64,000 nucleotides of DNA from Kutzneria kofuensis. GTDB lineage: Bacteria; Actinomycetota; Actinomycetes; Mycobacteriales; Pseudonocardiaceae. A model generated the notes under the pieces. The model did no database searches and was not told the origin of the DNA. It saw nothing but the letters and a program-made list of their open reading frames with translations. Location of the stretch: assembly GCF_014203355.1 (NCBI RefSeq), contig NZ_JACHIR010000003.1, positions 1 through 64,000 of the forward strand, written 5' to 3'. Shown in pieces: positions 1 through 64,000 of this stretch (the stretch's first letter is position 1; each line of letters begins with the position of its first letter). The translations under genes were made by a program, and so were the position numbers.

Positions 1-323
1 AAAACGCGCTGGTAATCGCGGGCAAAGGGGCTGACGCTGCCGAAATGCCTGGCGAAGTACCGGGACCGGGCCCACGAGGGATGGGCCCGCCGCAGCACCG
101 CCGTGACGAAGGAGGCACACTGGCTCTGGTTGGACCACGTCGCCGGCTCGCCCGGCACGCCCCAGGTGACGATGTTCGGCTCGTCGGGCTCCTTGTACAC
201 GTTGGCGCCCGCGCCCGGCAGCATCAGGTGGTCGATGAGCGCCTCGGCCTCGGCCAGGTGCGGCACCACCACCCGCCTGGGTCTGAGCAGGTGGCGGGCC
301 GTAGCCAGGTCGGCTGCGTGCAC
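1..323 (-). CDS. Hypothetical protein, C-terminus cut by the window edge
   Basis: The first 107 codons of a minus-strand gene that runs off the left edge. The GTG start at 323 is preceded by a strong AAGGAGG (331-337) at 7 nt spacing, which fixes the start. The visible part has an acidic, helical N-terminus followed by a segment with TWSNQSQCASFVTAVL, in which Cys69 sits in an N-x-S-x-C-x-S-F context. That context resembles the nucleophile helix of NlpC/P60- or papain-like cysteine hydrolases, but the remaining catalytic residues would lie outside the window. I do not recognise the family. A hydrolase function is an inference from one motif only. Confidence 0.7.
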   Translation of the reverse strand, partial: MHAADLATARHLLRPRRVVVPHLAEAEALIDHLMLPGAGANVYKEPDEPNIVTWGVPGEPATWSNQSQCASFVTAVLRRAHPSWARSRYFARHFGSVSPFARDYQRV

Positions 324-462
324 GTCGGATCCTCCTTGGGCTGGTCGGGGGATACCCTAAATGGTCGGTCCGCAGTCCTGACGCAACCCTGGCGCAACCC
401 GGGCGTGATGCTGTGATCAACGCCAGTTGGGGGCAGCCCTCTCCAGACGTCAGGAGACCCGC

Positions 463-1155
463 GTGACGATGACGAATGTGGTGCCCCGCGGCGACACGGT
501 CCTGCGGTCCGTGCTGCACCTCGCCGACCTCGCCCCGAACGCCGGGGGCTACCAGTGGCGCCTCACCGACGGCGCCGCCCACCTGCACGTCGACGCGCCC
601 GACAGCCGGCCGGCCGTGCTGCTCGGCGTCGGCGCCGTGCTGCACCACCTGCGGATCGCGCTGGCGGCCGCCGGCTGGGGCGCGTTGATCAGCCGCGGCA
701 CGACGCCGTCCGATCCGACGCACATCGCCTCGATCCGTGCCGTACGGAAGCAGCCCACCACCGAGCAGGTCGCGATGGCCGCCGCGATCAGCGTGCGTAC
801 CGGCGATGACGCCGACTACGGCGAGGCGGCGGTGCCGTGGACGGTGCTGAACCGGCTCGCCGCCCAGGCCCGTGCCGAGGGGGCGGAGATGACCGTCGTG
901 CTCGACCACGAGACCCGGATCAGGATGCTTCGCCGCACGCGGTCACTGCGCAACGCCGGCGTGGTGGCGGTGATCGGTTCACGGCCGGGTGACGAGGTGG
1001 TGGCCGGCGCGGCGCTGAGTGCCGTGCTGCTGATGGGCACGGTGTGGGGGCTGCTCGGCTGCCAGCTGCCGGTGCGGCCGCTGCTGGCGCAGCAGGTGAT
1101 CGGCCCCGACCTGGTGCCGCAGGTCGTGCTCAGACTCGGCTATCCCCGCACCTGA
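463..1155 (+). CDS. Acg-like nitroreductase-fold protein
   Basis: About 230 residues with the pattern of the Acg (Rv2032-like) branch of the nitroreductase superfamily. It has an N-terminal LADLAPNAGGYQWRLTDGAAHLHVD stretch, a central GDDADYGEAAVPW region and a C-terminal part on the general nitroreductase plan. Family members are FMN-binding or FMN-less oxidoreductase-like proteins of about 320 residues linked to dormancy and nitro stress. This one is clearly shorter, so full FMN binding and activity are uncertain. An ATG exists at 427, but GTG 463 has AGGAG (452-456) at 6 nt spacing and starts where homology begins. ATG 469 is an alternative. The gene converges on and overlaps the 3' end of the acyl-CoA dehydrogenase at 1140 by 16 nt. 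Confidence 0.65.
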   Translation: MTMTNVVPRGDTVLRSVLHLADLAPNAGGYQWRLTDGAAHLHVDAPDSRPAVLLGVGAVLHHLRIALAAAGWGALISRGTTPSDPTHIASIRAVRKQPTTEQVAMAAAISVRTGDDADYGEAAVPWTVLNRLAAQARAEGAEMTVVLDHETRIRMLRRTRSLRNAGVVAVIGSRPGDEVVAGAALSAVLLMGTVWGLLGCQLPVRPLLAQQVIGPDLVPQVVLRLGYPRT

Positions 1156-2036
1156 TACGCGCGGAGGTGCTCGGCGGGATGGCCGAACAGGAACGCGGCG
1201 CCGTGCGCTCTCTTGAAGTAGCGCTGGGCGTCGTGTTCCCACGTGATGGCGATGCCGCCGTGCAGCTGCACCATCTCGGCGGCAACCCGGCCGAGCGCCT
1301 CCGAGCAGTACACCTTGGCCTCGACCGGGTGGTCGGTGTCGTACGCCGCCGAGCGGGCGGTCTCCACCAGCACGTGCATGTCGGCCAGGCGGTGCTTGAC
1401 CGCCTGGAAGCCGCCGATCGGCCGGCCGAACTGGACGCGTTGCTTCGCGTACTCGACGGTCATCTCCAGGCAGCGGTCGGCGGTCCCGACCTGCTCGGCG
1501 GCGAGTGCCGACAGGGCGAATCCCCGCACCCGGCCTTCGTCGTAGGGGCCGATCAGGCCGGTCGGCTCGTCGATGGTCACGGTGGCGAGCCGGCGCGACT
1601 CGTCCATTGTGGTCAGGGGTTCGACCCGGGCCTGGTTCGGCCGCATCTCGTACAGCAGCCCGCCGACGCCGACCAGCAGCACCTCCGCTCGATCGGCGTC
1701 GAGGACGTACTTCTCGGTCGGCGGGCACCAGGTCGCGATGCCGCCGGCGGCGATCCCGGGCAACAGTCGTCGGCACGCTTCGGTGTTGCCGGTGGACAGC
1801 ACCGCTTCGGCGGCGATGGCCGTGCCGAGCAGGGGAACCGGCGCCAGCGTCCGGCCGAGCTGCTCCAGGACGATCTGCAGCTCGGTCAGTGTCGCGCCGC
1901 TGCCGCCGTACTCCTCGGGGATGGCCAGGCCGGCGGCCCCGATCTCGCACAGCTTCGGCCACAGGTCGTCCGGCTCCTTGGCGAGGAGCCGGGCGACGGT
2001 GTCCTGCAGAGCGAGCTGCTCGTCGGTCAGCCACAT
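1140..2036 (-). CDS. fadE33: Acyl-CoA dehydrogenase, FadE33-like subunit
   Basis: A 298-residue acyl-CoA dehydrogenase family protein. The N-terminal helical domain starts at MWLTDEQLALQDTVARLL and contains IPEEYGGSGATLTELQIVLEQLG. The middle domain is shortened, and the C-terminal helical domain shows QRVQFGRPIGGFQAVKHRLADM and QLHGGIAITWEHDAQRYFKRA. The start is the ATG at 2036, which overlaps the previous gene by 10 nt, as in a coupled operon. In mycobacteria FadE31, FadE32 and FadE33 are short subunits that form heteromeric dehydrogenases acting on propanoyl- and later ring C/D intermediates of steroids. The same assignment here rests on gene order as well as on sequence. It is the last gene of the minus-strand arm of the cluster. 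Confidence 0.75.
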   Translation of the reverse strand: MWLTDEQLALQDTVARLLAKEPDDLWPKLCEIGAAGLAIPEEYGGSGATLTELQIVLEQLGRTLAPVPLLGTAIAAEAVLSTGNTEACRRLLPGIAAGGIATWCPPTEKYVLDADRAEVLLVGVGGLLYEMRPNQARVEPLTTMDESRRLATVTIDEPTGLIGPYDEGRVRGFALSALAAEQVGTADRCLEMTVEYAKQRVQFGRPIGGFQAVKHRLADMHVLVETARSAAYDTDHPVEAKVYCSEALGRVAAEMVQLHGGIAITWEHDAQRYFKRAHGAAFLFGHPAEHLRAYQVRG

Positions 2037-2830
2037 AGCGCCGCCATCAGCCGTTCCCGGTGGAAGGACTCCGTGCCCCACGCCGTCACGAGCGCGCGGA
2101 CCTTCAAAAGCCACCGGCTCAGCTCGAACTCGGCGGTGTAGCCGATCGCCCCGTGCACCTGCAACGCCGTTCGCATCGCTTGGTACGCGGCGGTGCCCGC
2201 CGCGATCTTCGCCGCCGACACGTCGCTGGCGGTCATCGTCACCGCCGCCCCGAACACCAGCGGCTCGGCCAGTTCCAGCGCCACGTGCACGTCGGCGAGG
2301 TGGTGCTTGACCGCCTGGAAGCTCCCGATCGCCTTGCCGAACTGCTTGCGCTGCAAGGCGTAGTCACGGGTCCGTGCCAGCAGTGCCCGCCCCAGCCCCA
2401 CCAGCTGCGCCGAGCAGGCGAGGACACCCCGATCGAACGCCTGGCCATCGATCGGCCCGACCGCCTCGCCGAGCCGGTACTCGTGCAGCTGTCGCGCCGG
2501 ATCCACCGACGACCGCGCATCCTCGAGGATCGCTCGATATCGCGTATCGTGCACGATCGCGTAAACGTGATCCGCATCGTCCACGATGTACGGAACATGC
2601 GGCGGCCAGGCCAGCGTGGAGCTGGGCTCCCGCAACACCGCGAACGACTCCACCACCGGCCCCGGCACGGCCGCCCGCCCCAACTCCAGGAACGCCACCA
2701 CCAGATCAGGGACGGACTCGACCTCGTGCACGCCCAATGCCAGCAGCGTGTCCCATGACGTCGACTGCCTGAGCGCATCTCGCAACGCCTGCGCGAACTG
2801 CCGCTGCTCGTCGGACAGGGTGAACTTCAT
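2027..2830 (-). CDS. fadE32: Acyl-CoA dehydrogenase, FadE32-like short subunit
   Basis: A 267-residue acyl-CoA dehydrogenase family protein with MKFTLSDEQRQFAQALRDAL at the N-terminus. The C-terminal domain carries LQRKQFGKAIGSFQAVKHHLADVHV and LQVHGAIGYTAEFELSRWL. It is well below the usual 380 residues because the beta domain is much reduced. That is typical of the partner subunit in alpha2beta2 steroid acyl-CoA dehydrogenases. Its ATG at 2830 overlaps the stop of the upstream dehydrogenase by 4 nt (ATGA), so the two subunits are translationally coupled and probably made in equal amounts. I infer that it pairs with the 368-residue protein encoded just upstream. Confidence 0.75.
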   Translation of the reverse strand: MKFTLSDEQRQFAQALRDALRQSTSWDTLLALGVHEVESVPDLVVAFLELGRAAVPGPVVESFAVLREPSSTLAWPPHVPYIVDDADHVYAIVHDTRYRAILEDARSSVDPARQLHEYRLGEAVGPIDGQAFDRGVLACSAQLVGLGRALLARTRDYALQRKQFGKAIGSFQAVKHHLADVHVALELAEPLVFGAAVTMTASDVSAAKIAAGTAAYQAMRTALQVHGAIGYTAEFELSRWLLKVRALVTAWGTESFHRERLMAALCG

Positions 2831-3933
2831 CGCGGCAGCCCCAGGACTCGCTCGGCGACGACATTGCGCTGGATCTCGTTGGTCCCGGCGTAGATGGGGC
2901 CGGCGAGGGCGAAGAGGTAGCCGTCCAGCCAGGGACCGGCCAACTCGGCCGCGGGCCCCAGGAGCTCCAGGGCCGTTTCGTGCAGGGCGAGGTCCAGTTG
3001 CGACCAGAACAGCTTGGTGACGCTGGCCTCGGCGCCGACGGGCCGGTCGAGCGAGCCGAGAACGTGCAGGCGGTAGGCCCGAGCGCCCATCCAGGCGTCG
3101 AGGACCTTGTTGCGCAGGGCGGTGTCGGAAGGGTCGCCGACCTCGCGCCACAGCGCGAGCAATCGGTCTGCCGCCGCGCAGAACCGCCCCGGACTGCGCA
3201 GCGACAGACCCCGTTCGTTGCCGGCCGTGCTCATGGCGACGCGCCAGCCTGCACCTGGCTCGCCGAGCACATCGTGATCCGGCACGAACACCTCGTCCAG
3301 GAAGATCTCGGCGAATCCCGCCTCGCCGTCGAGCTGCGGGATCGGTCGCACGGTCACTCCTGGCGCGCGAAGGTCGAACAGGAAGTACGTCAGGCCCCGA
3401 TGCCGCTCGGCCTCCGGCTCGGTCCGGAACAGGCCGAATCCCCGGTCGGCGAAGGCGGCTCGGGAACTCCACGTCTTCTGGCCGCTCAGCAGCCAGCCGC
3501 CGTCGGTGCGGACGCCACGGCTGCGGATGGCGGCGAGATCGCTGCCGGCCTCCGGCTCGGACCACGCCTGAGCCCAGATGTCGTCGGCCCGAGCCATGCG
3601 GGGAAGCAGCCGCGCCTGCTGCTCTTCGGTTCCGTGTGCGTAGAGAGTCGGTGCCAGCAGGAAGATCCCGTTCTGGGCGACTCGCCCCGGTGCGCCGGCG
3701 GCCCAGTACTCCTCCTCGAACACCAGCCACTCGGTCAGCGAGGCGCCGCGACCGCCGTGCTCCGCCGGCCACGAGACGGCGGAGAGCCTCGCCTTGGCGA
3801 GGGTGCGTTCCCACTCGCGGTGCTGCTCGAAGCCGTCTGCGGTGTCCATGGAGGACAGACCGGTGGGCACGTTCTCGCTCAGCCAGGCGCGAATCTCGTG
3901 CCGGAACTCCAGGTCGGTGTCGTCAAGATCCAC
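2827..3933 (-). CDS. fadE31: Acyl-CoA dehydrogenase, FadE31-like subunit
   Basis: A 368-residue acyl-CoA dehydrogenase of normal length. The N-terminal domain contains WPAEHGGRGASLTEWLVFEEEY. The FAD/substrate segment WAQAWSEPEAGSDLAAIRSR is followed by LLSGQKTWSSRAAFADRG, and the C-terminus ends with PIYAGTNEIQRNVVAERVLGLPR, the usual cofactor-binding and C-terminal signature. It starts at the ATG at 3933, overlapping the hydratase gene upstream by 11 nt, and its stop overlaps the next ATG. The position directly before two short dehydrogenase subunits matches fadE31-fadE32-fadE33 of the KstR2 regulon. It is very similar in layout to the FadE30-like enzyme encoded divergently at 6261. Confidence 0.8.
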   Translation of the reverse strand: MDLDDTDLEFRHEIRAWLSENVPTGLSSMDTADGFEQHREWERTLAKARLSAVSWPAEHGGRGASLTEWLVFEEEYWAAGAPGRVAQNGIFLLAPTLYAHGTEEQQARLLPRMARADDIWAQAWSEPEAGSDLAAIRSRGVRTDGGWLLSGQKTWSSRAAFADRGFGLFRTEPEAERHRGLTYFLFDLRAPGVTVRPIPQLDGEAGFAEIFLDEVFVPDHDVLGEPGAGWRVAMSTAGNERGLSLRSPGRFCAAADRLLALWREVGDPSDTALRNKVLDAWMGARAYRLHVLGSLDRPVGAEASVTKLFWSQLDLALHETALELLGPAAELAGPWLDGYLFALAGPIYAGTNEIQRNVVAERVLGLPR

Positions 3934-4780
3934 TGGCGCCTCGCATCGACCTGGCGTCCATGCCCGCCAACGAATCCGGCGACACCTCGGCGTTGTGGGC
4001 GTGGGCCAGATGGTGCAGGCCGAAGACCGAGTCCATGCCGGCGCGCATGCCCATCTGGTCCTCGGACTGGTTCACGGCCTTCTTGGCCAGGGCCAGGCCG
4101 AATCGCGGCATCCGGGTGATACGGTCGGCCAGCGCGGCGACGGTCGACTCCAACTCCTCGCGAGGGACGACACGGTTGACCATGCCCCACTCGTAGGCCC
4201 GCTGTGCGCTGAAGCGGTCGCCGGTGAACAGGACCTCCTTGGCGGCGCGGGGACCGAGGACCCAGGGGTGGGCGAAGTACTCGACGCCGGGAATCCCCAT
4301 ACGCACCACCGGATCGGCGAAGAAGGCGTCCTCGGCGGCGACGATGAGGTCACATACCCAGGCCAGCATGAGGCCGCCGGCGACGCAGGCGCCCTGCACC
4401 ATGGCGATCATGGGCTTCGGGATTTCCCGCCAGCGCCGGCACATCCCCAGGTAGACCTCGCTCTCGCGGGCGAAGCGCTGGTCGCCGCCGGACTTGTCGA
4501 CGTGGTCCCACCACAGGACGGCCTTGCGCTCGAAGGTGACGTCGACGTCCCGGCCGGGAGTGCCGATGTCGTGCCCGGCGGAGAAGTGGTCGCCGGCGCC
4601 GGCCAGCACGATCACCGACACCTCGTCGTCGTTGACGGCCCGCTCGAACGCCGCGTCCAGGGCGTAGGTCATGGCGGAGTTCTGGGCGTTGCGGTAGCGC
4701 GGCCGGTTCATGGTCACGGTGGCCACCGCGCCGCTGCGCTCGTAGCGGACCGGCTCCTCGGTCAGCGGGTCCTCGCTCAC
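3923..4780 (-). CDS. Enoyl-CoA hydratase/isomerase (crotonase) family protein
   Basis: A 285-residue crotonase-fold protein. It has the first oxyanion-hole strand VIVLAGAGDHFSAGHDIG, the second loop MVQGACVAGGLMLAWVCDLIVAAEDAFFADP and a C-terminal AKKAVNQSEDQMGMRAGMDSVFGLHHLAHAHN helix. It is longer than EchA20 of the mycobacterial KstR2 regulon because of an insertion around VLWWDHVDKSGGDQRFARESE. I therefore assign only the family. The start is the GTG at 4780, set by AGGAGG upstream; the GTG overlaps the TGA of fadD3 (GTGA). Its place between fadD3 and fadE31 differs from Mycobacterium tuberculosis and suggests a hydration step in the same pathway. Confidence 0.75.
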   Translation of the reverse strand: MSEDPLTEEPVRYERSGAVATVTMNRPRYRNAQNSAMTYALDAAFERAVNDDEVSVIVLAGAGDHFSAGHDIGTPGRDVDVTFERKAVLWWDHVDKSGGDQRFARESEVYLGMCRRWREIPKPMIAMVQGACVAGGLMLAWVCDLIVAAEDAFFADPVVRMGIPGVEYFAHPWVLGPRAAKEVLFTGDRFSAQRAYEWGMVNRVVPREELESTVAALADRITRMPRFGLALAKKAVNQSEDQMGMRAGMDSVFGLHHLAHAHNAEVSPDSLAGMDARSMRGASGS

Positions 4781-6216
4781 CGGACCTCCTCGCGTAACAG
4801 GCGTTTGAGCACCTTGCCGGACGGGTTCCTGGGCAGTGCGGACAGGAACTCGACATGTCTGGGCACCTTGTAGTTGGCGACCAGGGCCCGGCAGTGCTCG
4901 ATGACGTCCTCTGTGGACAGTGTCGTCGACGCCACGACGAAGGCCTTGCCGACCTCGCCCATGCGCTCGTCGGGCACGCCGATCACCGCCGACTCGGTGA
5001 CGCCGGCCAACCGGGCCAGGGCCTGCTCGACCTCGGCCGGGTAGACGTTGAAGCCGCCGCACACGTACATGTCCTTGAGCCGGTCGGTGATCGTCAGGTA
5101 GCCGCGATCGTCGAGGATCCCGACATCGCCGGTGTGCAGCCAGCCATCGGCGTCGATGGCGGCCGCGGTCGCGGCGGCGTCGTCGAGGTAGCCGATCATC
5201 ACGTTGGGGCCGCGCAACAGGATCTCGCCGGAGGAAGCGATCTTCACCTCGAAGCCGGCGGTCGCCCGGCCGGAGGTGTGCGCGACGGTGTCGGCGTCGT
5301 CGTCGGGACGGCACATCGTCGCCACCACCGCCTCGGTCAGGCCGTACGCGGTGAGCACGGTGCCGAAGCGTTTCTGCATCCGCTCCACCAGAGCGATCGG
5401 AACCGTGGCGGCGCCGGTGACCGCCAGCCGCAAGCTGTCGCAACCGGGTTCGGACAGCAGCGACTGGTAGATCGTCGGCGGCCCGGGCAGGACGGTGATC
5501 CGTTCCCGCTCGACGAGTTCGCGCGTGCGGGCCACGTCGAACACGGCCTGCGGCACGAGGGTCGCGCCGGTGAGCAGGCAGACGAGAATCCCCGCCTTGT
5601 AGCCGAAGCTGTGGAAGAACGGGTTGATCACCAAGTACCGGTCGTCGGCGACGACGTTCCCGCAGTCGGCCCACGCGGCGGCGACGGCGAGCGCCTGCCG
5701 GTGCGCGCTCATCGCCCCCTTGCTGCGGCCGGTGGTGCCGGACGTGAACAGGATGTCGCTGATGTCGTCGGGCTGCACCGCGACGGCGTCGACCTCGTCG
5801 ACGAACGACCAGTCGTCGCACACCAGCACGAAACCGGGCACGCCGCCGAGCTCCTGCAGCTCGGCCAGCCGGTTGCGGCCGAGGAAATCCGTCGCGACGA
5901 CGAGGGCGGCGGCCTCGCTGCGGGAAATGACGTCCAGCATCTCCGGCGCGGTGAAGCGGGTGTTCACGGGCACGAGGACGCCGCCGGCACAGCTCGCGCC
6001 GAGCGCGGCGACGACCCAGTGCCAGGTGTTCGGGGCGCAGATCGCCACCCGGTCGCCGGGCCGGAGCCCGCCGGCGACAAAGGCGGCGGCCACCTGGCGG
6101 ACCCGGGTACGCAGGTCGCGGTAGGTGAGGCGCACCTCGCCGTCGACAACGGCCTCGTTGTCGCCGAAGCGCTCCGCGGCCGCGTCCACGGCAGCGGGAA
6201 TGGTGCTGGGTGCCAC
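4777..6216 (-). CDS. fadD3: Acyl-CoA synthetase, FadD3-like (HIP-CoA ligase)
   Basis: A 479-residue ANL-superfamily adenylating enzyme. It shows the phosphate loop ILFTSGTTGRSKGAMSAH, the A5 motif YGLTEAVVATM, the hinge GDVGILDDRGYLTITDRLKDMY and the C-terminal lysine motif LPRNPSGKVLKRLL. FadD3 enzymes attach CoA to the HIP propanoate left after steroid ring A/B removal. That substrate is inferred here from the KstR2-type neighbourhood. Translation could begin at TTG 6231 inside the palindrome. GTG 6216 is preferred because AGGAGG lies 4 nt upstream and the homologous sequence begins there. It is the first gene of the minus arm, transcribed divergently from fadE30 across a 44-bp gap. Confidence 0.8.
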   Translation of the reverse strand: MAPSTIPAAVDAAAERFGDNEAVVDGEVRLTYRDLRTRVRQVAAAFVAGGLRPGDRVAICAPNTWHWVVAALGASCAGGVLVPVNTRFTAPEMLDVISRSEAAALVVATDFLGRNRLAELQELGGVPGFVLVCDDWSFVDEVDAVAVQPDDISDILFTSGTTGRSKGAMSAHRQALAVAAAWADCGNVVADDRYLVINPFFHSFGYKAGILVCLLTGATLVPQAVFDVARTRELVERERITVLPGPPTIYQSLLSEPGCDSLRLAVTGAATVPIALVERMQKRFGTVLTAYGLTEAVVATMCRPDDDADTVAHTSGRATAGFEVKIASSGEILLRGPNVMIGYLDDAAATAAAIDADGWLHTGDVGILDDRGYLTITDRLKDMYVCGGFNVYPAEVEQALARLAGVTESAVIGVPDERMGEVGKAFVVASTTLSTEDVIEHCRALVANYKVPRHVEFLSALPRNPSGKVLKRLLREEVR

Positions 6217-6224
6217 GACACCTC

Positions 6225-6246
6225 CTACCAAGCAACTGCTTGGTAG
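6225..6246. promoter_or_regulatory. TetR-type operator in the fadD3-fadE30 divergent promoter
   Basis: A perfect inverted repeat with 10-nt arms CTACCAAGCA and TGCTTGGTAG around a 2-nt centre. It lies between the GTG of fadD3 and the ATG of fadE30. A second palindrome, TAGGCTAGCCTA (6244-6255), overlaps its right end. A −10-like TAGCCT (6249-6254) lies 6 nt before the fadE30 ATG with no Shine-Dalgarno, so that mRNA may be leaderless and the operator would cover the −35/spacer. The published mycobacterial KstR2 box has CAAG and CTTG half-sites 2 nt apart. Here the same half-sites are 6 nt apart, so the site is related but not identical. Confidence 0.7.
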
Positions 6247-6260
6247 GCTAGCCTACGGTC

Positions 6261-7388
6261 ATGGCGGTGACCAGATCCGAGATCCGGCGGTGGCTCGCCG
6301 AGCATCTCGTCGGGCGCTTCGCCGAGCTCAAGGGGCTCGGCGGGCCCGGCCGCGAGCACGAGGCGTTCGCCGAGCGGCTCGACTGGGAACGCCACCTCGC
6401 CGCGCACGGCTGGACCTGCCCGGCCTGGCCGGTCGAGCACGGCGGCCGCGGCATGACCTTCGACGAACAGGTCGCCTTCCACGAGGAGTACGCCCTCGCC
6501 GACGCGCCCGCCCGGGTGAACCACCTCGGCGAGAACCTGCTGGGCCCGACTCTGATCGACCTCGGCACGCCGGCACAGAAGGCCCGCTTCCTGCCGAGGA
6601 TCCGGGCGGTCGAGGAGCTCTGGTGCCAGGGCTACTCCGAGCCCGGCGCGGGCTCCGACCTGGCCGCCGTCAGCACCGCCGCGCGGTTGGTCGGCGACGA
6701 GTGGGTGATCACCGGGCAGAAGGTGTGGACCTCGCTGGCGCACGTGGCCGACTGGTGCTTCGTCCTCGCCCGCACGACCCCGGGATCGGTGGGGCACAAG
6801 GGTTTGTCCTACCTGCTGGTGCCGATGAAGCAGCCCGGCATCGAGGTGCGGCCGATCCGGCAGCTCACCGGCACCGCCGAGTTCAACGAGGTGTTCTTCG
6901 ACGGCGCTCGCACCGCCGCCGATCTTGTCGTCGGCGAGCCCGGCGGCGGCTGGGCGGTCGCGATGGCCACGCTGGCCTACGAGAGAGGCGCGGCGACGCT
7001 GGGCCAGCAGGTCGGCTTCCGGCGCGAACTGGAGGCCGTGATCGCATTGGCCGACCCGGAAGACCTCGCCCTGCAAGAGCAACTGGCCCGCGCGGCGGTC
7101 GAGCTGAGCGTCATGCGATCACACGCCTTGCGTACCAAAGGTTCCGACCCGTCGGTGAGCAAACTGCTGTGGGCCGGCTGGCACCGGCGGCTCGGCGAGC
7201 TGGCCATGCGGGCCCGCGGCGCCGAGTCGATGATCGTCGAGTCGGCCGAGTCCGGCTACGACCTGGACCAGTGGCAACGGTTGTTCCTGTTCAGCCGGGC
7301 CGACACCATCTACGGCGGCTCCGACGAGATCCAGCGCAACATCATCGCGGAACGGGTGCTCGGCCTGCCCAGGGAGGCGCGCGGATGA
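6261..7388 (+). CDS. fadE30: Acyl-CoA dehydrogenase, FadE30-like
   Basis: A 375-residue acyl-CoA dehydrogenase. It contains WPVEHGGRGMTFDEQVAFHEEY, the flavin-site segment WCQGYSEPGAGSDLAAVSTA, WVITGQKVWTSLAHVADW and the C-terminal DTIYGGSDEIQRNIIAERVLGLPR. FadE30 oxidises the CoA thioester formed by FadD3 in steroid C/D-ring breakdown. This role follows from the gene order fadE30-SDR-kstR2-fadA6, which matches Mycobacterium tuberculosis. The ATG at 6261 has no Shine-Dalgarno and may be the 5' end of a leaderless transcript. The stop overlaps the next ATG (ATGA), so the SDR is translationally coupled. Confidence 0.8.
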   Translation: MAVTRSEIRRWLAEHLVGRFAELKGLGGPGREHEAFAERLDWERHLAAHGWTCPAWPVEHGGRGMTFDEQVAFHEEYALADAPARVNHLGENLLGPTLIDLGTPAQKARFLPRIRAVEELWCQGYSEPGAGSDLAAVSTAARLVGDEWVITGQKVWTSLAHVADWCFVLARTTPGSVGHKGLSYLLVPMKQPGIEVRPIRQLTGTAEFNEVFFDGARTAADLVVGEPGGGWAVAMATLAYERGAATLGQQVGFRRELEAVIALADPEDLALQEQLARAAVELSVMRSHALRTKGSDPSVSKLLWAGWHRRLGELAMRARGAESMIVESAESGYDLDQWQRLFLFSRADTIYGGSDEIQRNIIAERVLGLPREARG

Positions 7389-8155
7389 TCGATTACGTGC
7401 CCGGCCACGACCTGCTGGCGGACAAGGTGGTCGTCGTGACGGCGGCGGCCGGCACCGGCATCGGGTCCGCGGCCGCCCAGCGGTGCCTCGAAGAGGGCGC
7501 CAAGGTCCTGATCAGCGACTGGCACGAGCGACGGCTCGGCGTGACGCTGGAGAAGCTCGCGGCGGACCACGGCGACCGGGTGGCCGCGACGACGTGTGAC
7601 GTCACCGACGAGAGCCAGGTCCAGGCGCTGATCGACACCGCGGTCAGCACATTCGGCCGCCTCGACGTGATGATCAACAACGCTGGTCTGGGCGGCACGA
7701 GATCCGTGCTGGAGATGACCGACGACGAGTGGTCCCGCGTGCTCGACGTGACCCTGAACGGGACCTTCCGCTGCACGCGGGCCGCCCTGAGGAGAATGGT
7801 GGACCAGGGCAGCGGCGCGATCGTGAACAACGCGTCGGTGATCGGCTGGCGGTCGCAGGCCGGCCAGGCCCACTACGCCGCCGCCAAGGCCGGCGTGATG
7901 GCGCTGACCCGCTGCGCCGCCGCCGACGTCGCCCCGCACGGGATCCGGGTCAACGCCGTCGCGCCGAGCCTGGCCATGCACCCGTTCCTGGCCAAGGTCA
8001 CCAGCGAGGAGCTGCTGGCCGAGCTGACCGAGCGGGAGGCGTTCGGCAGGGCGGCTGAGCCGTGGGAGGTGGCCAATGCCATGGTGTTCCTCGCCAGCGA
8101 CTACGCCTCGTACCTGACGGGCGAGGTGCTGTCGGTCAGCAGCCAGCACCCCTGA
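7385..8155 (+). CDS. Short-chain dehydrogenase (Rv3559c-type) of the steroid-ring cluster
   Basis: A 256-residue classical SDR. The nucleotide-binding TAAAGTGIG is at residues 19-27, NNAG near 98-101, and the catalytic Ser151, Tyr164 and Lys168 lie in ASVIGWRSQAGQAHYAAAKAG. It starts at the ATG at 7385, inside the fadE30 stop. The equivalent gene between fadE30 and kstR2 in mycobacteria encodes an SDR thought to oxidise a hydroxyacyl-CoA intermediate of the HIP pathway. I infer the same here. The C-terminus LTGEVLSVSSQHP departs from the usual LDGG ending, as is common in this subgroup. Confidence 0.8.
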   Translation: MIDYVPGHDLLADKVVVVTAAAGTGIGSAAAQRCLEEGAKVLISDWHERRLGVTLEKLAADHGDRVAATTCDVTDESQVQALIDTAVSTFGRLDVMINNAGLGGTRSVLEMTDDEWSRVLDVTLNGTFRCTRAALRRMVDQGSGAIVNNASVIGWRSQAGQAHYAAAKAGVMALTRCAAADVAPHGIRVNAVAPSLAMHPFLAKVTSEELLAELTEREAFGRAAEPWEVANAMVFLASDYASYLTGEVLSVSSQHP

Positions 8156-8164
8156 GGGAGAACC

Positions 8165-8764
8165 ATGAGCCGTCGAGCCGAACTGCTCGCGCTGGCCGCG
8201 AGGATGTTCGCCGAGCGCGGCTTCCTCGCCACCACCGTGCGGGACATCGCCGACGCCGCCGGCATCCTGTCCGGCAGCCTCTACCACCACTTCGACTCCA
8301 AGGAGTCGATGGTCGACGAGATCCTGCGCGGTTTCCTGGACGAACTGTTCGGCCGCTACCGGGAGATCCTCGCCGCCGGCGAGCCGCCCAGAGCGGCGCT
8401 GGAAGCGGTGGTCGTCGCGTCGTTCGAGTGCATCGACCGCAGCCACGACGCCGTCGCGATCTACCAGCGGGAAGCCGCCTACCTGTCGCAGTTCGAGCGG
8501 TTCGGCTACCTGACCGAACGCAACGTCGAGTTCCGCAAGATGTGGGTCGGGCTGCTGGAGGAGGGCATCCGGGTCGGGGCGTTCCGTGACGACCTGGACG
8601 TGGAGTTGGTCTACCGGTTCATCCGCGACACGGTGTGGGTGGCCGTGCACTGGTACCACCCGGGCGGGCCGCTGACCGCGGACGCCGTCGCCCGGCAGTA
8701 CCTGTCGATCGTGCTGGACGGGATAGCGCAAGGGAGGGGCCGTGGCCCAGGCGTACCTGGTTGA
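8165..8764 (+). CDS. kstR2: TetR-family repressor, KstR2-like
   Basis: A 199-residue TetR regulator. The N-terminal helix-turn-helix is at residues 8-50 (LALAARMFAERGFLATTVRDIADAAGILSGSLYHHFDSKE) and is followed by an all-helical ligand domain. The gene has a GGGAG ribosome site and sits between the SDR and the thiolase, the position of kstR2. KstR2 represses the HIP genes and is released by HIP-CoA. The palindrome at 6225-6246 is the obvious candidate target. The 3' end overlaps the thiolase start by 23 nt, so regulator and enzyme are co-transcribed. Confidence 0.8.
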   Translation: MSRRAELLALAARMFAERGFLATTVRDIADAAGILSGSLYHHFDSKESMVDEILRGFLDELFGRYREILAAGEPPRAALEAVVVASFECIDRSHDAVAIYQREAAYLSQFERFGYLTERNVEFRKMWVGLLEEGIRVGAFRDDLDVELVYRFIRDTVWVAVHWYHPGGPLTADAVARQYLSIVLDGIAQGRGRGPGVPG

Positions 8765-9896
8765 CGCGGTGCGGACGCCGGTCGGCAGGCGCGGTGGCGG
8801 GCTCAGCCACCTGCACCCCGCCGACCTCGGCGCCCGCGCCATCGAGGGACTGCTCGCGCGGGTGAACGTGGACCCGGTCGAGGTGGACGACGTGATCCTC
8901 GGCTGCGTCGACACCATCGGCGGGCAGGCCGGGGACGTGGCCCGCACGGCGTGGCTGGCCGCCGGGTTCCCGGAGGAGGTGCCGGGCGTGACCGTGGACC
9001 GGCAGTGCGGCTCCAGCCAGCAGGCGCTGCACTTCGCGGCGCAGGCGGTGCTGAGTGGCACGGCCGACCTGGTGGTGGCCGGCGGCGTGCAGAGCATGAG
9101 CCGGATCCCGATCGGCGCGGCGATGACCGTGGGGGAGCAGTTCGGCTTCCCGACGCCGTTCGAGGGCTGCGACGGCTGGGCGCACCGGTACGGATCCGAG
9201 GAGATCTCGCAGTTCCGGGCGGCCGACCTGATCGCCCAGCGGTGGGAGCTCAGCCGGGCCGAGATGGAGGAGTTCGCCTTCCGCAGCCATTCCCGGGCCA
9301 TCGAGGCCGTGGACGCCGGCCGGTTCGCCGCCGAGATCGTTCCCGTCGACGGCGTGGAGGCCGACGAGGGGCCCCGTCGGGACACCAGCCTGGAGAAGAT
9401 GACGGCGCTCAAGCCGTTACGGCCGGACGGCCGGGTGACGGCGGCGCTGGCCAGCCAGATCTCCGACGCGGCGAGCGCGGTCCTGGTGGCGTCCGAGGAC
9501 GCCGTCCGCGCGCATCGCCTCAAGCCGCGAGCCCGCGTGCACCACCTGTCCGCCCGCGGCGCGGACCCGGTCTACATGCTGACCGCGCCGATCCGCGCCA
9601 CCCGGCACGCGCTGGCCAAGGCCGGCATGTCGATCGACGACATCGACCTGTTCGAGGTCAACGAGGCGTTCGCCAGCGTCGTCCTGGCCTGGGCCAAGGA
9701 ACTCAAGGTCGACCTCGACCGGGTGAACGTCAACGGCGGCGCCATCGCACTCGGCCACCCCATCGGCGCCACCGGTACCAAGCTGACGGCGACGCTGCTG
9801 TCATCGTTGGAACGCACTGGCGGCCGGTTCGGGCTGCAGACCATGTGCGAGGGCGGCGGCCAGGCCAACGTGACGATCATCGAGCGACTGCCCTGA
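8742..9896 (+). CDS. fadA6: Acetyl-CoA acyltransferase (thiolase), FadA6-like
   Basis: A 384-residue thiolase with all three active-site blocks: Cys89 in VDRQCGSSQQALH, His339 in NGGAIALGHPIGATG, and Cys369 in MCEGGGQANVTIIE. It starts at a GTG at 8742 inside the end of the regulator gene, with GGGAGGGG just upstream. Thiolases of this group release acetyl-CoA or succinyl-CoA during beta-oxidation. The KstR2-regulon member FadA6 acts in HIP catabolism, which is the role inferred here from context. It is the last gene of the plus arm and is followed by an unrelated gene remnant on the opposite strand. Confidence 0.85.
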   Translation: MAQAYLVDAVRTPVGRRGGGLSHLHPADLGARAIEGLLARVNVDPVEVDDVILGCVDTIGGQAGDVARTAWLAAGFPEEVPGVTVDRQCGSSQQALHFAAQAVLSGTADLVVAGGVQSMSRIPIGAAMTVGEQFGFPTPFEGCDGWAHRYGSEEISQFRAADLIAQRWELSRAEMEEFAFRSHSRAIEAVDAGRFAAEIVPVDGVEADEGPRRDTSLEKMTALKPLRPDGRVTAALASQISDAASAVLVASEDAVRAHRLKPRARVHHLSARGADPVYMLTAPIRATRHALAKAGMSIDDIDLFEVNEAFASVVLAWAKELKVDLDRVNVNGGAIALGHPIGATGTKLTATLLSSLERTGGRFGLQTMCEGGGQANVTIIERLP

Positions 9897-10085
9897 TCAC
9901 TCCGGTTCCCAGGCGATGAGCTGGTCGAACAGACGCCGGTCGCCGTCGGCCTTCAGGGAGTCCACCGGAACACGGCCGTACAGCGCCAGCACCAGCTCAG
10001 CGGCCGTGCCCCGGAGGGAGGCGTCGGCCGCCGGCGTCGTGTCGGGCGTGGCAGGTCGGCACCACCGTGCTCGGGCTCGCCGGCC
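9897..10085 (-). pseudogene. C-terminal remnant of a TIGR03083/maleylpyruvate-isomerase-like protein
   Basis: About 60 codons ending at the TGA at 9897 read ADASLRGTAAELVLALYGRV and then DGDRRLFDQLIAWEPE. This is the typical C-terminal end of the mycothiol-dependent maleylpyruvate isomerase-like (DinB-fold, TIGR03083) proteins common in actinomycetes. The DinB-like N-terminal domain of about 150 residues is missing, because further upstream the DNA encodes a plus-strand gene. The upper boundary given is approximate. I read it as a deletion remnant rather than an expressed gene. Confidence 0.5.
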
Positions 10086-10128
10086 GAGGCGGTGTCCTCG
10101 TTCGGCGTGGACCAGTAGGTTCGGAGGC

Positions 10129-10422
10129 GTGCCCGAGGAGCCGATCATCGCCTGCTCGCTGACCGGAGGCGAGCAGAAGGACCGTGCCGAACAGTGGCGG
10201 CGCCTGCTCACCACAGCCGTCCGCCGGGAACCCGTCGACGGCGGGATCCGCTTCGTGCTGCCCGTGGAGATGTCCGCCCAGGTCGCGACGCTGGCGGTGG
10301 ACGAGCAGCAGTGCTGCCCCTTCTTCGAGTTCACCCTCCGCCTGGCCGACGGGCGGCTGGCCTTCGAGGTCCGCGCCCCGGCACAGGCGGCCGAGCTGGT
10401 GGCCGACGTCTTCGGCACCTAG
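10129..10422 (+). CDS. Small CC-motif protein of unknown function
   Basis: A 97-residue protein, VPEEPIIACSLTGGEQKDRAEQW at the start and VDEQQCCPFFEFTLRLADGRL in the middle. The adjacent cysteine pair followed by PFFEF is seen in a family of small actinomycete proteins sometimes found fused to or near MerR-type metal regulators. A metal-binding role is possible but not shown. The GTG at 10129 is favoured because a −10-like TAGGTT (10116-10121) lies 7 nt upstream, fitting a leaderless transcript. GGAGG is present but only 1 nt from the start. The gene stops just before a large inverted repeat. Confidence 0.6.
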   Translation: MPEEPIIACSLTGGEQKDRAEQWRRLLTTAVRREPVDGGIRFVLPVEMSAQVATLAVDEQQCCPFFEFTLRLADGRLAFEVRAPAQAAELVADVFGT

Positions 10423-10430
10423 CACCCCGG

Positions 10431-10536
10431 CGAGTCCCGCTCTCAGACACACCGAATGCCGGTTTCGGGCAGAACTGAGCCCCGAGGCTCAGTTCTGCCG
10501 TTTTCCGACATTCGGTGTGCCGCTAAGCGGGACTCG
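10431..10536. repeat. 106-bp nested inverted repeat (probable bidirectional terminator)
   Basis: Three nested perfect stems pair across a single centre. The outer pair is CGAGTCCCGCT (10431-10441) with AGCGGGACTCG (10526-10536). The middle pair is CACACCGAATG (10448-10458) with CATTCGGTGTG (10509-10519). The inner pair is GCAGAACTGAGCC (10469-10481) with GGCTCAGTTCTGC (10486-10498) around a CCGA loop. They are separated by unpaired internal loops. The element sits between convergent genes and includes the last codons of the minus-strand monooxygenase. Its size exceeds a normal terminator, so a palindromic repeat family is an alternative. Confidence 0.8.
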
Positions 10537-11875
10537 CGGGGGTGGTCAGGCCGAGGTGGTCGCGGAGGGTGGGGCCGGTGTAGTCGGTGCGGAAGACGCC
10601 GCGTTCCTGCAGCAGCGGCACCACCTTGTCGGCGAACTCGTCGAGGCCGCCGGGCGTGACGTGGGGGACGAGGATGAAGCCGTCGCTGGCGTCGGCCTGC
10701 ACGAAGTCGTTGATCTGGCCGGCGACGGTGGCGGGAGAGCCGATGAAGTTCTGGCGGCCGGTGACCTCGATGATCAGCTCCCGGATCGAGAGGTTCTTGG
10801 CCTCGGCCAGCTCCCGCCACTGGCGGGCGGTGGCCAGCGGATCCCGGTACATGCGGACGCTGGCCCGGCCCTTGGCGATGGTGTTCTCGCCGGCCACCGG
10901 GTCGAACGCGGGCAGCGGCCCGTCGGGGTCGAACCCGCTGAGGTCGGCGTTCCACAGCTGCTCCAGGAACTTGATCGCGGTCTGGCCGCTGACCTGCTGG
11001 CGCCGCACGACATCGGCCCGCTCGTGCGCCTCGGCGTCGGTGTCGCCGAGCACGAACGTGGCGGCGGGCAGCACGATGAGCTGGGAGTGCTCCCGCCCGT
11101 ACTTGGCCAGCCGGCCCTTCACGTCCGAGTAGAAGGCCTGCCCGGCCTCCAGCGTCCCGTGCCGGGTGAAGATCGCGTCGGCGGTGGCGGCGGCGAACTC
11201 CCGCCCCTCCTCGGAGTCGCCGGCCTGGATGATCACCGGCCGGCCCTGCGGACTCCGCGGGACCGGGAACTGCCCGGCGATGTCGAAGTGCTCGTCGTGG
11301 TGCTCGAACCGACCGGGCTCACCGCGGAGGAACTGCCCGGTGGCCTTGTCGGCGACGAGGTCGTCGGCCCGCCACGAGTCGAACAGCTCCCACGCGGTCC
11401 GCATGAACGTCTCGGCCCGCGAGTACCGCTGGTCCTGCGGCAGGAAGCCGCCGCGCCGGAAGTTCTCGCCGGTGAAGGCGTCCCAGGACGTCACGACGTT
11501 CCACGCCGCCCGCCCCTCGGACAGGTGGTCCAGCGACGCGAACTGCCGGGCCACCTCGAACGGCTCGTTGAACGTGGAGTTGATCGTGCCGGCCAGCCCC
11601 AGCCGGGACGTCACGGCGGCCAGCGCCGCCAGCACGGTGAACGTGTCGGGCCGGCCGACCACGTCCAGGTCGTAGATCAACCCGCCCTGTTCCCGCAGCC
11701 GCAGGCCCTCGGCCAGGAAGAAGAAGTCGAACTTGGCCCGCTCCGCGGTCTGCGCCAGCTTGACGAACGAACTGAACTCGATGTGGCTGCCGGCCTCGGG
11801 GTCGCTCCACACGGTCGTGTTGTTCACGCCGGGGAAGTGCGCCGCGAGATGGATCTGCTTCTGCTGCTTGGTCAT
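10523..11875 (-). CDS. NtaA/DmoA-family FMN-dependent monooxygenase
   Basis: A 450-residue bacterial-luciferase-fold monooxygenase of the NtaA/SnaA/DszA group. It has FFFLAEGLRLREQGG, the FMN-site core GLAGTINSTFNEPFEVARQFASLDHLSEGRAAWNVVTSWDA and RPVIIQAGDSEEGREFAA. Members use FMNH2 from a separate reductase to oxidise chelators, sulfides, sulfones or antibiotics. The substrate cannot be read here. Length is normal for the family. It lies 10 nt downstream of a second luciferase-like gene on the same strand, so the two are probably one operon. The last codons fall in the inverted repeat at 10431-10536. Confidence 0.85.
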   Translation of the reverse strand: MTKQQKQIHLAAHFPGVNNTTVWSDPEAGSHIEFSSFVKLAQTAERAKFDFFFLAEGLRLREQGGLIYDLDVVGRPDTFTVLAALAAVTSRLGLAGTINSTFNEPFEVARQFASLDHLSEGRAAWNVVTSWDAFTGENFRRGGFLPQDQRYSRAETFMRTAWELFDSWRADDLVADKATGQFLRGEPGRFEHHDEHFDIAGQFPVPRSPQGRPVIIQAGDSEEGREFAAATADAIFTRHGTLEAGQAFYSDVKGRLAKYGREHSQLIVLPAATFVLGDTDAEAHERADVVRRQQVSGQTAIKFLEQLWNADLSGFDPDGPLPAFDPVAGENTIAKGRASVRMYRDPLATARQWRELAEAKNLSIRELIIEVTGRQNFIGSPATVAGQINDFVQADASDGFILVPHVTPGGLDEFADKVVPLLQERGVFRTDYTGPTLRDHLGLTTPASPA

Positions 11876-11885
11876 CGCTTCCCCC

Positions 11886-12950
11886 TCAGGCGACGTAGCG
11901 GTTGGCGGGCCGGTCCAGGCCGAGCAGCCCGCGCAGGGTCGGGGCCTCGTACGACTTGCGGAACGCCCCGCGCGACCGCAGTTCCGGCACCAGCCCCCGG
12001 GTGATGGCGGTCAGGTCGTGTGGCAGCGCCGCCGGCCGCAGCCGGAAGCCGTCCAACCCGGCGACGTGCCAGGCGAGCAGCAGTTCCGCCAGCTCGGCGG
12101 GCGTGCCGGTGAACACGAGCGCGTCGCTTTCCAGCAGCGCCAACGAATCCAGCCGGGCCCGCCGGTCGGCCGCCGCCTGCGACGTCTCGTCGAGGAACAC
12201 GACGAGGTCCGCGAACACCTGCCGGCCGTGCTGGGCCTCGACCAGCGCCCCGATCTCCTCACGCGACTGCGGCGTCACGTACACGACGTCAACCGACGAA
12301 TCGGCGACGCCGGAAGACGCCGTCACCAGCGGCTGCCCCTGCGGCGGCCGCGGCGTGATGGACGGGCCGCGGACCTTGAAGAACCGGCCTTCGAAGTCGA
12401 TGTAGTGCAGCTTCTCCCGGTCGATGAACCGCCCGGTGGCGACGTCCCGGATCTCGGCGTCGTCCTCCCAGCTGTCCCACAGCCGGCGCAGCACTTCGAT
12501 GTAGTCGGCGGCTTCCCCGGAGATGTCCTCCCCGAACTCGCGCCGCCCGAAGTTGCGGTATTCCTCGGGGCTGGAAGACACGGAGACCTGCACACCGCCC
12601 CGACCGGTGCTCACGTAGTCCAGTGTGGCGATGGCCTTCGACAGGTGGAACGGCTCCGTGTGGGTGGCGACGATCTCCGGCACCAGTCCGATGCCCGAGG
12701 TCAGCGGCGCGACCCGGGCCGCGGTCAGCACCGCGTCCAGCCGCCCGCGCACGCCGTCGGACGGCAGCGCCAGCGAGTCGCGGAAGGTGACGAAATCGAG
12801 CGTGCCGGCCTCGGCCTCCCGCACCAGGTCCAGCCAGTAACCGGCCTTGAACACCTCGGTCGGGCGCGCGTCCTCGGAGCGCCAGGCGGCCGGGTGCCAG
12901 CCCGCGCCGTCCAGCGCGACTGCCAGTCGCGGACCAGTTCCTCGTGTCAT
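11886..12950 (-). CDS. Luciferase-like flavin-dependent oxidoreductase
   Basis: A 354-residue LLM-class flavin oxidoreductase. It has an N-terminal LAVALDGAGWHPAAWR strand and FVTFRDSLALPSD. The flavin-site segment VEI-type LVPEIVATHTEPFHLSKAIATLDYVSTGR is followed by GGVQVSVSSSPEEYRNFG. It ends with a C-terminal GAFRKSYEAPTLRGLLGLDRPANRY that resembles the tail of the neighbouring monooxygenase (GVFRTDYTGPTLRDHLGL), which suggests the pair are distant paralogues acting together. The ATG at 12950 is divergent from the VOC gene, with a 100-bp shared promoter region. Confidence 0.8.
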   Translation of the reverse strand: MTRGTGPRLAVALDGAGWHPAAWRSEDARPTEVFKAGYWLDLVREAEAGTLDFVTFRDSLALPSDGVRGRLDAVLTAARVAPLTSGIGLVPEIVATHTEPFHLSKAIATLDYVSTGRGGVQVSVSSSPEEYRNFGRREFGEDISGEAADYIEVLRRLWDSWEDDAEIRDVATGRFIDREKLHYIDFEGRFFKVRGPSITPRPPQGQPLVTASSGVADSSVDVVYVTPQSREEIGALVEAQHGRQVFADLVVFLDETSQAAADRRARLDSLALLESDALVFTGTPAELAELLLAWHVAGLDGFRLRPAALPHDLTAITRGLVPELRSRGAFRKSYEAPTLRGLLGLDRPANRYVA

Positions 12951-13051
12951 GACGGCGATTGTGCGCCGGTCACGCGTCCGCCCGCAGGGACGGCCACGTC
13001 GTGGGAAAGTGCCGCCGGTCGGGAATAACCGCGCCCTGACAGAATGCGGGC

Positions 13052-13450
13052 ATGCCGCACATCGGACTGGTCGCCGTGCTCGTGCACGACTACGACGAGG
13101 CGATCGCCTTCTACACCGACGCCCTCGGCTTCGAGCTGCGGGAGGACACCGACCAGGGCGGTGGCAGGCGCTGGGTGGTCGTCGCCCCGCCCGGCTCGAC
13201 GGAGACGGCGATCCTGCTGGCCAAGGCGGACGGCCCCGGCCAGCAGGCGCGGGTCGGCGACCAGACCGGCGGCCGCGTCGGCCTCCTGCTCAACACCGAC
13301 GACTTCGCCCGCGACCACGCGCGGATGCTCGCCGCCGGTGTCGAGTTCGAGGAGGAGCCGCGACACGAGCCGTACGGCTCGGTCGCGGTGTTCTCCGACC
13401 TCTACGGCAACCGCTGGGACCTGATCCAGCCGGTCACGGGTACTGCGTGA
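13052..13450 (+). CDS. VOC-family (glyoxalase/bleomycin-resistance fold) protein
   Basis: A 132-residue single-module vicinal-oxygen-chelate protein. The first beta-alpha-beta unit is IGLVAVLVHDYDEAIAFYTDALGFEL, and the second ends in VAVFSDLYGNRWDLIQP with the usual terminal metal-ligand region. Such proteins include dioxygenases, isomerases and antibiotic-binding proteins, and the substrate is unknown here. Its 3' end overlaps the convergent beta-helix gene by 17 nt. It is divergent from the two luciferase-like genes and could share their regulation. Confidence 0.8.
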   Translation: MPHIGLVAVLVHDYDEAIAFYTDALGFELREDTDQGGGRRWVVVAPPGSTETAILLAKADGPGQQARVGDQTGGRVGLLLNTDDFARDHARMLAAGVEFEEEPRHEPYGSVAVFSDLYGNRWDLIQPVTGTA

Positions 13451-15221
13451 GCATCGCGAGGTTGGTCGTCTTGTCCGACGGGCCGCCCGTGGTGTTCACG
13501 ACGTGCGCGATCGTGCCCTGCCCGCCGCCGAGCGAGAACGTGATCATGCTGTGGAAGCGCACGCCCGGCGAGCGGGGGGCGGCGATCGCCCGGTCGGCCA
13601 CGATCGTCCGGTCGACGGCGAAGATGCAGTAGCTGCCCAGCCCCCACGCCTCGTGCCGGCGCACGTGGTCGCCGACCGCGTAGGCCGGGAAGCCGCGGTT
13701 CTTGCCGTCCATCCAGCCGGCCTGGTTGGGCGGGTCGTACGGCATCTCGTTCTGGAAGAAGTAGGTGCGGCCGTTCTCGCCGTTCCACTGCACCTGCGTC
13801 TTCTGGTGGTGCTCGACGAACAGCCCGTACGCCACCACGTCGTCGCCGTTGACCACCAGGCCCTCGCCCACGGTGTTGCTGGTCCAGCCGACGCCGCTGC
13901 CGTGGTCGGCCCGCCACAGCCAGGTGTTGTCGATGATCACGTTGTTGCTGTTGACCACCACCGACTGCTTGGTCTTGCCCGGCAGCGTGCCGCCGATGCG
14001 CACGAACACGTCGTGCAGCGAGCTCGGGTTGCGGCTGTGGTCCCGGCGCGAGCCGGCGGGGCCGATCCGGATCAGCGCCTCGGACTCCGTGGTGCCGGCC
14101 TCGATCAGCAGGCCGGCCAGGTGCACGCCGTCCACGTCGGCGACGTCGATGGCGATCGCGCCGTTGTCCGGGATCAGCGTGGCGTAGCCGAGACCGAGGA
14201 TCACCGTGTCCGGCTTCGTGACCTTGAGCGACTCCGGCAGGTGGTAGATGCCGGGCGTGATCAGCAGGTGCTTGCCCTGCGCCAGCGCGGCGTTCATGTC
14301 GGCGACGGTCGTGCCGTCCTTGACGATGAGGAAGTCCGCGATCGGGATCGAGGTGCCGGCCGGCTGCTGCGCCTCCCAGCTGGTGGCCTGCGCGTCGTGG
14401 CGCACGGCCGGCACGAACACCTGCCACGCGCCGGCGGAGTCCACGTAGAGGAAGGGCTTCTCCCGGATCACCGGCGACTTCGGCACGGAGGTGACCGGCG
14501 GCGTCGGAAACGTGGTCGCCGGCGCGTTGGCGGTGCCCACGAAGACGATGTTCCAGTTGGAGCCGACCCAACTGCCCAGCACCGAGTTGCGGGTGACCCA
14601 CTGCTGCTGGGTGCCGGAGTTGATCTGCCCGGTGAGCTGGCAGTCGGCGATGAAACCGCCGCTGGACCAGCTGCCGTCGGACAGCTTCAGGTCGCCGAGC
14701 AGGTAGATCCGCCGGTAGAAGGTGGCCTGTGAGACCGCCCAGGTGTCCTGGCCGCTGCGCGGGACGATGTTGAGGTTCTCCGCGCCGCGCCAGAAGTTGA
14801 TCAGCGTGTTGTTGCCGTGCGCCTCGCCGAGCACCTGGCAGGAGCCGGTGATGCCAGCCGCCGCGGGCTGCAGGCCGAGGCCGGCGACGTGCGTGTAGTA
14901 GCCCAGCTTCACGTCGATGCCGTAGCCGCCGGGCTTGAACAGCAGCGCGTATCGGCCGGAGCCGAACTCGGCGTGCTGCTGCTGGGCGTACACCGCGTCC
15001 ACCGTGGACTGGATCTGCGCGGTGGGAACGGAGCCGTCGAACACGTACACGTTGGGGCCGAGGTCCGGATCGCCCGGTTTGGGCTGCGCCGGCGGGGGAG
15101 GCGCGGTCGGCGCGGCCGCCGCGTTGCTGGCCAGCGCGACCGCCGGCGCCGCGGCTAATGCCGCGCCGAGGAAACCTCTGCGGGCCAGGCCTCGGCCGGT
15201 CTTGACTTCGTTGTCGGACAC
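13434..15221 (-). CDS. Tat-exported beta-helix protein (adenylyl-cyclase-annotated family)
   Basis: A 595-residue secreted protein. The N-terminus has a twin-arginine signal, RGLARRGFLGAALAAAPAVALA, followed by a proline-rich spacer PTAPPPPAQPKPGDP. The body shows repeated beta-strand turns typical of a right-handed parallel beta-helix (pectate-lyase-like), for example VILGLGYATLIPDNGAIAIDVADVDGVHLAGLLIEAG and VVVNSNNVIIDNTWLWRADHG. Actinomycete homologues are often labelled adenylyl cyclase without clear support. A glycan-acting or binding role outside the cell is more plausible. It is transcribed alone, divergent from the TetR gene at 15354. Confidence 0.75.
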   Translation of the reverse strand: MSDNEVKTGRGLARRGFLGAALAAAPAVALASNAAAAPTAPPPPAQPKPGDPDLGPNVYVFDGSVPTAQIQSTVDAVYAQQQHAEFGSGRYALLFKPGGYGIDVKLGYYTHVAGLGLQPAAAGITGSCQVLGEAHGNNTLINFWRGAENLNIVPRSGQDTWAVSQATFYRRIYLLGDLKLSDGSWSSGGFIADCQLTGQINSGTQQQWVTRNSVLGSWVGSNWNIVFVGTANAPATTFPTPPVTSVPKSPVIREKPFLYVDSAGAWQVFVPAVRHDAQATSWEAQQPAGTSIPIADFLIVKDGTTVADMNAALAQGKHLLITPGIYHLPESLKVTKPDTVILGLGYATLIPDNGAIAIDVADVDGVHLAGLLIEAGTTESEALIRIGPAGSRRDHSRNPSSLHDVFVRIGGTLPGKTKQSVVVNSNNVIIDNTWLWRADHGSGVGWTSNTVGEGLVVNGDDVVAYGLFVEHHQKTQVQWNGENGRTYFFQNEMPYDPPNQAGWMDGKNRGFPAYAVGDHVRRHEAWGLGSYCIFAVDRTIVADRAIAAPRSPGVRFHSMITFSLGGGQGTIAHVVNTTGGPSDKTTNLAMLTQYP

Positions 15222-15336
15222 AGGGCAGTCCTTTCGAACCGGGCCCCGACCGCCGCCCGACCGGGGCTTTGTTCGAGTCGTGATCTAACTCGTGAAAATA
15301 GTGGGCCGTCAAGGTGTGAAGACGAAGAGACGCGGT

Positions 15337-15344
15337 GTCCATAT
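15337..15344 (+). promoter_or_regulatory. GTCCATAT half-site upstream of the first TetR gene
   Basis: GTCCATAT lies 9 nt before the ATG at 15354. The same octamer is present upstream of the second TetR gene (16875-16882) and in the SDR promoter (16814-16821). The left half-site here is degenerate (only GAC of TGTGGAC is kept). I read it as a weak binding site for one or both of the TetR paralogues. Confidence 0.45.
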
Positions 15345-15353
15345 AGTGGGGGC

Positions 15354-15965
15354 ATGGCGCAGACCGAGACCGACCAGCCGCAGCCGATCCGCCGGGGCCG
15401 GGGCCGCCGGCCCGCCGCCGAGGTGCGCGAACAGGTGCTCGACGCCGCCGGCGAGCTGCTGCTCACCGAGGGCATGGCCGGCTTCACCATCGAGAAGGTC
15501 GCGGCCAAGGCCGGTGCCAGCCGGATGACGATCTACAAGTGGTGGCCGTCCCGGGGAGCGCTCGCACTGGACGGCTACGCCACCAAGGTGCGCACCGTGC
15601 TGGAGTTCCCGGACACCGGCGACATCGAGGCGGATCTGACCGCACAGGTGTTGGCGTTCACGCATCTGCTCACGGGAACCGGCGCGGGCAAGGTGATCGC
15701 CGAGCTGATCGGCGCCTCGCAGACCGATCCCGAGCTCGCCTCGGCTTTTCGGGAGCGCTACTCCGCGCCGCGGCGGGCACTGGCCGTGGCGGCGATGACC
15801 AAGGCGATCGAGCGCGGCCAGCTCCGGGACGACATCGACCCCCAGGTGGTCGTCGACCAGCTGTGGGGGGCGTGCTACCACCGGCTGTTGATCCCGGACG
15901 AGCCGATCACCGACGACTTCGCGAAGGCGTTGGTGCGCAACGTGATGGTCGGCCTGAAGCGCTGA
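15354..15965 (+). CDS. TetR-family regulator (paralogue 1)
   Basis: A 203-residue TetR regulator. After an arginine-rich leader (IRRGRGRRPAAEVREQ), the DNA-binding domain covers about residues 23-66 and includes GFTIEKVAAKAGASRMTIYKWWPSRGAL. It is followed by a helical C-terminal domain containing LDGYATKVRTVLEFPDTGDIEADL. It is strongly similar over its whole length to the TetR half of the protein at 16899, so these are tandem paralogues on either side of an SDR gene. The ligand is unknown. A hairpin terminator follows it. Confidence 0.85.
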   Translation: MAQTETDQPQPIRRGRGRRPAAEVREQVLDAAGELLLTEGMAGFTIEKVAAKAGASRMTIYKWWPSRGALALDGYATKVRTVLEFPDTGDIEADLTAQVLAFTHLLTGTGAGKVIAELIGASQTDPELASAFRERYSAPRRALAVAAMTKAIERGQLRDDIDPQVVVDQLWGACYHRLLIPDEPITDDFAKALVRNVMVGLKR

Positions 15966-15979
15966 TTGTCGGGGGGTGA

Positions 15980-16004
15980 GGGGCGGTCCGGTGTGGACCG
16001 CCCC
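15980..16004. terminator. Bidirectional hairpin terminator
   Basis: GGGGCGGTCC (15980-15989) pairs perfectly with GGACCGCCCC (15995-16004) around a 5-nt loop. It lies between the 3' ends of the convergent TetR (15965) and SDR (16020) genes. There is no T-run on either side, as is usual in high-GC actinomycetes. Confidence 0.8.
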
Positions 16005-16019
16005 GCGGCCACGTGCGGC

Positions 16020-16751
16020 TCAGACCACGCCACCGTTGACGTAGATCACCTGGCCGTTCACCCAGCGCGCCGGGCCCGCCAGCCAGGACACGGCCTCGGC
16101 GATGTCGGCCGGCTCGCCCAGCCGCTCCAGCGGCGCGAACTTGGCCATCCGGTCGATGGTCTCCTGGTCCTTGCCGTCCAGGTACAGCGGCGTCGCGGTC
16201 GGGCCGGGGGCCACGGCGTTGACGGTGATGTCACGGCCGCGCAGCTCCTTGGCCAGGATCAGCGTCATGCCGTCGACCGCGCCCTTGGTGGCGGCGTAGG
16301 CGGTGTAGTTCGGCAGCGCGATGTGCGTGACCGAGGTGGAGAAGTTGATCAGCGCGCCGCCCGGGCGCAGCCGCCGCACGGCCTGCTGGTCGACCACGAA
16401 GGTGCCGCGCACGTTGGTGCGGTGCATCCGGTCGAAGTCGGCCAGGTCCAGGTCGGCCAGCGGCGACAGCAACATGATGCCGGCGGTGTGCACGACGACG
16501 TCGATGCCGCCGTAGCGCTTCTCGGTGTCCTCGAACAGCGCCGCGACCTGCTGCTCGTCGGCGACGTCGGCCTGGAACGCCGACGCGGTGCCGCCGGCCG
16601 CGGTGATCGCCGTGACGGCCTCCTCGGCGCGCTGGGGGTTGCCGGCGTAGGTGACGACAACCGTCTGGCCGTCCTTGGCCAGCCGCTCCGCGACGACGCG
16701 GCCGATACCGCCCGACCCGCCGGTGACGATGGCAACCCTGGTCTCGCTCAT
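16020..16751 (-). CDS. Short-chain dehydrogenase/reductase
   Basis: A 243-residue classical SDR with VTGGSGGIG at residues 9-17, an HTAG motif near 88-91 in place of NNAG, and a catalytic Ser near 138-140 with Tyr152 and Lys156 (NYTAYAATKGAVDGM). It ends WVNGQVIYVNGGVV, typical of the NADPH-dependent 3-oxoacyl reductase-like subgroup. The start is the ATG at 16751. The promoter region between this gene and the divergent second TetR gene carries two tandem operator-like repeats, so it is probably the main target of the flanking TetR proteins. Confidence 0.85.
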   Translation of the reverse strand: MSETRVAIVTGGSGGIGRVVAERLAKDGQTVVVTYAGNPQRAEEAVTAITAAGGTASAFQADVADEQQVAALFEDTEKRYGGIDVVVHTAGIMLLSPLADLDLADFDRMHRTNVRGTFVVDQQAVRRLRPGGALINFSTSVTHIALPNYTAYAATKGAVDGMTLILAKELRGRDITVNAVAPGPTATPLYLDGKDQETIDRMAKFAPLERLGEPADIAEAVSWLAGPARWVNGQVIYVNGGVV

Positions 16752-16772
16752 GGTCCTGACTCCCTGCTCTGT

Positions 16773-16821
16773 TGTGGACGCTGTGTACATATAAGCACGG
16801 ATGTGGACGTCGTGTCCATAT
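16773..16821. promoter_or_regulatory. Two tandem TetR operator-like sites upstream of the SDR gene
   Basis: Two copies of TGTGGAC-N5-GT(A/C)CATAT occur at 16773-16792 and 16802-16821, 29 nt apart. The second is a near-perfect inverted repeat: ATGTGGAC and GTCCATAT around GTCGT. The GTCCATAT half-site recurs in the promoters of both TetR genes. The pattern fits autoregulated TetR control of the SDR, but which paralogue binds cannot be told. Confidence 0.65.
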
Positions 16822-16861
16822 CTCGTGTCGTGTCGGCGGTCACATGGTGCACCCGTCGATG

Positions 16862-16884
16862 TTAGATACACTGTGTCCATATAA
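16862..16884. promoter_or_regulatory. Operator-like imperfect palindrome upstream of the TetR-NTF2 gene
   Basis: A 23-bp imperfect palindrome starting TTAGATACAC and ending GTCCATATAA, with 8 of 11 positions symmetric. It includes the GTCCATAT octamer shared with the other two promoters of this locus. It ends 3 nt before the GGAGG of the regulator gene, so a bound repressor would block initiation of transcription or translation. Confidence 0.5.
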
Positions 16885-16898
16885 CTGGGAGGTGTGTG

Positions 16899-17798
16899 AT
16901 GCGTGGTCGACGTCCCGCCGCCCTCGTCCGCGGGCAGGTGCTCGCCGCCGCCGGTGAACTGCTGCTGGCCGAGGGCATGGGCGGTTTCACCATCGAGAAG
17001 GTGGCGGCGAGGGCCGGCTCCAGCCGGATGACCATCTACAAGTGGTGGCCGTCCAAGGGCTCGCTGGCCCTCGACGGCTACGCCACCGTGGTCCGGCACA
17101 GCCTCGAGTTCCCCGACACCGGCGACGTCGAGGCCGACATCGTCGCCCAGCTGCTGTCGTTCGTGCGCCTGGTGCGCGACAGCCGCGCCGGGCGGGTGAT
17201 CGGCGAGCTGATCGGCGCCGCCCAGACCGACGCCGAACTCGGAGCGTCCTTTCGGGAACGCTACTCGCGCCCGCGCCGGGAACTTGCCGAGCGCACCCTG
17301 CGGCGGGGCGTGGAACGTGGTGAACTCCGTTCCGACTTCGACCCGCAGGTGGTCGTGGACCAGCTGTGGGGCGCCGTGTACCACCGGCTGCTCGTCCCCG
17401 ACGAGCCGCTGACCGACGAGTTCGCCCGGGCGCTCGTCGCGAACATCCTGCCCGGCCTGCGCAAGGAGAAGACGATCGTGAGCACTCCCGCCGCCATCCA
17501 GGCCTTCGTCGACGCCACCAACAAGGCCGACACCGAGGCGTTCCTGGCTGCCTTCACCGACGACGCGTTCCTGGACGACTGGGGCCGGAAGTTCCACGGC
17601 CACGACGGCGTCGCCAGTTGGAACAAGACCGACAACATCGGCGTGCAGGCCCATTTCGAGCTGGCCAAGGTGGAGCCGGCCGGCGAGGCCGACACCTACA
17701 CCGTGACGATGAAGGTGCGCAGCCACCGCTTCAACGGCACCGGCACCATGGCGATCAAGGTCCGGGGCGACAAGATCGCGAGTCTCGTGATCTCCTGA
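16899..17798 (+). CDS. TetR regulator fused to an NTF2/SnoaL-like domain
   Basis: 299 residues. Residues 1-190 are a TetR regulator nearly matching the paralogue at 15354 (FTIEKVAARAGSSRMTIYKWWPSKGSLALDGYAT). Residues from about 194 are an NTF2-like fold (AAIQAFVDATNKADTEAFLAAFTDDAFLDDWG), usually a separate protein. The join lies exactly where the paralogue ends (GLKR there, GLRKEKTI here). Just there the DNA has AAGGAG and a GTG at 17478 at workable spacing, so the NTF2 part may also be made alone. ATG 16899 is preferred over GTG 16896 because GGAGG (16888-16892) is 6 nt away. The hydrolase gene follows after 4 nt. Confidence 0.8.
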   Translation: MRGRRPAALVRGQVLAAAGELLLAEGMGGFTIEKVAARAGSSRMTIYKWWPSKGSLALDGYATVVRHSLEFPDTGDVEADIVAQLLSFVRLVRDSRAGRVIGELIGAAQTDAELGASFRERYSRPRRELAERTLRRGVERGELRSDFDPQVVVDQLWGAVYHRLLVPDEPLTDEFARALVANILPGLRKEKTIVSTPAAIQAFVDATNKADTEAFLAAFTDDAFLDDWGRKFHGHDGVASWNKTDNIGVQAHFELAKVEPAGEADTYTVTMKVRSHRFNGTGTMAIKVRGDKIASLVIS

Positions 17799-17802
17799 CG
17801 GC

Positions 17803-18564
17803 GTGTTCGTCTGCGATGACGGTCAGGGGCTGCCGGTTTTCCTGCTGCTGCACGGGTTCAGCGGTTCGGTGCGCTGGTTCGACGCCGTGACGCCCCTGTT
17901 GGCCGAGCACGGCCGGGTGCTGCGCGTGGATCTTCGTGGGCACGGGCGAACCGGCGGTCACGACGGGCTGGACGCCGAGTCGCAGGCGGCGGCCGTCAAC
18001 GGCGTGCTGGATGATCTCGGTGTCGGACAGGTGACGGCTGTCGGCCATTCCTACGGCGCCGACGTCGCGCTGGCGCTCGGCCGGCGCGCGGCGAAGATCG
18101 TCATCATCGGGCAGGCGCCGGACTACAGCTACGCGACCTTCCCGGCCGGCAACGGATTGCTGGCGGCGCCGGTGCTCGGCCCGCTGCTGCACCGGCTCGC
18201 GCCGCCGGCCGCGGTGCGGAAGGCGGTGTCCTACGCCTTCGCGCCGGGCTTCGAGTTCGACCCGGCGCTGCTGCGTGATCACGCGGCCACTAGCCCGGCG
18301 GTGGCGCGGGCGGTGATCGTCGACCGGCGGCGGGCGCTGGCTGCTCGCCCACTCGACGAACAGGTGCGTGATCTCGGCGTGCCGACGCTGGTGATCCTCG
18401 GCCGGCACGACCGGTTCTACGACTGCGTCCGGACGGCCGAGCGCTACCGGGCGGCCGGCGCCCGCGTGGAGATCGTTCCCGACGCCGGCCACAGTCCTCA
18501 GGTGGAGCGACCGTCGCAAGTTGTGGATCTAGTGCTTTCGTTGCACGCCAACTGCTCCGAATGA
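17803..18564 (+). CDS. Alpha/beta hydrolase
   Basis: A 253-residue alpha/beta-hydrolase with the oxyanion segment LLLHGFSGS (residues 14-22), nucleophile elbow GHSYGAD with Ser83, acid Asp203 in LGRHDRF and His230 in DAGHSPQ, so the catalytic triad is complete. The GTG at 17803 follows the TetR-NTF2 stop after 4 nt, so the two are co-transcribed. Substrate unknown. An ester or lactone linked to the NTF2 domain and SDR of this locus is a guess from context. Confidence 0.8.
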   Translation: MFVCDDGQGLPVFLLLHGFSGSVRWFDAVTPLLAEHGRVLRVDLRGHGRTGGHDGLDAESQAAAVNGVLDDLGVGQVTAVGHSYGADVALALGRRAAKIVIIGQAPDYSYATFPAGNGLLAAPVLGPLLHRLAPPAAVRKAVSYAFAPGFEFDPALLRDHAATSPAVARAVIVDRRRALAARPLDEQVRDLGVPTLVILGRHDRFYDCVRTAERYRAAGARVEIVPDAGHSPQVERPSQVVDLVLSLHANCSE

Positions 18565-18604
18565 CCTCTGGTCGTCGCGGTCAAGATCGCGTAGGTCTGG
18601 GAGC

Positions 18605-19237
18605 ATGGCTGGCTCACGAACCGGCGTGGCCGCCGGTATCGCCCTGTTCGCCCTGGCAACTCTTACCGCGTGCAACCTTCCCGCCACCGCCGGCGGGGAC
18701 AGCGGCGCGCCCCTGCCCAGTGACAGCACCCAGCAGCTGGCGTCGTTGAAGATCGCCGCCGCCGGGCCGATGACCGGCTACTCGCGGGACCGCTTCGGCG
18801 GCGACTGGATCAAGCAGGCCGACGGCTGCGACACCCGCGTCGACGTGCTCAAGGCGCAGGGCAAGGAGGTGAAGTCCAAGGGCTGCACCGTGACCTCCGG
18901 CAAGTGGATCTCCCTGTACGACGGGGCCACCGTCACCTCGCCGCACGACCTGGACATCGACCACCTCGTGCCCGAGGCCGAGTCGTGGCGGACCGGAGCC
19001 GCGCAGTGGACGCAGGCGCAACGCGTCGCCTTCGCCAACGACCTGGACGAACTCGTCGCCGTCACCGCGCACAGCAACCGGAGCAAGGGCGACCAGCCGC
19101 CGCCCGGCTACATGCCGGTGCAGTCGGAGTGGTGCGACTACGCCACGCACTGGATCAAGGTGAAGGCCAAGTACAAGCTGACGATCTCCCAGGCCGAGCA
19201 CGACGCGCTGACGCAGATGCTCGGCGCCTGCCACTGA
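18605..19237 (+). CDS. Secreted HNH-endonuclease-like lipoprotein (DUF1524 type)
   Basis: A 210-residue protein with a lipoprotein signal peptide (hydrophobic run to LTAC, Cys23 as the lipidated residue). The mature part matches the GmrSD/DUF1524-type HNH nuclease found in actinomycete exoproteins. Its metal-site core is DIDHLVPEAESW with Asp119 and His120, followed by an AHSNRSKGDQPPPGYMP segment. Two cysteine pairs (Cys75/Cys94 and Cys near 177/209) probably form disulfides outside the cell. Such proteins are thought to degrade extracellular DNA. It stands alone in its neighbourhood. Confidence 0.8.
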   Translation: MAGSRTGVAAGIALFALATLTACNLPATAGGDSGAPLPSDSTQQLASLKIAAAGPMTGYSRDRFGGDWIKQADGCDTRVDVLKAQGKEVKSKGCTVTSGKWISLYDGATVTSPHDLDIDHLVPEAESWRTGAAQWTQAQRVAFANDLDELVAVTAHSNRSKGDQPPPGYMPVQSEWCDYATHWIKVKAKYKLTISQAEHDALTQMLGACH

Positions 19238-19294
19238 GGACGGCAGGGGTGGCCTGCGCCGGTGAAGCGGAAGTCGCTGGTCCCTTCCTGATTC

Positions 19295-19311
19295 TGGGGG
19301 CGGAACCCCCA
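19295..19311. terminator. Small hairpin, possible terminator or leader structure
   Basis: TGGGGG and CCCCCA pair around a 5-nt loop (CGGAA), 35 nt before the ATG of the regulator at 19346 and 58 nt after the HNH gene. It could end the upstream transcript or fold in the leader of the lanthipeptide regulator. Confidence 0.4.
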
Positions 19312-19345
19312 TGTGCCGCCGGCGGTCACGGGGCAGCCTGGCGGT

Positions 19346-20278
19346 ATGGCGTTGCGGGACGTGGGGTTCACCCCGGTGCAGGAAGAGGTGTACCGGGCGC
19401 TGGTGGGCAATCCGGACGTGGTGCCGCCGGGATCGGACCAGGCCGTCCGTGAGCTGATCGCGCTGGGGGTGCTGCGGCGTGACCCGTCGAGCCCGTCCGG
19501 CGTGCGGGTGCCGAATCCCTCGGTGGCGCTGGGGGAGCTGGTCGAACGGGTCGAGGACGAGCTGGTGCGCCGGCAGCGCCTCGTCGGGGACATCCGCTGC
19601 GAGATCGCGGCGCTGACGGCGGAGCACACCCGGCGGCGGACCGCCCCGGACAGCATCGGGGTGGAGTGGCTGACCGACTCCGGCGAGGTGCTGGAACGCC
19701 TGGACGAGCTGTCGTTCTTCACCCGCACCAGCGTGTTCGCGGTGCAGCCGCTGAGCCCGGCCGACCGCCGCCGGGCGGTCGACCCGGCGCAGCTGGACCT
19801 GCGGATCATGCGGCGGGGCGTGGACATGCGCGTGATCTACGACGGCCGGCTGCTGGCCAACGACGGTGCGGTGGCGCAGCTGAACCGGCTGGCCATGGCC
19901 GGTGTGGAGATCCGGTTCGCGCCGGAGCCGCCGGATCGGATGATCATCATGGACGAGAGCGTCGCGGTGCTGCCGGTGGACCCGGCGGACAGCCGCGCGG
20001 GCGCGGTCGTGGTGCGGCAGGCCGGCCTGCTGCGCGGGCTGGTCCGGCTGTTCCACCACCTGTGGGCGGCCGCCGAGACCACCGAGGACGTGCTCGACGA
20101 CGAGGACCGCCGGGTGCTGAAGCTGTTGGCGGACGGCAAGACCGACGAGACGGCGGCCCGCGAGATCGGCATGTCGGTACGCCACCTGCGCCGCCGCATC
20201 GCCCGGTTGATGGACGTGCTCAAGGCGACCAGCCGCTTCCAGGCCGGCGCCGCGGCGACGAGGAAAGGATGGATCTGA
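19346..20278 (+). CDS. TrmB/LuxR-type regulator of the lanthipeptide locus
   Basis: A 310-residue regulator. The N-terminus is TrmB-like (FTPVQEEVYRALVGNPDVVPPGSDQAVRELIALGVLRRD). A phospholipase-D-like sensor region follows (VDMRVIYDGRLLANDGAVAQLNRLAMAGVEIRFAPEP). The C-terminus is a LuxR-type helix-turn-helix, LKLLADGKTDETAAREIGMSVRHLRRRIARLMDVL. Regulators of this build often accompany class III/IV lanthipeptide genes in actinomycetes. The ATG at 19346 lacks a clear ribosome site, and GTG 19313 is an alternative. Its TGA overlaps the ATG of the next small gene, so the two are translationally coupled. Confidence 0.75.
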   Translation: MALRDVGFTPVQEEVYRALVGNPDVVPPGSDQAVRELIALGVLRRDPSSPSGVRVPNPSVALGELVERVEDELVRRQRLVGDIRCEIAALTAEHTRRRTAPDSIGVEWLTDSGEVLERLDELSFFTRTSVFAVQPLSPADRRRAVDPAQLDLRIMRRGVDMRVIYDGRLLANDGAVAQLNRLAMAGVEIRFAPEPPDRMIIMDESVAVLPVDPADSRAGAVVVRQAGLLRGLVRLFHHLWAAAETTEDVLDDEDRRVLKLLADGKTDETAAREIGMSVRHLRRRIARLMDVLKATSRFQAGAAATRKGWI

Positions 20279-20355
20279 TGGCCGAACCACACCCGACCGA
20301 GCCGGAACCGGCCCAGGACGAGGAGTTCCTGGTCAGCGTCTTCGCCTGGGACTGA
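20278..20355 (+). CDS. 25-residue acidic peptide coupled to the regulator
   Basis: A very short gene, too small for routine prediction: MAEPHPTEPEPAQDEEFLVSVFAWD. The ATG at 20278 shares its first base with the regulator stop (TGATG), and AGGAAAGG lies 9-16 nt upstream. An ATG at 20269 would add three residues. The sequence is strongly acidic with a hydrophobic, aromatic tail and has no cysteine, so it is not a lanthionine substrate. Candidates are a signalling peptide, a co-regulator or a decayed precursor. No family is recognised. Confidence 0.5.
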   Translation: MAEPHPTEPEPAQDEEFLVSVFAWD

Positions 20356-20460
20356 AGGCGGCGCCGGGCCGCCGGTGTCCGCTTGCTGACCGCGGCCGCG
20401 TCACCTTGCTGACCTGCGGCGATCTTCCGGCACGGCCCGGTCACGGCGAAAACTTGGGCC

Positions 20461-22995
20461 ATGCCCGAACACAGCACCTTCCCGCTGGTCGAGCTGGTCC
20501 GCGCGGCGATCCCGGACGGCTCGGCCGACCACTGGCGGCTGCGCACCGACGACTTCTGGTGCCACGTCAGCCACGACGACGGCGTGCGCCGCAAGCAGGG
20601 CTGGAAGCTGCACCTGTCGGCGACGCCGCTGTCGGCGCCGATGGTGCTGTTCCGCGCGGCGGAAGTGCTGCTGGCACAGGGCTGCGACTTCAAGTTCGCC
20701 AAGGGACTGGCGCAGGTCGAGGAGCTGACCTCGGGCCGGTACCGGCGGGCCCAGGCGGGCAAGTTCGTCACGGTCTACCCGGCCGACGACGAGCAGTTCG
20801 CCCGGATCGCGCCGTTGCTGCACGAGGCGACCCTCGGCCTGCCGGGCCCGCGCATCCCCTCGGACCGCCCGTACGCCGAGCACAGCCTGGTGCACATGCG
20901 GTTCGGCGCGATCCACGGCGTCCCGGTGCTGACCAACGACGGTTCGTTCGAGGCGCGGCTCACCGACCCCGACGGCCGGCCGGTGAAGGACGAGCGCACG
21001 CCGTGGTTCGCACCGCCGGCCTGGGCGCCGCCGCCTCCGGTCCCGGTGCCGACGGCGGTGTCCAACGGCCGCCGGGTGGTGATCGACGATCGGTTCCAAG
21101 TGGACAGTGCGATCCGGCATTCGTCCCGTGGCGGCGTGTATTTCGGCACCGACCTGGCGACCGGCGCGAAGGTGGTGCTGAAGCAGGCTCGCCCGCACGT
21201 CGCCGCGCAGCTCAACGGCCTGGACGCCCGGGACGCGCTGCGCCGCGAGGCCCGGATGCTCACGGAGCTCAAGGGCCTGGCCGCCGAGCTGATCGTCCTC
21301 GTCGAGCACGGCGGCGACCTGTTCCTGATCGAGTCCGTGGTGCCGGGACGGCCGCTGACCGACGAGGTCGACGCGATGCTCCGCGCCGGCGCCGAGCCGT
21401 ATTCCCTGGCCCGCAAGCTGATCGCCTTGCTGCGGGCGGTCCACGACCGGGGCCTGGTGTTCCGGGATCTCTCGCCGGCGAACGTGATGGCGTTGCCGGA
21501 CGGGGAACTGCGGCTCATCGATCCGGAAACCGCCGCCAGACCGGGCGAACTCGTGCACCGGACCTTCACGCCGGGCTTCGCCGCACCGGAGGTGTTGAAC
21601 GGCAAGCGGTTCGAGCCCGCGCCGGACACCGCCGTCGACCGCTACGCCCTGGGCACGTTCCTGCTGTTCCTGGCCACGGGCGCGCCACCGGCGCTGCCGT
21701 CGGATCCCCGCGACCCGCACGACCGCCTGCGCGCCGTCGTGACCGCCAACGACAGCGAGGCCGTGCGGCGGTTCGCGCCGGCGATCCTCGGCCTCACCCG
21801 CACCGATCCGGCCGAGCGCTGGAGCCTCGACCGGGCGCTGGCCTCGCTCGACGGCCCGGTGTCCGACGTCGCCACCGCCGAGCCGATCGGCACCGATCAG
21901 CTCATCTGGGACGGCCTCAAGCACATCGAGTCCACAATGGACCTCAGCGCCAAGCGACTGTGGCCCACCGACGGGTTCGGCACCGGCACCGACGCCTGCG
22001 CCGTGCAGTACGGGGCCGCCGGCGTGCTGGGCGTGCTCAACCAGGCGGCCAAGGCCGGCTACGACGTCCCGGTCGGCGATGTCGCCCGCTGGATCGACGA
22101 GCGGCGGTTGGACGTGCCGAAGCTGCTGCCCGGCCTGTACTTCGGCCGCGCCGGCACCGCTTGGGCGCTGCACGACGCCGGCACCCTGCTCGACGACCGC
22201 GAGCTGCGGGACCACGCCGTCGACATGGCCCGGCAGTTCCCGACCCGGTGGCCGAATCCGGACATCTGCCACGGCTCGGCCGGGCACGGCCTGCTGGCGC
22301 TGCACCTGTGGAAGGCCGGCGCCGGCGATGAGTTCCTGGCCCGTGCCAGCGACATCGCCGACGGCCTGCTCGACGCCGCCACCAGAACCGACGACGGCGT
22401 GTTCTGGCCCGTGCCCGACGACTTCGACTCGGAACTGGCCGGGACCTGGCACTTCGGCTTCGGCCACGGCGTCGCCGGCGTCGGCACGTTCCTGCTCGAA
22501 GCCGCCGACGCCACCGGCCGCGCCGATCTCCATGACGTGGCCGCGGAAGCCGGCGCCACGCTGGCGAAGGCGGCCGTCGAAGACCCCGACGGCGGCGTCC
22601 GCTGGCGTCCCGACTACCGCCGCGCCGAACGCTCCGGCGACCTGACCCGGCACTGGTGCAGCGGTTCCTCCGGCGTCGGCACGTTCCTGCACCGGCTGGG
22701 CCGGCACGACCTGGCCGCCGGAGCTGCCGTCGCGGTGAAGGCCCACCGCTGGCGGTCCTCGCCCTGCGTCTGCCACGGCCTGGCCGGCGACGGCGAGTTC
22801 CTGCTCGACCTCGGTCACGACGTCGACGACCTGGTCACGGTGCTGCGGACCCGGGCCGTGCTGAAGGCCGGGCGGGCCGTGCTGCCCGACGAGACCCAGC
22901 TCAAGTTCGTCGTCAACTACGCCACCGGACTGGCCGGCCCCGTCGGCTTCCTGCTCCGCGTCCGCCACGGCGGCCCCCGCCCCTGGCACCCCTGA
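20461..22995 (+). CDS. Class IV lanthipeptide synthetase (LanL-like)
   Basis: An 844-residue three-domain synthetase. The N-terminal lyase region is followed by a Ser/Thr-kinase-like domain with Lys241 (VVLKQ), the catalytic loop VFRDLSPANVM (Asp336) and LIDPETA in place of DFG. The C-terminal LanC-like cyclase has ICHGSAGHG and FGFGHGVAGVG. It also keeps the zinc ligands, Cys733 in HWCSGSSG and Cys771-His772 in CVCHGLAG. Retention of the zinc site separates class IV (LanL) from class III (LanKC). It phosphorylates and eliminates Ser/Thr in the precursor and forms lanthionines. The likely substrate is the peptide encoded 47 nt downstream. Confidence 0.9.
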   Translation: MPEHSTFPLVELVRAAIPDGSADHWRLRTDDFWCHVSHDDGVRRKQGWKLHLSATPLSAPMVLFRAAEVLLAQGCDFKFAKGLAQVEELTSGRYRRAQAGKFVTVYPADDEQFARIAPLLHEATLGLPGPRIPSDRPYAEHSLVHMRFGAIHGVPVLTNDGSFEARLTDPDGRPVKDERTPWFAPPAWAPPPPVPVPTAVSNGRRVVIDDRFQVDSAIRHSSRGGVYFGTDLATGAKVVLKQARPHVAAQLNGLDARDALRREARMLTELKGLAAELIVLVEHGGDLFLIESVVPGRPLTDEVDAMLRAGAEPYSLARKLIALLRAVHDRGLVFRDLSPANVMALPDGELRLIDPETAARPGELVHRTFTPGFAAPEVLNGKRFEPAPDTAVDRYALGTFLLFLATGAPPALPSDPRDPHDRLRAVVTANDSEAVRRFAPAILGLTRTDPAERWSLDRALASLDGPVSDVATAEPIGTDQLIWDGLKHIESTMDLSAKRLWPTDGFGTGTDACAVQYGAAGVLGVLNQAAKAGYDVPVGDVARWIDERRLDVPKLLPGLYFGRAGTAWALHDAGTLLDDRELRDHAVDMARQFPTRWPNPDICHGSAGHGLLALHLWKAGAGDEFLARASDIADGLLDAATRTDDGVFWPVPDDFDSELAGTWHFGFGHGVAGVGTFLLEAADATGRADLHDVAAEAGATLAKAAVEDPDGGVRWRPDYRRAERSGDLTRHWCSGSSGVGTFLHRLGRHDLAAGAAVAVKAHRWRSSPCVCHGLAGDGEFLLDLGHDVDDLVTVLRTRAVLKAGRAVLPDETQLKFVVNYATGLAGPVGFLLRVRHGGPRPWHP

Positions 22996-23042
22996 GTTTC
23001 CGGCCCGAGCCGGAGAAACCCACCGAGATGAAGGAGATCACC

Positions 23043-23156
23043 ATGGAGTTCAGCCTCGACCTCGACGCCCTGCAGCAGCTGCCCGCCGCCGAGGCCGGCA
23101 CCATCACCCCCGAGTGCACCTGGACCTGCAGCTGGACCGGCGTCACCACGTACTGA
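23043..23156 (+). CDS. Lanthipeptide precursor (LanA)
   Basis: A 37-residue peptide. The leader MEFSLDLDALQQLPAAEAG has the acidic, Leu-rich helix (LDLDALQ) used for recognition in class III/IV systems. The core TITPECTWTCSWTGVTTY has two Cys (25 and 29), seven Thr/Ser and two Trp. Thr22-Cys25 and Thr26-Cys29 are plausible ring pairs. The ATG at 23043 is favoured by AAGGAG (23031-23036) at 6 nt. ATG 23028 would add MKEIT. It lies 47 nt after the synthetase and 17 nt before a strong terminator. No dedicated transporter or leader protease gene is seen nearby. Confidence 0.85.
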   Translation: MEFSLDLDALQQLPAAEAGTITPECTWTCSWTGVTTY

Positions 23157-23173
23157 CCAACGCTGTGAGACGT

Positions 23174-23207
23174 GCGCCGTGGTCGTGCCTTCGCACGACC
23201 ACGGCGC
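23174..23207. terminator. Strong hairpin terminator of the lanthipeptide operon
   Basis: A perfect 15-bp stem, GCGCCGTGGTCGTGC with GCACGACCACGGCGC, around a CTTC tetraloop, 17 nt after the precursor stop. It closes the regulator-peptide-synthetase-precursor unit and may also protect the 3' end of the precursor mRNA. Confidence 0.9.
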
Positions 23208-23283
23208 TAGATCATGTCCGGGGTGGCGGGCGTCACAGCCTTGACCTGCCGACACATTCGGGCCTTGCGGCGTCATCACGGTT

Positions 23284-23964
23284 GTGACGACAGGACGGCG
23301 GGGCCGGGTGGCGATGGGCCCCGAGGTGACGGTGGGGGCGACGGGGTCGTTCGCGCACCAGTTGTGGCAGCTCAAGAAGGCGGCGGGGGACCCGTCCTAC
23401 GACCGGATGCGGGCCGAGTTGGGGGCGCTGGCGTCGAAGTCGGCGCTGTCGGACGCGGCGCGCGGGCATCGCCTGCCGTCGTGGGACATCACGTGGGAGT
23501 TCGTCCGCCCGCTGGCGGTGGGGGTGCTCGGCCAGGACCCACGGGCGGTCCGCCGGGCCTGGCGGGTGAAGTGGGAGGCGGCGGCCGCGCAGCCGGATTT
23601 GGCCGTCGCGGCGATCCCGGGCGACCGGTCGACCTTCGTCAGCGACCTGGACGTGCCCGACGGCATGGCGGTGCGAGCCGGTTCCCGCATCGTGAAGACG
23701 TGGATGCTGCGCAACTCCGGAACGGTGCCGTGGATCGGTCGGTACCTGCGCCGCGCGGCCTCCTTCGGCCCGGACGAGTGCGTGACGCCGGAGGAAGTGC
23801 CGATCCCGGCGACCCAACCCGGCGAGGAGGTCCGCGTCTCGGTGGACGTCCGGGTGGCCGAAACCCCCGGATACCACCAGGTCTACTGGAAGATGGTGGA
23901 CGCGACGGGTCGGCTGCTGCTGCCCGGCCAGCGCGCGGTCTTCTTCCTGCTGCGGGTCGTCTGA
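23284..23964 (+). CDS. NBR1-Ig-like (FW) domain protein with N-terminal HTH-like region
   Basis: 226 residues. The N-terminal part (FAHQLWQLKKAAGDPSYDRMRAELG, SKSALSDAARGHRLPSWD) looks like the XRE-like region found in actinomycete proteins of this type. The C-terminal 110 residues match the NBR1 immunoglobulin-like (four-tryptophan, FW) domain: DVPDGMAVRAGSRIVKTWMLRNSGTVPW, then QPGEEVRVSVDVRVAETPGYHQVYWKMVDATGRLLLPGQ. In eukaryotes this domain binds autophagy cargo. The bacterial role is not established. The start is uncertain (GTG 23284, GTG 23308 or ATG 23314). It follows the lanthipeptide terminator, so it is a separate unit. Confidence 0.7.
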   Translation: MTTGRRGRVAMGPEVTVGATGSFAHQLWQLKKAAGDPSYDRMRAELGALASKSALSDAARGHRLPSWDITWEFVRPLAVGVLGQDPRAVRRAWRVKWEAAAAQPDLAVAAIPGDRSTFVSDLDVPDGMAVRAGSRIVKTWMLRNSGTVPWIGRYLRRAASFGPDECVTPEEVPIPATQPGEEVRVSVDVRVAETPGYHQVYWKMVDATGRLLLPGQRAVFFLLRVV

Positions 23965-23972
23965 ATTGTTCG

Positions 23973-24015
23973 GCGGACAAATCCCCGACCTGCGGCTTCG
24001 CCGGGTTTTGTCCGC
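23973..24015. terminator. Stem-loop after the NBR1-Ig gene
   Basis: GCGGACAAA (23973-23981) pairs perfectly with TTTGTCCGC (24007-24015), and GC-rich inner sequence can also pair. It starts 9 nt after the stop at 23964 and precedes the secreted-protein gene, fitting a terminator. Confidence 0.6.
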
Positions 24016-24094
24016 GATCGCGGCCGGCCGCTTCCGCCCGTCCCGGTCCCGCTCCCAGGCTGGGGAAGATCCATTTCGACGAGAGGGGACGGGC

Positions 24095-24475
24095 ATGACG
24101 AAGAGCTGGATCCCGCTGCTGGCCGCCGGTATCGCGACCCTGGCACTGGCCGGGACGGCCGTCGCCGCGCCGGACGCGCCGGCCAGCGCGTCCAGGTGCG
24201 GCACGAAGTTCTGCATCAATGTCAAGGGCAGCGGCCTGCACGTCGACTCGGCCACCGTGTCGACGAAGTCGGGCAACGCCGTCACCGGCTACTTCTACCT
24301 GGAGGCGAGCACCGGCTCGGGCGCCTCGTTCATCTGGTCGCCGAAGGTGACCGCCGCGGCGGTCACCTTCGGGCCCATCGACTTCTCCGGCAACGTCTCG
24401 CTGTGCGGCGGCGAGAGCTCGGTCAAGTCGAACGTCGACCACCCCGGCGACGGCTGCATCAGCGTCCACTCCTGA
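24095..24475 (+). CDS. Small secreted protein of unknown function
   Basis: 126 residues with a clear Sec signal peptide: MTKSWIPLLAAGIATLALAGTAVAA, cleavage probably after AVA. The mature part of about 100 residues is Ser/Gly/Val-rich with four cysteines (RCGTKFC near the start, LCGGESS and GDGCISVHS near the end), suggesting two disulfides in a small beta domain. ATG 24095 is preceded by GAGAGGGGA. I do not recognise the family. A hairpin follows. Confidence 0.75.
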   Translation: MTKSWIPLLAAGIATLALAGTAVAAPDAPASASRCGTKFCINVKGSGLHVDSATVSTKSGNAVTGYFYLEASTGSGASFIWSPKVTAAAVTFGPIDFSGNVSLCGGESSVKSNVDHPGDGCISVHS

Positions 24476-24487
24476 CCGGGCCCGCGG

Positions 24488-24516
24488 CCCTGACCCTCGT
24501 CGCCACGGGGTCAGGG
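24488..24516. terminator. Hairpin terminator of the small secreted protein gene
   Basis: CCCTGACCC (24488-24496) pairs with GGGTCAGGG (24508-24516) around an 11-nt loop, 12 nt after the stop codon and before the regulator at 24577. Confidence 0.7.
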
Positions 24517-24576
24517 TCGCGACTTTCGGCCACATCGGCTCGTGCGGACCGGCGTCGGGCTGCCACCATCGACCGG

Positions 24577-25773
24577 GTGGATCCGCTGCCCGATTCGGTG
24601 TGGAACGCGCCCGAGGTCCGTGACGCCGTCGCGAGCAACTCGCCGTCGGCGGTGATCGCCTTCGCCCGCCGGGCCCACGGCCTGCGCCAGGACGAACTCG
24701 GGGCGCTGGCTGGCTTCTCGCAGTCGGCGATCTCCCGCCTGGAAGCGGGCAGCAATCTCGCCTACGACATGCGGGTGCTGCGGATCGTGCAGCGCACCCT
24801 CAACATCCCGCCGCACCTGCTGGGCCTCGCCGAGCAAGGCGTCGCCACGGCCGAGCTGAGGGAACGCGGCGGCACGGACGCGCTGGTGGCGTTGCTCAGC
24901 GCCAGAAGCGCCAGGCTGCCGGTCACGCAGGAGATCGTCGGCGAGCTGCTGGTGGCCCGCCGGGTGATCAACGACGCGGACAACTGGCGGGTGTCGGCGG
25001 CGTTGAAACCCGCCGCCCGCGAACTGTACGAGCTCACGGACCTCCTGCGCCGGTCGGCTCGCGGTGAGATGCGGCGGATCCTGCTGTCGGTCGCGGCGCT
25101 GTACGCGGAGTTCGTCGGCTGGCTGCACGAGGAGAGCGCCGACGCGGACGGCGCCGAGCAGTGGACCGCCCGGGCGATGCAGCAGGCGCAGGCGGCCGAG
25201 GACCGGGACATGGTCGCCTACACCTACGTGCGGATGAGCCAGCTCGCCGCCGACGACCACGACCGCATGATCGGCCTGGCCCGCGCCGCCCAGCGGGAAC
25301 CGGCGATCAGCCCGGTGCTGCGCGTGCTGGCGCTGGAACAGGAGGCCCGCGGCCTGGCGCAGGCCCGGGACGAGGCGGCCTGTCTCGACCGGCTGGAGCA
25401 GGCGACCATGCTGATCGACCGGGTCGAGCACCAGGCCACCGACGAGTACCGGGTCGGGTACTGGACGGACATCGAGCACCTGGAGCTGCAGCGCGCCTCC
25501 TGCCTGCTCGACCTGGGCCGGCCACACGAGGCGATCACCATCTACAACCGCCTCCGGCCGCGGTGGGGCCACATCTGCCCATGGGTCCAGGGCGTGCACA
25601 CGGCCAAACTGGCCCGCGCCTACGCCACCGTCGGCGACTTCGACCAGGCCGCGTCGGCCGGCCTCGACGCCGGCTCGCTCGCCCGCGTCACGGGATCGCT
25701 GCACGTCACCCGTGAACTGCGCGAACTCGCCCCGTGGCCGACGATCGCGGAGCAGGTGCCGGCCATCGGGTGA
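24577..25773 (+). CDS. XRE-family regulator with TPR-like C-terminus
   Basis: A 398-residue protein. The N-terminal Cro/C1-type helix-turn-helix is at about residues 22-60 (SAVIAFARRAHGLRQDELGALAGFSQSAISRLEAGSNLAYDMRVL). A long helical region with tetratricopeptide-like repeats follows, including AVSA-type segments such as MVAYTYVRMSQLAADDHDRMIGLARAAQ and LQRASCLLDLGRPHEAITIYNRL. This layout is widespread in Streptomyces and relatives and often controls secondary metabolism or development. Targets are not visible, though a 21-bp palindrome begins 4 nt after its stop. The start is the GTG at 24577. Confidence 0.8.
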   Translation: MDPLPDSVWNAPEVRDAVASNSPSAVIAFARRAHGLRQDELGALAGFSQSAISRLEAGSNLAYDMRVLRIVQRTLNIPPHLLGLAEQGVATAELRERGGTDALVALLSARSARLPVTQEIVGELLVARRVINDADNWRVSAALKPAARELYELTDLLRRSARGEMRRILLSVAALYAEFVGWLHEESADADGAEQWTARAMQQAQAAEDRDMVAYTYVRMSQLAADDHDRMIGLARAAQREPAISPVLRVLALEQEARGLAQARDEAACLDRLEQATMLIDRVEHQATDEYRVGYWTDIEHLELQRASCLLDLGRPHEAITIYNRLRPRWGHICPWVQGVHTAKLARAYATVGDFDQAASAGLDAGSLARVTGSLHVTRELRELAPWPTIAEQVPAIG

Positions 25774-25776
25774 ACC

Positions 25777-25797
25777 CGTATGCGGATTCCGCATACG
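25777..25797. promoter_or_regulatory. Perfect 21-bp palindrome after the XRE gene
   Basis: CGTATGCGGA and TCCGCATACG flank a single central T. It begins 4 nt after the XRE-TPR stop and lies 60 nt before a small downstream ORF. With a 1-nt centre and little room for a loop it looks more like a protein-binding operator than a terminator. Confidence 0.55.
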
Positions 25798-25857
25798 CCG
25801 ACCCGGAGCCGGCATCGGTCATGCCGCCGGATCCTCGACCGGGGCACCATCGTGGGC

Positions 25858-26004
25858 ATGGACGAGGAGGGCAGGGACGACCTGCTGTGGATGACCTACG
25901 GCGACCTGACGCTGCACTTCTACGCCACGCCGCACCTCGTGGTCTGCGAGATCGGCGACGCTACGCCAGAGCCTTCCGGATCAGCGCCTCAGCCTCGCGC
26001 GTGA
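25858..26004 (+). CDS. Small hypothetical protein, doubtful
   Basis: A 48-codon ORF starting MDEEGRDDLLWMTYGDLTLHFYATPHLVVCEIGD, then a low-complexity tail that overlaps the 3' end of the convergent ATP-grasp gene by 44 nt. The first 34 residues have protein-like composition, and GGGCATG precedes the start. There is no recognised family. It may be the N-terminal remnant of a longer gene whose end was lost. Confidence 0.35.
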   Translation: MDEEGRDDLLWMTYGDLTLHFYATPHLVVCEIGDATPEPSGSAPQPRA

Positions 26005-27487
26005 CGTCGTGCGGCGCCATGATGCCGGCGATCTCCGCCCCGGCTACCGTCTCCAGTATGCTGTGTACAGTCGACCAGTCGGACACCTGAACCAGTAGCG
26101 CCAACCCGTCGCGGATGTCGTCGTACTCGGGCGTGACGACCACCGGCCCCTGGTGACAGACCACGACATCCACGCCGTCCACGGCGACGGCCGCCCGCAG
26201 CGTGTCCCAATCGGGTTCCAGCACAAGGAGAACCGGCCGGCCGCTCAGTCCGGGGGAGTAGACGAAGCTGCAGTACTCCACGGGCACCAGCGCGGCGACC
26301 TCCTCGCGGTGCGTGGCCAGCTCGGTCCGCCACAGCACCAGCGCCCCGAAGTACTCGCGGTGCGCGATCGGCACGTCGCCGGGCACGATCAGCTCGTCGT
26401 AGATCACGGGGTCGGGCATCGCCGGATTCCGGTCCACGCCGAGCAGTTGCCGCTGCTCACGGGGATAGGCCAGCTGCGCGTAGCTGCCGCAGCGGCGCTC
26501 GCCCAGCGGCGCGACCGGCCGGCTCGACAGCACGTCGATCCAGTCGTCGGTGATGGACCGGTCGTACTGGAGGTGGATGCTCTCCCACACCATGCCGCCG
26601 CCGACCCGAGGATTGATCTCGACGATCTCCGCCACGCCGTCGGCGTTCACCCGCATCTCGACGTGGTAGCCGCCGTCGGTCAGGCCCAGCACCGCCATCG
26701 CCTGTTCGGCAACGGATCGGGCCCGCGCGAGCTCCTCGTCGGTGAGAATCGTGACGGGGGAAGCCATGCCGCGCTCCAGCACGGTGTCCGTGCCGAACTC
26801 GATCAGCGCCTTGTCGTGGTCCACGGCGTACACCGAGGCGCCGTCCTGGCGGATGATCTCCAGGCTGATCTCGCGGCCGTCGAAGAAGGACTCGGCGATC
26901 AGCTCGTTGTCGGCGAAGTACTCGGCCATCATGTCCGCGTCGGCCGGCCCCTCGCCGAAGGCCCGCTGCAGCCGTTCGACGTCCGCCCACTCGCGCGCCA
27001 ACCCCACGCACAGCGAGCCGACGCCCCGCCGAGGCTTGACGACAAACGTCTCGCCGGCCGCGATCCGTTGCCGCAGCGTCGGGTCGGTCACCGGCACCGA
27101 GTCGAGGCCCGACAGCCCGTCGGCGCACAGGGTCCTGCGCATGAGGTGCTTGTCGAGGGTGTTCACCAGCGCGTGCGGCGGCACATCGGGCGCGCCGAGC
27201 AGCCGGTTCGCCTCGGCCATCAGCGGGCGCAGCGAATCCGCCTGCGTGAGACAGAAAACGAGGCCGTCGACGGTCTTGACGACCTCGGCGACCTCGTCGG
27301 AAGTGATCGCGACACCCTCGGCGATCGAGTACTCGACCTCGATCTGCTCGCACATCCGCCGGAACTGCGCGCCACCGTCGGACGGCAGCGAGGACAGCAC
27401 GAACGGCTCGAAGCCCTTCCGGCGGAGGGTGTGCACGTGCGACCTGGTCAACGGTGCGCCGCGCCGGACGAGCAGCAGTGCGCGCAT
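25961..27487 (-). CDS. ATP-grasp domain protein (carboxylate-amine ligase type)
   Basis: A 508-residue protein. Residues up to about 110 form the N-terminal domain. The ATP-grasp core contains FVVKPRRGVGSLCVGLA (ATP-binding Lys and glycine loop), DADMMAEYFADNELIAESFFDGREISLEII and VEMRVNADGVAEIVEINPRVGGGMVW (Mg-binding Glu and Asn). A C-terminal extension of about 150 residues follows. ATP-grasp ligases activate a carboxylate as acyl phosphate and couple it to an amine. The substrate is unknown. The ATG at 27487 has GGAGG upstream. It is monocistronic here, unlike the two ATP-grasp enzymes of the operon at 56417-60198. Confidence 0.8.
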   Translation of the reverse strand: MRALLLVRRGAPLTRSHVHTLRRKGFEPFVLSSLPSDGGAQFRRMCEQIEVEYSIAEGVAITSDEVAEVVKTVDGLVFCLTQADSLRPLMAEANRLLGAPDVPPHALVNTLDKHLMRRTLCADGLSGLDSVPVTDPTLRQRIAAGETFVVKPRRGVGSLCVGLAREWADVERLQRAFGEGPADADMMAEYFADNELIAESFFDGREISLEIIRQDGASVYAVDHDKALIEFGTDTVLERGMASPVTILTDEELARARSVAEQAMAVLGLTDGGYHVEMRVNADGVAEIVEINPRVGGGMVWESIHLQYDRSITDDWIDVLSSRPVAPLGERRCGSYAQLAYPREQRQLLGVDRNPAMPDPVIYDELIVPGDVPIAHREYFGALVLWRTELATHREEVAALVPVEYCSFVYSPGLSGRPVLLVLEPDWDTLRAAVAVDGVDVVVCHQGPVVVTPEYDDIRDGLALLVQVSDWSTVHSILETVAGAEIAGIMAPHDVTREAEALIRKALA

Positions 27488-27509
27488 GGTTCCCCACCTC
27501 CACAGACGG

Positions 27510-27540
27510 CTTCTCCCGGCCACGCTATGGCCGGGAGAAG
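27510..27540. terminator. Hairpin terminator of the thioredoxin gene
   Basis: A perfect 13-bp stem, CTTCTCCCGGCCA with TGGCCGGGAGAAG, around a 5-nt loop. It lies downstream of the minus-strand thioredoxin gene and upstream of the ATP-grasp start, separating the two transcripts. Confidence 0.85.
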
Positions 27541-27577
27541 CGCCGCCCGTAGGGTCGGAACCGGCGGGGAAAAGCTG

Positions 27578-27943
27578 TCACTGCTCCTGCTGGGCCGCCG
27601 CGATCTGCTCGCGGACCTTGTCCATGTCCAGCGCCTGCACCTGGCCGATCAGGTCCTCCAGCGCCGGCGCCGGCAGCGCGCCCGCCTGGTTGAACACCAC
27701 CACGCCGTCGCGCACCGCCATCAGGGTCGGGATGGAGCGGATGTTGAACGCCGCCGCCAGCTCCTGCTGGGCCTCCGTGTCCACCTTGGCGTGCACGATG
27801 TCGCCGTGCTGCTCGGACGACTGCTCGAAGACCGGCCCGAACATGCGGCACGGGCCGCACCACTCGGCCCAGAAGTCCACCAGCACCGTGCCCTTGCCGA
27901 CGACCTCGTCGAAGTTCTCGCGGGTCAGTTCCACCGTGGCCAT
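27578..27943 (-). CDS. Thioredoxin
   Basis: A 121-residue thioredoxin with the active-site WCGPC (Cys29 and Cys32) in LVDFWAEWCGPCRMFGPVFEQ and the cis-proline segment IRSIPTLMAVRDGV. It reduces disulfides in cytoplasmic proteins. The ATG at 27943 is fixed by AAGGAGG 5 nt upstream. It ends in a slightly longer, Gln-rich tail (REQIAAAQQEQ). A GTG two codons earlier would leave no ribosome site. Confidence 0.9.
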   Translation of the reverse strand: MATVELTRENFDEVVGKGTVLVDFWAEWCGPCRMFGPVFEQSSEQHGDIVHAKVDTEAQQELAAAFNIRSIPTLMAVRDGVVVFNQAGALPAPALEDLIGQVQALDMDKVREQIAAAQQEQ

Positions 27944-28027
27944 CGCCACCTCCTTCGCTCTCGGTGAAACGTGCCGACCATGGTTTTCATTCCTCGGCGT
28001 CGACGGCGTGCACGCACGGCCCGGTGA

Positions 28028-28051
28028 CGTCCGCCACGGTCACGGCGGACG
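28028..28051. terminator. Stem-loop downstream of ileS
   Basis: CGTCCGCC (28028-28035) pairs with GGCGGACG (28044-28051), 20 nt after the ileS stop on the minus strand and 85 nt before the thioredoxin start. A likely terminator. Confidence 0.55.
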
Positions 28052-28070
28052 CCGGCGGTGCGGCGGAGCG

Positions 28071-31000
28071 CTACACCTTGGCCAACCAGACGCTCAGACC
28101 CAGCTCCTCGAACACGGTGGGCTCCTTGTCGCCGGCCCCCTCGGTCACCTCGTCGGCGAGAACCTCCTCGGCCAGCAGGTCCCCGTGCCGGCGCATCGCG
28201 GCGGCCACGTCCTCGCGGTCGCTGGTCCACCACAGCCGGATCCGGTCGGCGATGTCGAGGCCGATGCCCTTCCGCGTCTCCTGCACCAGCCGCACGGCGT
28301 CGCGGGCCAGGCCGGCCAGCGTGAGCTCCTCGTCGAGCTCCAGGTCCAGCGCGACGGAGGTGCCGTTCACGGTCGTCACGGCCCAGCCCTTGCGGGGCTG
28401 CTCGGTGAGCACGAGATCGTCACCGGCCAGCGTGATCGTCTCGCCGTCGAGGTCGACGGCCAGCGTGCCGTCGACGGGCGTGCCGGCGGCGGCGATGGCC
28501 TTGGCCAGTTGCTGCATCCGTGGCCCGAACCGCTTGCCCAGCACGCGGAAGTTCGGCTTGACGGTCACCTCGACCAGCTCGGTGGTCATCGGCTCCACCG
28601 CGCGGACGTTGAGCTCCTCGGCGATCTGCTCGCGCAGGTCGGCGTCGAGATCGGCGAAGCCGGGGGCGTGCACCATGGCCCGGGCCAGCGGCTGGCGGGT
28701 GCGGATCTTGTGGGCGGCGCGGGTGGAGCGGCCGAGCTCGACGAGATCGCGCACCAGTCGCATCTGTGCCACCAGGGCGGGATCCGCCGGCAGGTCCGCG
28801 GCCGACGGCCAGGAGGCGAGGTGCACGGAGTCGGCGTCCTCGTGCAGGTGCTGCCAGATGTAGTCGGTGACGAACGGCACGAACGGGGCCATCAGCCGGG
28901 TCAGCACGTCCAGCGTCTCGTGCAGGGTGGCCATCGCGGACGGCTCGGCCTGCCAGAACCGCCGCCGGGACCGGCGGATGTACCAGTTGGACAGGTCGTC
29001 GATGAACGCGGTGAGCCGGCGACCGGCCGCGGCGGAGTCGAAGGCTTCGAGGGCGGCGTCCACGTCGGCGACGACGCTGTGCAGCTCGGCCAGCAGCCAC
29101 CGGTCCATCACGTGCCGCTCGCCCGTGAACTTTGAGGGCCGCCAGTCGGCCAGGTCGGCGTAGCGGAGCAGGAAGGAGGCGGCGTTCCAGTAGGTCAGCA
29201 GGACCTTGCGGACGATCTCGCTGAGCACCTCGTCGCCGACGCGGCGGTCGGCCCAGGGGGAGCCGCCGGCGAGCATGAGCCAGCGCACGGTGTCGGCGCC
29301 GTACTTGTCGAAGAGGTCGAACGGATCGAGGATGTTGCCGAGGTGCTTGCTCATCTTGCGGCCCTCGGCGTCGAGGATCAGCCCCAGGCACAGCACCGTC
29401 TCGTACGAGGACCGGTCGAACACGAGCGTGCCGACGGTCATCATCGAGTAGAACCAGCCGCGGGTCTGGTCGATCGCCTCGCAGATGTACTGCGCGGGAT
29501 AGGACGCCTCGAACTCGGCCTGGTTGCGGTGCGGCGCGCCCCACTGGGCGAACGGCATCGCGCCGGAGTCGTACCAGACGTCGATCACCTGCGGCACTCG
29601 GCGCGCCTCCGCGCCGCAGTCGGGGCAGGGAAAGGCGACCTCGTCGACGAACGGCCGGTGCGGGTCGAGGTCCTTGAGGTCCGTGCCGACCAAAGTGGAC
29701 AGTTCGGCAAGCGAGCCGACGCAGGTCTGGTGATTGTCGGCGCAGCGCCAGATCGGCAGCGGCGTGCCCCAGAACCTGTTGCGGGACAACGCCCAGTCGA
29801 CGTTGTTGTTCAGCCACGCCCCGTACCGGCCGTGCTTGATGTGCGCCGGATGCCAGGTGGTGCGCTCGTTCTCGGCGACGAGCTGGTCCTTGATCGCGGT
29901 GGTGCGGATGAACCAGGACGGCAGCGCGTAGTAGATCAGGGCGGTGCCGCAGCGCCAGCAGTGCGGATAGCTGTGCGGGTACGGCTCGTGCTTCAGCAGC
30001 AGGCCGCGCTCGGTGAGTTCGGCGATCACCGGTTCGTTGGCGTCACGGAAGAACAGGCCGCCGATGAGCGGCACGTCGTCGAGGAAGTGCCCGTTGACGC
30101 CGATCGGGTTGACCATCGGCAGGCCGTGCTGGCGGGCGACGGCCATGTCCTCCGCGCCGAACGCCGGCGCCAGGTGCACGATGCCGGTGCCGCTGTCCAT
30201 CGTCACGTAGTCGGCGGTGAACACCCGGAACGCGTCGTCGCCGAACTCGCTCAGCGGCACCAGGTCCAGCGGCCGCCGGTAGCTCGCGCCGGCCAGTTCC
30301 GCGCCGCTCAGGCGTTCCAGAACCTCGGCGCCCTCGGGCAGCAGCTGCTCGGCGGTGACGACCTTCTCGTCGTCGTGGGCCGCGAGGACGTAGGTGGCCT
30401 CGGGATGCACGGCTACGGCGGTGTTCGACGGCAGCGTCCACGGCGTCGTCGTCCACACCAACAGGTTCGCGCCCTGCCACGGGCCGGAGGTCAGCGGGAA
30501 CCGCACGTACACCGAGGGATCGACGTCGTCCTGGTAGCCCTGCGCGACCTCGTGGTCGGACAGCGGCGTCTCGTCGCGCGGACAGTACGGCGTGACGCGG
30601 TAGTCCTCGACGAGCAGGCCCTTGTCGAAGACCTGCTTCAGCGACCACCAGACGCTCTCGACGTAGGCCGGCGCCATGGTCATGTAGGCGTTGTCGAGGT
30701 CGGTCCAGTAGCCCATGCGCTCGGTCATCCTGGCGAAGTCGGCCACGTTGCGCAGCGCCGACTCGCGGCAGCGGGCGTTGAACTCGGCGATGCCGTACGC
30801 CTCGATGTCCTGCTTCTTGGTGAACCCGAGTTCCTTCTCCACGGCCAGTTCCACCGGCAGTCCGTGGCAGTCCCAACCGGCCCGGCGCTCGACGTGGTGG
30901 CCCTTCATGGTCTTGAACCGGGGGAACAGGTCCTTGAACACGCGCGCCTCGACGTGGTGTGTGCCGGGCTTGCCGTTGGCCGTCGGCGGTCCCTCGTAGA

Positions 31001-31139
31001 AGCCCCAGCGCGGTCCGTCGGCGGTCTGCTCGAGCGAGCGCCGGAACACGTCGGTGGACCGCCAGCGGTCCAGAATCTCCAGCTCGACCGCCGGCAGGTC
31101 GATCTCGGTCGGCAGCGGGGAGAAGGCGCGTTCGTTCAC
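28071..31139 (-). CDS. ileS: Isoleucyl-tRNA synthetase
   Basis: A 1022-residue class I synthetase. It carries the HIGH-like PPTANGKPGTHHVEARVFKD and the editing-domain segments LLVWTTTPWTLPSNTAVAV and VTMDSGTGIVHLAPAFG. It also has the KMSKS motif GRKMSKHLGNILDP and a C-terminal anticodon-binding region with NWYIRRSRRRFW. Length and motifs fit the type-2 (eukaryote-like) IleRS found in many actinomycetes, a type often less sensitive to mupirocin. The GTG at 31139 has no Shine-Dalgarno but lies 7 nt after a −10 box, so the mRNA is probably leaderless. It is the only essential housekeeping gene recognised in this window. Confidence 0.9.
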   Translation of the reverse strand: MNERAFSPLPTEIDLPAVELEILDRWRSTDVFRRSLEQTADGPRWGFYEGPPTANGKPGTHHVEARVFKDLFPRFKTMKGHHVERRAGWDCHGLPVELAVEKELGFTKKQDIEAYGIAEFNARCRESALRNVADFARMTERMGYWTDLDNAYMTMAPAYVESVWWSLKQVFDKGLLVEDYRVTPYCPRDETPLSDHEVAQGYQDDVDPSVYVRFPLTSGPWQGANLLVWTTTPWTLPSNTAVAVHPEATYVLAAHDDEKVVTAEQLLPEGAEVLERLSGAELAGASYRRPLDLVPLSEFGDDAFRVFTADYVTMDSGTGIVHLAPAFGAEDMAVARQHGLPMVNPIGVNGHFLDDVPLIGGLFFRDANEPVIAELTERGLLLKHEPYPHSYPHCWRCGTALIYYALPSWFIRTTAIKDQLVAENERTTWHPAHIKHGRYGAWLNNNVDWALSRNRFWGTPLPIWRCADNHQTCVGSLAELSTLVGTDLKDLDPHRPFVDEVAFPCPDCGAEARRVPQVIDVWYDSGAMPFAQWGAPHRNQAEFEASYPAQYICEAIDQTRGWFYSMMTVGTLVFDRSSYETVLCLGLILDAEGRKMSKHLGNILDPFDLFDKYGADTVRWLMLAGGSPWADRRVGDEVLSEIVRKVLLTYWNAASFLLRYADLADWRPSKFTGERHVMDRWLLAELHSVVADVDAALEAFDSAAAGRRLTAFIDDLSNWYIRRSRRRFWQAEPSAMATLHETLDVLTRLMAPFVPFVTDYIWQHLHEDADSVHLASWPSAADLPADPALVAQMRLVRDLVELGRSTRAAHKIRTRQPLARAMVHAPGFADLDADLREQIAEELNVRAVEPMTTELVEVTVKPNFRVLGKRFGPRMQQLAKAIAAAGTPVDGTLAVDLDGETITLAGDDLVLTEQPRKGWAVTTVNGTSVALDLELDEELTLAGLARDAVRLVQETRKGIGLDIADRIRLWWTSDREDVAAAMRRHGDLLAEEVLADEVTEGAGDKEPTVFEELGLSVWLAKV

Positions 31140-31885
31140 CCGTCCGACCTTATCGGTGGGTCGATTCGGGTCGAGCTCGGCCCGCGCGATCTTGCGCCGG
31201 CCGGCTCCTGTCGTCGGCCCGGGTGGCCAGGGCGACGTGGCTCGGGTCGACGTCGTCCAGGGTGAGGGATTCCCGGTCGGCGAGGGGCGGAGGACACCGC
31301 AACCGCCGATGCGGCCGACATCGACAGCGGAGCGTGGCGGACGCCGGAAAGCCTGGTCGGACCGTGGGTGACGCACTGTGGCTGGCGTTGGACCATTGGA
31401 CGATGAGTACCGCCAGTGGGGTGAGCTTCCGTCGGAAATCCACATGGACGTCGTGCGGCACCTGCTGTCCCATGAGCGTGCCGCGGCTGGACCAGTTGAG
31501 CGACAGGCGACGACCGCGTCGGGCGACGACGGCCACGACGTTCTTCCGGCAGCGAACCGACGGGACTCCGGCCGGCTTCCGGGCCCCGCGCGGCCGGGAT
31601 TTAATGACGGGATTGCGCCATGAAATTGCATGGAGCGTTCTCATCGGGCATCTGCAAATGACGATTCCATAAGATGTTCGACGGTCGGACACCGTCGCCC
31701 GCCCTCGTTCGGGTGGACTGTCACACCGTTGATGTACTGCGGAAATGCGCGCGTGCACGTGCACCTGCATCATCATGCGCCATTTCGAACGGGTGACGCA
31801 CGCCCGTTCACCTTTTCTGCCTATTTCCGAATCGGCGTCCTTCGTCGAAACTGAACGCGTTCCGGGGGCGTGAGGAGGGCGGTCC
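31140..31885. other. 746-bp intergenic region between ileS and the YczE-type gene
   Basis: This divergent intergenic region is long for this genome, and its half near 31640-31860 is noticeably richer in A/T. It contains the ileS promoter. A plus-strand ORF at 31378-31623 (VAGVGPLDDEYRQWGELPSE at its start, 81 codons) has plausible composition at its N-terminus. It lacks a ribosome site and a family, so I do not call it. I see no RNA gene here. Confidence 0.6.
31147..31175 (-). promoter_or_regulatory. Probable leaderless promoter of ileS
   Basis: On the minus strand, CTCGAC (31170-31175) and TAAGGT (31147-31152) are 17 nt apart, a sensible −35/−10 pair. The −10 ends 7 nt before the GTG start. 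No T-box leader (GGUGG-ACCGCG-type element) was found in the 300 nt upstream, although actinobacterial ileS genes often carry one. Confidence 0.5.
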
Positions 31886-32734
31886 GTGATGGAGGAAATT
31901 CGCCGAATACGGGACGTGGACAACGAGCAAATTGCACAGGGCGAACCGTCCATCCGGGTGCCACCGGGGACCGCGCAAGTGCCCACGCGAACGTGTCTCG
32001 GCCTCCGGCCGCCGGCGGAGGACCGGCGAATAGGCCACCGGCCCCGCCCGATCCACCGCTCCCAATGCCTCGCGGCTCCCAGACGGCCGGAACAAACGCG
32101 TCCCCGACCCGACCTGCGCACACTGGCCTGGCGCCTGCTCCGGGTGATCGCCGGCGCGTCGGCGATGGGCGCGGGCCTGGCCCTGATGATCCGCGCTCAC
32201 CTCGGCGCGCAGCCGTGGGACGTGCTGCACCTGGCGCTGGCCAAGCTGCTCGGCGTCTCCCCGGGCACGGTGATCATCGGCGTGGCGCTGCTGGTGCTGC
32301 TGTTCTGGTGGCCCCTGCGCCAGCGCCCCGGCCTGGGCACGCTGGCCACGACCATCCTGCCCGGCGTCTCCTGCGACCTGGTGCTCTCGGTCGTGCCGGT
32401 GCCCGACGACCTCGTGCCCCGGGCGGCACTGCTGGCCGGCGGCATCAGCGCCTTCGCGGCCGGCACCGCGCTGGTGATCAGGGCCGGCCTCGGCCCGGGG
32501 GCCCGCGACGGCCTGATGACCGGCGCCTGCGCTCGCTGGGGCTGGAGCGTCCGAACCGTCCGAACCTGCCTGGAGCTGGGCGTTCTCGTGCTGGGACTGG
32601 TGCTCACCGACCCCATGCAGGCCATCCGCACCGGCACCGCCGGCCCCGGCACGATCGCGATCGCCCTCACCCTCGGGCCGCTGCTGGGACTGCTGCTCAA
32701 GCAGCGGGCCAAGCGCGAGGCCCAGCCGTCATGA
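31886..32734 (+). CDS. YczE-type integral membrane protein
   Basis: A polytopic membrane protein whose conserved part begins at about residue 75. It has LLRVIAGASAMGAGLALMIRAHLGAQPWDVLHLALAKLLGVSPGTVIIGVALLVLLFWW, then LPGVSCDLVLSVVP, ISAFAAGTALVIRAGLGPGARDGLMTGACAR and GTIAIALTLGPLLGLLL. The repeated GLGxxPWD/GLGPGARDGL loops are the hallmark of the YczE/YitT-related family, usually about 210 residues with five membrane segments. The first 70 residues are Arg/Pro-rich and probably not translated as such, so the start may lie downstream of GTG 31886/ATG 31889. Function unknown; possibly a transporter. Confidence 0.7.
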   Translation: MMEEIRRIRDVDNEQIAQGEPSIRVPPGTAQVPTRTCLGLRPPAEDRRIGHRPRPIHRSQCLAAPRRPEQTRPRPDLRTLAWRLLRVIAGASAMGAGLALMIRAHLGAQPWDVLHLALAKLLGVSPGTVIIGVALLVLLFWWPLRQRPGLGTLATTILPGVSCDLVLSVVPVPDDLVPRAALLAGGISAFAAGTALVIRAGLGPGARDGLMTGACARWGWSVRTVRTCLELGVLVLGLVLTDPMQAIRTGTAGPGTIAIALTLGPLLGLLLKQRAKREAQPS

Positions 32735-32736
32735 CC

Positions 32737-33156
32737 TCAGTTCTGCGCGGCCGCCGCGATCAGCTGGGCCCGCAGCTCGGGGGTCAGCCTGCTGGCCATC
32801 CGCTCCACCAGCATGGACATCTCGTACGCGACGACGTCCATCTGGCAGTTCGGGGCGGCCAGCACCGCCAGGCACGACCCGTCGCTGATCGACATCAGGA
32901 ACAGGTAGCCCTGCCGCATCTCCACGATCGTCTGCACCACGTCGCCGTAGTCGAAGCAGCGGGCCGCGCCCTTGGCCAGGCTGACCAGGCCACTGGCCAC
33001 GGTCGACACCTGCTCGGCCCGGTCGGACGGCAGCGCGTGCGACCCGGCGAGCAGCAGCCCGTCGGCGGACACCACGACGGCGTGCGCCACCTCGGGCACG
33101 CGGCGCACGAAGTCGCTGATGAACCACGCGAAGTCGCCGGGTTCCTGGTTGGTCAT
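32737..33156 (-). CDS. Roadblock/LC7-domain protein (CvnB-like)
   Basis: A 139-residue roadblock/LC7 protein: FVRRVPEVAHAVVVSADGLLLAGSHALPSDRAEQVSTVASGLVSLAKGAA, then QGYLFLMSISDGSCLAVLA. In actinomycete conservons (cvn operons) this protein sits between a sensor kinase and a DUF742 protein plus a Rho-like GTPase, and it interacts with the GTPase. Here it follows the kinase by 14 nt, but the DUF742 and GTPase genes are absent downstream. The next gene is convergent and unrelated. Confidence 0.85.
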   Translation of the reverse strand: MTNQEPGDFAWFISDFVRRVPEVAHAVVVSADGLLLAGSHALPSDRAEQVSTVASGLVSLAKGAARCFDYGDVVQTIVEMRQGYLFLMSISDGSCLAVLAAPNCQMDVVAYEMSMLVERMASRLTPELRAQLIAAAAQN

Positions 33157-33170
33157 CCCTGTCTCCACTC

Positions 33171-35891
33171 TCAGCCGCGGGTCTCGGCCAGGTCGTCCGG
33201 CGGGCTGTCCAGCGCGTGCCGGCGGGCCCGGCCCAGGCCGCGCTGGAAGCCGGACAGCCGGTTGCGGGTCGTCTCCGGGGTCCGCTCCGGGAACTGCGGC
33301 GGCCGCGTCTCCTGCACCTCGGGCGCGGCGGTGCGGGGCGCGGCCGAGCCGGGCACCAGGTGCTTGTTCGGCACGCGTTTCGGCAGGCCGACGGCGGTGA
33401 GCTGGTCGGAGGCCGGGCCGCTGAGCTTGGTGCGCACGGTCAGCCAGCCCTCGTCGGCGGGCGAGTTCCACGACTCGTGCCGGTTGACCGGCTCGGGCGG
33501 CGGCTTCACCGCTGGCAGGCTCGTCTCCAGCGGTTCGACCTCGGCGACCGGGAGCGCGGGCAGCGGCGGCGCGTCGGGCTCGTCGACCGGCCATTCGTCC
33601 ATCTCGACCGGCTGGAACCACCGTGACAGCACTTCCTCGTAGATCGGCAGGCGCGTCGTGGACTCCGGTTCCGGCTCCTTCACCGGCTCGGGAGTCACCG
33701 GCTCGGGAGCGGCGGCCGTGACGGCCTCCTCCGGCGGCGGCCGGAACAGGCTGCCGTTCTGCTGCGGGATCGGCACGTGAGCGACGACGTCGGGCTGCGT
33801 CTCCTCCAGCCGCGTCGGGCGGCGGACCGGCGCGACGTCGAGGCGCTCGTCCTCCTCGCGCGCCGGCGCCAGCAGGTCGGCCGGCACCGTGATGACGGCC
33901 TTGGTGCCGCCCTCGATGAAGTCGCCGCTGCGCAACCGGACCCGGATGTTGTTGCGCTGGGCCAGCCGCGCGACCACGTACAGGCCCATCCGGCGGGCCA
34001 CCGTGACGTCGAAGTCCGGCGGGTCGGCCAGCCGCTCGTTGGCGGCGTCGAGCTCCTCGGTGGTCATGCCCATGCCGGAGTCGGAGATCTGCATGGCCAG
34101 CTGCCCGCCGCGCAGCTGCCGGGCGGCGACCGTGACCGTGGTCGAGGCCTCGGAGTACGTCGTGGCGTTGTCCAGCAGCTCGGCGATCAGGTGGATCAGG
34201 TCCTTCACCGCGCGGCCGTGGACCAGCACGGTCGGCAGGCCGGTCGCCTTGACCCGGGCGTAGTGCTCGACCTCGGAGATGGCCGCGCCGACCAGCTCGG
34301 CCAGCGGCAGCGGCCGGACCATGTGCTTGGTCAGCCCGGTGCCGGACAGGATGATCAGGTTCTCGCTGTTGCGGCGCATCCGGGTGGCCAGGTGGTCCAG
34401 CACGAAGAACCGGGCCAGCTGGTCGGGGTCCTGCTCGTTCTGCTCCAGCCGGTCCAGCTCGCACAGCTGCCGCTCGACCAGCGCCTGGCTGCGGCGGGAC
34501 AGGTTGACGAAGATCGCGTTCACGTTGTCGCGCAGCACCGCCTGGTCCACGGCCATGCGCACGGCCTGGTCGTGGACCAGGTCGAAGGAGCGGGCCAGCT
34601 GGCCGATCTCCTCCCGGCTGAACACCGACACCGGGTCGACCGCGTTCTTCGCCGCCTCCACGGGGTCGGGGTCGGCGAGGATGCGCTTGAGGGTCTGCGG
34701 CAGCCGGACGTTGGCGATGTCCAGCGCCTCCAGCCGCAGCCGGCGCAGCGGCGTGAGCAGCGACCAGGCCATCACCAGCATCAGGCCGAGCGCGATCATC
34801 AGCGTGCCGAGCAGCGCCGCGATGTCCCGGCCGGCCGCGGCCGCCGCGTCCGCGGCCAGCGCCGACGCCTGCTCCCGGAGCTGCCCGATCAGGCCCAGCT
34901 CGACCTGGTGGAACTTGTCGTTGGCGATGGTGCTGGCGTTGGTGAACGCGCGGACGTCGATGTTCAGCGGGGCCGTCGCGCTGTCCGTGAGCAGCGCGGA
35001 CTGCTCGGTCAGGTGGTCGGCGTCGACGTCGGCGCCGCTGTAGCCGTCGCTGAACGACTGCCGCTCCTGGCTGGTCGCGACCGCGGTGTAGTCCGTGACG
35101 GACGCGGTGAACGCCGCGTTGGCCGAGCGGGCCCGGTCCTGGTTGAGCGAGGACTGGAACGAGTTGTGCGCGGCGGCGATCTGCAGCAGCGCGTCCAGCT
35201 GCGCGATCTGCTCCTTGGCCTGGTCGAGCGTCTGCGCGGCGGTGCTCGCGCGGGACAGGTCCTGGGTGCCGGCGGCCGCCGTGACCTCCCGGCCGACCTG
35301 CACCAGCGTGTCGATCACGGACGTGTACTCGGTGAACAGCGCCGAGTCCGGGTAGACGCCGCGCTGGGCCAGCACCCGAAGCGTGGTCAGCGTGGTCAGG
35401 CCGTCGACGGCCCGGCGGTAGCGGTCCATGCTGCCGGCGTCGGCCAGGTTCAGGCCGGCCACCGCGATGCGCAGCTCGGAGATCGCCGCGTTGCTCCGGT
35501 CCACCTGGGCGGCCAGCGGGCTGCCGGCGGCGGAGCTGTTCGCGGCCGCGCCGGTGACCATGAGCACCCGCTCCTTCTGGAGCTGGTGGATCACCTCGGT
35601 GATCTGCCGGGCCACGTCGACCTGGGCCACCGTGCGGTGGAAGTTGTTGGCGTTGTCGATCTCGGACTGGACCCGCAGGCCGCCGAGGATCAGGGCGGCG
35701 ACCGTGGGCACCAGCAGCACCGCGCCGACCTTGGTGCGCAGGCGCCAGTTGCGCAGCCGCCATCTGCCGCCCGCGGAACCACCCGGTCCTGGTCGCCGTC
35801 CGGTCACCGGCCTGCGGGGCTGGTGGTGATCAACCGACTCGTCGCGGGAGACCCGACGCTCGGACACTTCCTCACACGCTCCCCTGGTCAT
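33171..35891 (-). CDS. Nitrate/sulfonate-sensor-type histidine kinase (CvnA-like)
   Basis: A 906-residue membrane kinase. A cytoplasmic arginine-rich start is followed by one membrane segment (VGAVLLVPTVAALILGGL). Then comes an extracellular nitrate/nitrite-sensing-type helical domain of about 250 residues and a second membrane segment (LLGTLMIALGLMLVMAWSLL). A HAMP-like stretch and an ATPase domain with HLIAELLDNATTYSEASTTV (N box) and QISDSGMGM (G box) follow. A 220-residue Pro/Glu-rich disordered tail ends the protein. A normal phospho-accepting H box is not obvious, as in other conservon kinases. The ATG at 35891 lacks a clear ribosome site, and GTG 35864 is an alternative. Confidence 0.8.
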   Translation of the reverse strand: MTRGACEEVSERRVSRDESVDHHQPRRPVTGRRPGPGGSAGGRWRLRNWRLRTKVGAVLLVPTVAALILGGLRVQSEIDNANNFHRTVAQVDVARQITEVIHQLQKERVLMVTGAAANSSAAGSPLAAQVDRSNAAISELRIAVAGLNLADAGSMDRYRRAVDGLTTLTTLRVLAQRGVYPDSALFTEYTSVIDTLVQVGREVTAAAGTQDLSRASTAAQTLDQAKEQIAQLDALLQIAAAHNSFQSSLNQDRARSANAAFTASVTDYTAVATSQERQSFSDGYSGADVDADHLTEQSALLTDSATAPLNIDVRAFTNASTIANDKFHQVELGLIGQLREQASALAADAAAAAGRDIAALLGTLMIALGLMLVMAWSLLTPLRRLRLEALDIANVRLPQTLKRILADPDPVEAAKNAVDPVSVFSREEIGQLARSFDLVHDQAVRMAVDQAVLRDNVNAIFVNLSRRSQALVERQLCELDRLEQNEQDPDQLARFFVLDHLATRMRRNSENLIILSGTGLTKHMVRPLPLAELVGAAISEVEHYARVKATGLPTVLVHGRAVKDLIHLIAELLDNATTYSEASTTVTVAARQLRGGQLAMQISDSGMGMTTEELDAANERLADPPDFDVTVARRMGLYVVARLAQRNNIRVRLRSGDFIEGGTKAVITVPADLLAPAREEDERLDVAPVRRPTRLEETQPDVVAHVPIPQQNGSLFRPPPEEAVTAAAPEPVTPEPVKEPEPESTTRLPIYEEVLSRWFQPVEMDEWPVDEPDAPPLPALPVAEVEPLETSLPAVKPPPEPVNRHESWNSPADEGWLTVRTKLSGPASDQLTAVGLPKRVPNKHLVPGSAAPRTAAPEVQETRPPQFPERTPETTRNRLSGFQRGLGRARRHALDSPPDDLAETRG

Positions 35892-36433
35892 CCGAACAAG
35901 GACCCGTCAGGCGAATCGGAGTTCGAGGGTGGTTGGTGCGGCCCATTTGTCAACAGTTGACGATCCGCACCCGAAAGGTTTCGGCCCCGTCGGATGCAAT
36001 TGCACCGGAGCTTCTTAGCACGGCTGCGGACCCCTTGTTGACGCGCGTCGGGGTGACGTCCCACCAATGGACGCCGCCTCGGTCAATGGTTGTGCGAGCA
36101 AGTAGAAGCCCGTTTCCGCATCCTGACGGTGGTTTTCGAACGCCCGTGCTCGCGGTTTCGTCATGATCGTTTTTTTCGAATTCACCCGCATGGACGTGAC
36201 GGCGTCTGCTAGGGCGATCCGGCTACTGGAGAATCGACTCCGCGCTTCGGCGTAAACCGTGCGCCGGAATGGCGTCGTCCGGCGGCTGGAACTGCAGGAT
36301 TTCCGGTCCGCGAGTGTTTGTGCCGCATGGATGACGGTATTGCGGGCGTCGCTAGAGTCTCGCAGGGTGTGGCGGTGATCCGCGTCACGTCAATTGTGAA
36401 TTCGACCCCCGAGCGGGGAGGAGAAAGATCGAC
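35892..36433. other. 542-bp divergent intergenic region
   Basis: It separates the minus-strand kinase from the plus-strand ABC substrate-binding gene. It is less GC-rich than its neighbours and includes the GTCAACAGTTGAC palindrome, a run of seven T at 36170-36176 and an AATT-containing imperfect repeat near 36389-36406, just before the ABC operon. No convincing ORF or RNA gene was seen. Confidence 0.6.
35949..35961. promoter_or_regulatory. Palindrome upstream of the CvnA-like kinase
   Basis: GTCAAC and GTTGAC flank a single A, 58 nt upstream of the kinase start on the minus strand. The position and symmetry suggest an operator, but no regulator gene is adjacent. Confidence 0.4.
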
Positions 36434-37477
36434 ATGAGTGATCCACATGCCGGTCCGACGGTGGGCAGGCCCTGGTCACGGCGGCTGTTCCTGTCGGTGA
36501 CGGCGGCGGCCGCGGTGGCCGCGGTGGACTCCGGCTGCAGCCTGCTCGGCGGCTCGACCAACACGGGCGTGCAGGCGGCCGGCAACGAGACGCTGGAGAA
36601 AACCAAGATCAACGTCTCGCTGATTCCCTGCACCGACGTCGGCCCGCTGTGGCTGGCGAAGAAGAACGGCTACTTCGCCGCCGAGGGACTCGACGTCACC
36701 CTGGTCAACAAGCCCAACGGGCCGGGCGTGATCAGCAGCGTCCTCGGCGGTGACGCCGACTTCGGCTTCGCCACCTATCCCGTGCTGGTGCAGGCGCAGC
36801 TGAAGACCAACGGCAAGCAGAACCTGCGCGTGGTCGCCGACGCGTCCGCGGCCAAGCCCGACACCACCGCCGTCGTGGTGAAGAAGGGATCCCAGCTGAC
36901 CCGGGCCGAGGACCTGAAGGGCAAGCGGATCGCGGTCACCGCCCGTGGAACCATGGCCGATCTCGCCGTGATGGCCGGTCTTCGAGCGGCCAAAGTGGAC
37001 TGGTCCACAGTGGAGTGGAAGCAGATCGGCTTCGCCGACATGCTGCCGAAGCTGGAGAGCGGCGAGATCGACGCCGCCTTCTTCGCCGAGCCGTACGTGA
37101 CGATCGCGCAGGCGCAGGCCGGTGTCACCACCGTGTTCCAGCCGCTGACCGGTGCGCTGGACGGGATCCCGCTCAGCGGCTACATGGCGACCGAGAAGAC
37201 CACCAAGGAGCTGCCCAAGACCGTGGCCGCCTTCCAGCGCGCGATCCGCAAGGCGCAGACCGAGGCCGCCACGCAGCAGGGCGACACCGAGGTCAAGCAG
37301 ACCATGGTGGACAACGCCAACGTGCAGCCCGACATCGCGCCCGTGATCCACCTGCCGTCCTACCCGATCTCCGCCGATCCGACGCGGTTGCAGCGGGTGC
37401 CGGACCTGATGCAGCAGTTCGGGCTGATCGGCCAGAAGTTCGACATCAAGCCGATGATCCTGCCGCAGCTGGGCTGA
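36434..37477 (+). CDS. ABC transporter substrate-binding lipoprotein (SsuA/TauA/NMT1 type)
   Basis: A 347-residue periplasmic-type binding protein. The signal has twin arginines (SRRLFLSVTAAAAVAAV) followed by SGC with Cys35 as the probable lipid anchor. The mature domain carries INVSLIPCTDVGPLWLAKKNGYFAAEGLDVTLVNKPNGPGVISSVLGGDADFGFATYPV, typical of the NMT1/THI5-like group that binds sulfonates, nitrate or pyrimidine precursors. GGGGAGGAG precedes the ATG. It is the first gene of a four-part importer operon. Confidence 0.85.
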   Translation: MSDPHAGPTVGRPWSRRLFLSVTAAAAVAAVDSGCSLLGGSTNTGVQAAGNETLEKTKINVSLIPCTDVGPLWLAKKNGYFAAEGLDVTLVNKPNGPGVISSVLGGDADFGFATYPVLVQAQLKTNGKQNLRVVADASAAKPDTTAVVVKKGSQLTRAEDLKGKRIAVTARGTMADLAVMAGLRAAKVDWSTVEWKQIGFADMLPKLESGEIDAAFFAEPYVTIAQAQAGVTTVFQPLTGALDGIPLSGYMATEKTTKELPKTVAAFQRAIRKAQTEAATQQGDTEVKQTMVDNANVQPDIAPVIHLPSYPISADPTRLQRVPDLMQQFGLIGQKFDIKPMILPQLG

Positions 37478-37557
37478 GGCAGGCGACGCGCGCCGCGCTG
37501 GAGGGGGCTGAGGTTGGTGGATGCCGTGTTGCGGGACCGACCGGGATCGGTGCGGTG

Positions 37558-38307
37558 ATGCGGGCCGCGCTGCGGGGCCTGATCGGCGTCGTGGTCCTCC
37601 TCCTCGTTTGGGAGGCGGTGGTGCGCGCCGGCGCGGTCCCGGCCGACTACCTGCCGCCGCCCTCGGTGGTGTTCCCGCAGTTGGTGGCGATGCTGGTGGA
37701 TCCCGCGTTCCTGTTGGCCGTCGTCGCCACCGTGCTGTCGTGGGCGATCGCGTTGGCCCTGGCCATCGGGATCGCGGTGCCCGCCGGCCTGATGCTGGCC
37801 AGCGTGGCCTGGCTGCGGGTGGCCAGCCGGACCGTCGTCGAGTTCCTCCGGCCGATCCCGGCCGTGGCACTGGTTCCGCTGCTCGTGGTGTCCATCGGCG
37901 GCGGTCCGACCACCAAGATCGCGTTGGCGGTGTTCGCAGGGTTGTGGCCCATCCTGTTCAACACCATCTACGCCTTCGACGAGATCGAACCGTTGCAGGT
38001 GGACACCGCGCGGGTGTTCGGCGCGGGCCGGGTGCGGGTGCTGACCCGGGTCGCCCTGCCGAGCGTGTCGCCGTTCGTGCTCACCGGCGTCCGGCTCTCC
38101 GCCGCCATCGGGCTCGCGGTGGTGGTCTCGGCGGAGATGCTCACCGGCGCCAGCGGCGGCATCGGCCAGTTCATCCTCGCCGCGGCCAGCGGGGCGACGC
38201 GGATGGACCGCGTGTTGGCCGGCGTAGTCGTGGCCGGGGTTCTCGGCTACGCGATCAACGCGGCGCTGGAACGGGTGCACCGCCGGTACTTCGGGTGGCA
38301 GTCATGA
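37558..38307 (+). CDS. ABC transporter permease (SsuC/TauC type), subunit 1
   Basis: A 249-residue permease with about six membrane segments. The cytoplasmic EAA loop reads DTARVFGAGRVRVLTRVALPSVSPFVLTGVRLSAAIGLAVVVSAEM. It belongs to the nitrate/sulfonate/taurine permease group. GTG 37555 or ATG 37558 can start it. The stop overlaps the next permease ATG by 4 nt, so the two permeases probably form a heterodimer with coupled synthesis. Confidence 0.85.
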   Translation: MRAALRGLIGVVVLLLVWEAVVRAGAVPADYLPPPSVVFPQLVAMLVDPAFLLAVVATVLSWAIALALAIGIAVPAGLMLASVAWLRVASRTVVEFLRPIPAVALVPLLVVSIGGGPTTKIALAVFAGLWPILFNTIYAFDEIEPLQVDTARVFGAGRVRVLTRVALPSVSPFVLTGVRLSAAIGLAVVVSAEMLTGASGGIGQFILAAASGATRMDRVLAGVVVAGVLGYAINAALERVHRRYFGWQS

Positions 38308-39125
38308 GTCGATTCCTGGTGCGCTGGGGAGTGTTCCTGGCCGTCGTGACGTTCTGGCAGCTCGCCACGACGGTCGCCGACCACCCGTACTTCCCGACGC
38401 CGCTGCAGATCCTGGCCGCCGCCAAGGACATGTGGTTGTCCGGCACCGCGGCGACGCTGTTCCTCAGCCCGGACGCGATCGACTCGCTGCTGCCCAGCAT
38501 CGGCCGGCTCGTCGGCGGCTGGCTGCTGGCGGTGCTGGCCGGCGTGGTGGCCGGCACCGCCCTCGGCCTGTCCCGGCGGCTCGTCGAGTACACCGGCCCG
38601 CTGTTCGCCTTCTTCCGCTCACTGCCGTTGCCCGCACTGGTGCCGGTGTTCGTGCTGCTGTGTCGACTCGGGACACAGATGGTGCTCGCCGTGATCCTGT
38701 TCGGCGCGGTGTGGGCGGTGCTGCTGAACACTGTGGACGGTGTGCGGACGGTCGACCGGGTGCAGTTGGAGACCGCGCGGGCCTTCCGCGTGCCGGCCGC
38801 CCGGCGGCTGCTCGGCATCGTGCTGCCGGCCGCGCTGCCGAAGATCTTCGCCGGGCTGCGGGTGAGCCTCTCGCAGTCGGTGACGCTGATGGTGGTCGCC
38901 GAGTTGTTCGCCGCCAACGGCGGTCTCGGCGGCGAGCTCCGCGACGCGCAGGACCAGTTCGACTTCGCCCAGATGTGGGCCGTGGTCGTGATGATCGGCG
39001 TGCTCGGCTACACCCTCAACACGGCGCTGCTCGCGGTGGAGCGGCACGCGTTGGGCTGGCATCCCGCCGCGGGCGCCCGCCGCCCGCCGGCCAGAGCAGG
39101 AGGACACCTTGTCGACCATGCTTGA
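38304..39125 (+). CDS. ABC transporter permease (SsuC/TauC type), subunit 2
   Basis: A 273-residue permease. The EAA loop reads LETARAFRVPAARRLLGIVLPAALPKIFAGLRVSLSQSVTLMVVAELFAANGGLGGEL, with about six membrane segments. It starts in the stop of the first permease (ATGA). Its own 3' end overlaps the ATPase gene by 17 nt. The C-terminal tail (GARRPPARAGGHLVDHA) is poorly conserved and contains the ribosome site for the ATPase. Confidence 0.85.
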   Translation: MSRFLVRWGVFLAVVTFWQLATTVADHPYFPTPLQILAAAKDMWLSGTAATLFLSPDAIDSLLPSIGRLVGGWLLAVLAGVVAGTALGLSRRLVEYTGPLFAFFRSLPLPALVPVFVLLCRLGTQMVLAVILFGAVWAVLLNTVDGVRTVDRVQLETARAFRVPAARRLLGIVLPAALPKIFAGLRVSLSQSVTLMVVAELFAANGGLGGELRDAQDQFDFAQMWAVVVMIGVLGYTLNTALLAVERHALGWHPAAGARRPPARAGGHLVDHA

Positions 39126-39879
39126 GTTGGCTCGGTTGAGCCATGTCTACGGTGATCACGCCGCGATCGCCGAGTTGTCGTTCACCGTGGACGCCGGCGA
39201 GCTCGCCTGCATCGTCGGCCCCTCCGGCTGCGGCAAGTCCACTCTGCTGCGGGCCATCGCCGGCCTGCTCCCGCCCACCAGCGGCTCGGTGCTCCTGCAC
39301 GGCTCGCCCGTCCGCGGCGTGCCCGACGACCTCGCCGTCGTGTTCCAGGACTACAGCCGTTCCCTGTACCCGTGGCTCACCGTGCAGTCCAATGTGGAGT
39401 TTCCGCTGCGGGGACGCGTCGGCCGCACCGAGCGTCACGACCGCGCCCGGTTCGCCCTCGCCCAGGTCGGGCTGGCCGGCGCCGCCCACAAGCATCCGCA
39501 ACAACTCTCCGGCGGCATGCAACAGCGCGTCGCCCTGGCCCGTGCCCTGGCCTACCGCCCCGCCCTGCTCCTGCTCGACGAGCCCTTCGCCTCCGTCGAC
39601 GCCCAAACCCGCTTCGAGCTGGAGGACCTGCTCCTGCGCGTGCATGCCGAGCAGGGCACCACCATGCTGCTCGTCACCCACGACATCGACGAGAGCGTCT
39701 ACCTCGGCGACCGCGTCCTCGTCCTGTCCGCATCACCCGCCCGTGTGCTCGCCGACCTGCCCGTCGACCTGCCCCGCCACCGCGACCAGATCACCACCCG
39801 CGAGTCCGAGACCTTCGTCGAACTCCGCTCCGAGGTCGCCCGCCTGCTGCGCGGCGTCCCCGTCCCGGTGGCCACCTGA
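39109..39879 (+). CDS. ABC transporter ATP-binding protein (SsuB/TauB type)
   Basis: A 256-residue ABC ATPase with Walker A GPSGCGKST, Q-loop VFQDYSRSLYPWLTV, signature LSGGMQQRVALARAL, Walker B LLLLDEPFASVD and switch His in LLVTHDIDES. TTG 39109 is chosen because AGGAGG ends 5 nt before it. ATG 39118 is 14 nt away. It powers the importer formed with the two permeases and the lipoprotein. Confidence 0.85.
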   Translation: MSTMLELARLSHVYGDHAAIAELSFTVDAGELACIVGPSGCGKSTLLRAIAGLLPPTSGSVLLHGSPVRGVPDDLAVVFQDYSRSLYPWLTVQSNVEFPLRGRVGRTERHDRARFALAQVGLAGAAHKHPQQLSGGMQQRVALARALAYRPALLLLDEPFASVDAQTRFELEDLLLRVHAEQGTTMLLVTHDIDESVYLGDRVLVLSASPARVLADLPVDLPRHRDQITTRESETFVELRSEVARLLRGVPVPVAT

Positions 39880-39935
39880 CATCAAACGGCCGGCAGCGGG
39901 TACCCGCAGCGTGACGAGCACGAGGAGGAGCGCTG

Positions 39936-40892
39936 ATGATCGGGTACACGCTGATGACCGAGCAGGCCGGGCCGCGCGAGCTGGTGGCGCACGCCGTGCG
40001 CGCCGAGCAGGCCGGCTTCGACTTCGAGGTGATCAGCGACCACTACTCGCCGTGGCTGGTGGAGCAGGGGCACGCGCCGAACGCGTGGGCGGTGCTGGGC
40101 GCGGTGGCTCAGGCGACGGAGCGGGTCCGGCTGATGACGTACGTGACCTGCCCGACCATGCGGTACCACCCGACCGTCGTCGCGCAGCAGGCGGCGACGG
40201 TGCAGCTGCTGTCCGACAACCGGTTCACACTGGGACTGGGCGCGGGGGAGAACCTCAACGAGCACGTGGTCGGGCGCGGCTGGCCGCCGGTGAACGTGCG
40301 GCACGAGATGCTCGGCGAGGCGCTGGAGATCATCTCCCGGCTGTTCAACGGTGGCTACGTGGACTTCGTGGGCCGGCACTTCCGGGTGGACTCGGCGAAG
40401 CTGTGGGACCTGCCGTCGGAGCGGGTGCCGGTCGGCGTGGCGGTGTCGGGGCCGCAGTCGGTGGAGCTGTTCGCGCCGAGCGCGGACGCCATGATCGCGG
40501 TGGAGCCGGACGCGGAACTGTGCCGGGCGTGGCGGACGGCGGCGCCGGACGCGGACCGGATCATCGGGCAGTTGCCGGTGTGCTTCGACCGTGACGAGCA
40601 CGCGGCGATGGCCCGTGCGCACGAGCAGTTCCGCTGGTTCGGCGGTGGCTGGAAGGTCAACTCCGAGTTGCCCGGCCCGTCGGCGTTCGCCGGCGCGACG
40701 CAGTTCGTGCGGCCGGAGGACGTGGCGGAGTCCATCCCGTGTGGACCCGAGGTGAAGCCGATCGTCGAGGCGGTGGCGAAGTTCCAGGAAGCCGGCTTCA
40801 CCGACGTGGCGCTGGTCCAGATCGGCGGCAAGCACCAGCGCGAGTTCCTCGACTTCGCCCGGGACGAACTGCTGCCGGCGCTCAGGTCGTGA
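39936..40892 (+). CDS. F420-type luciferase-like oxidoreductase
   Basis: A 318-residue LLM-class protein of the F420-dependent (FGD/TIGR03557-like) group. It has FDFEVISDHYSPWLVEQGHAPNAW, LMTYVTCPTMRYHPTVVAQQAATVQLLSDNRFTLGLGAGENLNEHVVG and VAVSGPQSVELFA. A GAGGAG ribosome site precedes the ATG, 57 nt after the ABC ATPase. It is co-oriented with the importer and could oxidise or reduce the imported compound. That link is inferred from position only. Confidence 0.8.
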   Translation: MIGYTLMTEQAGPRELVAHAVRAEQAGFDFEVISDHYSPWLVEQGHAPNAWAVLGAVAQATERVRLMTYVTCPTMRYHPTVVAQQAATVQLLSDNRFTLGLGAGENLNEHVVGRGWPPVNVRHEMLGEALEIISRLFNGGYVDFVGRHFRVDSAKLWDLPSERVPVGVAVSGPQSVELFAPSADAMIAVEPDAELCRAWRTAAPDADRIIGQLPVCFDRDEHAAMARAHEQFRWFGGGWKVNSELPGPSAFAGATQFVRPEDVAESIPCGPEVKPIVEAVAKFQEAGFTDVALVQIGGKHQREFLDFARDELLPALRS

Positions 40893-41015
40893 CGACGACG
40901 AACCGGTGGGACAGCGGGAACACCGCCGGCGCAACGGCCATGCAGGGACGGGCAGCGTTGATCATGCGGCATGCTGGACCTTGACCGATCAGCCGGCGCA
41001 AGGGGAGGGCACCAG

Positions 41016-41618
41016 ATGACCAAGGTCGACTTCTACTTCGACCCGATCTGCCCGTTCGCGTGGATCACCTCGCGGTGGATCCTGGAGGTGGAGCGGCAGC
41101 GTGAGCTGGACCTTCGCTTCCGGATCATGAGCCTGACCGTGCTCAACAGCGGCCGTGAGGACCTGCCCGAGCAGTACAAGGCGCACATGGAGGAAGGCTG
41201 GTGGGCCGTCCGGGTGGCGGCGGCGCTCGCGCAGCGGCGCGGTGAGGCGGCGCTGCGGGACTACTACACCGAGTTCGGGATCCGCCATCACAACCAGGGC
41301 ATCAAGGACCGCCGCGAGGTCATCGCGGCGGCCCTCGACGCGATCGGTGCTCCCGCCGAGCTCGCGGCGGCGGCGGACTCGACGGAATACGACGAGGCCG
41401 TGCGCAAGAGCCACCACGAGGGCATGGATCCGGTCGGCATGGACGTCGGCACGCCGACGATTCACATCGACGGCGTCGCGTTCTTCGGGCCGGTGCTCAG
41501 CTCGATCCCGCGCGGTGAGGCGGCGCTGAAGGTGTTCGACGGCGCGGTGGCGCTCGCCGGCTACCCGGACTTCTTCGAGATCAAGCGAACCCGGACCGGC
41601 GAGCTGAGCTTCGACTAG
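41016..41618 (+). CDS. DsbA-fold protein, Rv2466c-like, without the second active-site Cys
   Basis: A 200-residue DsbA-superfamily protein resembling the mycothiol-dependent nitroreductase Rv2466c (mycoredoxin-2): [41 protein letters not shown], then [24 protein letters not shown]. The active site reads CPFA, whereas Rv2466c has CPWC, so only the nucleophilic Cys is kept. A monothiol or transferase-like activity is therefore more likely than disulfide cycling. GGGAGG precedes ATG 41016. Confidence 0.8.
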
Positions 41619-41954
41619 TTCACGTGGCCGATGCCCGGCCAGCTTCTTCCGTTGTGTCCCAACGCCCGCTGCACCGTGCCGCCCCCGCTGCCCTGCGCCC
41701 TGCGCGCCGTCGGAACAGGTTCGAGGAACCTGTTAGTGATGACACTATCACTTCAGTGCGGACTGAATATCAGGGCGGAAAGTCGGGAACGAGGGAGTCA
41801 GGAGAGGACGGGCGACGAAAAGGCGGGCGGCAGGGAAGCGCGAGCGAAGCCCGTGGCGGAGCAGCGCTGCGGGCAAGGTGAAGCCTCACGGCGAGCAAGG
41901 CCGAGCAGTTGGGCGCGATGGTCGGTCTTGCGGGCCGGTGCTCTGGCCGCCCAG
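41619..41954. other. 336-bp convergent intergenic region
   Basis: It contains the three hairpins at 41714-41767. The remainder is GC-rich and gives only low-complexity Arg/Gly/Ala translations on both strands. No gene is supported. Confidence 0.6.
41714..41767. terminator. Three consecutive perfect hairpins between convergent genes
   Basis: AACAGGTTC/GAACCTGTT with a 3-nt loop (41714-41734), AGTGAT/ATCACT with a 6-nt loop (41735-41752) and TTCAGT/ACTGAA with a 4-nt loop (41752-41767) follow each other without a gap. They lie between the 3' end of the DsbA-fold gene and the 3' end of the DUF5709 gene. The first is a good bidirectional terminator. The others may be operators or terminators. 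Confidence 0.6.
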
Positions 41955-42407
41955 CTAGCTGTCCTCGTCGCGGATGATGTGCACGGCGGCTTCTTCGGCC
42001 GAGGCACCGGCGCCGTCGATGCCCACGTCGACGCCGAGGAGGTCGGCGTCCCATTCGGGGCCGCCGACGGAGGCGGAGTCGGAGGCGATGTAGGAGGAGC
42101 TGACGAGGCGGCCGGCGCGCACATCGCCGACCTCGTCGTCGAGGAGCTCGCCGTCGGACGAGGAGAGGTCGCCCAGCCCGTCGTCGGAGGGGTCGTCCGC
42201 GCCGAAGTCGGGGAGTTCCCGGGCGAGACGGTCGTCGAGGGACTGGCCGGTGAGCTGCTCACGGGGGGTGGTGCCCCAGTCGTCGAGAACCCAGGGCTTC
42301 TCGACGGGGGAGTAGCCCTCGTCCAGCGGATCGGCGGGCCCGTCGTCGAGGGTGTCCGAGGCGTCGAGCTGCTCGTAGGCGTCGTCGTCGATCTCGTCGC
42401 GGTCCAT
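41955..42407 (-). CDS. DUF5709-family acidic protein
   Basis: A 150-residue, very acidic protein: DDDAYEQLDASDTLDD, DPLDEGYSPVEKPWVLDDWGTTPREQLTGQSLDDRLARELPD and a C-terminal AGASAEEAAVHIIRDED. This matches the DUF5709 family, common in actinomycetes and of unknown function. It has no membrane segment or signal peptide. The ATG at 42407 faces the membrane-protein gene at 42529 across a 121-bp divergent region. Confidence 0.85.
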   Translation of the reverse strand: MDRDEIDDDAYEQLDASDTLDDGPADPLDEGYSPVEKPWVLDDWGTTPREQLTGQSLDDRLARELPDFGADDPSDDGLGDLSSSDGELLDDEVGDVRAGRLVSSSYIASDSASVGGPEWDADLLGVDVGIDGAGASAEEAAVHIIRDEDS

Positions 42408-42528
42408 GGGGCGGCTCCCGTCGTACTCGTGGCAGCGGCCAGAATAGCCGCGTACGCCGGAATGCGTAGGCCGCAGGTACGTCCTGCGTGCGATGTCTGC
42501 CGGCAGGGCACGGACATACGGTCACGCC

Positions 42529-43392
42529 ATGAGGATCGAACGTGCGTGTTACGTGGTGGCGGCAGTCCTGTTCGCCAGCGGACTGGCGCACCTGGGCGTG
42601 CAGGCCGTCGTGGGCGGACCGTGGGACGGGCCGGTGTCCTGGCGCAAGCCGGCGGACTTCGGCATGGCGTTCGGGCTCACGTTGTACGCGGTGACGTGGG
42701 CAAGCACCGTCATCGACCTGCGCCGCCGCCGGGCGGTCCTGGGTGCGTTCGCGGCGGCGTCCGTGGCGGAGGTCGTGGTGATCTCGGTGCAGGCCTGGCG
42801 CGGGGTGCCGTCGCACTTCAACACGACGACGCCGGTGGACGCCGCCTTCGCCTTCAGCGCGGCCGCCGGCGGCGCGGTGATCATCGTGACGACGCTGGCG
42901 CTGCTCCGGGCGGCATTCCGGCCGTCGGCGGCGCCACCCGGGCGGAAACTGGCGGTCCAGGTGGGCTTCGGCAGCCTGCTGGTCGGGTTGGCCGTCGGCG
43001 CGGTGATGATCGCCATCGGCACCAGCGAGGCCCGCACCGCCTCATTGGACGCCGCATACGACGCGGCGGTCGTGCTCGTGCCGGCCCACGCCGCCGCGAT
43101 GCAGGGCATTCTCGTGCTGCCGATTCTGGCCTGGCTGACCGGTTTCACGACCTGGCCGGAATCCACCCGCACCCGCGTCACCGCCCTCGGCGCCGCCGGC
43201 TACCTGGTCTGCGCCGGCACGATCGTGCTGGAGTCGTTCCTCGGCATCAACGGCTTCGACCCGGCCTCCGCGCCCGTGGCCGGCACCGCGATCGCGGCGG
43301 CCGGTGCGACGGTTCTGGTCGGCGCCGGTGTGGTAACCCTGGCCGGGCTGAGGTGGGGGAGCCGCTTACCCCGGGCGGCCGCCAGCCGATAA
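42529..43392 (+). CDS. Integral membrane protein of unknown function
   Basis: A 287-residue protein with about seven hydrophobic segments, for example YVVAAVLFASGLAHLGVQAVV, FGMAFGLTLYAVTWASTVI, GGAVIIVTTLALLRAAF, LLVGLAVGAVMIAIG and ATVLVGAGVVTLAGL. The motifs WRKPADFG and RGVPSHFN are characteristic of a conserved actinobacterial family without known function. ATG 42529 is chosen because the upstream extension is not conserved-looking. Confidence 0.7.
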   Translation: MRIERACYVVAAVLFASGLAHLGVQAVVGGPWDGPVSWRKPADFGMAFGLTLYAVTWASTVIDLRRRRAVLGAFAAASVAEVVVISVQAWRGVPSHFNTTTPVDAAFAFSAAAGGAVIIVTTLALLRAAFRPSAAPPGRKLAVQVGFGSLLVGLAVGAVMIAIGTSEARTASLDAAYDAAVVLVPAHAAAMQGILVLPILAWLTGFTTWPESTRTRVTALGAAGYLVCAGTIVLESFLGINGFDPASAPVAGTAIAAAGATVLVGAGVVTLAGLRWGSRLPRAAASR

Positions 43393-43426
43393 GGTCGGCA
43401 AAGCCGAGCGACACTGTGGGGACGGC

Positions 43427-44368
43427 ATGCGAGCGCACGCGTGGATGACGGCACTGACGGCCGGCGCGTTGGTTTCCACCATGATCTGTGGGTCCGCGGA
43501 AGCGGCGACCGACTGCGCCTGGAGCGGGACACCGTTGCCGCACGACGGCGTCACCGCCGGAACGGCGCAGGTGCTCGCGGCCCCCGGCGACATCCTGGGA
43601 TTCGGTGACGGCCGTCTGCTTCGCTGGCACAACGGCACGTTGACCTCGACCGTTCTGCCCGACGGCGCCACCCAACTCCGGCTGCGCGGCGCCGACGGCG
43701 CGGGTCGGGTCGCCGGCACGATCAACTCCCCGCAGCACGCGATCACCGTGCGGGACGGCAAGATCACCGAGTACCCGGTGCCGACAGGGGCGAGCAACGG
43801 CGAGGCCCGGGGCGTCAACCAGCGCGGCGACGTCGCCGGCTTCGCCACCGGCCCCGGCCCGCAGCAGCGGCGCTACCTGATCTGGACCGACAGCACGACC
43901 GGCAACCCGACCGAGGTGCTGGTGCACGCCGACCAGTTCCGCACCCTGTCCGGCATCGCCGACGACCGCCGCCTGGTCCTCGACTGGGCCACCACGGACG
44001 GCCACACCCGCGCCGCCACCTTCCTCGGCGGCACCGCGACGCTGCTGGCGCTGCCCGAGGGCGCCACCGATTCGTGGACGACCGCCGTCGCCGGCAGCTG
44101 GATCATCGGCAAGGCCGGCACCCAGCCGCAGCGGTCCGTGGTGTGGGACCCCACCGGCGCCCCGCGCCTGCTCCCGGCCGGCTTCGACGCCGTGTCCGTC
44201 AACCGCTCCGGCGTGATCGCCGGCTACCTCGACGGCCAGGCCGCGGTGCAGACCCCGGACGGCACCGTGCACCAGCTCGGATCCGGCACCGAACTCGGCT
44301 CGGTCGCCGACGACGGCACCGTGCTGGGCGCCGCTGGCGGCGTTCCGACGACGTGGACCTGCCGCTGA
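43427..44368 (+). CDS. Secreted repeat (beta-propeller-like) protein
   Basis: 313 residues with a Sec signal peptide, MTALTAGALVSTMICGSAEAA, then repeated units of the extracellular HAF-repeat type such as ARGVNQRGDVAGFATGPGPQQRRYLIW and VSVNRSGVIAGYLDGQAAVQTPDG. These suggest a beta-propeller or solenoid. The first and last cysteines (CAWSG and TWTC) may close the propeller. Function unknown; probably an exported binding protein. Confidence 0.75.
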   Translation: MRAHAWMTALTAGALVSTMICGSAEAATDCAWSGTPLPHDGVTAGTAQVLAAPGDILGFGDGRLLRWHNGTLTSTVLPDGATQLRLRGADGAGRVAGTINSPQHAITVRDGKITEYPVPTGASNGEARGVNQRGDVAGFATGPGPQQRRYLIWTDSTTGNPTEVLVHADQFRTLSGIADDRRLVLDWATTDGHTRAATFLGGTATLLALPEGATDSWTTAVAGSWIIGKAGTQPQRSVVWDPTGAPRLLPAGFDAVSVNRSGVIAGYLDGQAAVQTPDGTVHQLGSGTELGSVADDGTVLGAAGGVPTTWTCR

Positions 44369-44382
44369 CGGTCGGGACGCAT

Positions 44383-45297
44383 TCAGCGCGGGTTGCCCGC
44401 GCGTAGCCAGGACAGGTAGTCGGCGACGGCGCGCTCCGTGTCGTACTCGGGCAGGTAGCCGGTGTCCTTGTGGACTCGGGTGATGTCGAGATGCGGGTGC
44501 GCGGTGCCACCGGCGGGAAGGTCGATGCGCGCGTCGGGGACGACCTTCCTGATGGCGGCGACGACCTCGGCGTTGCTGGTGGCCCGGCCGGAGCTGACGT
44601 TGTAGGTGCGGTAGTTGAGCTGGTCGGCGAGCTGGAGCAGGGCGATGGCCCGGCCGCAGTCCTTGGCGTAGCAGAGGTCGATGGCGTCGCCCGCGTGCGC
44701 GGTGACGTCGGGCGTGATGCCCCGGGCGGCGGCGTGCACGAGCTGCGGCGCGGCGAAGAAGGGATCCACGGGACGGCCGAACGGTCCCCAGATGGCGCCG
44801 ATGCGGTAGTTGACGATGTCGAGGCCGGCGGCGTCGGCGAGGTGGTCGGCGAGCAACTCGCCGATCTTCTTGAACGCCGGGATGACGTGGCCGGAAGTCA
44901 TCGGCAGCGGCAGGTCCTCGGTGAACGGGTCGGCGGTGACGCCGCCGTACACGCCGATGGTGCTGGCGATGCCGACCCGCCGTACGCCCCAGTCCTGGGC
45001 CACCTGCAGCACGTTGAACAGGCTGCCGAGCGCACGCCGGGCGGCCTCGATGGGCTGGTCGGGCCCGGGCGGCCAGGGCATCGACCCGGCCAGGTGGACG
45101 ATGCCGGTGATCTCGTGGCGGTCGCCGACCGCCCGTAACGAGTCGAGGTCGGTGATGTCGGCCTGCACGATTTCCGCTGGTACGGGTACCTCCGCCGGCT
45201 GGCGCCGCTGCGCCAGGACGCAGGGCTCACCCAGGTCGACCAGGGCCCGGGCGGTGTGGGTGCCGATGAAGCCGAGGCCGCCGGTGATCAGTATCAT
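44383..45297 (-). CDS. NAD-dependent epimerase/dehydratase family protein
   Basis: A 304-residue extended SDR with GGLGFIGTH (residues 6-14) for NAD binding, VHLAGSMPWPPG and a C-terminal HPHLDITRVHKDTGYLPEYDTERAVADYLSWL typical of nucleotide-sugar epimerases. The usual catalytic YxxxK is not seen: the region reads VIPAFKKIGELLADH, with no Tyr at the expected place. Catalysis may therefore differ or be lost. It is divergent from a MarR gene and shares an operator with it. Confidence 0.8.
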   Translation of the reverse strand: MILITGGLGFIGTHTARALVDLGEPCVLAQRRQPAEVPVPAEIVQADITDLDSLRAVGDRHEITGIVHLAGSMPWPPGPDQPIEAARRALGSLFNVLQVAQDWGVRRVGIASTIGVYGGVTADPFTEDLPLPMTSGHVIPAFKKIGELLADHLADAAGLDIVNYRIGAIWGPFGRPVDPFFAAPQLVHAAARGITPDVTAHAGDAIDLCYAKDCGRAIALLQLADQLNYRTYNVSSGRATSNAEVVAAIRKVVPDARIDLPAGGTAHPHLDITRVHKDTGYLPEYDTERAVADYLSWLRAGNPR

Positions 45298-45320
45298 CAG
45301 TGCTCCAGACGGTTTTTTGA

Positions 45321-45349
45321 GCTGATCGTCAGTAGTGCTGACAATCAGC
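45321..45349. promoter_or_regulatory. MarR-type operator between the epimerase and marR-like genes
   Basis: GCTGATCGTCAG and CTGACAATCAGC flank TAGTG, 11 of 12 positions symmetric. It lies in the 71-bp gap between the two divergent starts, 20 nt from the MarR GTG and 24 nt from the epimerase ATG. This is the expected arrangement for a MarR repressor controlling itself and its neighbour. Confidence 0.8.
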
Positions 45350-45368
45350 GTAGCGATAGGATTACCGG

Positions 45369-45827
45369 GTGTCCAGCGACAAGGTGAGCAGGCGCCTGGC
45401 GTACCTGCTCAAGCACGCCAACCTGCGGATGTCCGAGCTGACCGAGGCGGCGCTGCTGCCCTACGACATCACCGGGCGCGAGCTGGGCGTGCTGAACGTG
45501 CTCGTCGGCCGCGAGCCGGGTTCGCAGCAGCAGGCGGCCCAACGGCTGGGTATCGACCGCACGACGATGGTGGCGCTGCTGGACACGCTGGAGCGCAAGG
45601 GTTTGGTGTCCCGCCACCCGCACGCGGACGACCGGCGGCGCAACGTGGTCGAGCTGACCGAGCGGGGGGAGGACCTCGCGCGCCGGGCCAACGCGGCGGC
45701 CGAGGAGGCGGAGCAGGTGTTCCTGCGGCCGTTGACGGCGGAGGCCGGCGATCAGCTGCGGGAGTCGCTGCGCGCCATCGTGGGTTCGGTTGTCCGGACG
45801 GACGACTCCGCGCCAGTTCGGCGGTAA
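45369..45827 (+). CDS. MarR-family transcriptional regulator
   Basis: A 152-residue winged-helix regulator: QQQAAQRLGIDRTTMVALLDTLERKGLVSRHPHADDRRRNVVELTERGEDL is the recognition helix and wing. Helical ends form the dimer interface. The GTG at 45369 lies next to the operator at 45321-45349. It probably represses the divergent epimerase in response to a small phenolic or similar ligand, the usual mode for the family. Confidence 0.85.
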   Translation: MSSDKVSRRLAYLLKHANLRMSELTEAALLPYDITGRELGVLNVLVGREPGSQQQAAQRLGIDRTTMVALLDTLERKGLVSRHPHADDRRRNVVELTERGEDLARRANAAAEEAEQVFLRPLTAEAGDQLRESLRAIVGSVVRTDDSAPVRR

Positions 45828-45867
45828 GCACGAGCGGAGCCGCCGAACATCGTTCTAGGGTCGGGGG

Positions 45868-47343
45868 ATGCACACACTGCTGCGGGGCGGCCGGGTGATC
45901 GACCCGGGCGCCGGCTTCGACGGGCCGGCCGACGTACTGATCTCCGACGGCACGATCGCGGCAGTGGGCGCGGGGCTCGACGTGCCGGCGGGTGCGGAGG
46001 TCGTGGACGTCACCGGCCTGGTCGTCGGGCCGGGATTCGTCGACCTGCACAGCCACGTGCATTCGATCGCCGGGCACCGGCTGCAGGCGATGGACGGCGT
46101 GACGACCGCCCTCGACCTGGAGGCGGGCCTGATGCCGGTCGAGAAGGCGTACGCCGACGCGGCACGAGCCGGCCGACCGCTGAACTACGGCTTCTCCGCC
46201 TCCTGGGGCGCGGCGCGGGCGCAGGTGCTGCTCGGAGCCACCGCGGACGCACGGATCGGCAGCGGCCTGGCGGTGCTGGGCAATCCGGGCTGGCAGCGGT
46301 CGTCCTCGCCCGCCGAGCTGACGGCCTGGTTGTCGGCGCTGGAGAACGAGATCGCCGCGGGCGCGCTGGGTATCGGGGTGCTGATGGGCTACGCGCCGGC
46401 CAGTGACCCGGCGGAGTTCCTGGCGGTCGCCAGGCTCGCGGCGAAGGCCGGAGTTCCGACGTACACGCACGTCCGCGAGCTGGTGGAGGTGGATCCCGCG
46501 ACGCCGGTCGACGGGTCGGAGGAGATCGTCCGCGCGGCCGCCGAGACCGGCGCCGCGATGCACCACTGCCACGTCAACAGCACCTCGGGTCGCCACATCG
46601 ACCGCGTGCTCGGCACGCTCGACCGCGCCCAACGCTCGGGATCGCGCGTCACGGTCGAGGCCTATCCGTACGGCGCGGGCAGCACGGCCATCGGCGCGGC
46701 GTTCATCGACCCGGAGCGGCTGCGGATGAAGGGCCTCGGCCCGTCCAACGTGATCGTGCTGGAGACGGGCGAACGCGTCGCCGACGAGAAGCGGCTTCTC
46801 CAGCTGCGGCAGGCCGATCCGGGCGCGCCCTGCCTGATGGAGTTCCTCGACGAGCGGCAGGCCGCGGATCACGCGATGCTGCACCGCACGCTGGCCTACC
46901 CGGACGCCGTCGTCGCCAGCGACGCGATGCCGGTGTTCTGGCCGGACGGCAACTCCGAGAGCACCGAGTGGCCGCTGCCGCCCGGTGGCTCGACGCATCC
47001 GCGCGCCGCCGGCACCTTCGCCAAGGCACTGCGCCTGATGGTACGGGAGAGCACTACCTGGACCTGGCTGGAGGCGTTCCGGCGCTGTTCCTACCTGCCG
47101 GCCCGGATCCTCGACGACTGCGCGCCGGGCGCCCGTGCGAAGGGACACCTCGGGGTCGGCGCCGACGCGGACCTCGTGGTGCTCGACCCGGAGCGGATCA
47201 CCGACGCCGCCACCTACACCGACCCGACCAGGCCGTCGGTCGGCGTGCGGCACCTGTACGTGGCCGGCACTTCCGTTGTCCGGCACGGCGAATTGCAAAC
47301 GGATGCGCTGCCGGGGCAGCCGCTGCGTGGGGAGGCGCGATGA
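45868..47343 (+). CDS. Amidohydrolase (D-aminoacylase/dihydroorotase-like)
   Basis: A 491-residue amidohydrolase-superfamily protein. It has VDVTGLVVGPGFVDLHSHVHS with the first metal-binding HxH, later HVREL, an HCHVNS segment and DAMPVFWPDGNSES. It ends GVGADADLVVLDPERITD and GVRHLYVAGTSVVRHGEL, the C-terminal beta-sandwich typical of N-acyl-D-amino-acid deacylases and hydantoinases. It is coupled to an M20 peptidase gene by an ATGA overlap, so it probably cleaves an N-acyl or cyclic amino-acid derivative. Confidence 0.8.
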   Translation: MHTLLRGGRVIDPGAGFDGPADVLISDGTIAAVGAGLDVPAGAEVVDVTGLVVGPGFVDLHSHVHSIAGHRLQAMDGVTTALDLEAGLMPVEKAYADAARAGRPLNYGFSASWGAARAQVLLGATADARIGSGLAVLGNPGWQRSSSPAELTAWLSALENEIAAGALGIGVLMGYAPASDPAEFLAVARLAAKAGVPTYTHVRELVEVDPATPVDGSEEIVRAAAETGAAMHHCHVNSTSGRHIDRVLGTLDRAQRSGSRVTVEAYPYGAGSTAIGAAFIDPERLRMKGLGPSNVIVLETGERVADEKRLLQLRQADPGAPCLMEFLDERQAADHAMLHRTLAYPDAVVASDAMPVFWPDGNSESTEWPLPPGGSTHPRAAGTFAKALRLMVRESTTWTWLEAFRRCSYLPARILDDCAPGARAKGHLGVGADADLVVLDPERITDAATYTDPTRPSVGVRHLYVAGTSVVRHGELQTDALPGQPLRGEAR

Positions 47344-48425
47344 CCGATCTGCTCGCCGACATCGAGGAACTCGTGCGGTGCGAGTCGCCGTCGTCGGATC
47401 ACGACGCGGTGGCGCGCAGCGCGGAGGTCGTGGCGGCGGTCGGCCGCCGGCTGCTCGACGCCGAGCCGGAACGGATCGTGACGGACGGGTGCACGCACCT
47501 GCGCTGGCGGTTCGGCGACGCGCCCAAGGTCCTGCTGCTCGGCCATCACGACACCGTGTGGCCACTGGGATCCCTTGCCACACATCCGTTCTCCGTGCGG
47601 GACGGCGTGTTGCGCGGGCCGGGCTGCTTCGACATGAAGACCGGCGTCGTGATGGCCCTGCACGCCGTCGCGGCGCTGGAGGACCGCAGTGGCGTGACGA
47701 TCCTGATCACCGGTGACGAGGAGATCGGCTCGCCGCGCTCCCGGCCCCTGATCGAGGACGAGGCGCGGGGCTGCGACGCCGCGTTCGTGCTGGAGGCGTC
47801 GGCCGCCGGCGGGGCGTTGAAGACCCGCCGCAAGGGCACGTCGATGTACCGGATCGTGGTGGAGGGCAAGGCATCCCATGCCGGGCTCGAACCGGAGAAG
47901 GGCATCAACGCCGGTGTGGAGATCGCGCACCAGATCCTCGCCGTGTCCGCATTGGACGATCCGGAACGTGGAACCACCGTCGTGCCGACGGCGCTCAGTG
48001 CCGGCACCACCTCGAACACCGTGCCGGCCAATGCCGTCGTCGCGGTCGACGTGCGGGCGTGGGAGACGGATGAGCAGGAACGGGTCGACGCGGCCATCCG
48101 GCAGCTGAAGCCGGTGCTGGACGGGGCGAAGCTCCGGATCGAGGGCGGCATCAACCGCCCACCGCTGGACTCCGCGTCCTCGGCGGGCCTGTTCCGCCTC
48201 GCGTCCGCGCTGGCCACCGAACTCGGGCTCGGCGAGCTCACCGAGACCGCCGTCGGCGGTGCCTCGGACGGCAACTTCACAGCGGGGCTGGGAATTCCCA
48301 CGCTCGACGGCTTGGGCGCGGTGGGCGACGGCGCTCACGCCGACCATGAGCACGTGATCGTCGACGAGATCCCGAGGCGGACGGCGCTGCTCAACGCGCT
48401 GGTGAAAGCGGTGCTGTCGCAGTAG
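47340..48425 (+). CDS. M20-family metallopeptidase (carboxypeptidase G2-like)
   Basis: A 361-residue M20 enzyme with zinc-site motifs LLLGHHDTVWPLGS, GPGCFDMKTGVVMAL, ITGDEEIGSPRSR, and C-terminal ADHEHVIVDEIPRR. The dimerisation-domain His is in GKASHAGLEPEKGINA. The set is complete, so it should be active as a glutamate-carboxypeptidase-like or aminoacylase enzyme. It starts within the amidohydrolase stop and is followed 27 nt later by a serine peptidase, so the three may act in one peptide or amino-acid degradation unit. Confidence 0.85.
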   Translation: MTDLLADIEELVRCESPSSDHDAVARSAEVVAAVGRRLLDAEPERIVTDGCTHLRWRFGDAPKVLLLGHHDTVWPLGSLATHPFSVRDGVLRGPGCFDMKTGVVMALHAVAALEDRSGVTILITGDEEIGSPRSRPLIEDEARGCDAAFVLEASAAGGALKTRRKGTSMYRIVVEGKASHAGLEPEKGINAGVEIAHQILAVSALDDPERGTTVVPTALSAGTTSNTVPANAVVAVDVRAWETDEQERVDAAIRQLKPVLDGAKLRIEGGINRPPLDSASSAGLFRLASALATELGLGELTETAVGGASDGNFTAGLGIPTLDGLGAVGDGAHADHEHVIVDEIPRRTALLNALVKAVLSQ

Positions 48426-48452
48426 TTCACACAACCATGGGGGAGGCGCGGG

Positions 48453-51400
48453 ATGACCCGACGCTTGGAGATCGAGGACCTGTACGACCTGGCGGTCCCG
48501 GCGCAGCCGGCGATGTCGCCGGACGGCGGCCGCATCGTGTACGTGCTGCGCACGGCCGACCGGGAGAACGACCGGAACGTCACCCAGCTCTGGGAAGTCG
48601 GCACGAGCGGGGGAGAGGCGCGGCAGCTCACCCGTGGCACCAGCGACTCCTCACCGGCGTGGTCACCGGACGGCGCCACCATCGCGTTTCTCCGCGAGGA
48701 CCAGGTGTGGCTGCTGGACGCCGGCGAACCTCGGCCGGTCACCACGTTGCCGTTCGGCGCGGGCAGGCCGGCGTGGAGCCCGGACGGCACCAAGATCGCG
48801 TTCACGGCCGTCGTCGGACCGGACGAGTCCACTGCGCCGATTGTCGTCGACCGCTTGAACTTCAAGGCCGACGGCGTCGGGCTGATCGGGGAGCAGCGCC
48901 GGCACATCCACGTCCTCGACGTCGGGACGGGCGAGGTGCGACAGGTCACCTCCGGTGACTGGGACGCCGGCGATCCCGCGTGGTCGCCCGACGGTGCGAA
49001 GATCGCCTTCTGCGCCGCGCAGGACACCGACGCGGACCTCACTTTCCGTTCCGCCGCCTACGTCGTCGAGATCGGCGGCGAGCCCCGACTGGTCGGCAGC
49101 GACGAGGGCACGTGCGGGGCGGCCGGCTGGACCGCCGACGGCGGCGCGCTGCTCGTGGTCGGGCGGACGGACACGAAGGTCGGGAACACCCGGTTGCTGC
49201 GGGTGCCGGTGGACGGCGGTGAGACCGTCGACCTGGCGGAGTCGTTGGACCGCAACGTGATGGTCGGCGAGCCCGGCTACCCCGGCGCGGTGCCGCAACA
49301 GGTCGGCGACGCCGTGTACTTCTGTGCCCGCGACCGCGGCTACACCCACCTGTTCAAGGTCGAGGACGGTGCCATCGCGCTGGTTCTCGGCGGTGCCGGG
49401 ACCGTTGTGTCCGATGTGGACGCCGCGACCGGCAAGGCCGCGATCGTGCTGACCACGCCGACGTCGTACGGGGAGATCGCGGTCGTCGACCTCGACAACG
49501 GCGGTATCGACATCCGAACCGCCCACGGCGCCAACGATGTGGAACTCTTTCCGCACGAGGAAAGGGAATTCACCATCTCAGACGGCACGGTCGTGCACGG
49601 TTGGCTGCTCCGCGACCCCGCGCGGACGGGCCCGTTGCCGCTGCTGCTCGACATTCACGGCGGTCCGCACAACGCCTGGAACAGCGCTGCCGAGGCCGTG
49701 CGCGCCTACCGTCAGGTGCTCGTGGCGCGAGGATGGGCGGTGCTGCTGCTCAATCCCAGGGCAAGCGACGGCTACGGAGAGGCGTTTCTCACCGGGGCCG
49801 TCGGCGCGTGGGGTGTCGCCGACGCGAAGGACTTCCTTGAGCCGCTTGACCAACTCGTCGCCGAAGGTGTCGCGGACGCCGACCGGCTGGCCGTCGCCGG
49901 CTACAGCTACGGCGGTTACATGACCTGCTACCTGACCAGCCGCGACGACCGGTTCGCGGTGGCGGTCGCCGGTGGCGTCGTCGCTGACACGACCAGCATG
50001 TCCGGCACCTCCGACGCGGGGCATTTCCTGGCGGCGGCAGAACTCGGCGACGCGGACTCCTCGCCGCTGGCCAAGGTCGACCAGGTTCGCACACCCACCC
50101 TCCTCCTGCACGGCGCCGCCGACGACCGCTGCCCGGTCGGCCAGGCCGAGCAGTGGTTCACCGCCCTGCGCACCCGCGGTGTGCCGACGCAACTGGTGCT
50201 CTACCCCGGAGCGTCACACGGTTTCATCTACAGTGGACGGCCGTCGCACCGCGTCGACTACAACAACCGGGTTGTCGACTGGCTGGAGCGGCGGCCGACG
50301 ATCCGGGCCGACCACTGGCGCCGACGCCTCGCCGAGCTGGCCCGCAAGCACAGGGTTCCCGGTGCCGCGCTGGGCATTCTGCGCGGCGACGAGCTCGTGC
50401 GGGTCAGCGCCGGCGTGCTCAACAAGGCCACCGGCGTGCCCGTCACCGACGACTCGGTGTTCCAGATCGGCTCCATCACCAAGGTCTGGACGGCCACCCT
50501 GGCGATGCAGCTGGTCGACGAGGGCCGGCTCGACCTGGACGCGCCGATCGCCGCCGTGCTGCCCGACCTGCGGCTGTCCGATCCGGACGTGACGAAGCGG
50601 GTGACGCTGCGACACCTGTTGACGCACACCAGCGGCATCGACGGCGACGTGTTCACCGACACCGGCCGCGGCGACGACTGCCTCGCGAAATACGTCGACC
50701 TGCTCGACCAGGCCGCGCAGATCCACCCGCTCGGCGCGACTTTCTCCTACTGCAACTCGGGATTCGCACTGGCCGGCCGCGTGATCGAGAAGCTCACCGG
50801 CAAGACCTGGGACGCCGTCCTGCGCGAGCGGCTGATCGACCCGCTCGGTCTCGAACGCACCGTCACCCTTCCCGAGGAGACGATCCTGCTCAGCGCGGCC
50901 ATCGGCCATGACGTGCCAGCCGGCGAGAGCCCACGACCCGTGTCGACCTTCATGCTGCCGCGTTCGATCGGTCCCGCCGGACTGATCACCGCATCCACCG
51001 CTGACCTGCTGGCGTTCGTCCGACTGCACCTGACCGGCGGCCTCGCCGAGAGCGGCGACCGCCTGCTGAGTGAGACGTCCGCGAGGGCGATGACCGAGCT
51101 GCAGGTCGAGTTGCCGAACAAGCACGCCAAGGGCGGCTCCTGGGGCCTCGGCTGGATGCGGTTCGACTGGGACGGACGCCAGGTCATCGGCCACGACGGC
51201 GCCACCTGCGGGCAGTTCGCGTTCCTCCGGATCGTGCCCGAACTGGACCTGGCCGTCACGGTGCTCACCAACGGCGGCAACGTCACCGACCTGGCCAACG
51301 ACCTGTTCCGCGAGCTGTTCGCCGAGCTGGCCGGCATCACCGTGCCGCGCCCGATCGAGCCGCCGGCCCAACCGCCGGCCGTGGACGCCTCGCCGTACCT

Positions 51401-51662
51401 CGGTGGCTACGAGCGAGCCGGCATCCGCGTCGACATCCGCCAGGTCGACGACGGCTTGCGGATCCGCACCACCTACAGCGGGACGCTGGCCGAACTGATG
51501 CCCGAACCGGTCACCGAGCACGACCTGGTGGCGGTGACCGACACGCTGTTCCTGACCCGGGCGGACGACCAGGGGGCGTGGATACCGGTCGTGTTCTTCA
51601 CGCTGCCCACCGGCGAGCAGTACGTGCAGGCCAGCGTCCGGACCTTCCGCAAAGTCGACTGA
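48453..51662 (+). CDS. S9 prolyl-oligopeptidase fused to a class C beta-lactamase-like hydrolase
   Basis: 1069 residues in two enzyme modules. Residues 1 to about 340 hold TolB/WD40-like propeller repeats (SPAWSPDGATIAF, AWSPDGTKIAF, AWSPDGAKIAF). The S9 domain has Ser485 in GYSYGGY, Asp557 in HGAADDRCPV and His589 in GASHGF, a full triad. After about residue 605 a penicillin-binding/beta-lactamase domain follows, with SxxK at Ser674-Lys677 (QIGSITKVW) and YxN at Tyr766-Asn768 (SYCNSG). A C-terminal beta domain ends the protein. Both catalytic sites look intact. No signal peptide is seen, so it is probably cytoplasmic. Confidence 0.9.
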   Translation: MTRRLEIEDLYDLAVPAQPAMSPDGGRIVYVLRTADRENDRNVTQLWEVGTSGGEARQLTRGTSDSSPAWSPDGATIAFLREDQVWLLDAGEPRPVTTLPFGAGRPAWSPDGTKIAFTAVVGPDESTAPIVVDRLNFKADGVGLIGEQRRHIHVLDVGTGEVRQVTSGDWDAGDPAWSPDGAKIAFCAAQDTDADLTFRSAAYVVEIGGEPRLVGSDEGTCGAAGWTADGGALLVVGRTDTKVGNTRLLRVPVDGGETVDLAESLDRNVMVGEPGYPGAVPQQVGDAVYFCARDRGYTHLFKVEDGAIALVLGGAGTVVSDVDAATGKAAIVLTTPTSYGEIAVVDLDNGGIDIRTAHGANDVELFPHEEREFTISDGTVVHGWLLRDPARTGPLPLLLDIHGGPHNAWNSAAEAVRAYRQVLVARGWAVLLLNPRASDGYGEAFLTGAVGAWGVADAKDFLEPLDQLVAEGVADADRLAVAGYSYGGYMTCYLTSRDDRFAVAVAGGVVADTTSMSGTSDAGHFLAAAELGDADSSPLAKVDQVRTPTLLLHGAADDRCPVGQAEQWFTALRTRGVPTQLVLYPGASHGFIYSGRPSHRVDYNNRVVDWLERRPTIRADHWRRRLAELARKHRVPGAALGILRGDELVRVSAGVLNKATGVPVTDDSVFQIGSITKVWTATLAMQLVDEGRLDLDAPIAAVLPDLRLSDPDVTKRVTLRHLLTHTSGIDGDVFTDTGRGDDCLAKYVDLLDQAAQIHPLGATFSYCNSGFALAGRVIEKLTGKTWDAVLRERLIDPLGLERTVTLPEETILLSAAIGHDVPAGESPRPVSTFMLPRSIGPAGLITASTADLLAFVRLHLTGGLAESGDRLLSETSARAMTELQVELPNKHAKGGSWGLGWMRFDWDGRQVIGHDGATCGQFAFLRIVPELDLAVTVLTNGGNVTDLANDLFRELFAELAGITVPRPIEPPAQPPAVDASPYLGGYERAGIRVDIRQVDDGLRIRTTYSGTLAELMPEPVTEHDLVAVTDTLFLTRADDQGAWIPVVFFTLPTGEQYVQASVRTFRKVD

Positions 51663-51675
51663 TCGCAGCTCGAAC

Positions 51676-51681
51676 GGGTAC
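51676..51681 (+). promoter_or_regulatory. GGGTAC box before the DUF6343 gene
   Basis: GGGTAC lies 9 nt before the ATG at 51691, matching the −10 consensus GGGTA(C/T) of group 3 (SigB/SigF-type) sigma factors. An equivalent box precedes the next small gene. A clear GTTT −35 is not visible. Confidence 0.4.
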
Positions 51682-51690
51682 CCCGTCCAC

Positions 51691-51960
51691 ATGAAGCGCA
51701 CACGTGCCGAGTACGAACGGGGACTGCCCGACTACCACGACCCACTGGGCGGCATCGGCGGCGCCGCGCCGGCGTACAGCGCGCTTACCCTGCGTATCGT
51801 GCTCGCCAGCGTGGCGCTGCTGATGTGCATCGCCGCGGGGGCGCTGTTCGTGGTGCTGAACGTGCTGTGGGGCATCATCCTGCTCTCGGCGCTGGCGGTG
51901 GTGTGCATCGTCGACCTGGCCTGGGTCATCCACCGCAAACGCCGGGGCGAACCGGGGTAA
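51691..51960 (+). CDS. DUF6343-family small membrane protein
   Basis: An 89-residue protein: a charged N-terminus RTRAEYERGLPDYHDPLGGIGG, then APAYSALTLRIVLASVALLMCIAAGALFVV and a second hydrophobic segment GIILLSALAVVCIVDLAWVIH, ending RKRRGEPG. The conserved SALxLR before the first membrane helix matches DUF6343. Function unknown. A stress-sigma-like box lies upstream, and the stop codon falls in a direct repeat AACCGGGGTA (51950-51959, repeated at 51970-51979). Confidence 0.7.
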   Translation: MKRTRAEYERGLPDYHDPLGGIGGAAPAYSALTLRIVLASVALLMCIAAGALFVVLNVLWGIILLSALAVVCIVDLAWVIHRKRRGEPG

Positions 51961-51974
51961 CTCACGCTCAACCG

Positions 51975-51980
51975 GGGTAC
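51975..51980 (+). promoter_or_regulatory. GGGTAC box before the proline-rich peptide gene
   Basis: GGGTAC lies 10 nt before the ATG at 51991, the same geometry as the box before 51691. It is within the second copy of the AACCGGGGTA repeat. A leaderless-like, SigB/SigF-type promoter is inferred. Confidence 0.35.
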
Positions 51981-51990
51981 CCGGAATCGC

Positions 51991-52158
51991 ATGACACAGC
52001 AGACGAAGATCGACCCCGCCCCGCCCACGACGCCGATCCCGGTCCCGCCGGCGCCGCCGACGACCCCGATCCCGGCCCAGCCGGAGCCACCGGAGCCGCG
52101 ACCGGAAACCGAGTCGGTACTGGGCGACATGCCGAACGAGCGGCCGGGCACGTCGTGA
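51991..52158 (+). CDS. Proline-rich 55-residue hypothetical protein
   Basis: A short gene: MTQQTKIDPAPPTTPIPVPP at the start, a repeated PPTTPIP unit, then EPPEPRPETESVLGDMPNERPGTS. The codons show the strong third-position G/C bias of real genes here, and a clean stop is followed by a strong terminator. Predicted to be disordered. It has no ribosome site, so it may be translated from a leaderless mRNA. No family recognised. Confidence 0.5.
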   Translation: MTQQTKIDPAPPTTPIPVPPAPPTTPIPAQPEPPEPRPETESVLGDMPNERPGTS

Positions 52159-52191
52159 CGGCCGTCCGACGCCGCCGTGCCACAGGGTGAA

Positions 52192-52221
52192 CGGGGAGGA
52201 CGGCAGTCGCCGTCCTCCCCG
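52192..52221. terminator. Strong bidirectional hairpin terminator
   Basis: A 13-bp perfect stem (CGGGGAGGACGGC with GCCGTCCTCCCCG) around an AGTC loop. It lies 33 nt after the proline-rich gene and 19 nt beyond the 3' end of the convergent M4 protease gene, so it serves both. Confidence 0.9.
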
Positions 52222-52240
52222 CCCCCTCATACCAAGGTGA

Positions 52241-54520
52241 TCAGCTCAGCGTCACCGCCGCGTCGTCGACGACGAACGACGTCTGCAGGGAGCTGTCCTC
52301 CACCGCGGTGAACTTCAGCGCGAGGGTCTGCCCGGCGAACGACGAGACGTCGATCGACTTCTGGACGTACCCGCTGGCCTTGTTCAGGTTGGAGTAGGTC
52401 GCGAGCGTGGTGGAGCCGCCGGCGACGGTCAGCTTGTCGTACTGCGTGGTCGTGGTGGTCTCGGACGAGTCGATGTGCAGGTAGAAGGTCAGCGTGGCGT
52501 GGCAGCCGGCCGGGATGGCCACCGACTGGGCCAGCGTGTCGGTGTGGCTGGTGCCGTAGCCGTCCATCCACGCGTTCCAGGTGCCGCCGTGGGCGGGCTG
52601 GTCGGGCGCGTTCTGGCCGATCACGCCGGAGCTCGCGGTCCAGACCGTGTTGCCGGACTCGAAGCCGGGGTTGCCGAGCTTCTGCCCGCTGCACCCGCCG
52701 GTGGTCCCGATCGTCCACGTGAACGACGCCGAGCCGCTGTGGTTGGCGCTGTCGGTGGCGGTCACCGTGACGTTGTTGCTGCCAGCGGTGGTCGGGGTGC
52801 CGGAGATGGTGCCGGTGGAGGCGTTGATGGACAGGCCGGCCGGCAGCCCGGTCGCGGACCAGGTGTACGGCGCGGTGCCGCCGCTGGCCGACAGCGGCAG
52901 GCTGACGGCGGTGCCGGTGGCGGTGGACTGGTTGCCCGGGTTGGACACCGTGACCGTGCCGGTGGCGCTGCAGGTCGGGTCGGCCGACTGCGCCGGCACG
53001 CTGATCGCGTCCCACGCCGCCTTGACGGTGTTGAACTCGGTGCAGCTGCCCGGGAACAGGTTCTTGGCCGCGGTCAGCGTCCAGGTCCGGTACTTCAGGT
53101 AGGAGCTGCCGGACGTCTTGAGCAGCATCGCGTTGTAGAAGATCTTCAGCGCGGTCTGCACGCCCAGGCCGGTGACGCTGGAGTTGTTGCAGGTGGTGCT
53201 GGTCGGCTGGCCGTTGCTCGGGTTCGAGCCCTCGGCCAGCAGGTAGAACCAGTGGTTGCCGGGGCCGGCGGCCGCGTGCACCTCGGTGCTGGGGATGGAG
53301 CTGTCGTAGCAGTTCTTGTCGCCCAGCGCGGACGGGTTGTACATGTTGCGGATCGGGCCGGAGCCCACCAGGTTCACCTGCTCGCCGACGAGGAAGTCCG
53401 GCGTGTCGTAGGGAGCGGGCTCGTTGGCGAACCACTCGGTGGACGCGCCGAACACGTCGGCGACGAACTCCTGGGTGCCGTTGCCGGAGATGCCGCCCGG
53501 GGTGTGGTCGTCGATGCCGTGGCCGTGCTCGTGGGCCACCACGTCGATCGAACCGATCCACTGGTTCTGCGTGTTGTGGCCGATCTGCACCTGGCTGCCG
53601 TCGTAGTAGGCGTTCTCGTCGTTCAGGCCGACGCGGATCGGCCAGCCGCCGCCGTTGCCGTCGAAGCTGTTGCGGCCCAGCCACTGCGACAACATCTTGT
53701 TCTCGGTCTGCACGCCGAACAGGGCGTCGACGCAGCCGGTCTCCTTGCTGGTGGCGTTGCCCGTGCCCCAGCTGTCGGAGGTCTTGGTGAACGTCGTGTT
53801 GTTCGAGGCGTCCTGGCAGCTGACGTTGGTCAGCGTCGGGTCCTTCAGCGAGTAGTTGCTGCCGGAGTGCGTGGTGTCCAGGTGCACCGGGTTGGGACCG
53901 TTCCAGGCGGACGTTCCGTCGCCGTACAGGACGTGCTCCTGGGTGTGCAGCACCTTGCCGGTGGCGGCGTCGACGACGACGTCGAGCTTGCTCGGCTCAC
54001 CGGCCTTGATGCCGGTCACGGTGCTCTGCCACGCCAGCGCGGGGGTGCCGAGCGCGTAGGTTACGAGCTGCGCCGCGCCGACGTTGTCCACCTTGGACAA
54101 CTGCTGGCGGGCGACGGCCTCGGCCTGCGCGGCGGTCAGCTTCGGGGTGGTGGAGGCGAGGTTGATGGTCGTGTCCTGGGCCACCGAGGTGGCGACGACC
54201 TGGCCGGTGGAGTTGGTGGCGACCACGAAGTCGCCGCCGACGACCGGGAGACCCTTGTACGTCCGCTCGTACGGCACGTACTTCAGCCCGTTGGTCGAGG
54301 AGATCACGTTGTGCTGCACGAAGGCGTCGTCCGAGCTGGCGTGCAGCGCGGCGGGCCTGGATGCGACGAGGCTCTGGGCCGCGGTGGTGGCCATCGCCTC
54401 GGCGGTGAGCGGGGTTGCCGTGGGCGCGGTGGTCGGCTGCGCCTGTGCGGCCGTGCTGGTGGTGACGGCGGCGACCAGCAGGCCGGCCGCGACGACAACG
54501 GTGGAGCGTCTCAGGATCAT
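52241..54520 (-). CDS. Secreted thermolysin-family (M4) metalloprotease with C-terminal Ig-like and jelly-roll domains
   Basis: 759 residues. A Sec signal peptide ends at AAQAQ. An FTP/PepSY-type propeptide follows, and then the M4 catalytic domain with the zinc motif VVAHEHGHGID, the third ligand region GTQEFVADVFGAS and the His in PSTEVHAAAGPGNHWFYLLAEG. Behind it come an Ig-like putative domain (GGTAPYTWSATGLPAGLSIN, GTISGTPTTAG) and a 150-residue beta-sandwich (AWMDGYGTSHTDTLAQSVAIPAGC, FVVDDAAVTLS). These probably bind substrate or cell wall. GGAGGAG lies upstream of ATG 54520. It is secreted as a zymogen and activated by propeptide removal. Confidence 0.9.
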   Translation of the reverse strand: MILRRSTVVVAAGLLVAAVTTSTAAQAQPTTAPTATPLTAEAMATTAAQSLVASRPAALHASSDDAFVQHNVISSTNGLKYVPYERTYKGLPVVGGDFVVATNSTGQVVATSVAQDTTINLASTTPKLTAAQAEAVARQQLSKVDNVGAAQLVTYALGTPALAWQSTVTGIKAGEPSKLDVVVDAATGKVLHTQEHVLYGDGTSAWNGPNPVHLDTTHSGSNYSLKDPTLTNVSCQDASNNTTFTKTSDSWGTGNATSKETGCVDALFGVQTENKMLSQWLGRNSFDGNGGGWPIRVGLNDENAYYDGSQVQIGHNTQNQWIGSIDVVAHEHGHGIDDHTPGGISGNGTQEFVADVFGASTEWFANEPAPYDTPDFLVGEQVNLVGSGPIRNMYNPSALGDKNCYDSSIPSTEVHAAAGPGNHWFYLLAEGSNPSNGQPTSTTCNNSSVTGLGVQTALKIFYNAMLLKTSGSSYLKYRTWTLTAAKNLFPGSCTEFNTVKAAWDAISVPAQSADPTCSATGTVTVSNPGNQSTATGTAVSLPLSASGGTAPYTWSATGLPAGLSINASTGTISGTPTTAGSNNVTVTATDSANHSGSASFTWTIGTTGGCSGQKLGNPGFESGNTVWTASSGVIGQNAPDQPAHGGTWNAWMDGYGTSHTDTLAQSVAIPAGCHATLTFYLHIDSSETTTTTQYDKLTVAGGSTTLATYSNLNKASGYVQKSIDVSSFAGQTLALKFTAVEDSSLQTSFVVDDAAVTLS

Positions 54521-55130
54521 CGGCAGTTCTCCTCCGAGCAGGGGCTGACGCGACCCGGGTCTCGGGCCGTGTTCGTCAGAGGTTGAAGGGAGCGTTGACC
54601 GCGCACCAGGATCCGGGCTCGGGCAACCGGGAGCAACCGACGAAGGTAGTGAACTTCGCATGAATCGCCTGAACGGCCTTATTGCGACGGACGGCCGCGG
54701 GCCGCTCGGCCGACGTGACCTGATTTTATTGCTGTTACAAAGAAAAGGTTCTCGTCACGACGTCTCGGCGACGGCGTCGAGGATCAGCTCGGTCACGGTG
54801 TCCGGAAGGGACAATGACGGCGGGCGTGACCCGTCGATCTCGACAATGGCCGAGCCGGCCCGCTGGGCGCGGCCCCGGTGGGGGCACGCCGGGGGCGTGC
54901 CTCCGGCGGCGTCAAGGGCGAGGTGGGAGAACGGTCGTTCTGCAGGGTGAGCACCATGGGTGAGGCCCCGCGCGACCGTCTGGTCGCGGAGGCCAACGTC
55001 ACCCGGTGGGCGCAGTGATCGCCACCTGAGTCAACCAGCGATCGTCCTGAGTGCGAGTCCACATCCGTCCTCGGCCTGACGGCCGCGTCTCGTTCGCGAC
55101 CGCCAGGCCGAGCGATCCCGCGGCCCGGCT
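54521..55130. other. 610-bp intergenic region upstream of the M4 protease
   Basis: It holds the protease promoter region (AT-richer near 54660-54760), the palindromic element at 54883-54941 and the end of the large minus-strand operon. A minus-strand stretch near 54760-54860 reads IVEIDGSRPPSLSLPDTVTELILDAVAETS before a stop. It resembles a protein C-terminus and may be a gene remnant. No intact gene is supported. Confidence 0.5.
54883..54941. repeat. Palindromic GC-rich element
   Basis: A hairpin GGCACGC/GCGTGCC with a 5-nt loop (54883-54901) is followed by a perfect 14-bp palindrome AGAACGGTCGTTCT (54928-54941). Both lie in the non-coding region between the monooxygenase and protease genes. 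The pair may be a dispersed palindromic repeat or the terminator of the operon ending at 55131. Confidence 0.4.
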
Positions 55131-56432
55131 CTACCGCAGCCGCCGCATCAGTCCGCCGACCATCGCCATTCCCGCCGCCGCCACCACTGCTTGCAGGATC
55201 CGGCGCTGGCGGCGGGCCCGTTCCTGCGCCTCGGCATAGGGCATGGTGGTGTTGGTGATCATGGCGTGCAGCGGCATCCACCGGTGCCGCAAGGCCTTCT
55301 CCAGCACGACGTCACATGCCTTCTCCAGCCGCACGGCAGGGGAGCGGACGGTGTCCCGCAGCTCGGCGAAGTTCTGGCGGGACATCTCGGCGAGGGCGTC
55401 GGTGTGGGGCTTGCGGCGCTGGTAGAACCGCTCGACCGCGGCCTCGGGATCGTCGGGGAAGGCGGCGAGGGAGTCCGCCAACTCCAGACCGTCCTCGAAG
55501 GCGGCGTTCATGCCCTGGGCGAGGAACGGATACACGGCATGGCAGGCATCACCGATCAGCACGACCTTGCCCTCGTGGTGCCAGGGCGAGGTCCGTGTCG
55601 TGACCAGCTTGAAGGTGGGCTGGTCGAGGAAGACCTTGCCGACATCGGGCACGAGGTCGAGGACGTCGGGGAACAGCTCCCGGAACAGGGCCTCGACGTC
55701 GTCGGACGTGCGAAGGGCGTCGAAGCTGCGCGGGCCCCGGAAGGGCAGCACGCAGGAGCAGGTGAAGGAGCCGTCGAGGTTGGGGTGGGCGAACATCATG
55801 GTCTCGCCGCGCGGCCAGAGGTGGAACACGTCGTCGGCCATGCGGTGCCGGCCGTCGGCGCCGGCGGGGATGTGCAGTTCCCGCCAACCCCACTCCAGGA
55901 ACTCCTGGTGGTAGTCGGCCCGCTCGTCCCGCTGCATGTGCTTGCGTACCACGGAGAACGCGCCATCGGCGCCGACGATGACGTCCGGGGTGACGGTGAA
56001 GGCGTGCCCCGCGTCGTCCACGAAGTCGGCGACGGGGAGGTCCTTGTCGACGGCGACGCAGCGGGTGCCGAACACGAACCGCACGTTGGGCAGCCGCGTG
56101 GCGGCCTCGATCAGCAGGATGCCGAGATCGTGCCGCTGGATGGCGAGAATGCCGCCCCGCCCGTACGTCGAGAACCGAACCGACCCGTCATGGCCGTGCA
56201 CGAGCCGGCCGCGCATCGGGACGACGTGCCGGGTGATCTCCTCGCGCAGCCCGAGGCGGTCCAGGGCCTTCAGGCCCCGCTCGGACAGCCCGAGGTTCAT
56301 CGACGTGGTGTGCACGGCCGACACCCGGGGATCGGGCCGGCGCTCGTAGACGGTCACCGTGTGGCCCTGCCGGCCGAGCACCAACGCGAGGAAGGCGCCG
56401 GCCATGCCGGCCCCGACTACCGTGAATTCCAC
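55131..56432 (-). CDS. Kynurenine 3-monooxygenase-like FAD hydroxylase
   Basis: 433 residues. The N-terminal FAD-binding motif is VVGAGMAGAFLALVLGRQGHTVTVYERR. The KMO-type region TSMNLGLSERGLKALDRLGL and VVPMRGRLVHGHDG follows, then FHLWPRGETMMFAHPNLDGSFTCSCVLPF. The second FAD motif is VVLIGDACHAVYPFLAQGMNAAFED, and the C-terminal MPLHAMITNTTMPYAEAQERAR is diagnostic of KMO. KMO hydroxylates kynurenine at C3 using NADPH and O2. No kynureninase or tryptophan dioxygenase is in view, so the substrate may be a kynurenine-like intermediate of this operon. GTG 56432 overlaps the upstream gene by 16 nt. It is the last gene of the operon. Confidence 0.8.
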   Translation of the reverse strand: MEFTVVGAGMAGAFLALVLGRQGHTVTVYERRPDPRVSAVHTTSMNLGLSERGLKALDRLGLREEITRHVVPMRGRLVHGHDGSVRFSTYGRGGILAIQRHDLGILLIEAATRLPNVRFVFGTRCVAVDKDLPVADFVDDAGHAFTVTPDVIVGADGAFSVVRKHMQRDERADYHQEFLEWGWRELHIPAGADGRHRMADDVFHLWPRGETMMFAHPNLDGSFTCSCVLPFRGPRSFDALRTSDDVEALFRELFPDVLDLVPDVGKVFLDQPTFKLVTTRTSPWHHEGKVVLIGDACHAVYPFLAQGMNAAFEDGLELADSLAAFPDDPEAAVERFYQRRKPHTDALAEMSRQNFAELRDTVRSPAVRLEKACDVVLEKALRHRWMPLHAMITNTTMPYAEAQERARRQRRILQAVVAAAGMAMVGGLMRRLR

Positions 56433-57682
56433 TGTGGACCCCCGGCCGTGACGATGTGCACCTGGTCGATCGCCTTCTCCGCCAACCGGACCGCCTCGCC
56501 GGCGGTCGGCGCGAGCACCATCGCCGAGCCCACCCGGTCCCAGGAGCTGCGCAGCTCCCGCACGGTGTCGCCGACCCCGGGGCCGAGGCCGACGCTGACC
56601 ACGCCCGGGATGGCCCGGGCCGCGTCCAGGCCGTCGATGCTGACGATCTCGCCCGGCGGCACCTGCATGAACCGCACGGCGGCGGCCTGCGGGGCGGTGC
56701 GCGGCAGGGGTGGCGGCTCGAGGCCGCGCATCACCGCGAAGTAGTGCTGGCCGATCGGCTCGCCGTAGGCGCGTTCGATCATCTCGATGATCCCGTCGCC
56801 GGGGAACCGGCCGGCGCACTCGACCAGGTACGGCGTGCCGTCCCGGACGATCCACTCGCAGTGCACGACGCCGGAGCCGAAGCCGACGGCCCGTAGGACG
56901 GCGAGCGTGCCTTCCTCCAGGGTCAGAGCCAGCTCGGGGGAGATCGCCGCCGGCAGCACGTGACCGAGCTCGACCGGCCGTGGCCCGGGATAGAGCACCT
57001 TGTCGGTGACGTTGGCGAACAGCGACTCGCCGTCCCGGACGACCATCTCCACGCTGTACTCGTGGCCGGCCACGTACTCCTCGACCAGCATCCGCACCGC
57101 CCGCTCGCGGTCGGGCACGAACATCCCCTCGTCGTGCTGGACACACGATTCCCAGGCCTCGGCCACCGAGGACGGATCGTGCACGATCTGCGTTCCCACC
57201 GCGCCCTGCCGGTTGGCCGGCTTGAGCACGACCGGTCCGCCGACGGCGGTCATGAACCGGGCCACGTCCGCCGCCGAGGCGGCCTCCTCCGACAGCGGAT
57301 TGGGCACGCCGGCGGCGCGGGTCACCTTGCGCAGCAAGGACTTGTCTCGCATCAGCTCGGCGGCGCACAGTCCCGCGCCGGGCGTCCCGAGCCGCTCGGC
57401 CAGCCGGGCGGCGAACGTCGTCGCGTACTCGACGAGCGGGACCACCGCCGACGCGGTGAGGTCGGGACGGGTGACGAGCAGGGTGTCGGCCGCCCCGGGC
57501 AGCTGGTACTCCCACTCGATGAGCTCGCGCACCAGCGGCGCGTCCGCGATGTGCGCCCGGACGTCCCGCTTGCGCACGACGTCCGGCTCCTCGACGATGA
57601 TCAGGGAGTTCGCCGGCAGGAACTCGGACAGCACCTGCAGCGCCGCCACGAAGCCCACCACGATGATCGGTCGTTCGGTCAC
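56417..57682 (-). CDS. ATP-grasp amino-acid ligase-like enzyme (1)
   Basis: A 421-residue ATP-grasp protein. After an N-terminal Rossmann-like domain (PIIVVGFVAALQVLSEFLP), the core has AAELMRDKSLLRKVTRAAGVP, VVLKPANRQGAVGTQIVHD and VEEYVAGHEYSVEMVVRDG. VVHCEWIVRDGTPYLVECAGRFPGDGIIEMI holds the Mg ligands. It resembles L-amino-acid ligases that join two amino acids or amino-acid analogues through an acyl phosphate. It lies 12 nt after the flavin monooxygenase gene in the same operon, and its stop overlaps the KMO-like start. Confidence 0.8.
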   Translation of the reverse strand: MTERPIIVVGFVAALQVLSEFLPANSLIIVEEPDVVRKRDVRAHIADAPLVRELIEWEYQLPGAADTLLVTRPDLTASAVVPLVEYATTFAARLAERLGTPGAGLCAAELMRDKSLLRKVTRAAGVPNPLSEEAASAADVARFMTAVGGPVVLKPANRQGAVGTQIVHDPSSVAEAWESCVQHDEGMFVPDRERAVRMLVEEYVAGHEYSVEMVVRDGESLFANVTDKVLYPGPRPVELGHVLPAAISPELALTLEEGTLAVLRAVGFGSGVVHCEWIVRDGTPYLVECAGRFPGDGIIEMIERAYGEPIGQHYFAVMRGLEPPPLPRTAPQAAAVRFMQVPPGEIVSIDGLDAARAIPGVVSVGLGPGVGDTVRELRSSWDRVGSAMVLAPTAGEAVRLAEKAIDQVHIVTAGGPQWNSR

Positions 57683-57694
57683 GTCAGCGCTCCT

Positions 57695-58891
57695 CTACTT
57701 CGCGATGCCCAGGCACAGGCCGAATTCGGGGGTGCCGCCCAGCAGGTGGGCGCCGCCGGACTGGAGGATCCGCTCCTGCGCGAACAGGTGCTGGCACATC
57801 GTCGTGGTGTCCCGCAGCCAGCGGTCCATCGGCGACGCGCGGTGGATCGACGCGGTCTGCAGCAGGTCGTAGATCCGGGTCACGATCGACCGTGCGGTGC
57901 GGAACGCGTGCAGCCGGGACAGCGGCAGCGCCGCCCGCTCGGTGCGGGTGAGATCGTCCAGGCTGCCGCCGCCCGCCAGCACTTCCTCCAGCCGCAGCAG
58001 CGCGCCGCGAACCCCGTGCCGGGTGGCGTTGTAGTCGGCCTCGCACTCGGCGATGATCGTCTGCACTCGCCGGTTGTCCGCCCACGCGTCGCCGTTGGGG
58101 TAGCGGCGCGTCGTCGCCAGGTCACGCACGTAATCCAGCGCGGCGCGGGCGACCCCCAGCGGCACGCCGGGCAGGCACCGCATGAACGTCTCCGGTTCGG
58201 TCTTCGGGCTGGAGTGGTCGCGCAGGTCGCTGAAGACCAGCGTGTGCTCCTCCGGCACGAACACGTCGGTGATCGTGTAGTCGCAGCTGCCGGTGCCCTG
58301 CAGGCCCGTGGTCTCCCAGTTGTCGACCAGGCTGACGTCCTCGCGGCGCACCAGGAACAGCCGCGAGTCGTGCGGGTCGCGGCCGTCCGGGCTCGGATCC
58401 GGCTGGCCGTCCCGGTAGATGAACGCGCCGGAGATCACCCAGTCGCAGGTGGTCACGCCACTGCCGAACGTCCACCGGCCGGACAGCCGGTAGCCGCCGG
58501 GCACCCGGTCGGCCCGGCCGACCGGGAACAGCGCGCCGGCGGTGATCACGTCCAGGCCGGGGAACATCTCCCGCGCGGTTGCCTCGTCCAGGTACCGAGC
58601 GAAGTGCCCGGTGTGCGCGCAGACCTCGGCGCACCAGGCGGCGGAAGCGTCCCCGTAGGACAGTGCCTCGACGACGTCCAGCTCCTGCAACGAGGTCAGG
58701 TCGGGGCCACCCCACACCCGGGTGAAGCCGGCCCGATAGATGCCGGTGTCCCGCAGCTTCTCCACGATGTCGTCGGGCAACCGCCGGGCCCGCTCGATCT
58801 CCGCCGCCCGCTCGCGCAGCTCCGGGGCCAGCGCCTCGGCCCGGGCCAGGATCTCCGCGGCGGTCAGCGTCGCCTCGGGTGCGATGGTCAT
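57695..58891 (-). CDS. Acyl-CoA-dehydrogenase-fold flavin monooxygenase
   Basis: A 398-residue protein with the acyl-CoA dehydrogenase fold: IYRAGFTRVWGGPDLTSLQELDVVEALSYGDASAAWC, GGYRLSGRWTFGSGVTTCDWVISGAF and LQGTGSCDYTITDVFVPEEHT. The WRAT-type ASAAWC and the GTGSxD segment are typical of the HsaA/DszC/HpaB-like FMN- or FAD-dependent oxygenases rather than true dehydrogenases. It probably N- or C-hydroxylates an intermediate using reduced flavin supplied by a reductase elsewhere. GAGGAG precedes ATG 58891. Confidence 0.8.
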   Translation of the reverse strand: MTIAPEATLTAAEILARAEALAPELRERAAEIERARRLPDDIVEKLRDTGIYRAGFTRVWGGPDLTSLQELDVVEALSYGDASAAWCAEVCAHTGHFARYLDEATAREMFPGLDVITAGALFPVGRADRVPGGYRLSGRWTFGSGVTTCDWVISGAFIYRDGQPDPSPDGRDPHDSRLFLVRREDVSLVDNWETTGLQGTGSCDYTITDVFVPEEHTLVFSDLRDHSSPKTEPETFMRCLPGVPLGVARAALDYVRDLATTRRYPNGDAWADNRRVQTIIAECEADYNATRHGVRGALLRLEEVLAGGGSLDDLTRTERAALPLSRLHAFRTARSIVTRIYDLLQTASIHRASPMDRWLRDTTTMCQHLFAQERILQSGGAHLLGGTPEFGLCLGIAK

Positions 58892-58902
58892 CTGGTCGCT
58901 CC

Positions 58903-60198
58903 TCACGCGTCGGTGTCCAGCAGTCCGGCGGGCATCTCGAAGGCGGCGTCGGGCGCGGGCGGCCCGATCGGGTCGGCGTCGACCTCGACCATGGCCGAGG
59001 TTTCGGCCAGCCGCCGCCGGCAGGTCGGCACGTCGTCGGCCTCGCACACCACGAAGGAGTGGCGGGCCAGGTAGCCGCCCGGCGGCAGCCGCAGGGTGGT
59101 GCCGGGGCCGACCATCGGCGACGCCGTGACCAGGCCCTCGACCGCTTCCGGCACGGTCACCGACCGCACCACGCAGTCGGCCGACGGCAGTCCGAACCGG
59201 ATGCCGGCCACGGACCGCTTCACCGGCGTGACGTCGGGCCGGTTGCCGGTGACCACGTCGAACAGGACCTCGCCGGAGTCGATGCCGGTGGCGATCCGGC
59301 CCAGCAGCGGAATCAGGTCCCCGCCGACCCGGCCGTTGATCTCGATCACCACCGGGCCGTTCGCGGTCAGCCGCACCTCGCTGTGGGTGATGCCGTCCTC
59401 GATCCCGAGCGCGCGATGGGCCCGCGCCAGGGTGCAGGCCAGCTCCTCGTCGGCCAGCAGCGGATCGGCCGCGTCGACGACGTGTCCGACTTCCTCGAAG
59501 TACGGCGGCTCGCCGCTTTCCTTGCGCGCCAGGAACATCGGCGAGTACTCGCCCTTGTGCACGGCGCCGTCGACGCTGATCTCCGGTCCGTCGGCGTAGC
59601 CCTCGACGATGACCTTCGCGCCGTACACGCCCTGGTCGACCTCGCTGGCCGCCAGCGCGACCGCGAACGCCGCGTCGAACTCCGACTCGTCCCGCGCCAG
59701 CACCACCCCGATGCTCGCGCCCAGGGCACGGGGCTTCACGACGACCGGGAACCCGATAGCCGCAGCTGCTTGCCGGGCTTCGGCCGGATCGGGTGTCATG
59801 GCGTAGCCGGGCTGGCGCAGGCCCGCCGCGGTCAACAGGTCGCGGGTGCGGTGCTTGTCCCGGCAGCCGTGCACACCGGCCAGCCCCAGGCCCGGCACGC
59901 CGAACTCGGCCGCCAACTCGCCGGCCGTCAGCACCAGCGGCTCGTCCCAGCACATCAGCCCGACGATCCGTTCCCGGGCGGCGACCTCGCGGGCCTCGGC
60001 GATCATCACCGCCGGGTCGAACACGTCGGCCAGGACGATCTCGTCGAAGTACGGCCGCTGCCAGGTCGGCTTGAGATTGTTCAGCAGCACCAGGCCCAGG
60101 CCGGCCGCGCGGGCACGGCGGTGGATGGACGTGACCAGGTACTCCCGGTAGTAGCGCAGCCCGCTGCCGATCACCAGCAGCACCCCGTTGCCGGTCAT
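58903..60198 (-). CDS. ATP-grasp amino-acid ligase-like enzyme (2)
   Basis: 431 residues. The N-terminal domain contains GVLLVIGSGLRYYREYLVTSIHRRARAAGLGLVLLNN. The ATP-grasp core has GVHGCRDKHRTRDLLTAAGLRQP, FPVVVKPRALGASIGVVLA and IVEGYADGPEISVDGAVHKG. VRLTANGPVVIEINGRVGGDLIPLL carries the Mg-binding Glu and Asn. This is the layout of BacD/L-amino-acid ligase-type enzymes. It differs clearly from the other ATP-grasp of the operon, so two separate ligations are likely. It starts at ATG 60198, overlapping the MFS stop (ATGA). Confidence 0.8.
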   Translation of the reverse strand: MTGNGVLLVIGSGLRYYREYLVTSIHRRARAAGLGLVLLNNLKPTWQRPYFDEIVLADVFDPAVMIAEAREVAARERIVGLMCWDEPLVLTAGELAAEFGVPGLGLAGVHGCRDKHRTRDLLTAAGLRQPGYAMTPDPAEARQAAAAIGFPVVVKPRALGASIGVVLARDESEFDAAFAVALAASEVDQGVYGAKVIVEGYADGPEISVDGAVHKGEYSPMFLARKESGEPPYFEEVGHVVDAADPLLADEELACTLARAHRALGIEDGITHSEVRLTANGPVVIEINGRVGGDLIPLLGRIATGIDSGEVLFDVVTGNRPDVTPVKRSVAGIRFGLPSADCVVRSVTVPEAVEGLVTASPMVGPGTTLRLPPGGYLARHSFVVCEADDVPTCRRRLAETSAMVEVDADPIGPPAPDAAFEMPAGLLDTDA

Positions 60199-61445
60199 GC
60201 CACCGCCTCCGAGGTGACCACCGGCTCGGCCTTGGGCTCCGGCTTGACCTTGATGCCGCCCCAGGCCAGCACGCCGGTGACGACGGCGAGCACGGTCAGC
60301 ACCGGGAAGAACACGGTGCCCAGCGCCGTCCAGGCCAGCACGCCGAGAATCGGCCCGAGCGCCTGGGCCAGTCCGGTGATCGAACTGGTGACGCCGAGGT
60401 AGCGGGCCCGGTAGCGGGCCGGCACCTTGGCCGGTCGGGCGAACATGGTCGGGCCGGACATCATCAGGCCGCCGGTGAACAGCGCGGCGCTGATGATCAC
60501 CACCGCGGCGTTGCCGGACGACAGGCCCCAGCCGAGGAAGGCCAGCCCGAACACGACGTGGCCCAGGAACACCGCCAGCGACGGCGGCCACTTCACGATG
60601 TACGAGGTGATCTTCAGCTCGCAGGTGATCAGCACGATGCCCGAGGTGGCCAGCACGAAACTGTACAGGTCGGTGGACAGGCCGTCGGCGACGATCTTCA
60701 ACGGCAGCGCGACCGTGTACTGGGCGTACACCAGCGTGCCGATGAACACCGCGGCCAGGTACATCAGGAACCGGCCGTCCCGGGCCAGCACCCCGTAGGC
60801 CGAGCCGCGAGACGCGGTCTCGCCGGGGGCGGGCTCCTCCTCCGGCGGCGCGACCACGTTGGGCAGCAAGGAGAAGGCCAGCAGCGAGTACAGCACCGCG
60901 GTCGCACCATCCACATAGAACAGCAGGTCCCAGTTCACGGCGATGAACACGGTGGCCAGCAGCGCCGCGCCGGCCGCGCCGGCGTTGAGTGCGATCCGCA
61001 TCATGGAGAACGACATGACCTGGAACTTCTCGGGCATCAGCTCGGCCAGCATGACCGAGGCCGCCGGGCGGTAGGCCTGCGTGACCAGACCGGCCAGGCC
61101 CACGTCCAGCACCACCAGCCAGAACGTGCCGGGGCCGCTGAGCAGCGGGATCAGCGCGACCAGCGGGCCGGACGCGGCCATCGCCAGCCCGATGGTGACG
61201 CGGGTGCCGAGCCGGTGCGCGAGTTCGCCGCCGAGCGCGCTGCCGATGATCGCGCCCACCGCGTAGGCGACCAGACCGACGCCGGCCAGCTCCGCGGACA
61301 CCCCGCGGTGCACCAGGTACAGCAGCAGGAAGGACTGGACGAACGCGCCCAGCTGGTTGAGCAGCATGCCGCCGAGCAGGTACCGGATCGACGCCGGCGT
61401 CGCCCTGATCGCGGCGAGCACGCCGTCGGACGCCCTCTCGTTCAT
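60195..61445 (-). CDS. MFS transporter, probable product exporter
   Basis: A 416-residue major facilitator with 12 predicted membrane segments: LLGGMLLNQLGAFVQSFLLLYL first, the A-motif-like GGELAHRLGTRVTIGLAMAASG between helices 2 and 3, and a central charged loop PPEEEPAPGETASRG. It groups by layout with drug and metabolite exporters. Start and stop codons overlap both neighbours by 4 nt, so it is an integral part of the operon and probably exports or confers resistance to its product. Confidence 0.85.
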   Translation of the reverse strand: MNERASDGVLAAIRATPASIRYLLGGMLLNQLGAFVQSFLLLYLVHRGVSAELAGVGLVAYAVGAIIGSALGGELAHRLGTRVTIGLAMAASGPLVALIPLLSGPGTFWLVVLDVGLAGLVTQAYRPAASVMLAELMPEKFQVMSFSMMRIALNAGAAGAALLATVFIAVNWDLLFYVDGATAVLYSLLAFSLLPNVVAPPEEEPAPGETASRGSAYGVLARDGRFLMYLAAVFIGTLVYAQYTVALPLKIVADGLSTDLYSFVLATSGIVLITCELKITSYIVKWPPSLAVFLGHVVFGLAFLGWGLSSGNAAVVIISAALFTGGLMMSGPTMFARPAKVPARYRARYLGVTSSITGLAQALGPILGVLAWTALGTVFFPVLTVLAVVTGVLAWGGIKVKPEPKAEPVVTSEAVA

Positions 61446-62440
61446 GCAGTCGCCTCCATGGCCTCGACGATCGTGTTCGCGACGAGCGGTGCGGCGGCGA
61501 ACCCGGAGCCGCCGCAGGCGGGCCGGGCCCACAGGCCCGGCCCGACCCGGTTCAACAGCGCGCCGCCGGTGTCCGGGTCGGCGGCGTAGTGGCATTCGCG
61601 CACCGCCACCACCTGGTAACGGTCCATTTCGGACAGAATCGGCTCGGCCAGCAGCCGGTCGACCCAGGGCCCCGGGTCGCCGCCGGCCGTCGAGTCCACG
61701 TGCCGGCACACCAGATCCGAGCTGATCTTGAGCAGGGTCCCGTCGCCCGGCGGCACCAGCCAGGCGCGGCAGTCCGCGCCCAGCCCACCGACCCCGGGCG
61801 CGTGGTCCCACCACGCCGCCAGATCCGCCGGCGGACGCAGGTACACCATGGTCTGCCGGTACAACTTCACCGGAACGTCGACCAGCTCTCGACTCCACGG
61901 CCCCGCCGCGACCAGCACGACGTCCGCACCCAGGGCCGTGCCGTCCGCGAGGGACACCCAGTGCTCGGCGACGAACCGCACCGTGCATTCCGGCTTCACC
62001 GTCACGTCGGGACGGTCGGCCAACCACTGCGCCGCGGCGTCCAGGAACCGGTCCGCCAGCAGCACTCCCGCGTCGGCGTCGAGCACGCCGACCGTGCCGG
62101 CCGGGAACCGCACGTGCGGCAGCTTCTCCGGCTCGACGACCGTCAGCGAGCCGGCTCCGGTTCGCGGCCACGCCGTGACGATGCCGACCTGTCGGAAGAA
62201 CCTCGTGCCCAGCAACGACTCCAGCGCCAGCCACCTTCGGCGGGAGTCGGCCATCCGAGCCGTCAGGACCGGATCGCCGGGCCTTTGCACCCGCAGCGCC
62301 CGGTGCTGGTCGGCCGACGTGGACGCCGGGTTGGGGATCGGGCCGCGATCGAGCAGCGTCACGCGGTGTCCCGCCCGCGCGCACTCGATCGCCGTCACCA
62401 TCCCCGTGACCCCGGCGCCGACGACGATGATCGTGGACAT
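61442..62440 (-). CDS. DAO-type FAD-dependent amino-acid oxidoreductase
   Basis: 332 residues. The N-terminal dinucleotide fold is IIVVGAGVTGMVTAIECARAGHRVTLLDRG. VVLVAAGPWSRELVDVPVKLYRQTMVYLRPP and the C-terminal GLWARPACGGSGFAAAPLVANTI give the DAO/glycine-oxidase-like pattern. Such enzymes oxidise amino-acid amines to imines or keto acids. The ATG shares bases with the stop of the tRNA-synthetase-like gene (TGATG), and its stop overlaps the MFS start. The active-site Arg and Tyr cannot be assigned with confidence. Confidence 0.8.
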   Translation of the reverse strand: MSTIIVVGAGVTGMVTAIECARAGHRVTLLDRGPIPNPASTSADQHRALRVQRPGDPVLTARMADSRRRWLALESLLGTRFFRQVGIVTAWPRTGAGSLTVVEPEKLPHVRFPAGTVGVLDADAGVLLADRFLDAAAQWLADRPDVTVKPECTVRFVAEHWVSLADGTALGADVVLVAAGPWSRELVDVPVKLYRQTMVYLRPPADLAAWWDHAPGVGGLGADCRAWLVPPGDGTLLKISSDLVCRHVDSTAGGDPGPWVDRLLAEPILSEMDRYQVVAVRECHYAADPDTGGALLNRVGPGLWARPACGGSGFAAAPLVANTIVEAMEATA

Positions 62441-63981
62441 CAGGCGCCGGCCCCGGTGAGGCGGGGCAGGGGAGCGGGCGTGATCGTCACGGCGTCCGGG
62501 CGGGCCGGGATCGACGTGTCCGGCAACGCGGCCGCCGCCAGGTCGATCAACACCGGCGCGGCGCAGCGGAGGAACACGTCCACCTCGTGACACAGATCGC
62601 CGGCGTTGTCCCTGGTCACCCCTGCGGCCATCTGGTCCAACCGCGCCAACTGCTCGGCCATGGTCGACGCCACGGCCGTGAGGCTGAAGCGCCGCACCCC
62701 ATAGCCGGCGGCGAAGCGGTCGACCATCCGCTGCGCGGACCGCCGCGACCGCTCGGACACCGGCAACGCGCCCCGCCCCACCCAGGCGTCGACCGCCGCC
62801 GCAACCCGGTTCCAGGGCCGGACCAGCCGCGTGTCGGTGACCCGAACCAGTGCCTCGCGGGTGAAGTCGGTGCGCTGGAACTCCGGGCTGGTCGCGGACA
62901 GGTGGAACCGGATGAGGTCCCGCGGCACCTCCGCCGCCAGCTCCCGCCCCGACACCACATGTCCCCGGCTGGTGGAGAACTTCTCGTTCGCCAGCTCGTA
63001 GAAGTCGTTGGTGATGTACTGCGCCGGCACCACGTGCTCGCCCAGCGCGGTCAACATCGCCGTGCCCACGACCGCGAACGGATAGGTGGCGTCCAGGCCG
63101 GTGAAGTAGACGACGGTCGTGCCGGAGTCCTTGCGCCACAACTCGTCGTCGGAGGTCAGCACCGCGCCCCGCCGCTCGGCCGCCAGCGCAGTGGTGAACA
63201 TGCTCCACGGCATGCCCTCCATGTGCGGATAGATCACTTGCCCCGGCACCTCCGGGAACGGCGCCGGGATGCCCCACGAGGTCGGCTGTGTGATGGGGAA
63301 GTCGGGCAGCGGCCCGGCCATCACGTCCTCGATCATCTGCGCCATGTGCGGGCGCATGGTCGTCCCGGCGAAGTACGCCTCCAACTCGGCCCGGTACTCC
63401 TCGACCGGGAACACCAGGATCTCCGCCTCGCGGGTCTCCAGCGGCTCGTCCGGGTACAGCGTCGACCGCGGGTCGAGCAGGTCCCCGGGGGCGACCGGCA
63501 ACCCGCAGCTCTCGCAGATGCCGGCGTAGCCCGTGGCCAGGCAGAACGGGCAACCGCCGAGCACGTAGGCGTCCATCAGGTACTCGCCGGTGCTCGGCAG
63601 GTACGGGAAGCGCCAGGTGCGCAGCTTGAGCCGGCCCTGGCTGTGCAGCCGGTCGTAGAAGTCCAGCACCATCTTGGTGAACCGGTCGCCGATGCAGCCG
63701 AAGCCGTCCACCTCGATGCCCATCGCGGCCAGCGTCCGCTCGACCTGCTCGGCGGACCGGACCCGGAGGTGCTCCGGCGACACGCCGAGCTTGCGGGCGG
63801 CGGTGACCACGTAGTTCTGGGTGAAGTGCATGCCCGTGCCGTACAACGCCTCCCGGCCGGTGGCGCGGGCGTAGCGGGTGCACACGTCGGCGGCGAGGAA
63901 CGGGCCCGCCAGGTGACCGACGTGCAGGTCCCCGTTCGCGGTGGGCGCCGGTGAGATGATCACCAGCCGGTCGCTGGCCAT
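62440..63981 (-). CDS. Methionyl-tRNA synthetase-like class I ligase
   Basis: A 513-residue class I aminoacyl-tRNA-synthetase-fold protein closest to MetRS. It has HIGH-type SPAPTANGDLHVGHLAGPFLAADV, a zinc-knuckle-like GGCPFCLATGYAGICESCG and VVYFTGLDATYPFAVVGTAML. The KMSKS position reads EKFSTSRG. The C-terminal helical domain is short and poorly conserved. With KFSTS for KMSKS and its place in a biosynthetic operon, it is probably not the housekeeping MetRS. It may adenylate an amino acid for amide formation or for transfer from tRNA. GAGGAG precedes ATG 63981, and the operon likely continues past the right edge. Confidence 0.85.
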   Translation of the reverse strand: MASDRLVIISPAPTANGDLHVGHLAGPFLAADVCTRYARATGREALYGTGMHFTQNYVVTAARKLGVSPEHLRVRSAEQVERTLAAMGIEVDGFGCIGDRFTKMVLDFYDRLHSQGRLKLRTWRFPYLPSTGEYLMDAYVLGGCPFCLATGYAGICESCGLPVAPGDLLDPRSTLYPDEPLETREAEILVFPVEEYRAELEAYFAGTTMRPHMAQMIEDVMAGPLPDFPITQPTSWGIPAPFPEVPGQVIYPHMEGMPWSMFTTALAAERRGAVLTSDDELWRKDSGTTVVYFTGLDATYPFAVVGTAMLTALGEHVVPAQYITNDFYELANEKFSTSRGHVVSGRELAAEVPRDLIRFHLSATSPEFQRTDFTREALVRVTDTRLVRPWNRVAAAVDAWVGRGALPVSERSRRSAQRMVDRFAAGYGVRRFSLTAVASTMAEQLARLDQMAAGVTRDNAGDLCHEVDVFLRCAAPVLIDLAAAALPDTSIPARPDAVTITPAPLPRLTGAGA

Positions 63982-64000
63982 CAGGCGCTCCTCAGTTCGC

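Follow-up and report, generated by a model that had tools for sequence, protein, structure and literature searches.

We analysed a window of 64,000 nucleotides from Kutzneria kofuensis together with the DNA adjoining it, and conclude that the minus-strand operon at 55131..63981 is very probably the larger half of a split hydrazine-synthetase cluster, whose core steps would be N-hydroxylation, adenylation and esterification of an amino acid, and a rearrangement by a cupin. Biology seldom forms N–N bonds, and MetRS/cupin hydrazine synthetases have only recently joined the enzymes known to do so. Clusters of this type are already understood in broad terms: the class was predicted in 2010 (PMC2922099) and the mechanism of MetRS/cupin hydrazine synthetases has been demonstrated (PMC8664883, as far as its available text goes). 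For the window's particular gene set, a search of published papers found neither a matching cluster nor a description of its product.

All seven ORFs of the operon lie on the minus strand, from 62440-63981 down to 55131-56432, and Pfam agrees with every class named for them in the first-pass annotation. They code for a MetRS-like protein (62440..63981; 513 aa; tRNA-synt_1g PF09334, E 2e-59, 202 bits), a DAO-type FAD oxidase (61442..62440; 332 aa; DAO PF01266, E 3e-22, 80 bits), an MFS transporter (60195..61445; 416 aa; MFS_1 PF07690, E 5e-29, 102 bits), ATP-grasp ligase 1 (58903..60198; 431 aa; ATP-grasp_4 PF13535, E 9e-19, 68 bits), an ACAD-fold flavin monooxygenase of the HsaA/Rv3094c type (57695..58891; 398 aa; Acyl-CoA_dh_2 PF08028, E 6e-17), ATP-grasp ligase 2, of the L-amino acid ligase type (56417..57682; 421 aa; LAL_C2 PF18603, E 8e-23, 81 bits; ATP-grasp_4, 1e-16), and, as the last gene, a KMO-like FAD hydroxylase (55131..56432; 433 aa; FAD_binding_3, E 1e-28). 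Of the six joins between them, four are overlaps (1, 4, 4 and 16 nt) and two are gaps (11 and 12 nt); the earlier description of 4-16 nt overlaps or 11-12 nt gaps holds except for the MetRS–DAO overlap, which is 1 nt.

As the first-pass annotation had anticipated, the operon goes on past the right edge of the window. Its first gene codes for a lysine/ornithine-type N-monooxygenase of 424 aa, the 3' end of which lies in the window (63981..64000, minus strand); the gene extends to C3:65255 (C3 being the contig of the window; whole gene, C3:63981-65255) and overlaps the start of the MetRS-like gene by 1 nt. To the right of the operon start lie a divergent LuxR regulator gene and then five further genes. 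Directly after the regulator comes the gene of a cupin with an intact metal site (C3:66435-66842); the other products of this divergent operon are an avidin-fold protein, a BBE flavoenzyme, a DUF6875 protein and a peptidase. The whole cluster comprises ~15 kb (about C3:55131-70523), and the window's seven genes are its left part. A scan of 16 genes, from the cluster and its flanks, found no NRPS, PKS or carrier protein, which bears out the claim that NRPS and PKS genes are missing.

The MetRS-like protein scored below every methionine-tRNA ligase cut-off listed; it keeps the ATP motifs HVGH and KFSTSRG, and its pocket residues are altered. One MetRS of the genome lies at C1:3291515 and scores 481 bits, compared with 202 bits for the MetRS-like protein; another lies at C1:2632198. 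A housekeeping MetRS was rejected because the protein is far below the MetRS cut-offs and the genome has its own MetRS; it is thus excluded that the operon holds the only MetRS of the genome.

In the cupin, residues H56, H58, E62 and H96 form H-x-H-x3-E followed by H 34 residues on. This metal motif is kept in all 30 related cupins aligned and also in PDB 4rd7, and the metal residues described for PyrN and RHS1 have the same spacing (PMC8664883). The N-hydroxylase matches Pfam Lys_Orn_oxgnase with 290 bits; the PDB entry that matches it best is an ornithine enzyme, its matches include MbtG and a desferrioxamine enzyme, and its sole NCBIfam match is to the histamine N-monooxygenase model, with 148 bits against a cut-off of 700. 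Within a single operon, the genes of the N-hydroxylase, the MetRS-like protein and the DAO oxidase overlap in series; that of the cupin lies in the separate divergent operon, which counts against the reading given below. In total, the features of a split hydrazine synthetase are present, i.e. a MetRS-like domain with ATP motifs, a cupin with metal residues and the essential Glu, and a linked N-hydroxylase. Because of the N-hydroxylase and the divergent cupin beyond the edge, the MetRS-like protein is best seen as one of the two parts of a split MetRS/cupin hydrazine synthetase (Spb40/PyrN/RHS1 family), in which it would carry out the adenylation. Moreover, N-hydroxylase, DAO and cupin are the partners expected of a hydrazine synthetase, so the central reaction probably creates an N–N bond. 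Both synthetase halves can occur in standalone form, and the R. jostii set gave a hydrazine product (PMC8664883).

Among known systems, that of R. jostii RHA1 (RHS1, PDB 5UQP) is like the window cluster in having a separate cupin and MetRS-like protein with an N-hydroxylase gene nearby, and the spacing of its cupin metal site is the same. The MetRS-like proteins are 32% identical, the pRHL1 gene being taken as the published one, and the cupin matches 5uqp weakly (22.7 bits). The pocket code of the MetRS-like protein is SNTAALAYNERF in RHA1 compared with PATHHGMSAPFG in the window cluster, the RHA1 product is the glutamate one (PMC8664883), and the RHA1 set includes a saccharopine dehydrogenase (PMC2922099) whereas the window cluster has a DAO oxidase. 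Similarly, albofungin biosynthesis has a separate MetRS-like protein (Afn8) and cupin (Afn9) as well as the N-hydroxylase Afn18 (PMC11705231); as far as that source describes it, an asparagine-synthase-like enzyme hands the albofungin hydrazine on to an aromatic polyketide, whereas no polyketide gene was found among the 16 genes scanned here.

The 2010 prediction, like the first-pass annotation, supposed another role: it took clusters with a MetRS paralogue, a cupin and a lysine N-hydroxylase, several of them with ATP-grasp and flavin enzymes, to be peptide-making (PMC2922099), and the MetRS-like protein could accordingly be an amide (peptide) ligase that joins its amino acid to the amine of a lysine derivative, with no N–N bond formed. 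A non-enzymatic conversion of the ester intermediate does compete with N–N formation (PMC8664883); however, characterised homologues with the same gene trio form N–N bonds (PMC11705231), and the cupin metal residues required for N–N formation are intact here, so that we regard this alternative as very unlikely. From the first-pass annotation, which proposed a dedicated operon for a small product of modified amino acids or a small peptide, tailored by flavoenzymes and exported by the MFS protein, these elements stand; by contrast, the amide bonds are probably not formed by the MetRS-like protein.

The matches of the N-hydroxylase to ornithine and lysine hydroxylases, including MbtG and the desferrioxamine enzyme, and the presence of an MFS transporter would also suit a hydroxamate-type siderophore cluster in which the N-hydroxylase supplies hydroxyornithine or hydroxylysine. 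However, no acyltransferase, IucA/IucC-type synthetase, NRPS or uptake gene was found among the 16 genes scanned, and we know of no role for cupin, MetRS-like and DAO genes in a siderophore pathway. Considering gene content and N-hydroxylase matches together, we judged a siderophore to be extremely unlikely.

The split hydrazine synthetase might, alternatively, be a plain variant of the hydrazinoacetic-acid systems (s56-p1, azaserine, triacsin and N-nitroglycine), in which the MetRS-like protein would activate glycine and the ligases would only attach hydrazinoacetic acid. The N-hydroxylase, DAO oxidase and MetRS/cupin are indeed the hydrazinoacetic-acid trio (PMC11705231): s56-p1 (Spb38-40), triacsin (Tri26-28) and azaserine (AzsL-N) share an N-hydroxylase, MetRS/cupin and DAO-type oxidase with the window cluster, with Spb39/Tri27 as counterparts of its DAO oxidase (PMC11705231), and NngKLM (NngK-M) of N-nitroglycine make hydrazinoacetic acid, all according to accounts available in part. 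Moreover, a locus near C1:8.13 Mb in the same genome has the trio with a fused cupin-MetRS, an AMP ligase and an AAT-family hydrolase. Several features differ. Spb40, Tri28 and AzsN are fused cupin-MetRS proteins whereas the window cluster's are separate; azaserine and triacsin continue with GNAT succinylation, AMP ligases and carrier proteins, of which none was found among the 16 genes scanned; and the window cluster, unlike the hydrazinoacetic-acid pathways, has two ATP-grasp ligases and KMO-like, DUF6875, BBE and avidin-fold proteins. We also compared the pocket with those of E. coli MetRS, the RHA1 protein and the genome's other hydrazine synthetase. Position 52 is H in the MetRS-like protein and D in the E. 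coli structure and in more distant relatives; we take this D to contact the alpha-amine, and the activated substrate may therefore be unusual. The residues at positions 52 and 253 are H/H in the protein but D/W both in the genome's other hydrazine synthetase and in more distant relatives. With these differences, a plain hydrazinoacetic-acid variant appears unlikely.

In the split hydrazine-synthetase cluster that we favour, the two ATP-grasp ligases occupy the place that carrier proteins have in azaserine-type pathways. ATP-grasp 2 matches the L-amino acid ligases BL00235 (69 bits) and BacD (58 bits) in the PDB and is the only one of the two with the L-amino acid ligase architecture, i.e. ATP-grasp plus a C-terminal LAL_C2 domain; ATP-grasp 1 had no LAL_C2 match at E<=0.001. 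A homologue of ATP-grasp 1 that is 64-90% identical was present in every locus of the window clade and its sister except L014, L016, L019, L092 and L104, in which the sequence examined did not extend to its position. One sister branch has 15 loci, and in 11 of them no close homologue of ATP-grasp 2 was seen in the stretch examined; the presence of two ligases can therefore not be extended to the whole family. The ACAD-fold enzyme matches NCBIfam HsaA with 136 bits, under the cut-off of 450, and PDB Rv3094c with 151 bits. From its sequence, the MFS protein is proposed to be an exporter.

MetRS-like relatives (E<=1e-60) are common in the family, with 77 of 390 genomes positive, K. kofuensis included; in a phylum-wide sample, 2 of 396 genomes had a match at this threshold, one being K. 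kofuensis and the other match being 36% identical. The family genomes hold 93 MetRS-like places (two matches in one gene of genome G139 counted once), of which the window plus 12 plus 40 plus that in G226 were examined and the remainder entered only a 12-kb distance test; a gene was scored absent from a locus when it gave no tblastn match within at most about 21.5 kb. L014, L016, L023, L099 and L104 end at contig ends, and L019 and L092 stop before the ATP-grasp and ACAD genes. The window's gene set recurs in 21 loci, the window included, with differing operon orders, and their MetRS genes form one clade (100/100) in a tree from which L105 is absent and in which L104 is counted with the TsrM loci described below though its TsrM gene was unseen. 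The synteny search thus found homologous sets in other genera, and because these persist through rearrangement, a chance assembly is implausible. A cluster on pDFI1 of Deinococcus ficus, for which we found no published description, shares eight parts (N-hydroxylase, cupin, MetRS, DAO, both ATP-grasps, BBE and MFS) at 31-50% identity; it has no match to the ACAD-fold, KMO-like, DUF6875 or 110-aa proteins at E 1e-4, and has a third ATP-grasp and a PEP-mutase-family gene. The Pantoea PNP-1 antibiotic cluster was rejected as a match, the part of its published account that was available mentioning no tRNA-synthetase or cupin; a genome paper on Kitasatospora setae contained none of the six terms looked for.

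The avidin-fold protein has an eight-stranded avidin-like barrel and is 5-14% identical to avidins among the 50 matches listed. Since a MetRS-like gene lies no more than 12 kb from 81 of its 84 homologues, the protein marks the cluster family and is a regular part of it.

The KMO-like protein matches kynurenine 3-monooxygenases over nearly its full length (238 bits). R84, Y98 and N369 are conserved in 20/20 aligned rows, the window included; in the same 20/20 rows L213, I224, L226, F238, M373 and Y404 are replaced by F, F, H, V, L and H, and H320 and G321, which we take to be substrate-site residues of kynurenine monooxygenase, by L and A. Only H320 of these eight positions also varies between the KMO structures PfKMO and 6lkd. 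R84, Y98 and N369 sit at the kynurenine carboxylate, and L213, I224, L226, F238, M373 and Y404 are KMO substrate-site residues, with Y404 among the carboxylate contacts (PMC6376250). The DUF6875 domain match has 205 bits; a PDB fold search gave no useful match, and five predicted models disagree (mean pLDDT 58-85). According to PMC13307353, DUF6875 proteins ('P422') bind heme and oxidise tryptophan.

In neighbouring branches, the KMO-like and DUF6875 pair is replaced by a TsrM-type tryptophan C2-methyltransferase, found in 8 of the 9 loci of the nearest other branches, the ninth ending at a contig end. The K. buriramensis copy matches the solved tryptophan-C2-methyltransferase 6wte, presumably from Kitasatospora setae, with 915 bits, and its locus also codes for a Trp_dioxygenase-family protein (55 bits). 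This replacement suggests a tryptophan-derived unit, and we lean slightly towards its presence in the product. The tryptophan reading draws partly on the neighbouring branches and on the DUF6875 statement of one paper (PMC13307353, available in part). The conserved R84, Y98 and N369 of the KMO-like protein speak for it, and the eight changed positions of the KMO-like substrate site and the results of the DUF6875 fold search and models speak against it.

MetRS position 253 is H in the 21 loci with DUF6875 (20 with the KMO-like gene, the other cut by a contig end), D in 9 loci (8 with TsrM, the other cut by a contig end) and N in 15 loci, in which neither tryptophan module was seen in the stretches examined. 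The K. buriramensis MetRS, with D at 253 and TsrM, is sister to the KMO clade (98/95). On this tree, D with TsrM may be the ancestral state and a single replacement in the window's clade may have ended it; the coupling of residue 253 to the module may then go back to one event. Tentatively, and with considerable doubt, the clade's MetRS-like protein might activate a tryptophan-derived amino acid, giving an alpha-hydrazino (N-amino) tryptophan- or kynurenine-like, antimetabolite-like warhead that is capped by the ATP-grasp ligases, with the avidin-fold protein replacing the carrier protein and holding the reactive hydrazino intermediate. In the stretches examined, position 253 tracks the tryptophan module, which supports this reading.

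While the genes, their coupling, family membership, conserved residues and co-conservation were observed directly, the first four steps of the pathway below rest on the homology and co-location that the genes share with systems of known biochemistry, and the last three, with substrates and order, are what we infer. The N-hydroxylase would make N6-hydroxylysine or a homologue; the MetRS-like protein would adenylate a second amino acid and esterify it onto the hydroxylamine oxygen; the separately encoded cupin would rearrange the ester to an N–N-bonded hydrazine; and the DAO oxidase would cut a C–N bond of the hydrazine, freeing a hydrazino acid. The ATP-grasp ligases would then form amide bonds between the hydrazino acid and one or two amino acids, of which one or more would derive from tryptophan and be oxidised by the DUF6875 and KMO-like enzymes; the ACAD-fold monooxygenase and the BBE oxidase would oxidise further, possibly on nitrogen; and the MFS protein would export the product. 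The product is probably a small, tryptophan-derived peptide made without the usual peptide-assembly machinery.

Characterised hydrazine-synthetase systems, as far as their accounts were available, feed carrier-protein, NRPS, polyketide or nucleoside pathways. The window cluster would tie N–N chemistry to ATP-grasp ligases and to a tryptophan-type module that is swapped between related clusters; moreover, it has a dedicated avidin-fold protein, which, with a KMO relative whose pocket is altered and the three proposed N–N-bond enzymes, makes a directly testable set. Finally, one branch of the family lies mostly next to DNA-alkylation-repair genes (in 12 of its 15 loci), a hint at DNA-damaging products.

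The operon at 55131..63981 is most likely part of a cluster built around a split hydrazine synthetase, whose product would be a small peptide, probably derived from tryptophan, that contains an N–N bond and is put together by ATP-grasp ligases. The first-pass annotation, which proposed an undescribed operon for a small peptide or amide, had the kind of product right and missed the central chemistry, the probable formation of an N–N bond.

All seven minus-strand genes previously claimed (encoding the MetRS-like protein, a DAO oxidase, an MFS protein, two ATP-grasp proteins, an ACAD-fold monooxygenase and a KMO-like enzyme) were recovered as ORFs with Pfam matches. Their joins, given as overlaps of 4-16 nt or gaps of 11-12 nt, comprise overlaps of 1, 4, 4 and 16 nt, the 1-nt overlap lying outside that range, and gaps of 11 and 12 nt. 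The window covers bases 1 to 64,000 of contig C3 (603,801 bases in a 10.4-Mb genome), and the operon continues past its right edge as predicted: it is headed by a gene for a 424-aa N-hydroxylase (C3:63981-65255), which shares 1 nt with the MetRS start. On the opposite strand follow genes for a LuxR-type regulator (C3:65594-66316), a cupin (C3:66435-66842), an avidin-fold protein of 110 aa (C3:66839-67171), a BBE-type FAD oxidase (C3:67168-68541), a DUF6875 protein (C3:68538-69182) and an M20 peptidase (C3:69198-70523), with 4-nt overlaps between successive genes from cupin to DUF6875. An M4 metallopeptidase gene at the left and a DUF222 gene at the right look like the cluster borders.

The MetRS-like protein matches tRNA-synt_1g, yet with the listed methionine-tRNA ligase models it reaches no more than 197 bits, where the cut-offs run from 336 to 633. 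Nor is it the genome's only MetRS, which would have suggested housekeeping genes; C1:3291515 encodes a much stronger MetRS, with 481 bits, and C1:2632198 a further one. Together with the N-hydroxylase, cupin and DAO oxidase, it makes up the gene set of MetRS/cupin hydrazine synthetases. According to PMC8664883, the MetRS-like part esterifies a second amino acid with N6-hydroxylysine, a zinc cupin rearranges the ester to form the N–N bond, and the two parts may be separate proteins. The cupin residues H56, H58, E62 and H96 have the spacing that this paper gives for PyrN and RHS1, and are kept in 30/30 aligned relatives and in PDB 4rd7. PMC11705231 lists further split pairs and a DAO step in s56-p1. 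The gene set, with ATP-grasp genes in several cases, was already predicted in 2010, but read as a peptide-bond system, in PMC2922099. In the same genome, a second hydrazine-synthetase cluster (C1:8124569-8144568) encodes a fused cupin-MetRS, N-hydroxylase, DAO oxidase, AMP ligase and AAT-family hydrolase and resembles azaserine/triacsin-type genes.

Relatives of the MetRS-like gene at E<=1e-60 were present in 77 of 390 same-family genomes and in 2 of 396 genomes sampled evenly across the phylum, own genome included in both; the nearest named ones, at 96 and 95% identity, belong to two Kutzneria strains. Twenty of the related loci, chosen with a MetRS at least 77% identical, were read and form one clade with the window (100/100 support), in which DUF6875 is present in 21/21 loci and the KMO-like gene in 20/21, the exception, L016, being a locus where the contig ends just past the MetRS gene. 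The cluster's genes recur in the clade except that for the M20 peptidase, of which a close homologue was found in just two of the 20 other loci (L011 and L012), and operon order differs between Kutzneria, most Amycolatopsis and Saccharothrix-type loci. L014 is likewise cut by a contig end, the stretches of L019 and L092 stop short of the ATP-grasp and ACAD genes, and no BBE match was found in the stretch read for L087.

A tryptophan-derived unit is pointed to by the DUF6875 protein, the KMO-like enzyme and a gene of TsrM type that the branches closest to the clade carry. In nine loci of these neighbouring branches, KMO-like and DUF6875 matches were both absent from the stretches read, and a B12/radical-SAM protein is encoded in 8/9, the ninth (L104) being cut by a contig end. 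The K. buriramensis copy scores 915 bits against the solved tryptophan-C2-methyltransferase 6wte, the TsrM of Kitasatospora setae; its locus also encodes a protein whose partial match to Trp_dioxygenase, at 55 bits, exceeds the cut-off. Among the TsrM-branch clusters, two N-hydroxylase genes per cluster occur in L094, L096-L098, L103 and L104, and two ACAD-fold monooxygenase genes in L093, L094, L096-L099 and L103.

The KMO-like enzyme matches kynurenine 3-monooxygenases over nearly its full length. In 20/20 rows, R84, Y98 and N369 are kept, Y404 is replaced by H, and seven other substrate-site positions are altered, including H320 and G321. The other five are named in PMC6376250, which places R84, Y98, N369 and Y404 near the substrate carboxylate. 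Because three of these residues are kept and Y404 and the seven other positions are changed, the substrate is, judging from sequence, probably an amino acid related to kynurenine and not kynurenine itself. DUF6875 proteins are heme proteins that oxidise tryptophan according to PMC13307353, which cites a preprint. Against the tryptophan reading, a DUF6875 fold search gave no useful match and the structure models varied among themselves. Elsewhere in the genome, C1:7864625-7872965 is possibly another tryptophan-based cluster: an ATP-grasp relative lies there together with matches to the Trp_dioxygenase family and a weak relative of FAD monooxygenases.

At pocket positions 52 and 253 (E. coli MetRS numbering), the window and all 20 clade relatives have H/H, the nine TsrM-branch loci H/D, and 15 further loci, in whose stretches neither tryptophan module was seen, Q/N. 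In 16 more distant loci, among them that of the second hydrazine synthetase of this genome, the residues are D/W, and in the Rhodococcus jostii RHA1 protein A/A. The code tracks the tryptophan module across the loci compared. This match may reflect common descent alone, because two of the three code groups are clades in the MetRS tree and the third is nearly so.

The 15 loci in which no tryptophan module was seen differ in other genes. Close ATP-grasp 2 homologues were not seen in the stretches read for 11 of them, which gave 28-32% matches only. A flavin reductase is encoded in 14; two-component flavin monooxygenases, to which the ACAD-fold protein belongs, usually work with such a partner. 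DNA-repair genes (nine of Ada-AlkA type, three for O6-methylguanine methyltransferase) adjoin the hydrazine clusters in 12 (L095, L100-L102, L106-L109, L111, L113, L115 and L116). Matches to them were found in 0/22 window-clade sources (window and L009 counted separately), 0/10 TsrM-branch loci (two being one cluster) and 0/17 others. Because such genes adjoin sister clusters, some family products would appear to alkylate DNA, with nothing direct for the window's product; their position suggests that they protect the producer from an alkylating product of its own.

Among more distant hydrazine clusters, L120 (13912-17922), with a core gene order common to L121-L123, contains genes for a methylaspartate mutase E-chain, a B12-binding protein, a glutamate-synthase-like protein and a class II tRNA-synthetase-like protein, the last giving this one cluster a second synthetase paralogue. 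Outside Actinomycetota, N-hydroxylase, cupin, MetRS-like, oxidase and ATP-grasp genes are grouped on plasmids pAR24_C of Pantoea agglomerans and pDFI1 of Deinococcus ficus. Finally, in a single plus-strand ORF of the window (48453-51662; 1069 aa), a prolyl-oligopeptidase (S9) part is fused to a domain of the beta-lactamase family at the C-terminus.
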